Origin: a virus
Virus record (IMG/VR): IMGVR_UViG_3300034190_003384
Coordinates: 1-21,294 of that record
Reading direction: 5' to 3' (one strand)
DNA: 21,294 nucleotides
Numbering within the stretch: position 1 is the stretch's first letter; each line of letters starts with the position of its first letter. The notes beneath the pieces are model-generated. The model was given only the letters and a program-made list of their open reading frames with translations, was not told the DNA's origin and ran no database searches. A program made the translations under genes and the position numbers. Below, in pieces: positions 1 through 21,294 of the stretch.

Positions 1-107
1 CACCTTTATTATATTGGGGTGAAGATATTGGACACACGGAAATGACTAGAAAAGAATTTACCGCGCTTGTGATTAATGGCGACGTGATTAGATTGGGAGA
101 TTTATAA
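1..107 (+). CDS. 3' end of an unknown gene (partial)
   Basis: The window opens inside a reading frame that stays open from base 3 to a TAA at 105-107, giving the last 34 residues of a protein that ends in VINGDVIRLGDL. The next gene starts one base after this stop, so the two are probably cotranscribed. I do not recognise the family from this tail. The position upstream of the portal is where a terminase gene often sits, but nothing in these residues supports that. Confidence 0.5.
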   Translation, partial: PLLYWGEDIGHTEMTRKEFTALVINGDVIRLGDL

Positions 108-108
108 A

Positions 109-531
109 ATGCCTAATTATAGAATGCATTGCCGAAACCCTAAATGCGGCGGCTCTTTTCATAGACATATACCAATAGAAGAATTTGAGAAAACACAATA
201 TTCAAATACAGGGTGGAGTTGCTTCAAGTGCGGCTACCTAAAAATGGCAATTATGAAATCAAATAAATCAGCCAAGGACGGCTTTGTTGCAGGTTTTCAA
301 AAGAACATTGGGAAGGTTTGTAATACATATACCCAGTATAAGAAGGAACTTAAAGACATGGGGCTAATAGAATTAGGTTATGAAGAGTTAAAGACAGAAC
401 CAGAGGACGAAAACTTTAAAGACTACTGGGACGACGAGGTATTGAAAGAAATATACGACGAAGACAATATCAATTTTGACGGTGAATTGATAAGAGGCCT
501 ACAGAATGGTTCCATAGGCCTAGAAGACTAG
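109..531 (+). CDS. small zinc-ribbon-like protein, function unknown
   Basis: This is a 140-residue protein. Its first 45 residues contain two cysteine pairs, C8/C13 (CRNPKC) and C38/C41 (CFKC), the layout of a zinc ribbon that could bind nucleic acid or protein. The rest is acidic and probably helical, with many D and E residues between about 95 and 130. A GGGAG about 10 bases upstream of the ATG fits a ribosome binding site. The gene follows the preceding one by a single base and is convergent with the minus-strand gene: the palindrome CTAG at 528-531 supplies both stop codons. I do not recognise a specific family. The zinc-binding role is inferred from cysteine spacing alone. Confidence 0.75.
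   Translation: MPNYRMHCRNPKCGGSFHRHIPIEEFEKTQYSNTGWSCFKCGYLKMAIMKSNKSAKDGFVAGFQKNIGKVCNTYTQYKKELKDMGLIELGYEELKTEPEDENFKDYWDDEVLKEIYDEDNINFDGELIRGLQNGSIGLED
495..521. terminator. inverted repeat at the convergent gene ends (possible two-way terminator)
   Basis: AGGCCTA at 495-501 and TAGGCCT at 515-521 are a perfect 7-bp inverted repeat, and an inner GAA/TTC can also pair. It lies in the last codons of the zinc-ribbon gene, where plus- and minus-strand transcripts meet. There is no clear T tract on either side, so termination is only a guess. Confidence 0.3.
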
Positions 532-1331
532 AAGCCTAAAAAAGTTGTGCTATTAAACAAAATTCCATCGAAGGAACAAATTCCAGAAGTGTTATTTGCT
601 TCTATGTCCTCAATAGCCATTCTAATATCAGTTTTCTCAGGAAGATAAAGCGGAAAATCTAGCTCTCTTTCAAAGGTGTTGGCCGTTACCCCTATAACTT
701 GCTTAACATTCCACGCGCCGCCAAACGGTCGGACATAAAAATAAATAGACCCAGACGTTGCCGACTTTTTACCTACTCCCGCAAAGATTTTATGAATCAA
801 AAGCTTATGATTAGCCGGAACGGTATAGATTGCTTGTTGTGTTTGCCCTGCACCAATATCTATGGCGGCTACAGGAGAGCTATTAATTGAGGAAATTATT
901 GTTCCCTCGTTTGTTTGTCCCGTGCCTGCGGTATCTATAATCATTCTATAAACTCTATAAAAGAGAGTCGTTGTCAGAACAGGAGTTATGCCATTCAGGG
1001 TAACTGTTTCTTGGATTCTTTCAAAGGAAGTGTTTAGGCCATAAATTGTCATTGTTCTTGCGCCGATTCCCGCAGAGGTATCACTTACACTCGAACTAAC
1101 ACTAGAAACCACCGTTGCAATTGTAGGCCAAACGTAAAGCCCGCCGCCGGCCCAACAGTCCTCATTTGTTCCAATGTTAACGTCGCTATTTATCCCAAAT
1201 TTGTAAAGAGTTTCAGCCCCTACTATTTGATTCATTGAAACCATTTGATTAAAGTTGAGTTGGTGTCTAGCTCTCATCTGGGAATTGGCGGAGAAGCTAA
1301 ATAGGAGAGTCATAATTAATAGTATTTTCAT
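528..1331 (-). CDS. secreted phage virion-family protein on the opposite strand
   Basis: This is a 267-residue protein with a clear signal peptide: a Lys near the N-terminus, a hydrophobic core LLIMTLLFSFSA and likely cleavage near ANS-Q at residues 15-18. The mature part resembles, from memory, a beta-rich structural-protein family common in marine phage genomes. Shared signatures are INSDVNIGTNED, the GGGLYVWP block, TVTLNGITPV, YRVYRM, AIYTVPA, RPFGGAW and the C-terminal FDGIL. It has two mature cysteines, C59 and C252. On its own strand an AAGGTG lies about 6 bases before the ATG, and a perfect TATAAT lies about 35 bases upstream. It is the only minus-strand gene here and sits just before the portal, so it may be an independently expressed cargo gene. 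Its stop shares the CTAG with the convergent gene. The virion family is fairly likely; why it is exported is unknown. Confidence 0.8.
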   Translation of the reverse strand: MKILLIMTLLFSFSANSQMRARHQLNFNQMVSMNQIVGAETLYKFGINSDVNIGTNEDCWAGGGLYVWPTIATVVSSVSSSVSDTSAGIGARTMTIYGLNTSFERIQETVTLNGITPVLTTTLFYRVYRMIIDTAGTGQTNEGTIISSINSSPVAAIDIGAGQTQQAIYTVPANHKLLIHKIFAGVGKKSATSGSIYFYVRPFGGAWNVKQVIGVTANTFERELDFPLYLPEKTDIRMAIEDIEANNTSGICSFDGILFNSTTFLGF

Positions 1332-1363
1332 ATATTCACCTTTTCAGTTGAAGTTAAAGCCAG

Positions 1364-1369
1364 ATTATA
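1364..1369 (-). promoter_or_regulatory. possible -10 element for the minus-strand gene
   Basis: The minus strand reads TATAAT here, about 35 bases upstream of the ATG of the secreted protein. No good -35 hexamer is found at 16-18 bases, so this is weak evidence for a promoter. The 124-base gap at 1332-1455 holds nothing else I can identify apart from the leader of the portal gene. Confidence 0.2.
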
Positions 1370-1455
1370 AGCTTAAACGGTCAATATTTAGGAAATTAGC
1401 GCATAATTACCCGCCTCTATGTCACTTAAAAAGGGTTAAAAGTATTCTCTTAGAC

Positions 1456-3534
1456 ATGGGAAAAAACAAAAACGAGCCGACGGCTATCGAAGTTAGAGAC
1501 AGCGTAAAAAAAGACGTTGAAAAGTATTACAATGGCCGCAAGAAATTATGGCAAGACGAAGAGGAACTTTATTTCGGTAAAGCTTGGAAGAATACAAACG
1601 AATACCGACCTTACGAAAATCATATATTTCCTATTATAGAAACGGCAGTTCCCATTCTTACAGATAATATTCCAGGCCCGACAGTTACAGTCACCGACCC
1701 TTCGAAAATGGAAGTTGCTAAGAATTTAGAAAAAGCAATTAATTGGGTTAATGAAGACCAAAATTTGGCCTTAAAGTACCCTGAGGTTGTTCGTCTAGCT
1801 CTTATTACTGGTAACGCTTATATTCACCCTTATTATGATTTCGAAGCTAACGGCGGAGAAGGTAAAGAGGTCTATGAGATTCTTAAATATACTAAAGTTA
1901 AACTATCAGGACGTTCAGACAGCTTAGAAGATTGTGACAAGGCAAGAATTGAGCTTTGCAGATCAAGAGATTGGTTAACATTGCGTTACCCTGAGAAGTC
2001 AGAAGAAATTGAGGCGACAAAAGCCCCTGAAGAAAAAGACGAAGATGACAATGAACGCGGCAAAGAGACGTCCGATTATGGTTCCGGCTATTCACGCCGA
2101 CAGGTTCCTAAAGAATACCAAGATGACGACACACTAAAGCTAATTTTAACTTATAAGAAAGATTTTTCTCTTGTCGAAATTAAAGAAGAAGAAATTTTAA
2201 AAGAATTAGAAGAAGAAACAAAAGATATAGTTGAGGGCGTAGCTCCAAACCTTGCAAAATACCAAAATCATCAAAGGCATATAGAAGCTCATAAAGACGC
2301 TATAAACATGCTACTTGAAAACCTAGGTATTCCACCGGAAACAGAATTCGAAGGCGTCTATGCGGTTGTAGAGCAGCTTATACAGCAAAACCCGCAGGCT
2401 CAAGAGCAATTCACGGCAGAATTAGCAAAAATTAAGGTTTTATTTGACCATGTTGAAGAGCATATGCTTTACGCTAAATTAAACCCAAAAGGCAAAAAGC
2501 TTAAATACAAAGGCGGCTACAGAGTTATTGAAACCGTAAACGACATAGTTTGTTATGATGGACCTAATAAGTGCATTCACAACCAAATACCTATAGTTCC
2601 TTTTTATTGTTATAGAAATGGAACTATCTACGCAGACGGTATGATTCGAAATATTGCCGACTCTCAGAGAATGCAAGCAGTACTTGGTTACAAAGAATAT
2701 AAAGGCCTTCAAAAAGTTACTAATCCAGAAAAAGAAGTAAATCTTGAATCAGGACTAACTAAAGACGATATTACAAACGAGGACGGCGCAGTTTATGAAA
2801 CTAAAGTCGGAACATCGTGGACAGTAAGAAACCTTCAGGTTGGTCAAGTTTCGGAGCAAGGGCGTAGATTTCAGGAAGACCGTAAAAACGTAATGGACGA
2901 TATTTCGGGAATGACTGACCCAACAAGAGGTGAGTTACCAGACGGAAGACTTTCAGAAGTTACCGTGATGAAAACTCAAAACCAAGCTCTTGGGAGAATC
3001 AGGTTAAAGGATAGACAAAACCAGTATTATTCTCTTAGAAGACTTTCAAAACTTGTGGCCAGTGACATTATTCAATTCTGGACTACTGAAAAAGTATTAG
3101 AGATTGAAAATAAGGACGAGCAAACAATGCAGGTCATTTTTAATCCATTGGAAGTGCAAGATTTAGAATATGACATTAAATCAACAGCGGGCAATATGTC
3201 AGGAATTGATAAAGATGCATTCAATGGTTTTGCTTCACAATTATTAAACTCACAGAAGATCACTTTTAATCAATTTGCAGAAATTATTGATATGCCTAAA
3301 GCGGACAAGCTTAAAGAATTTGCAGCACAGAACGACCAACAGGGCGCGGAAATGCAACAGGCAAACGAAGCTATGAAGGCTCTTCAAATTGAAAACATGA
3401 AACTAAAGGCGAGCATTTCGCCTGACCTTCTAGCTCCTGAAGAATTAAAGATTCTCGAAGAGGTAGGAAGGCAAGAATTAAACGAAGAGGTAACGGCAGT
3501 CAACAACGACCAAGCCGACGCAACGGAGTTATAA
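1456..3534 (+). CDS. portal protein
   Basis: This 692-residue protein would form the dodecameric ring at the head vertex through which DNA is packaged and ejected. Its length is near that of the P22 portal. Recognisable portal features are the N-terminal region with IFPIIETAVPILTDNIPGP, a long central region with charged helical stretches, and SGMTDPTRGELPDGRLSEVT at about residue 485, followed by a basic helix RRLSKLVASDIIQFW. The C-terminus is helical and rich in Glu and Gln. The frame is open back to 1255, but those 67 codons overlap the start of the opposite gene and read unlike a portal, so I start at the ATG at 1456. The ribosome binding site there is poor. Scaffold and capsid genes follow directly, as expected. 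Confidence 0.85.
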   Translation: MGKNKNEPTAIEVRDSVKKDVEKYYNGRKKLWQDEEELYFGKAWKNTNEYRPYENHIFPIIETAVPILTDNIPGPTVTVTDPSKMEVAKNLEKAINWVNEDQNLALKYPEVVRLALITGNAYIHPYYDFEANGGEGKEVYEILKYTKVKLSGRSDSLEDCDKARIELCRSRDWLTLRYPEKSEEIEATKAPEEKDEDDNERGKETSDYGSGYSRRQVPKEYQDDDTLKLILTYKKDFSLVEIKEEEILKELEEETKDIVEGVAPNLAKYQNHQRHIEAHKDAINMLLENLGIPPETEFEGVYAVVEQLIQQNPQAQEQFTAELAKIKVLFDHVEEHMLYAKLNPKGKKLKYKGGYRVIETVNDIVCYDGPNKCIHNQIPIVPFYCYRNGTIYADGMIRNIADSQRMQAVLGYKEYKGLQKVTNPEKEVNLESGLTKDDITNEDGAVYETKVGTSWTVRNLQVGQVSEQGRRFQEDRKNVMDDISGMTDPTRGELPDGRLSEVTVMKTQNQALGRIRLKDRQNQYYSLRRLSKLVASDIIQFWTTEKVLEIENKDEQTMQVIFNPLEVQDLEYDIKSTAGNMSGIDKDAFNGFASQLLNSQKITFNQFAEIIDMPKADKLKEFAAQNDQQGAEMQQANEAMKALQIENMKLKASISPDLLAPEELKILEEVGRQELNEEVTAVNNDQADATEL

Positions 3535-3538
3535 ATAT

Positions 3539-4639
3539 ATGGCATACAGGCAAGAAAACTTTTTTAAAATCTTTTCGCTTATCCTAAACAACCAAAAAGG
3601 AAACTTGGACTTAGGAAGCGAAGGGGAAACATCAGGAGAAGCTGATTCATCTAGTGAAGACATGAGCACGGAAGGGCTTTTGGAGTCAATCCACTCAGGG
3701 AGCGAAGATGGCAGCGGAACCGAGTCAAGTTCTGAAAGTGCAGGAAGCACAGAAGAAAGTTCTAGCGAAGAAACTAAGGGCGAATCAGAAGGCGACGACC
3801 TCGAAGCTAAATTAAACAGCCTCGAAGTAGATAAACCAGAGGAAGGCGAAACAAACCCGCTATTAGAAGAATTGAACAAATTAGGAATACTCCATAATGG
3901 ACTTCCAGTAGAATTTGACGATTTAGACAAAGCGAAAGAATTGCTTTCAAAAGGTTATGATTACACTCAGAAAACACAAGAGCTATCGGAAGCCCGAAAA
4001 ACTTTTGATTCTGAGATTGCCCAAGAGAGAGAGGCTTTCGAAGGCGAGCGCGAAACATTCAAGCAAGAAATTGCAAAGAATGAAGGCGCATTAACTAACT
4101 ATTCAGTCTTTCAAAACATGATTCAAGACATTCAACAGAAAGATCCAGAGTTATTCGAAGAACTAGACCGTCATTACACAAATCACCAGACGCAAATGAA
4201 TCAATCTAGCCCACAGGTTACGGCCTTAGAGCAAAAGATTGCAGACCTAGAAGGCAGGCTGAACGGAAGTGCAGAAAGCCAAGAAAATGAAAAACTAGGT
4301 GAGATTAAACAGACATGGGAAAAAGAAGTATCAGAGTTGCAAACATCATTCGGCCCTAAATTTAGAAGTCTAGGCATTAAGCCAGATTGGAAAAAGATAG
4401 AGCAGACATGGGCAGCCGATACAACCAATTCACTAACTGTTAAAAGTGCTTTATTTGCTCAGTACGGGGAAGCGATTGAAAAGGCTATGGCCAATAAGTC
4501 GAAACTCGCAGAAACCCGCGCCAAGGTTGCGCGCCAAGGTTCTACGACCGATACTAGTGAAGATGATAGCAAAGTTTTCGGAATGACTTCAGGTAATTCT
4601 TACGAGAATGAAGCTTTCGAACTTTTGAAAGAACTATAA
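3539..4639 (+). CDS. capsid scaffold (assembly) protein
   Basis: This 366-residue, strongly acidic protein lies between portal and major capsid genes, the standard place for the internal scaffold that directs procapsid assembly and then leaves. Residues 25-85 are a Ser/Glu-rich, probably disordered stretch. Residues 121-150 carry the pattern GLPVEFDDLDKAKELLSKGY followed by DYTQKTQEL, which is typical of this scaffold family. Residues 150-290 look like coiled coil. The start is 4 bases after the portal stop, and a GGAG lies in the portal's last codons. The Ser/Glu-rich segment is unusually long and is the least conserved-looking part. Confidence 0.8.
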   Translation: MAYRQENFFKIFSLILNNQKGNLDLGSEGETSGEADSSSEDMSTEGLLESIHSGSEDGSGTESSSESAGSTEESSSEETKGESEGDDLEAKLNSLEVDKPEEGETNPLLEELNKLGILHNGLPVEFDDLDKAKELLSKGYDYTQKTQELSEARKTFDSEIAQEREAFEGERETFKQEIAKNEGALTNYSVFQNMIQDIQQKDPELFEELDRHYTNHQTQMNQSSPQVTALEQKIADLEGRLNGSAESQENEKLGEIKQTWEKEVSELQTSFGPKFRSLGIKPDWKKIEQTWAADTTNSLTVKSALFAQYGEAIEKAMANKSKLAETRAKVARQGSTTDTSEDDSKVFGMTSGNSYENEAFELLKEL

Positions 4640-4651
4640 ACGGAGGGCCAC

Positions 4652-5614
4652 ATGGCTTTAACTTATACGCAACTTACAGCGTTGACTAACAAATTAATTA
4701 AGAAAAAACTTACGGAAGGTGTTTTTAAAAATGATGCTCTTCTTGCACGTTTCAGAAAAAACCAAGAACTTGAAGACGGTGGAACAAAGATTACTTGTCC
4801 TCTATTTTCAGTAGATGATACAGGTTCGACTGGTGAGTTCTACGAACCGACTGATGCTCTTGCGCTTACTACTTATGACGGGATTAGTGCTTCGGAGCAT
4901 GAGTGGCGTTATATCCAAGAATCAATTGTAATTTATAAAGCCGACATTGCTAAAAACGGTGGCGACTCAGGAAAAGTAAAACTTGTATCTTCTAAAGTTA
5001 AACAAGCCGAAATGGCAATGAAGCAAAGAATGATTAAAGGTATTCTTTCAGACGGCGGTGCGTCATTGGGTGCAGCTGATACAGACCAATTTGATGGACT
5101 AGAAGCAATCATCGCTTCAAGTGGAACATACGGCGGTATTGCTCCCGCAGACCTTGCAACTTGGGTTAGTTATGTAGATGACAACGCAGGTGTTGATAGA
5201 GCCCTTACACAAGCTATGGTAGACAAAGCTTATGACCAAACTGTTGAAAACGGAATTGGTGGCGCTTCTTTAGGAATTATGGACAAGTCTGTATTCACTA
5301 AATTTAAGGGGCTTCTAACAGGTCAACAACGTGTTATGCGTGAAGATACTGTAAGTGGTCAAGGTCACAAAGGTCAGACGTTAGTTTATAACGGAATTGA
5401 TCACATGATCGTAAACCTTATGCCTGCTAATACTCTATTTTATGTAGATGAAGAGCATGTGAAGCTTCACGTTCATAGGGAACATAACATGCGTAGACAG
5501 TCTATCACAGACCTTGAAACAGCAGATGCGCTACTTGAAAGAATCTTTCTTTACGGAAACTTAATTGCTTCTGAAAGAAAATTCAATTCAAGAATTAATG
5601 ACATTGCAGTTTAA
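4652..5614 (+). CDS. major capsid protein (HK97-fold type)
   Basis: This 320-residue protein forms the icosahedral shell. It resembles, from memory, a podovirus/siphovirus capsid family recognised by an N-terminal segment of LTNKLIKKKLTEG type, a middle SEHEWRYIQESIVIYKADIAKN, a helix with QAEMAMKQRMIKGILSDG, and QFDGLEAIIAS. The HK97 fold is inferred from the family. It has the strongest ribosome binding site in the window (GGAGG at 4642-4646, 5 bases before ATG), as expected for the most abundant virion protein, and a strong terminator directly follows. Only one cysteine is present. Confidence 0.88.
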   Translation: MALTYTQLTALTNKLIKKKLTEGVFKNDALLARFRKNQELEDGGTKITCPLFSVDDTGSTGEFYEPTDALALTTYDGISASEHEWRYIQESIVIYKADIAKNGGDSGKVKLVSSKVKQAEMAMKQRMIKGILSDGGASLGAADTDQFDGLEAIIASSGTYGGIAPADLATWVSYVDDNAGVDRALTQAMVDKAYDQTVENGIGGASLGIMDKSVFTKFKGLLTGQQRVMREDTVSGQGHKGQTLVYNGIDHMIVNLMPANTLFYVDEEHVKLHVHREHNMRRQSITDLETADALLERIFLYGNLIASERKFNSRINDIAV

Positions 5615-5626
5615 TAAAAAATAACA

Positions 5627-5653
5627 GGGGGGGCTTTTGCTCCCCTTTTTTTT
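5627..5653 (+). terminator. Rho-independent terminator after the capsid gene
   Basis: Bases 5627-5634 (seven G then C) pair with 5639-5646 across a TTTT loop, with G-T wobble at 5632:5641 and at the base of the stem, followed by a run of eight T at 5646-5653. It lies 13 bases after the capsid stop and should set high capsid expression apart from the tail genes, which then need read-through or their own promoter. Confidence 0.85.
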
Positions 5654-5671
5654 AGGCTTACGGCTTAACTT

Positions 5672-5899
5672 ATGGCCCTTGCTTTACAGATGATTGACAA
5701 GATTAATTGGGTTCTTTCTAGGGGCGAATTTCTTGCCATATTCCTTCTAGTTTTCATTACTACTAATTATAATGACTTCCTATCTCTCAAATTCTTTTGT
5801 CTTCTAGTAATTACAGGGGCCACCATGGTTCTATTTATCCCGCGCAACAATGTTTTAAAGTTGGGTTCTTTGTTACCATGTAGATTAGTGAAAAAATAA
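5672..5899 (+). CDS. small membrane protein between capsid and tail genes
   Basis: This 75-residue protein has two hydrophobic stretches, about residues 19-32 (FLAIFLLVFITT) and 39-57 (LKFFCLLVITGATMVLF), so it should sit in the inner membrane as a short hairpin. The C-terminus is basic. It starts just after the capsid terminator and has no clear ribosome binding site; ATG at 5690 is an alternative start. Its plus strand is T-rich, unlike the A-rich neighbours, which partly reflects hydrophobic codons. Holin or superinfection-exclusion roles are possible, but nothing specific supports either. Confidence 0.55.
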   Translation: MALALQMIDKINWVLSRGEFLAIFLLVFITTNYNDFLSLKFFCLLVITGATMVLFIPRNNVLKLGSLLPCRLVKK

Positions 5900-5910
5900 A
5901 CGAGGTAATT

Positions 5911-6960
5911 ATGTCAAGAAAATGGAACGGTAAAGCTTTAATAGATGAGCTTGCCACAAGACTTTGGGACGCTTCAGACGCTAACAAGGGAAGAATAGCA
6001 ACTTGGATTAATGAAATTCAGGACGATATTGTTTCAGATATTCCATTAGATTATTATAAGTTTAAAATGAAAAAACTCATGCCAGTGAGTCAGGACATTA
6101 TTGAAATTTCCCCAGACATTCACGCAGCCCCAACAGTGTCCATAGCATCAGGCGGAACTTTAATAGAAAATTATGTTTACAAGGTTTTAATAACTAATGT
6201 TATTTGGGACGCAGACTTAAAAACATATATAGAAAGTGAAGCGGGCGCGGAAAGTGCAGAGGTCACAGCAACGGCAGTAAATAAAACTATTAATATTTCA
6301 GCGATTCAAGTCATGGGCGGAACATCAACGGCAGCCCCTACCAATGTTCATCGTAGAGTTTACATAATGGTGAAGACAGACGCAGCAGGCGCAGAATTTT
6401 CAGAGCCATTTTTTAGTGGTGATATAACAGACAATACAACAACAACTTTTTCTATAACATTGCCGACAACTTCGACAATCTCGCCGCCTTCTGATTCAGA
6501 AGTAGACCAAACGACAGGCGACAACTTTGTGAATGTTCAATCTGGACGATTTTTAGAACGTCAAGACATGGACGACCTTCGCCGTTACAATCCAAAAGGT
6601 TCTGACGGTTCCCCTTCTTATTATGATTACGTAGGGACACATAGAATTAAATTGTATCCAAGACTTTCAGCCTCATCGACAGAAGATCAGAAGACGTTTA
6701 CATATTTCGTATTCAGAAGACCACATGAAATTTTCTACGATATTACTAGACCTGTTGATATGCCTATTGTTTTTAAGAAAGCATTAATCGAAGGTGTATT
6801 ATGGAAAGGTTATGAATTTAGAGATAGAGACGGTCACCAAAGTAAAATGAATAACTATCATATGTTTAAAAAAGAGGCTTTAAATAAAACTAGAAGATTG
6901 AAAAACCGCCCCAGTGTTGTTCGTGATGTTTGCGGCGATACTTTTGGTTATGAGGTTTAA
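5911..6960 (+). CDS. tail adaptor (head-to-tail connector) protein with inserted beta-sandwich
   Basis: This 349-residue protein most likely forms the ring joining the portal to the short tail. The N-terminal 65 residues (LIDELATRLWD, then RIATWINEIQDDIVSDIP) and the C-terminal 100 (RPVDMPIVFKKALIEGVLWK and a helical tail) fit the podovirus adaptor pattern of helices that wrap the portal. Residues about 73-194 look like an inserted Ig/FN3-like module: APTVSIASGGTL, YKVLITNV, VHRRVYIMVKT, GDITDNTTTTFSI. A related module occurs in the next protein. The ATG follows GAGG with good spacing. Its TAA is followed directly and in frame by the ATG of the nozzle gene. The adaptor role rests on order and general pattern. 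Confidence 0.65.
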   Translation: MSRKWNGKALIDELATRLWDASDANKGRIATWINEIQDDIVSDIPLDYYKFKMKKLMPVSQDIIEISPDIHAAPTVSIASGGTLIENYVYKVLITNVIWDADLKTYIESEAGAESAEVTATAVNKTINISAIQVMGGTSTAAPTNVHRRVYIMVKTDAAGAEFSEPFFSGDITDNTTTTFSITLPTTSTISPPSDSEVDQTTGDNFVNVQSGRFLERQDMDDLRRYNPKGSDGSPSYYDYVGTHRIKLYPRLSASSTEDQKTFTYFVFRRPHEIFYDITRPVDMPIVFKKALIEGVLWKGYEFRDRDGHQSKMNNYHMFKKEALNKTRRLKNRPSVVRDVCGDTFGYEV

Positions 6961-8856
6961 ATGCCATTATTAAGAAGAGCACAGAAGAGATGGAAGAATT
7001 TCAATATGCCTGTTTCTTACAAGGTAAACGCTAAGGACAAATTTGTTGATGCGGCTAATGTTGTTACTATTCAGGACGTACTAGAAACCAGACACGGAAT
7101 TTCAAGATGGAATGCAACGGCTTTTAGTGCAGCCCCTCAAAGCATTTCATACTTCAAAGATAATTCTAGCGATAGATATATTATCATAAAAGATGGAACA
7201 AGTTTATATAGAGCAAGACAAACGGGCGCGCATGTTCTTTTAAAATCAGGACTAAGCGCAGACACAAAGCATAGAGGCGTAACTTTTAATAATCGTCATA
7301 TTATATCCATAGAAGGCGACGGGCTTTACTCTTATGATGGAATTACATTTTCTCAATTGGGTCAAGTTGGTTCACCTCTTTTGCCAACAGTTGCAGCGGC
7401 GGCGGGCGGTGTTGATTTAGATGCGTCAGACTATCAAGTTGCATATTCATATTACTCTACTCAATTGGGTTTTGAATCTAATCTTTCAGCATCGAGTTCC
7501 GTTGTTACGGTTGCAAGTGGAGAGAAGATAGATGTTAGCGGCATGGCCATAAGTGCAGACAATGGATTTATGAACAAGATCAGAGTTTATTTAAAAGACG
7601 TTACAAATAATGGAGCTTGGCTATTTATAGAAGAATTAGATTTAGCAATTTCCACAACGGCAATAACTGAAAATTCATCAAGCACACAGGAAGCCCCAGA
7701 GATTAATGGAGCCCCAACAACAGGCGGCGGAAAGTATCTAGCTGTTTACGGTCAAGAATTGGCTTATGCGGGTAACTCAACTTATCCAAGTGATGTTTTC
7801 TTTTCACAAGCATTTCTTCCTGATGCATACGACGCAACGGCGACAGCTTCGACAATTAACGTCGCAGGCAATGGGCCTATAACTGGTTTAGGTGTTGGTT
7901 ACTTTTCGGGCGATAATCAAAACCCGTATTTAGTAGCATTTAAAAGAAATCATATTGAACTATTCACAGAAGCTTCAGGAAATGGGCAGCAAGTTGTTAT
8001 TTCAACAGACATGGGGTGTATTTCTCACGATACAATTAGAGTCATAAATGGCGACGTTTTTTTCATGTCAACAAAAGGGTGGCACGTTATAAAAGACGGG
8101 CGACTAGTAAAAACTTCAGGCAAACAAGATTCAATCGACAACGGCGACATTGAAGATATTTTTAAGCAGAATGGTCAGACTTTTGAATTGAATAAATCAA
8201 ATTTCGATAATTACTTTTCTGTTTATTATCCAACTTTGCAGCAATACATGACTTTCGTTAGTGAAGGGAATAATGACGATATTCAAAAGAGTTATAATTT
8301 TGAATTTGAGATTGGCGGCTTTCGTCCTTATACTTTTGACGTAAAATTCACAGGGGCGACTCTTGGAGAAGACGGGCTAGGCGAAGACATTGTTTATCTA
8401 TGCGGAGAAGGTGGTTACATTTTCAGCCATTCAATTAAAGAGACAAAAGGAACGGACGTAGACAATGCGGGCACACAAGTGGCGATTAGTGCTTTTGCGC
8501 AACTATTCTGGATTAATGGCGACGATATGGACGCGGGTTATAACTTCGGACCTTTGATTCTAAGGGCAATTACTCAGGAGAATGATATAACGGTTAAGTT
8601 CTTCCTAGATTACTCCCAGAGAAGCTCAGAGAGCCTCACATATGGCTTTAACGACCCAGACGGAGGCTTTATTTTAGATATGTCAAAGCTTGACGAAGGA
8701 ATCTTGACCGACGGGCGTACAATTGTCCGGCATGTTGGCGAAATTCTTAGAAGTAGTCAATCATTACTGATAGGCTTTTATAAATCACAAAAGGGCGAAA
8801 CTATGGCCCTATTAGAAGGTCAATTAGACGTTCAAAAAAACGGCAATCCAAACTAA
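6961..8856 (+). CDS. tail nozzle / hub protein (beta-propeller type)
   Basis: This 631-residue protein follows the adaptor with no gap and resembles the podovirus tail nozzle or stabilisation class (P22 gp10-like, T7 gp12-like role), which extends the DNA channel below the adaptor. The first 135 residues carry propeller-like blades: a typical N-terminal VSYKVNAKDKFVDAANVV followed by LETRHGISRW, then repeats such as DRYIIIKDGTSLYR, HRGVTFNNRHII and GDGLYSYDG. Residues about 141-250 are an FN3-like module (LPTVAAAAGG, YQVAYSYYSTQLGFES, MNKIRVYLKDVTN, TAITENSSSTQEAP) like the one in the adaptor. Later residues again alternate strands and turns. A GAGG lies 6 bases before the ATG, so reinitiation after the adaptor stop is likely. 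Confidence 0.68.
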   Translation: MPLLRRAQKRWKNFNMPVSYKVNAKDKFVDAANVVTIQDVLETRHGISRWNATAFSAAPQSISYFKDNSSDRYIIIKDGTSLYRARQTGAHVLLKSGLSADTKHRGVTFNNRHIISIEGDGLYSYDGITFSQLGQVGSPLLPTVAAAAGGVDLDASDYQVAYSYYSTQLGFESNLSASSSVVTVASGEKIDVSGMAISADNGFMNKIRVYLKDVTNNGAWLFIEELDLAISTTAITENSSSTQEAPEINGAPTTGGGKYLAVYGQELAYAGNSTYPSDVFFSQAFLPDAYDATATASTINVAGNGPITGLGVGYFSGDNQNPYLVAFKRNHIELFTEASGNGQQVVISTDMGCISHDTIRVINGDVFFMSTKGWHVIKDGRLVKTSGKQDSIDNGDIEDIFKQNGQTFELNKSNFDNYFSVYYPTLQQYMTFVSEGNNDDIQKSYNFEFEIGGFRPYTFDVKFTGATLGEDGLGEDIVYLCGEGGYIFSHSIKETKGTDVDNAGTQVAISAFAQLFWINGDDMDAGYNFGPLILRAITQENDITVKFFLDYSQRSSESLTYGFNDPDGGFILDMSKLDEGILTDGRTIVRHVGEILRSSQSLLIGFYKSQKGETMALLEGQLDVQKNGNPN

Positions 8857-8865
8857 AAGGCTCAT

Positions 8866-9972
8866 ATGAAAAAAATAACTTCAAACCTATTTATATTCTT
8901 GGCGACAGCATTCGCCTTTTCTTATTTCACAAATGCTTCAGCGGCGACATGTTCAAGTATTTCGCGCTCAACTTTTGGGGCAAACACTGTATTAACTTCC
9001 TCGGAACTTAATAATCAATTCTCAACAGTTTACTCCGCGGCTAATAACTTAGATGCGGGCTGTTTGACTGACGGGACATTAGAGGCAGCGGCTTTAAATG
9101 CTACAGATTTTCAACCACTATTAAATAATACGGTTGCAGGCTGCAAGATAACAAAATCTAGTGACTCAACTATTTCTATCTCTCCATGCTCAATGACTAT
9201 TAACGGAAACATGGTCAATAAGACGGGCGCGAGCACAGTAGCTTTTGGCTGCACAGGTTGTTATGTAGAGCTAGTGAATAGGGCTTACTACGTTTATATA
9301 AAAGGCGATTCAACAGGCACAACTATTAACTCTTATATGACAATTACGGCTCCTAATTCTCTTGGGTATAATGGAACCGATAAAGTTGTTGGAAGATTTT
9401 GGAATAATAACTCCTCAAATATTGATGAATACTCAATAGATCAGTGGTCAGTAAATCAATTTATTCCACAGGAAACGGGACGAGTTAATCTAGGTAATCT
9501 AGTAATTACCGCAACAGGTACGGACCCAACAAACGGAACAATTGTCAAAGACGTTCATTACTTCACAAGACAAGGACCATATGCACTAATGCAATTTAAT
9601 TATCAAAGAAGCGCAACGGGTGCAGTAGCGGGAACAGGTTATTATACATTCACACTTCCAGACGGGCTAAACTTTGAAGACGAAGATTATTCATCAGCTT
9701 CAAGCTATCCGGACGCAAGTTTCCCCGCAACGGCTTACGGGCCGATTATGGTAATAGGGAATAACGGCGGTTGGCCTCAAAATGGAACGGCTTATATTGT
9801 CCCTTATAGCTCGACAACTTTCAGGCTCTTTATCCATGCTTCGATAAATCTAAATGGTTTCGCCGTTAGTACTTGGAGTGGTATTTATATGCAAAACGGT
9901 TTTAACGATGTGACAAGCAATTTAACTATCAAGGGTTCAGTGTTGATACCTATTAAAAATTGGGATTACTAA
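8866..9972 (+). CDS. secreted fibre-like structural protein
   Basis: This 368-residue protein has a textbook signal peptide: MKK, hydrophobic core LFIFLATAFAFSYF and cleavage after NASA at about residue 26. The mature N-terminus matches a common phage fibre/tail pattern (TFGANTVLTSSELNNQFSTV, then LDAGCLTDGTLEAAALNATD). The C-terminal half resembles fibre jelly-roll domains (YYTFTLPDGL, YIVPYSSTTFRLFI, IKGSVLIPI). All six cysteines (29, 66, 93, 108, 129, 132) lie in the mature protein, an even number that would allow disulfides in the periplasm. It sits between nozzle and ejection genes, with AAGG 5 bases before ATG. A fibre or receptor-binding role is likely; the signal peptide is the odd feature. 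Confidence 0.7.
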   Translation: MKKITSNLFIFLATAFAFSYFTNASAATCSSISRSTFGANTVLTSSELNNQFSTVYSAANNLDAGCLTDGTLEAAALNATDFQPLLNNTVAGCKITKSSDSTISISPCSMTINGNMVNKTGASTVAFGCTGCYVELVNRAYYVYIKGDSTGTTINSYMTITAPNSLGYNGTDKVVGRFWNNNSSNIDEYSIDQWSVNQFIPQETGRVNLGNLVITATGTDPTNGTIVKDVHYFTRQGPYALMQFNYQRSATGAVAGTGYYTFTLPDGLNFEDEDYSSASSYPDASFPATAYGPIMVIGNNGGWPQNGTAYIVPYSSTTFRLFIHASINLNGFAVSTWSGIYMQNGFNDVTSNLTIKGSVLIPIKNWDY

Positions 9973-9984
9973 GGAAATAAAATT

Positions 9985-10698
9985 ATGAGTTGGTTTGGCG
10001 ATAACATAGGAAGAATAGGCGCAGGCGTTGCAACTTTGGGGCTTTCAGAAGTAGCTAATGAAGTTTCGGGCGGCGGAATTTGGGGCGGAGATAGCACAGT
10101 CTTAGGGCTTGGCGATGTTCTTAGGGGTGAAGAAGACCCCGGAGTTGCCGACAAATATTTAGACTTAGACCCTTCACTTAGAAGGAATGTAGAGCAGGGC
10201 AGAAATGCACAATCTCAAGGCCTAGGTTTATATTCAGACGAATTAAAAAGACTTAAAGGCGTAGACCCAAAACAATTGGCGGGCGTGGTTCAGGCCAAGC
10301 AAGAAAAGCAATTATTGGGACAAGGTAAAGACCAAAGACGTAGAGCCCAACAACTTGTGGCACAACGTGGTTTAAATAGATCATCAGTAGGACTAAACGC
10401 AATGTTAAATGCGGGTACAGCCTCAGACGATAAAATAGCACAATCAAGAGCAGAACAGCCTTTACTCCAAGAGAAAATTGCCAGTCAAAGACTAGGCAGT
10501 ATAGGCGCAGCCCAACAAGGTATAAATCAATCACTAGGCGCGCAAGGTGCACAACGCGACTTTGTACAAGGGCGTGAGGGCGGCGGACGCTCAGGCGGAC
10601 TCATGGGGCTTGCAGGTGGACTTTTTGGGGCATACGCAGGCGGACCACAAGGCGCATATGCAGGGCAACAGTTAGGGCAAGGTTTAGCAAACTTCTAA
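9985..10698 (+). CDS. small ejection-type internal virion protein
   Basis: This 237-residue protein is rich in Gly, Ala and Gln. The N-terminal glycine stretch (FGDNIGRIGAGVATLG) and the C-terminal one (residues about 200-237: GGLMGLAGGLFGAYAGG) flank a helical, charged centre containing QQLVAQRGLNRSSVGLNAM. This pattern is common in the smallest of the podovirus proteins that are packed with the DNA and enter the cell at infection. Its place before two larger proteins of the same kind supports this. Gly/Ala helices could insert into membrane. The function is inferred from composition and order. Confidence 0.55.
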   Translation: MSWFGDNIGRIGAGVATLGLSEVANEVSGGGIWGGDSTVLGLGDVLRGEEDPGVADKYLDLDPSLRRNVEQGRNAQSQGLGLYSDELKRLKGVDPKQLAGVVQAKQEKQLLGQGKDQRRRAQQLVAQRGLNRSSVGLNAMLNAGTASDDKIAQSRAEQPLLQEKIASQRLGSIGAAQQGINQSLGAQGAQRDFVQGREGGGRSGGLMGLAGGLFGAYAGGPQGAYAGQQLGQGLANF

Positions 10699-10710
10699 GG
10701 GATTTCTATA

Positions 10711-12483
10711 ATGGGCAGACGAATTTTAAGAGCAAACGAATCAAAAGAATCTATTAGACAGAGAGCTATGAACACGGCTTTCAAAAACTTTGCGGACTAC
10801 GGAGCTAAGGCGCAAGCTAGTAATCAAAGGCAAGCGGCCACAGAGAGGCAAGCGGCTTTAGACGAAGAGGCTAGAAAGCGTCGTCTTATTGAAGATGAAA
10901 GAGCAGCTACAAAATGGGAACATACTCTTGATAAGTATGATTCTGATTTAGACCAACAAGACTTAGATAATGAATTTCGCAGCAAGAAGCATACTTCAGA
11001 CATGGAACGACTTGGTTGGGAAAGAGAAGACCGAAAAGGTTTAATGGAAGAAAGGAAGGTTAAGAGAGCTTTTGAAAAAGAAAAATTTGGTTTTCTCAAA
11101 AAGAAATTTGGCGCAGAAATGGCCAGACGATTAATAGAAGATGAAAGAGACGAAAAAGAATTTGGCTTTAAGGAAAGAGAATGGAAAGCAAGAGAAGCAA
11201 GGCTTTTAAATGAAGACAAAAGAAAGGGCGTAAGATTTCAACGTGAAGGCGAAGATTACGGTTATAAGAAAAAAAGAAGACCCATTGACGACGCCTATAC
11301 AGATGAAAAAAGATTCAGAGAAGGCGAGCAGTACGCTTACGAAAATAAATGGAAAGACATTAAAAACCGTCAAGGCGTTGATAAGTTTGGAAGAGAAAGA
11401 GCTAAAGATTTAAGCGGCCAAGCTTTTGAAGAAAAGAAACGCGGATATTATGACGAAGATAGAGCAAGAGACATTGAAAAAGAGGATAGTGTTGAAAGAA
11501 GAACAGAAGGGCGTTACGGAATGGCTTTAGAAGGCTATGAAACAGACAGGCTCCACACAGAAGAAGATAGAAAAATAAAAGAAGAGTATGAGGAATTTAA
11601 AAGAGGGCGTCAGATAGACGAAACGACTAGAAAGGCTGAAGAAGCTTTCAGAAAAAGAAAGAAAGAAGAAGAAGAGTTTGAAATATTCAAAGCCGACAGG
11701 TTAAGAAAACAAAGGCGCGAAGACCAGATGCGACCTCTTGAAATTGAAAGAAAAGAACTTGCTCTTGATAAAGACTATGCAAACATGGGCCATGAAGATT
11801 ACAAAGAAGAACAAAGAGAAATGGCCTATCCTTTAACAAGGGAAGCAGAAAAGAAACGCTATGATCATAAATTCGATATGGAAAAAGCTACCTTGATGCA
11901 AAAGAGAAAAATTAAAGCCGCCAAAGAAATAGCCAAGGCGAAAGGCAAAGAAGATAAGGGCGTTGTTAATGCAAGAGAGCGCGGCTTTACTGGAAGGGCG
12001 GGATTAGCAAGAACAAAGAAAGAAGCACAAGACGTAAGAAAAGCAGACGTTGCGGTTCAAGATGCTCTTGGCATTATCGCTAAGATTAAAAAACTTGGAA
12101 CCAATATAGATATTACAGACCGTAAAAATATCGGGTTAATTAAACAGGCAAAACAAACTTTAGCGGGCAAGTTGAGATTACCACTAACGGGGCCTGGAAT
12201 TTTAACAGAGACGGAATTTAACAGGCTAATTGATAACATGGGCGACCCTTCAAATCTTTTTTCAACAGAAGACAGAGAGCTTGCAAAATTAAATCAGCTT
12301 GAAGATATTTTAACAGAGTCGGTAAGTGCACATTACAAAGCTGTCCTTGACCCATCATCAATGACTGAAGCAAACGCGAGACAGAATAGAGGTAACAATA
12401 CACCTCTCCCAAATTCTAACGAACTAACTAAAGAGCAAAAGATACAAGCGATTATGAAAGCGCGCTCATTAAGGGCAAGATAA
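10711..12483 (+). CDS. highly charged helical ejection-type internal virion protein
   Basis: This 590-residue protein is dominated by Lys, Arg, Glu and Asp from about residue 30 to 430, predicting one very long helix or coiled coil. The block RRLIEDER occurs twice, at residues 57-64 and 139-146, and looser versions (RLLNEDKR) follow, so the region probably grew by internal repetition. The last 150 residues are a more ordinary helical domain with LPLTGPGILTETEFNRLIDN and GDPSNLFS, a pattern I recall from ejection and tape-measure-like proteins. Placement between two other candidate ejection proteins, in a phage without a long tail, favours an ejection role. The start has AAGGGA upstream, and the stop overlaps the next ATG by one base (TAATG). 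Confidence 0.6.
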   Translation: MGRRILRANESKESIRQRAMNTAFKNFADYGAKAQASNQRQAATERQAALDEEARKRRLIEDERAATKWEHTLDKYDSDLDQQDLDNEFRSKKHTSDMERLGWEREDRKGLMEERKVKRAFEKEKFGFLKKKFGAEMARRLIEDERDEKEFGFKEREWKAREARLLNEDKRKGVRFQREGEDYGYKKKRRPIDDAYTDEKRFREGEQYAYENKWKDIKNRQGVDKFGRERAKDLSGQAFEEKKRGYYDEDRARDIEKEDSVERRTEGRYGMALEGYETDRLHTEEDRKIKEEYEEFKRGRQIDETTRKAEEAFRKRKKEEEEFEIFKADRLRKQRREDQMRPLEIERKELALDKDYANMGHEDYKEEQREMAYPLTREAEKKRYDHKFDMEKATLMQKRKIKAAKEIAKAKGKEDKGVVNARERGFTGRAGLARTKKEAQDVRKADVAVQDALGIIAKIKKLGTNIDITDRKNIGLIKQAKQTLAGKLRLPLTGPGILTETEFNRLIDNMGDPSNLFSTEDRELAKLNQLEDILTESVSAHYKAVLDPSSMTEANARQNRGNNTPLPNSNELTKEQKIQAIMKARSLRAR

Positions 12484-14576
12484 TGAATCTTGAAGACATG
12501 ACAGAAGAACAAATTAACGCCCTTTATGAAAAAGAGGCGGTTGTTAAATCTGAAAACTCAGACCTTGAAAACATGAGTGATGAAGAAATAGACGCCCTTT
12601 ATGATAAGAGTGTTGAAGAGGTTCCAGAAGAGGCTCAAAATTCTGTACTAGATAGTATTTTATCAGTAGGCGGAAAAATAGTTGATGCGGGAATGGACGT
12701 GCTAGAAGAGGTGGACGCCAGAACGGTTGCACCAACAAAAAGCGCAATTAAGACTTTAGCAGATACAGGAAGTTTTTCAGAAGCAGGCGGAGCGTTTTAC
12801 GATCAATTTGGTAAAGAGCCGTCAACAGCCCCAGAAGGCGAAGAGGTTGCAAGATCACTAGGAGTCAAAAACTTTGATACTCTTGGTGGCGCTTATGTTG
12901 AAGGGAATACACCTCAAGAAATTCAAGAAAACATTCAAGAAATGCCACAGCACGAACAATTAAAACATATGAAAGTTCCACTAGAAGAAACGGCGGGAAT
13001 GGCTATAGATATGTTTGCAGACCCGTTAATGTTAGTGCCAGTTGTTCCACTAGCAAGAGGCGTTTCAAAAGCAGGCGTTGGAATTGCGAAAGGCGCGGCC
13101 AAAGCTTCTAGAAATTTAGTTTTAAGGTCAAGCAAAGCAGGGCGGGCGATAGAAAAAGGTGTTGAAACAGTTGGGAAGTCAGCTTGGAGAGCTAGCCAGT
13201 CAGTAAAAAGTAATATTAAAAGAATCTTTCAACCAACACAAGTTGAAGATTTTCCGAGATTAAAAAAAATATTGAACGATAATGATTTAATTCCTGCAAA
13301 TCTTGATGATATTCCAGAATCATTAGAATTTGGAGAGCGTTCATCAGTTTCAACAATGGCTAAAGTTTTAAGGCAAGACCCATTGGGAGAAAAAAGAACG
13401 GGTATTTTCAATAAGTTTATAGCATCAGTCGACGGGGCTATTGATTCGAAGGTGACAAAAATGGCCGAAGACGTTGGCGGTGATGCTTATCATGGCGGAG
13501 AACAGTTATTAAATGGCTATAATGGTGCAGTTAAGGAATTATTCGACGGGGCCGAAGTTACTTATCAAAATTTTAATTCAGTAGCTCCAGACTTTAGATT
13601 GAGTGAAAAATCTATGAGTGAAGTTGGGGCGACGTTAGAAAGATTAAAAAATAAGGCTACTAGATTAACAAAATCAGGAATCGGAGAAGAGCGAAGCAAG
13701 GCAAGGGCTCTATTAAATGACATTAAAGCTTTAAGTCACGCGACAGATTCTTATAGTGATGTTATTACGGCTATGCAAAGCGTAGGAAGATCAGCATTCA
13801 AAAAGAAGCAATTACTAGAAAGGGTTCCAGTAGATAAGCAGGCATTACAAGAAATATATTTCAGTATTAGAAAAGCCGTACAGAAAGATATAAACGCATT
13901 CGACCCAAGACTAGGGGCGAGCCTCGAAAAGCAAAATAAGAGTTTTTCTAAGTTTTTTAGCGAAACAGATGGAATAAATAAAATTATTGGGAAATCAGAC
14001 AAAGACCCAAAGGCATTGTTTAATAAACTTATTAAGAACGGAAGCCTGAATGATTTAAAGGTATTAAAAGAAACAATACCCGCCGAATCTTTTGATAACA
14101 TAAGGGCTACTTATCTAAATACATTAATATCAAAAAATCCCGCTCATGGTTCAGTTAGTTATATAAATACAATTAAAAACCTAGATGGAAAATCAAGAGA
14201 ATTAGCCTTTATGTTTGAAGACGCGCCGGAATTACTTCAAGAATTTCAAGACCTATTAGAGGTTGGAAAAAGATCAGGTGAAGCGATTTTAAACTATTCA
14301 GGAACGGACGTAAGTAAGCGATTTAGAGAGTTTCTAGCTACTGTTTCCAATTCAGCAATAAGCGAAGCTTCGCTAGATGCTTCTAAGCAGGGCGCAAGAA
14401 CTAGAAGGGTTAAGAAATCTTTACCGAAAAAACCTAAAGGGCCTAAAAAGCCATCAAAAATGAAAGGCGGGCTAGGTAAATTGGGCAAAGCATACGGAGA
14501 TAACTATAATTCTATAATGAGTACAAAAAGAGGGCTTGAAGGCCTTGCAGAAGATTGGAAAAATCAGGGCAATTAA
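12483..14576 (+). CDS. large ejection-type internal virion protein
   Basis: This 697-residue protein begins with two copies of a 13-residue acidic motif (LEDMTEEQINALY at residues 3-15, LENMSDEEIDALY at 28-40), a kind of N-terminal motif I recall from phage internal virion proteins. Residues 165-205 are amphipathic to hydrophobic (GMAIDMFADPLMLVPVVPLA, then Gly/Ala/Lys), as in proteins that interact with membrane at DNA ejection. The rest is helical and basic, ending in a Lys/Pro-rich tail (SLPKKPKGPKKPSK). No lysozyme or transglycosylase motif is visible. It overlaps the preceding gene by one base, with AAGGG upstream, indicating translational coupling. The ejection role is inferred from order and composition. 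Confidence 0.6.
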   Translation: MNLEDMTEEQINALYEKEAVVKSENSDLENMSDEEIDALYDKSVEEVPEEAQNSVLDSILSVGGKIVDAGMDVLEEVDARTVAPTKSAIKTLADTGSFSEAGGAFYDQFGKEPSTAPEGEEVARSLGVKNFDTLGGAYVEGNTPQEIQENIQEMPQHEQLKHMKVPLEETAGMAIDMFADPLMLVPVVPLARGVSKAGVGIAKGAAKASRNLVLRSSKAGRAIEKGVETVGKSAWRASQSVKSNIKRIFQPTQVEDFPRLKKILNDNDLIPANLDDIPESLEFGERSSVSTMAKVLRQDPLGEKRTGIFNKFIASVDGAIDSKVTKMAEDVGGDAYHGGEQLLNGYNGAVKELFDGAEVTYQNFNSVAPDFRLSEKSMSEVGATLERLKNKATRLTKSGIGEERSKARALLNDIKALSHATDSYSDVITAMQSVGRSAFKKKQLLERVPVDKQALQEIYFSIRKAVQKDINAFDPRLGASLEKQNKSFSKFFSETDGINKIIGKSDKDPKALFNKLIKNGSLNDLKVLKETIPAESFDNIRATYLNTLISKNPAHGSVSYINTIKNLDGKSRELAFMFEDAPELLQEFQDLLEVGKRSGEAILNYSGTDVSKRFREFLATVSNSAISEASLDASKQGARTRRVKKSLPKKPKGPKKPSKMKGGLGKLGKAYGDNYNSIMSTKRGLEGLAEDWKNQGN
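12489..12527 (+). repeat. N-terminal motif repeat, copy 1
   Basis: This encodes LEDMTEEQINALY. The second copy lies 75 bases (25 codons) downstream with 8 of 13 residues identical and the others mostly conservative. Confidence 0.7.
12564..12602 (+). repeat. N-terminal motif repeat, copy 2
   Basis: This encodes LENMSDEEIDALY, the partner of the copy at 12489-12527. Confidence 0.7.
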
Positions 14577-14599
14577 GCCCATATACAGGAAGCGATAAA

Positions 14600-14914
14600 A
14601 TGGCAGAGAATGAAGAAGTAAGAACAGAAACAGTAAAGAAAGAAATCGACGTTGCAAAAGAGGCGCACGACATTGGCGTTGCAGTTGCAAAGATTCTTTT
14701 AACAGCAAACGCGGCATTATCTGACGGTTTTCAAGCGGGTGCAGATATTCCAACGGTTTTAATGGGTTCATATAAAGAGCTTACAGACGCAATTGAAGGA
14801 AGTGAGAAAGTTATAGGTGAGTTCAAAAATTCACCAACAGAAGCGGCCTCAGGACTTCTATTGCCTATCCTAGAAGCGGTTCAAAAGGTTAGAGCAAAAG
14901 CAGCTAGAAAATAA
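14600..14914 (+). CDS. small helical phage protein, function unknown
   Basis: This 104-residue protein is mostly helical: a charged start (ENEEVRTETVKKEIDVAKEA), then IGVAVAKILLTANAALSDGF, and LLLPILEAVQKVRAKAARK at the end. The frame is open back to 14555 inside the preceding gene, but AGGA 6 bases before the ATG at 14600 favours this start. Its TAA is followed directly and in frame by the GTG of the next gene. Small proteins of this general look often precede a short membrane protein in phages, as here. I do not recognise a function. Confidence 0.6.
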   Translation: MAENEEVRTETVKKEIDVAKEAHDIGVAVAKILLTANAALSDGFQAGADIPTVLMGSYKELTDAIEGSEKVIGEFKNSPTEAASGLLLPILEAVQKVRAKAARK

Positions 14915-15085
14915 GTGAAGTTATTTAATAGTAAAACTATTATCTTTAACGGCCTCCTGATTTTGGGGGGCCTTTATTTACCTAACTTATCTGACAATGT
15001 TCGAGTTGTTTTAATTTCTACAGGTGCAAGTAATATTGGGCTAAGAATTAAGACAGAATACCAGAAGGAAAAAAATGGCAATTAG
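14915..15085 (+). CDS. 56-residue membrane protein with GTG start (holin-like candidate)
   Basis: A short frame runs from GTG at 14915, directly after the previous stop, to TAG at 15083-15085. It encodes MKLFNSKTIIFNGLLILGGL, then YLPNLSDNVRVVLISTGAS and NIGLRIKTEYQKEKNGN. The NSKTIxFN start, a hydrophobic segment, and an NIGLRIKT near the end match from memory a class of short phage membrane proteins often placed near lysis genes. It overlaps the next gene by 11 bases and contains that gene's ribosome binding site. Its own ribosome binding site is weak, so translation probably depends on the gene before it. Two hairpins lie within the first 60 bases. Holin function is a guess. Confidence 0.6.
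   Translation: MKLFNSKTIIFNGLLILGGLYLPNLSDNVRVVLISTGASNIGLRIKTEYQKEKNGN
14926..14942 (+). promoter_or_regulatory. hairpin just after the GTG start
   Basis: TAATAGT at 14926-14932 and ACTATTA at 14936-14942 form a perfect 7-bp stem with an AAA loop, beginning 9 bases after the GTG. It could hinder independent ribosome loading. Confidence 0.35.
14951..14972 (+). terminator. terminator-like hairpin inside the 56-residue gene
   Basis: GGCCTCC at 14951-14957 pairs with GGGGGCC at 14966-14972 (one G-T wobble) over an 8-base loop and is followed by TTTATTTA. The T tract is imperfect, so this is at most a partial terminator or attenuator between the ejection genes and the downstream block. It lies within coding sequence for NGLLILGGL. 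Confidence 0.4.
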
Positions 15086-15308
15086 CGAATATGTAGCTCT
15101 TGGAAAGGAAGCCGGAAAGATCATAAATAAGATTTTAGAGCAAATCCCAAACGACGAGCAAAGAGCATTGAGAAAATACTTCAAGTTTTTAGACGTTTAT
15201 CAATCTGAAATCTCAAGAGAAGATTCAGACCATGACTATCTTTTAACTCTAAGAGAGAGAAAGAAAGCACTAGACGAAGGATTTATAGGTGAAATACGCA
15301 AAAATTAG
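15075..15308 (+). CDS. small soluble protein in the candidate membrane/lysis cassette
   Basis: This 77-residue, charged, helical protein has no membrane segment, and I do not recognise it. Visible features are EAGKIINKILEQIPNDEQR at residues 12-30 and a basic/acidic C-terminus (LRERKKALDEGF). It overlaps the 56-residue membrane protein gene by 11 bases and the lipoprotein gene after it by 20 bases, so the three are translated together. AGAAGGA lies about 5 bases before its ATG. A role linked to its membrane neighbours is inferred from overlap only. Confidence 0.6.
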   Translation: MAISEYVALGKEAGKIINKILEQIPNDEQRALRKYFKFLDVYQSEISREDSDHDYLLTLRERKKALDEGFIGEIRKN

Positions 15309-15555
15309 TTTATTGATTCTTATGGTTCTTCTGTTTTCTTGTGGAAGCCAATTAATTAAACAGGGCCCAAAAAGAGCCAAAAACGAAACTTTCTACAAAT
15401 TAACAGATAAAAAGGGTTTTATTTTCCATAATACCTGTAAAAAAGTGAAGAAAAAGCAAAGAGAGTGCAAAATAACAGAGTACGATTTACTGAAAGAGTG
15501 GGAATTTTTCAGAGGTTCCTTTATTCTAATACCTAGTAAATACGTTTTCCCATAG
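15289..15555 (+). CDS. small lipoprotein
   Basis: This 88-residue protein starts with GTG and carries a lipoprotein signal: MKYAK, hydrophobic ISLLILMVLLFS and lipobox LFSC with the lipidated cysteine at 18. The mature 70 residues are basic with two further cysteines (NTCKK, RECKI). GAAGGA about 7 bases before the GTG supports this start; starting at the later internal ATG would remove the charged start of the signal. It overlaps the previous gene by 20 bases. A spanin (Rz1-like) partner role is possible given the small overlapping genes, but it is longer than Rz1, not proline-rich, and no Rz-type transmembrane partner is evident. Superinfection exclusion at the outer membrane is another possibility. 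Confidence 0.65.
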   Translation: MKYAKISLLILMVLLFSCGSQLIKQGPKRAKNETFYKLTDKKGFIFHNTCKKVKKKQRECKITEYDLLKEWEFFRGSFILIPSKYVFP

Positions 15556-15562
15556 GACTTAC

Positions 15563-15898
15563 ATGGCCACACAAATACCGTTTTTTTCAGTAACAGCACA
15601 AACGGCAGATTATAATTCGCCCGCAGTAGATACTTTAAACCAAGCTTATTCAATTATGATTGTGGTCGAGGGTACTTATAACGCCGACGCGGTTTTACAG
15701 CAAAGTTTGGACGGTGTTAATTGGGTAGACGTTGAAGGTTCTTCAGAATCGGCATTTAGTGGCGACCCAGAAACAATTCTTTTTGATGTTACTAGCGGTT
15801 TTCATAGATTCGCAAGAGTAGCAATAACATTCAATTCAGGAAGCTTTGACGTTAAAGGTTTCATTGAGAATGGCGGAAGCTATTGGAAGGCTATCTAA
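15563..15898 (+). CDS. small beta-sandwich virion protein, copy A
   Basis: This is a 111-residue, strand-rich protein with the pattern GTYNADAVLQQSLDGVNWVD and then HRFARVAITFNSGSFDV, typical of small discoidin-like or jelly-roll modules in phage heads and fibres. It is a clear paralogue of the protein at 17695-18012: by hand about 38 of 77 aligned residues match. AGGA lies 5 bases before ATG, overlapping the preceding stop. Its TAA is followed directly and in frame by the ATG of the tail fibre, so the two are translationally linked and may act together, for example as a fibre base or cap. Head decoration is the main alternative. Confidence 0.6.
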   Translation: MATQIPFFSVTAQTADYNSPAVDTLNQAYSIMIVVEGTYNADAVLQQSLDGVNWVDVEGSSESAFSGDPETILFDVTSGFHRFARVAITFNSGSFDVKGFIENGGSYWKAI

Positions 15899-17110
15899 AT
15901 GGCAATAGCAAATAAACATAAAGTAATCGGAGCGGGTGCATTTACTATAAATGGCCTTACTGAAGATTTAACACCAGATACAGCGGCGGACTATCTTGCA
16001 ACTTATGATGCTTCCGCCGGAAAAAATAAAAAAGTTCTTTTATCAAATTTAGGACTTGGTGGAGGTGGTAATGCTTTCACAATTTTTCAAACACCATACG
16101 GAACTGCACCAACGGCAGACAGTTTAACCGACACATTAACTTTTGAAAGTGCAGATAATTCAGTTTATATTTCAGGAAACTCAACAACAGACACAATTAA
16201 TCTTCAAATATCGCCTATTGATTTAATCGTGACTTCATCAACAGCAGCTAATCACCCTTTAATTGCAAGAGGTGTATTAGCTCAGACAGCTAACACTTTT
16301 GAAGTACAGAAATCAACAAGCGCAATTTTCTTCTATGCTAATGAAACTAATATTAAATCAGACGTAATTTTCGGCCTAGGACAATATGCAACGGGCTCGC
16401 TTCCAACGGCTTCAAGTTGGGAAGGCTACCTTGCTTATGATTCAACAACGAACGAGGTTAAATTCTCGGACGGCTCTGCATGGGCGGCTTTTGGTGGTGG
16501 TGGAGGAACAACGGACGTTATTTTTACTTCAAGCCTTGCTAGTACAATACCATTAACACTTAAGGGCTCAATTTCCCAGACGGCAGACCTTTTTAGGGTT
16601 GAAGATAGTTCATCAACGGAATTACTTAACATTAAACCAACTGGACAAGTGCAAGTTCCATTAACTTCTTTAAATGGTTTATGTGGGTTGGGTGATACTT
16701 ACAGGGGAATTAAATTTAAAAATGCAGACGGCGCAACGGGTGAAGTGGCTATCTATGGCGGAACGAGTTCAAGTGTGTGGTTCTCCCAAGCGGGTTGCCG
16801 AAGTTTTGGAACGAATTACGGTTTTGCTTCTGGCCCAAATGGTGATGTTTTAAACGCGTCTATCTGTTGGGCTAGTGATTTAGATAGTGGTTTTTATAGA
16901 ATTGGTTCAAACAATATTGCTATGACAGCGGGTGGGGTCAAGGGGTTAGACTTAAACGCTTCCAGACTTAATACACCTTTAGTATTTTCCCCAGGCCAGT
17001 TCGCAACGGGCTCACTTCCCGCAGCCGCTAGTTACGAAGGTTATATTGCTTATGATACGACAACGCAGACAATGAAGTGGTCAAACGGTACAGCATGGGC
17101 GACAATTTAA
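15899..17110 (+). CDS. tail fibre built of internal repeats
   Basis: This 403-residue protein contains two classes of fibre repeat. Class A, at residues 110-157 and 208-255, has the TSS..PL..(K/R)G...QTA..F.V pattern. Class B, at 158-197 and 363-403, has ATGSLP then EGY(L/I)AYD(S/T)TT and (S/N)G(S/T)AWA, a motif widespread in phage fibres. Residues 264-355 hold another known fibre element (DSGFYRIGSNNIAMTAGGVK). Glycine-rich hinges lie at 53-57 and 199-203. The N-terminal 50 residues probably attach to the tail. No chaperone or autocleavage domain is visible. GGAAGG about 9 bases upstream supports the ATG. It probably binds host surface structures. Confidence 0.75.
   Translation: MAIANKHKVIGAGAFTINGLTEDLTPDTAADYLATYDASAGKNKKVLLSNLGLGGGGNAFTIFQTPYGTAPTADSLTDTLTFESADNSVYISGNSTTDTINLQISPIDLIVTSSTAANHPLIARGVLAQTANTFEVQKSTSAIFFYANETNIKSDVIFGLGQYATGSLPTASSWEGYLAYDSTTNEVKFSDGSAWAAFGGGGGTTDVIFTSSLASTIPLTLKGSISQTADLFRVEDSSSTELLNIKPTGQVQVPLTSLNGLCGLGDTYRGIKFKNADGATGEVAIYGGTSSSVWFSQAGCRSFGTNYGFASGPNGDVLNASICWASDLDSGFYRIGSNNIAMTAGGVKGLDLNASRLNTPLVFSPGQFATGSLPAAASYEGYIAYDTTTQTMKWSNGTAWATI
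16226..16369 (+). repeat. tail fibre repeat class A, copy 1
   Basis: This encodes residues 110-157 of the fibre (VTSS...PLIARGVLAQTANTFEV). Copy 2 is at 16520-16663. Confidence 0.6.
16370..16489 (+). repeat. tail fibre repeat class B, copy 1
   Basis: This encodes residues 158-197 (ATGSLPTASSWEGYLAYDST ... GSAWAAF). Copy 2 is at 16985-17107 and the two are also visibly similar at DNA level (gcaacgggctcgcttcc against gcaacgggctcacttcc). Confidence 0.75.
16520..16663 (+). repeat. tail fibre repeat class A, copy 2
   Basis: This encodes residues 208-255 (IFTSS...PLTLKGSISQTADLFRV), the partner of 16226-16369. Confidence 0.6.
16985..17107 (+). repeat. tail fibre repeat class B, copy 2
   Basis: This encodes the C-terminal residues 363-403 (ATGSLPAAASYEGYIAYDTT ... 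GTAWATI), the partner of 16370-16489. Confidence 0.75.
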
Positions 17111-17142
17111 GAAATAATAACAACCATGACCAAGGCAAGAAA

Positions 17143-17343
17143 ATGAAAAAAGAAAACGAAGAAGCGTTTAAAGTAGTAAGTCAAGCTTGTGCAGTTTACC
17201 AAGGGCAATTACAAGAGCATCAAGCTATACAGACAGCTTTAAATACAATTAGAGAAGCATTAACACCGGAACAAATAAAAGAGCAGACGCCAATAGAAGA
17301 ACTTAGAGAAGTATTAAAAACAGACGAGCAAAAAGAGGCTTAG
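17143..17343 (+). CDS. short coiled-coil protein, function unknown
   Basis: This 66-residue helical protein (KENEEAFKVVSQACAVYQGQ ... TIREALTPEQIKEQTPIEEL) lies inside the fibre region. The frame stays open upstream to 17077 within the fibre gene, but AAGG 7 bases before the ATG at 17143 favours this start. It ends one base before the next gene. It could be a helical bundle element or chaperone for a fibre, but I see no specific signature. Confidence 0.6.
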   Translation: MKKENEEAFKVVSQACAVYQGQLQEHQAIQTALNTIREALTPEQIKEQTPIEELREVLKTDEQKEA

Positions 17344-17344
17344 A

Positions 17345-17686
17345 ATGAGCAAAAAGAAAGTAGTCGTTTTCTATTTTGATAAAAGTAAGAGCCCAAAGGT
17401 TTTTACTAACCCAAAGAGTTTAGCGGAGCTTCAAAAAGAGGGTGACATTCTTGTAAACCCCAATGTGCCTAAAGGAATTGCACCGAATGAGTGGAAGCTT
17501 GTAAATGGTAAGATTAGAGGGCCTGCAGCCTTCGCCAAGGCATTTCCAGAAGATATGCATACAAATACTAAGGGCGGCACATGGACGCTTAGAATAAGCC
17601 TATTAAGTTTAATAGTCTTAAATACGTACCAAGAGAAAGAGTCAATTATTGCCCTAGTAAGGGAAGTTGTTGCTTTTTTTAAATAA
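17345..17686 (+). CDS. hypothetical phage protein in the fibre region
   Basis: This 113-residue protein has an N-terminal half with KVVVFYFDKSKSPKVFTNP, then DILVNPNVPKGIAPNEWKL and NGKI, a pattern I recall only vaguely from other small phage proteins near tail genes. The C-terminal third is hydrophobic and amphipathic (LRISLLSLIVLNTY, IIALVREVVAFF) and could pack against another subunit or a membrane. It is tightly packed between the coiled-coil gene (1 base) and the copy-B beta-sandwich gene (8 bases). No function can be given. Confidence 0.55.
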   Translation: MSKKKVVVFYFDKSKSPKVFTNPKSLAELQKEGDILVNPNVPKGIAPNEWKLVNGKIRGPAAFAKAFPEDMHTNTKGGTWTLRISLLSLIVLNTYQEKESIIALVREVVAFFK

Positions 17687-17694
17687 GGATAAAT

Positions 17695-18012
17695 ATGAGT
17701 GAGACAGCATTTTATGAAGGAACGGCAGAGACGGTCAGTTTTAACACTAATAGAGTTAAGGCGTTAAAGCCAAACTATAGCATTGGCGCGGTCATGACAG
17801 GAACCTATAATGCAGACGTAAAGCTTCAGTCCAGTATGGACGGGTTGAATTGGGTCGATATTACAGGTACAGAGTCGGCGGCAATAACTGGAAACCCTGA
17901 GGTTGTTCAGTGGGACATTTCGGTAGGTATGCACAAATTTGTTAGAGTGGCGGTGGCGATAAATAGCGGCTCTCTTGATATTAATTGTTACATGAGTAAC
18001 GGGGCTTGGTGA
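17695..18012 (+). CDS. small beta-sandwich virion protein, copy B
   Basis: This 105-residue paralogue of the 15563-15898 protein shares GTYNAD, LQ.S.DG.NWVD, the G.PE turn, RVA and NSGS.D, about half the residues over 77 positions. The N-terminal 30 residues differ, which suggests a common fold attached to different partners. AAGGA precedes the ATG with good spacing. It ends one base before the C1q-like gene. Two paralogues each leading a set of fibre-type genes suggest a hub, cap or decoration role for two receptor-binding structures; this is inference. Confidence 0.6.
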   Translation: MSETAFYEGTAETVSFNTNRVKALKPNYSIGAVMTGTYNADVKLQSSMDGLNWVDITGTESAAITGNPEVVQWDISVGMHKFVRVAVAINSGSLDINCYMSNGAW

Positions 18013-18013
18013 T

Positions 18014-18508
18014 ATGGTACATTTAGTGGTAGATGGAAATAGTGGTGGTGGTGGTAGTTCTGCATTAAGGGCTTTTCTAACACATAGAGAAAGTAGCGGG
18101 GTTGCGGGCGGCACTTCGGCGGCGGTATGGACCTCAAGAAAAGTAAACTATCTAACTGGTGAAACTAGTTTTATTTCCCTAGATGCCGGAAACATTGAAT
18201 TCACGCTAGACGCGGGCACTTATGATATTTGGGCAAGCTTGCCTATTTTTTCATCAATAAAAAACTCACACAGGCTTTATAACGTTACCGATTCGGCTTT
18301 AGAAGTACAGGGGACGTCAGGCTATGACGGCGGCGGGAACGCATCGACAAGAGGTTTAGTTATTGGAAGGTTTACTATAGCGGCCGAAAAAATTTTTAAA
18401 CTCGAAACTAATGTGCAGAATGCATTAGCTACGCAAGGGCATGGAGTGGCTTCAGGTAGAGGCGGCGAAGAGGTCTATTCACTTGTTGAAATCGTGAAGG
18501 TGTCGTAA
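18014..18508 (+). CDS. C1q-like receptor-binding domain protein
   Basis: This 164-residue protein begins with a short segment and a glycine linker (DGNSGGGGSS), followed by a domain that matches, from memory, the C1q/TNF-like jelly-roll seen at fibre tips: ALRAFLTHRESSGVAGGT, W.SRKVNYLTGE, ISLDAGNIEFTLDAGTYDIW, RLYNVTDSALEVQGTS, GRFTIAAEKIFKLE, then EVYSLVEIVKV. Such domains trimerise and bind receptors. Usually the domain is fused to a fibre; here it is a separate gene, starting one base after the beta-sandwich copy B and separated from the esterase by one in-frame TAA. No strong ribosome binding site is seen, so coupling to the upstream gene is likely. Confidence 0.65.
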   Translation: MVHLVVDGNSGGGGSSALRAFLTHRESSGVAGGTSAAVWTSRKVNYLTGETSFISLDAGNIEFTLDAGTYDIWASLPIFSSIKNSHRLYNVTDSALEVQGTSGYDGGGNASTRGLVIGRFTIAAEKIFKLETNVQNALATQGHGVASGRGGEEVYSLVEIVKVS

Positions 18509-19267
18509 GTGGTTTATAAAAATTTAAAAAGTTCTATCCATCTTGAAACTAAAACAGGTTATAGAAATGTTTTCTTTGTTCTTATGGGTCAGTCTAATAT
18601 GAACGGCACAGGTATTATTAGTGCTGACGACGATGGCAATCATAGGATTTTATCATTCACAAAAGAAAATAGAATAATAGAAGCGGAAGCCCCTTTACCA
18701 ACAAATACTGGGACTAGCGATAATGGTATTGGTTTTGGATTATCTTTTGGAAGATCATACACGGCCAATAATGCGAATGATAATTGTATTTTAGTATTAT
18801 CAGCGACAGGCGCAACGGGTTTTGGTCAGGGGAACTGGAATAGTGGCGAGCAACAGTTTATAGATTCTGTTGATGCTTACGAGAGGGCTATGGACACAAT
18901 AACGGCCCCTGTGTTTGGTGGTTTTTTATGGCACCAAGGCGAAAGTGATTCTACGGCGGCATGGTCAGGGAATTATGCAACAGCTCTTTCTGATTTTGTT
19001 AGCGATTTAAGAACGGCCACAGGGGAGGCGACGGCCCCTTTCATTGTGGGGACTTTAGCTGATGACTTTATAAATGGCACAGACGTTACATGGCCAAACG
19101 CTAACCGCAATGAAGTTAATAATGCAATTATAGATGCTCCCAATCAAATTTCTAACTGCGGTCTAGTTGATTTGAGTGGGCTTTCTAGTTATGACGGTAT
19201 TCACTTTTCTAGCGCATCATACAGGACAGGCGGCGGGAAATATTACGACGCATTCGCTCTTTTTTAA
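18509..19267 (+). CDS. SGNH/SASA-type carbohydrate O-acetylesterase (virion-associated)
   Basis: This 252-residue protein has the hallmarks of the sialate O-acetylesterase (SASA, CE6-like) group of SGNH hydrolases: GQSNMNG with nucleophile Ser29, WHQGESD at 141-147, and DGIHFS with catalytic His232 and nearby Asp229. It should remove acetyl groups from host surface or capsular sugar, helping the phage reach its receptor. The GTG start directly follows the previous TAA in the same frame, and AAGGTG a few bases upstream supports it; starting at the first ATG would cut the core strand before GQSNM. There is no signal peptide, which fits assembly into the virion. It is the last gene before the terminator. 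The substrate is unknown. Confidence 0.8.
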   Translation: MVYKNLKSSIHLETKTGYRNVFFVLMGQSNMNGTGIISADDDGNHRILSFTKENRIIEAEAPLPTNTGTSDNGIGFGLSFGRSYTANNANDNCILVLSATGATGFGQGNWNSGEQQFIDSVDAYERAMDTITAPVFGGFLWHQGESDSTAAWSGNYATALSDFVSDLRTATGEATAPFIVGTLADDFINGTDVTWPNANRNEVNNAIIDAPNQISNCGLVDLSGLSSYDGIHFSSASYRTGGGKYYDAFALF

Positions 19268-19295
19268 TCGCAACACTCTAATTTTATAGTAAATC

Positions 19296-19321
19296 AGGAA
19301 GTTTTTCAGCTTCCTTTTTTT
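19296..19321 (+). terminator. Rho-independent terminator closing the late gene block
   Basis: AGGAAGT at 19296-19302 pairs with GCTTCCT at 19309-19315 (one T-G wobble) over the loop TTTTCA, followed by a T run to 19321. It lies about 30 bases after the esterase stop. Confidence 0.8.
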
Positions 19322-19328
19322 ATAACCA

Positions 19329-19357
19329 TTGATTTCGCCACAGCGAAATGTTACTTT
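19329..19357 (+). promoter_or_regulatory. candidate promoter for the recombination operon
   Basis: TTGATT at 19329-19334 and TACTTT at 19352-19357 with a 17-base spacer resemble a sigma70-type promoter. It lies between the terminator and the ERF gene, about 35 bases before its ATG. Both hexamers deviate from consensus, so a helper factor may be needed. Confidence 0.35.
19332..19349. promoter_or_regulatory. dyad within the promoter spacer (possible operator)
   Basis: ATTTCGC (19332-19338) and GCGAAAT (19343-19349) are a perfect 7-bp inverted repeat around CACA. It overlaps the proposed -35 and spacer, a usual place for a repressor site. As RNA it would be a small hairpin without a T tract. 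Confidence 0.4.
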
Positions 19358-19392
19358 TAATTCAACCAATTACAGCAAAGGAGCCGTAAGTT

Positions 19393-20127
19393 ATGAAAAA
19401 GACAGAAATCGTCACAACTAAAGAGAATGAAATGCAAAGTGCAATTCTTGAAATCGTAAAACAAAAGGATATAGACCCAGAAAGATTAGAAAAGTTTTTA
19501 AATCTTCAAATGCAAATGGAAGACCGCCAGAATTTAAAACAATTTAATGAAGCCTTTTCAAACTTTCAGAAAGAATGCCCGATTATCCAGAAGACTAAGA
19601 AAGTTGAATTTGGGAAAACTAAATACGACTATGCACCACTAGACGAAATGGTTCACCAGATTAAGCCTATACTTGGAAAATTTGGCCTATCGTTTTGCTT
19701 TAATCTTTCACCAGAAAATGAAGACTTAATGACTCTCACAACTATCGTAAGTCATGCAAACGGTTGTTCAAAAGATTTTCAATACTATTTCAATGCTCTC
19801 CACGACGATGCAAGAATGAACGGAGCCCAAAGAAGAAAATCAGCAATTACTTTTGCTAAAAGATCAGCATTAGAAAATGCTCTTGGAATTGTTACAGCAG
19901 GCGAAGACGACGACGCCAGAAGAGCCGTTGATAATCCAGTAACAAATGAACAATTGGAAAAAATTCACAGCCTAATGAAGACAACAGACACAACAGAAGC
20001 AAGCCTTTTAAAATATTTAAAGATTGAAAACTTAGGCCTTCTATCTGAAGTAGACGCAAAGAAAACAATTAATTCACTAAACGGAAAAAGAACGGCTTTA
20101 ATGAGCAAAGAAGGTAAAAATGTTTAA
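19393..20127 (+). CDS. erf: ERF-family single-strand annealing protein
   Basis: This 244-residue protein matches the ERF recombinase family (P22 Erf-like), which anneals complementary single strands during phage recombination and genome circularisation or repair. Signatures are FNEAFSNFQKECPIIQKTKK at 51-70, FGKTKYDYAPLDEM at 73-86, GLSFCF at 98-103 and the diagnostic GAQRRKSAITFAKRSALENA (144-163) with LGIVTAGEDDDA. The last 60 residues are a separate helical tail. AAGGAG upstream supports the ATG. The exonuclease gene overlaps its end by 8 bases, the usual partner for an annealing protein. The gene symbol reflects the family only. Confidence 0.85.
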   Translation: MKKTEIVTTKENEMQSAILEIVKQKDIDPERLEKFLNLQMQMEDRQNLKQFNEAFSNFQKECPIIQKTKKVEFGKTKYDYAPLDEMVHQIKPILGKFGLSFCFNLSPENEDLMTLTTIVSHANGCSKDFQYYFNALHDDARMNGAQRRKSAITFAKRSALENALGIVTAGEDDDARRAVDNPVTNEQLEKIHSLMKTTDTTEASLLKYLKIENLGLLSEVDAKKTINSLNGKRTALMSKEGKNV

Positions 20128-20725
20128 GTTGGTTGATGTTGAACAAGGTACAGAAGAATGGTTTAAGGTGCGGTTAGGGAAGCTTACCGCTTCCAATTTT
20201 AGCAAGATTTTAAGCCCTACGGGGAAAATATCTACTCAGGCGAATGACTTAGTAAATACTCTTGTGGCGGAATTACTTACGGGGGAACGTGAGGAAACTT
20301 TTAAGTCTTCAGCTATGGAAAGAGGTAACGAGCTAGAAAACGAAGCCCTAGATTTTGTAAACTTTACACATGGTTATAATTTCGAATCCGTAGGTTTTGC
20401 AGATTCAGAAAAGGGTTACGGTTGTTCACCGGACGCATTAGACGAAGAAAAGAAAATTGGGCTTGAGTTAAAATGCCCACTAGCCAAGACACACGTTAAA
20501 TATTTAAGAAGCGGAAAATTGCCTAACGAATACTTTTCACAAGTACAGGGTTCTATGTTGGTTACAGGTTATAGCCATTGGGTTTTTTGTTCTTATCACC
20601 CTAACATGAAGCCAATGCTTTTAGTTGTTAAACGTGATGAAGAATACATAAAAAAGCTCACTGGAATGCTAATAGAAAAAGCGGGCGATATTCAAAAGTT
20701 AGTTGGAGAGCTTTCAAATGGCTAA
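20120..20725 (+). CDS. YqaJ/lambda-exonuclease-type recombination nuclease
   Basis: This 201-residue protein is a PD-(D/E)XK exonuclease of the YqaJ/lambda Exo type that digests one strand of a DNA end and hands the single strand to the annealing protein. Visible motifs are EWFKVRLGKLTASNF at 13-27, ERGNELENEA at 67-76, the metal-binding CSPDALDEE (Asp105) and LELKCP (Glu116, Lys118), and YFSQVQGSMLVTG at 138-150. Length fits the family. GAAGG 5 bases before the ATG lies in the ERF gene, and the two overlap by 8 bases, as does the next gene. ERF and exonuclease together form a two-component recombination system. Confidence 0.87.
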   Translation: MFKLVDVEQGTEEWFKVRLGKLTASNFSKILSPTGKISTQANDLVNTLVAELLTGEREETFKSSAMERGNELENEALDFVNFTHGYNFESVGFADSEKGYGCSPDALDEEKKIGLELKCPLAKTHVKYLRSGKLPNEYFSQVQGSMLVTGYSHWVFCSYHPNMKPMLLVVKRDEEYIKKLTGMLIEKAGDIQKLVGELSNG

Positions 20726-21146
20726 GGTTTACGACATTCACTCAGAGGCTAACTTTTTAGATTTTGTCGCAAAAATGAGCCATTACTTTACTTTGAGAGG
20801 GGAAAAAGACCTTCCCTTTCAAAGGCTTTCTATTACTTGTAAACAATGGAGGAAACCAAAAAGCTCGAAACAGCATAGAGCATATTGGCGTTGTATAGGA
20901 GAATTAAAAAAGGCTTTCATTGCTAACGGTTACGATACTAACGAGCAAGAGTGTCACGAATTTGCAAAAAAGAAGGCGGGCTTCACCAAAATGATTGGTG
21001 ATGTAATGGTGACTAAGTCAATTTCAGACGCTTCAGACGATGCGACAAGCCCAGAAATAAATAGATTGATTGAGGTCATTCAAAGATTCGCTTTAGAAGA
21101 ATTGGGCACAGGAATTAACATCGGCGACGATATGGGTGGTTTTTAA
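20718..21146 (+). CDS. NinB-like recombination protein (tentative)
   Basis: This 142-residue protein has a basic middle (KQWRKPKSSKQHRAYWRCIG), a region EFAKKKAGFTKMIGDVMVTK and a C-terminal part SPEINRLIEVIQRFALEELG. The layout of a KxxSxxQ/H...YW helix followed by a helix near the C-terminus is like phage NinB recombination mediators, which would fit the neighbouring ERF and exonuclease. I start at ATG 20718, preceded by GGAG 9 bases upstream, rather than the in-frame TTG at 20703. It overlaps the exonuclease gene by 8 bases and the next gene by 1. The NinB identity is a moderate guess. Confidence 0.5.
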   Translation: MAKVYDIHSEANFLDFVAKMSHYFTLRGEKDLPFQRLSITCKQWRKPKSSKQHRAYWRCIGELKKAFIANGYDTNEQECHEFAKKKAGFTKMIGDVMVTKSISDASDDATSPEINRLIEVIQRFALEELGTGINIGDDMGGF

Positions 21147-21294
21147 TGTATTTATTAGAGAGAAGAGAAGTAAATAAAGTTTTTAAGAACCTTTGGGAGT
21201 CATGGCAATCTAAACAGGTTTTTGATTGTGGCAATTCCAGAAACCCAAAAAAAGAAGCTCTTCAGGTTTTTGAAGACATTGAAAGAGTCGAAGG
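21146..21294 (+). CDS. 5' end of an unknown gene (partial)
   Basis: An ATG overlaps the preceding stop (TAATG), and the frame stays open to the window end, giving MYLLERREVNKVFKNLWESW followed by a charged helical-looking stretch (KKEALQVFEDIERVE). Its tight coupling suggests it is the fourth gene of the recombination operon. No family is recognised from 49 residues. Confidence 0.55.
   Translation, partial: MYLLERREVNKVFKNLWESWQSKQVFDCGNSRNPKKEALQVFEDIERVE

Follow-up and report, generated by a model that had tools for sequence, protein, structure and literature searches.

A 21.3-kb virus record (21,294 nucleotides, hereafter the window), a fragment of a P22-like podovirus, carries a single clear gene on its minus strand, at positions 528 to 1331; all other clear genes lie on the plus strand, as the initial annotation had stated. 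The protein encoded by this gene, P1, begins with a predicted Sec signal peptide and continues as a member of a phage virion protein family. The question is what an exported version of such a protein would do for the phage. Besides P1, the window encodes a zinc-ribbon protein, portal, scaffold, major capsid protein (MCP), gp10-type stabilisation, fibre-like, ejection-type and tail proteins, and recombination genes. The features used in the analysis are listed in Table 1.

Table 1. Features of the P1 locus and of related genes. Positions refer to the window unless a contig is named.
Feature	Position	Strand	Basis or remark
Zinc-ribbon-type small protein, partner gene of P1 in relatives	109..531	+	Overlaps P1 tail-to-tail by 4 bp
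P1, exported PHROG 8198 protein (export predicted), 267 aa	528..1331	-	ORF, homology, AF2 model
Mature beta domain of P1, jelly-roll type, residues 18-267	531..1280	-	Profile, alignment, model
Cys252 codon, private to window P1, the only other Cys	576..578	-	Homologue alignment
Cys59 codon, private to window P1	1155..1157	-	Homologue alignment
Predicted Sec signal peptide, residues 1-17, MKILLIMTLLFSFSANS	1281..1331	-	n/h/c regions and A-x-S motif, own rule
SD-like AAGGTGA	1336..1342	-	4 bases 5' of the P1 ATG; good match
TATAAT, possible -10	1364..1369	-	About 32 bases upstream of the P1 ATG; no recognisable -35 at proper spacing
P22-type portal protein, right border of the P1 spot	1456..3534	+	PF16510 3e-17, phrog_156
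MCP, anchor for finding relatives	4652..5614	+	phrog_9953 3.7e-36
Site of the relatives' cement-fold gene	5615..5910	+	In the window only a 75-aa membrane-type ORF (5672-5899)
Fibre-like protein, signal peptide MKKITSNLFIFLATAFAFSYFTNASA followed by ATC, 6 mature Cys	8866..9972	+	
P1 gene, siphovirus group	L012:8438-9253	sense	
P1 gene, siphovirus group	L020:8505-9347	sense	
P1 gene, siphovirus group	L022:8390-9208	sense	

The lineage was sampled through 13 MCP relatives (62–88%) and more distant contigs reached via the cement gene described below. Genome contigs scanned with the MCP and fibre alignments included no bacterial relative, and a search of cultured phage records revealed no phage of the window lineage. 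The only tRNA clue to the host is a tRNA-Ser (GGA) within the late region of one relative (L029:15746-15823). Several other features of the window were noted in passing. Two small paralogous beta-type proteins (15563-15898 and 17695-18012, 44% identity) flank a 403-aa fibre-like gene, and inspection by eye shows a similar motif in the long P1 of contig L025, within its N-terminal domain. A short GTG-start ORF (15289-15555) has a lipoprotein-like start (LLFSCGSQ) and possibly encodes a spanin-type lipoprotein. The tail protein at 18509-19267 (phrog_25867) contains the esterase-like motifs MGQSNMNG and WHQGESD, as in sialate/carbohydrate esterases.

The P1 gene is real. The reading frame starts with ATG, and homology suffices by itself to settle its coding status. 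The promoter of its own that the initial annotation had considered likely was not confirmed. The lone TATAAT was rejected, being expected by chance at the local A+T content and lacking a properly spaced -35, and a promoter consensus scan upstream of P1 found no promoter-like site, shuffled sequences yielding more sites than the region itself. The negative scan likewise gives no support to the proposed expression outside the late programme. An Rfam search gave no match, and no P1 homologue was found in plasmid records.

The interval between terL and the portal gene is a plastic spot in the relatives. P1 and the zinc-ribbon gene occur there in all four strand combinations: (-,+) in the window, (+,+) in L025, (+,-) in L030 and L036, and (-,-) in L028, L033, L037, L132 and L136, the two genes overlapping as one minus-strand unit in L132 and L136. 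Since orientation flips freely between relatives, the opposite strand of P1, at first regarded as unusual, is unremarkable. P1 is accessory in the lineage: contigs L026, L027, L029 and L032 have none at this spot, and G010 carries a copy devoid of a signal peptide after an ejection-protein gene. The homologue of MW202879 is likewise located between terL and portal, and that of Syn1 between the two terminase genes. Contig L033 (1991-5093, minus strand) has two tandem P1 copies with no signal peptide and a 461-aa fibre-like gene behind the zinc-ribbon gene. No homology was found between the zinc-ribbon protein and the DNA-binding protein encoded next to P1 in DSL-LC05.

Residues 28–259 of P1 match positions 40–260 of the 262 in PHROG 8198 (E 1.4e-39), a family annotated as of unknown function. 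Matches extend to 58 phage records, mostly marine cyanomyoviruses (Synechococcus myoviruses), in agreement with the first impression that the mature part resembles a structural family of marine phages. Mass spectrometry of virions purified on CsCl identified one member, gp176 of phage S-CREM2, from 20 unique peptides (coverage 39.4%; PMC10665884, Table 3). We matched its gene coordinates to the virion-proteome entry; gp176 belongs to PHROG 8198 (E 2e-74) and shares 29% identity with P1. The family is thus represented among the virion proteins of at least one phage. Many marine homologues bear another N-terminal segment, of the YNQFNNVLRIYFNQLD type, at the place where P1 has its signal peptide, and in the Syn1 homologue (Syn1_111) this segment also aligns with the beginning of phrog_1645, a different virion family. 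The natural reading is an exchange of N-terminal modules, in which a putative particle anchor gave way to a signal peptide.

The AF2 model of P1 (pLDDT 92.5, pTM 0.86) is a beta sandwich of the jelly-roll type. The best phage proteins in BFVD align to it with TM scores of 0.74–0.83 over 240–270 columns, a result that is partly circular, as the family alignment was fed to the model. A fold search against the PDB returned many tied, unrelated jelly-roll entries at Z 8–9, among them nucleoplasmin, satellite virus capsids and the KHP40 cement protein, and none stands out; a sequence search against the PDB gave only chance-level matches, around E 0.5. With PDB matches so many and so unrelated, the fold gives no function. 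One of the tied entries is the C-terminal domain of XepA (Z 8.4, rmsd 2.4, 97 residues). XepA of the Bacillus subtilis element PBSX is exported, is missing from mature particles and forms a jelly-roll pentamer (PMC6834076), and P1 might by analogy be a non-virion effector that is exported and acts on the envelope late in infection. We regard this as improbable, since P1 has no sequence match to XepA and a homologue of P1 was found in virions.

The signal-peptide calls rely on a rule of our own (n-, h- and c-regions plus a cleavage motif), which finds a signal peptide without later transmembrane segments in 16 of 478 ORFs of at least 100 aa from other phage loci. By this rule, the Sec signal peptide noticed initially is a textbook one: Lys2 provides the positive n-region, followed by a hydrophobic core and an A-N-S signal peptidase I motif typical of Sec type I substrates, with the cut predicted after residue 17, between MKILLIMTLLFSFSANS and QM. 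The same segment is the lowest-confidence stretch of the AF2 model. P1 contains no membrane anchor and no lipobox with Cys at +1, its sole cysteines being Cys59 and Cys252. Together with the match to the virion family, the predicted signal peptide supports the description of P1 as an exported version of a virion protein family.

Seven contigs of the lineage (the window, L025, L028, L030, L036, L037 and L132) encode a P1 with a signal peptide; the two L033 copies (found also in the near-identical contig L035) and those of L136 and G010 lack it. The closest homologues of the window P1 are the untagged L033/L035 copies (44%), as would be expected if the hydrophobic N-terminus were a product of chance or of a wrong start codon and P1 an ordinary cytoplasmic virion protein. 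This explanation is scarcely credible, given the good SD sequence preceding the signal-peptide region, the signal peptides in seven lineage members and the low background of the rule. In the maximum-likelihood tree of P1 homologues, the sister rows of the window P1 are the untagged L035 copies (SH-aLRT 95), and the signal-peptide trait needs at least four changes.

Signal-peptide-bearing P1 proteins were also found in an unrelated siphovirus group (L012-L014 and L020-L023), so that homologues with a predicted signal peptide occur in two unrelated phage groups, contrary to the initially named refuting case in which every homologue would lack one. The siphovirus-group proteins share PHROG 8198 and the signal peptide with the window P1, but their genes are sense-strand members of the tail module, placed between the tail terminator and the major tail protein genes, and they form a separate tree branch. 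Their location bears on the possibility that P1 is an exported receptor or envelope blocker, which would bind the phage's own receptor, either from the periplasm or once released, and shut out superinfecting or progeny phage from the cell and from cell debris. The predicted export of P1, its accessory and patchy occurrence and its own transcription unit in the window would suit such a role, and a precedent exists in T5 Llp, a lipoprotein of the periplasm whose gene lies next to that of the receptor-binding protein (PMC9586334). A gene sitting inside a tail module speaks against a blocker, as do the absence of a lipobox or membrane anchor and the size of P1, which is far larger than Llp or Cor; we consider this role unlikely.

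P1 is not the only predicted exported protein of the lineage. Most relatives have a gene for a 165–175-aa protein directly 3' of the MCP gene, and every lineage contig with this gene has it in that position. In all 18 distinct contigs, which reach down to about 36% identity in the MCP, the protein has a predicted signal peptide. The model of the L025 copy (L025:11046-11543), with a pLDDT of only 72, was compared with the PDB, where rows 1–9 are all entries for phage capsids or capsid/decoration proteins, with Pam3 at the top (Z 9.8, rmsd 3.3, 122 aligned residues), followed by FCWL1, T1, XM1, HFTV1, E217, Pa193 and TW1. The best Pfam cement profile, PF09956, scored 14.5 bits, below its cut-off of 24 (one homologue reached E 0.049). 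No homologue was found in cultured phage records, and profile comparisons of the family with Mx8 p49 and with the BUCT555 gene after MCP were not significant. The fold is like that of capsid cement proteins (Pam3, T1, XM1, TW1; Pfam Phage_cement_2), whereas the lineage copies bear a signal peptide, and their mature part contains 4 or 6 cysteines (18 of 18); Mx8 p49, annotated as a virion structural protein at the same locus, has no signal peptide. The phage of the window has lost or replaced this gene. Neither a receptor blocker nor an envelope effector would explain why the same lineage tags a cement-fold capsid protein for export.

The second tagged gene, encoding a fibre-like protein, lies 3' of gp10 and has a predicted signal peptide in 14 of 15 contigs, the window included, the exception being L135; the L143 fibre was assessed by hand. 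Further fibre-like genes are located at L025:14668-15762 and L132:10670-11683. Cultured phage records contained no homologue of this protein either. The mature parts of the tagged fibre-like proteins have 2, 4, 6, 8 or 10 cysteines (14 of 14), which together with the cement-fold proteins makes 32 even numbers out of 32 when each protein is trimmed at its predicted cleavage site before counting (trimming a fixed 22 residues instead left some odd numbers). Among untagged ORFs with any cysteine on the same contigs, 51 have an even and 90 an odd number (Fisher p 2.7e-12 for 31 tagged rows, uncorrected for relatedness). Because the mature numbers are all even, the tagged proteins point to a crossing of the membrane into an oxidising compartment. 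The even cysteines and the textbook cleavage motifs of all tagged cement and fibre proteins also argue against an uncleaved hydrophobic N-terminus that would tether virion parts at the membrane's inner face while particles assemble. Such a tether could explain why three virion-type proteins encoded beside assembly genes share this type of N-terminus; it is nevertheless decidedly improbable.

For P1 itself, the support from cysteine parity is weaker than for its exported neighbours. The tagged P1 proteins have 2, 2, 2, 0, 0 and 0 cysteines, with one cysteine in L132, and cysteine density is not raised. The sites of Cys59 and Cys252 are occupied by other residues in 36 of 36 aligned homologues, which confirms that this pair is absent from the relatives; the P1 proteins of L036 and L037 have a pair at positions equivalent to 91 and 132, compared with 59 and 252 in the window.

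Overall, we see close to an even chance that the gene at 528-1331 encodes an accessory virion-surface protein of PHROG 8198, in which a Sec signal peptide has taken the place of the N-terminal particle anchor and which is exported and joins the particles at lysis. P1 would be made in the cytoplasm, pass through SecYEG, be cleaved after Ser17 and fold in the periplasm, probably with a Cys59–Cys252 disulfide. The exported proteins would most likely meet the cytoplasmic particles as the envelope breaks at lysis and bind to them from outside. Export and cleavage of P1 and its disulfide are deduced from sequence signatures, and its attachment to the virion is an inference. That P1 may be a virion part had been offered initially as an alternative, and this reading is strengthened by the fact that the lineage tags cement-fold and fibre-like proteins for export too, which suggests export as a general route for its virion decorations. 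More tentatively, the P22-like lineage as a whole may export cement, fibre-like and PHROG 8198 parts via Sec, form their disulfides in the periplasm and decorate its cytoplasmically assembled particles only at or after lysis.

Tailed phages are taken to assemble their particles in the cytoplasm, where disulfides normally do not form. If the proposed route is true, outer virion parts would mature in a separate compartment and join the particle at lysis, a two-compartment assembly that would be new for tailed dsDNA phages; an open-access literature search, itself incomplete, turned up no description of virion proteins with Sec tags in these phages. It would also bear on virion stabilisation and on why phages carry many unexplained exported proteins.

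Among known systems, PBSX XepA and SPbeta YomS share with P1 a jelly-roll-like domain and, in the case of XepA, export (predicted for P1), but they have no sequence homology to P1 and the fold match does not rise above unrelated entries. The superinfection-exclusion lipoproteins T5 Llp and Cor resemble P1 as exported phage proteins (by prediction for P1) encoded near virion genes; Llp, however, is a small lipoprotein, whereas mature P1 would be a 250-aa soluble beta protein. A further comparison is with the PHROG 8198 proteins of cyanomyoviruses, such as S-CREM2 gp176 and Syn1_111, which have the profile family and the beta domain in common with P1. Their N-terminal segment is non-hydrophobic, whereas P1 has a predicted signal peptide and a private pair of cysteines.
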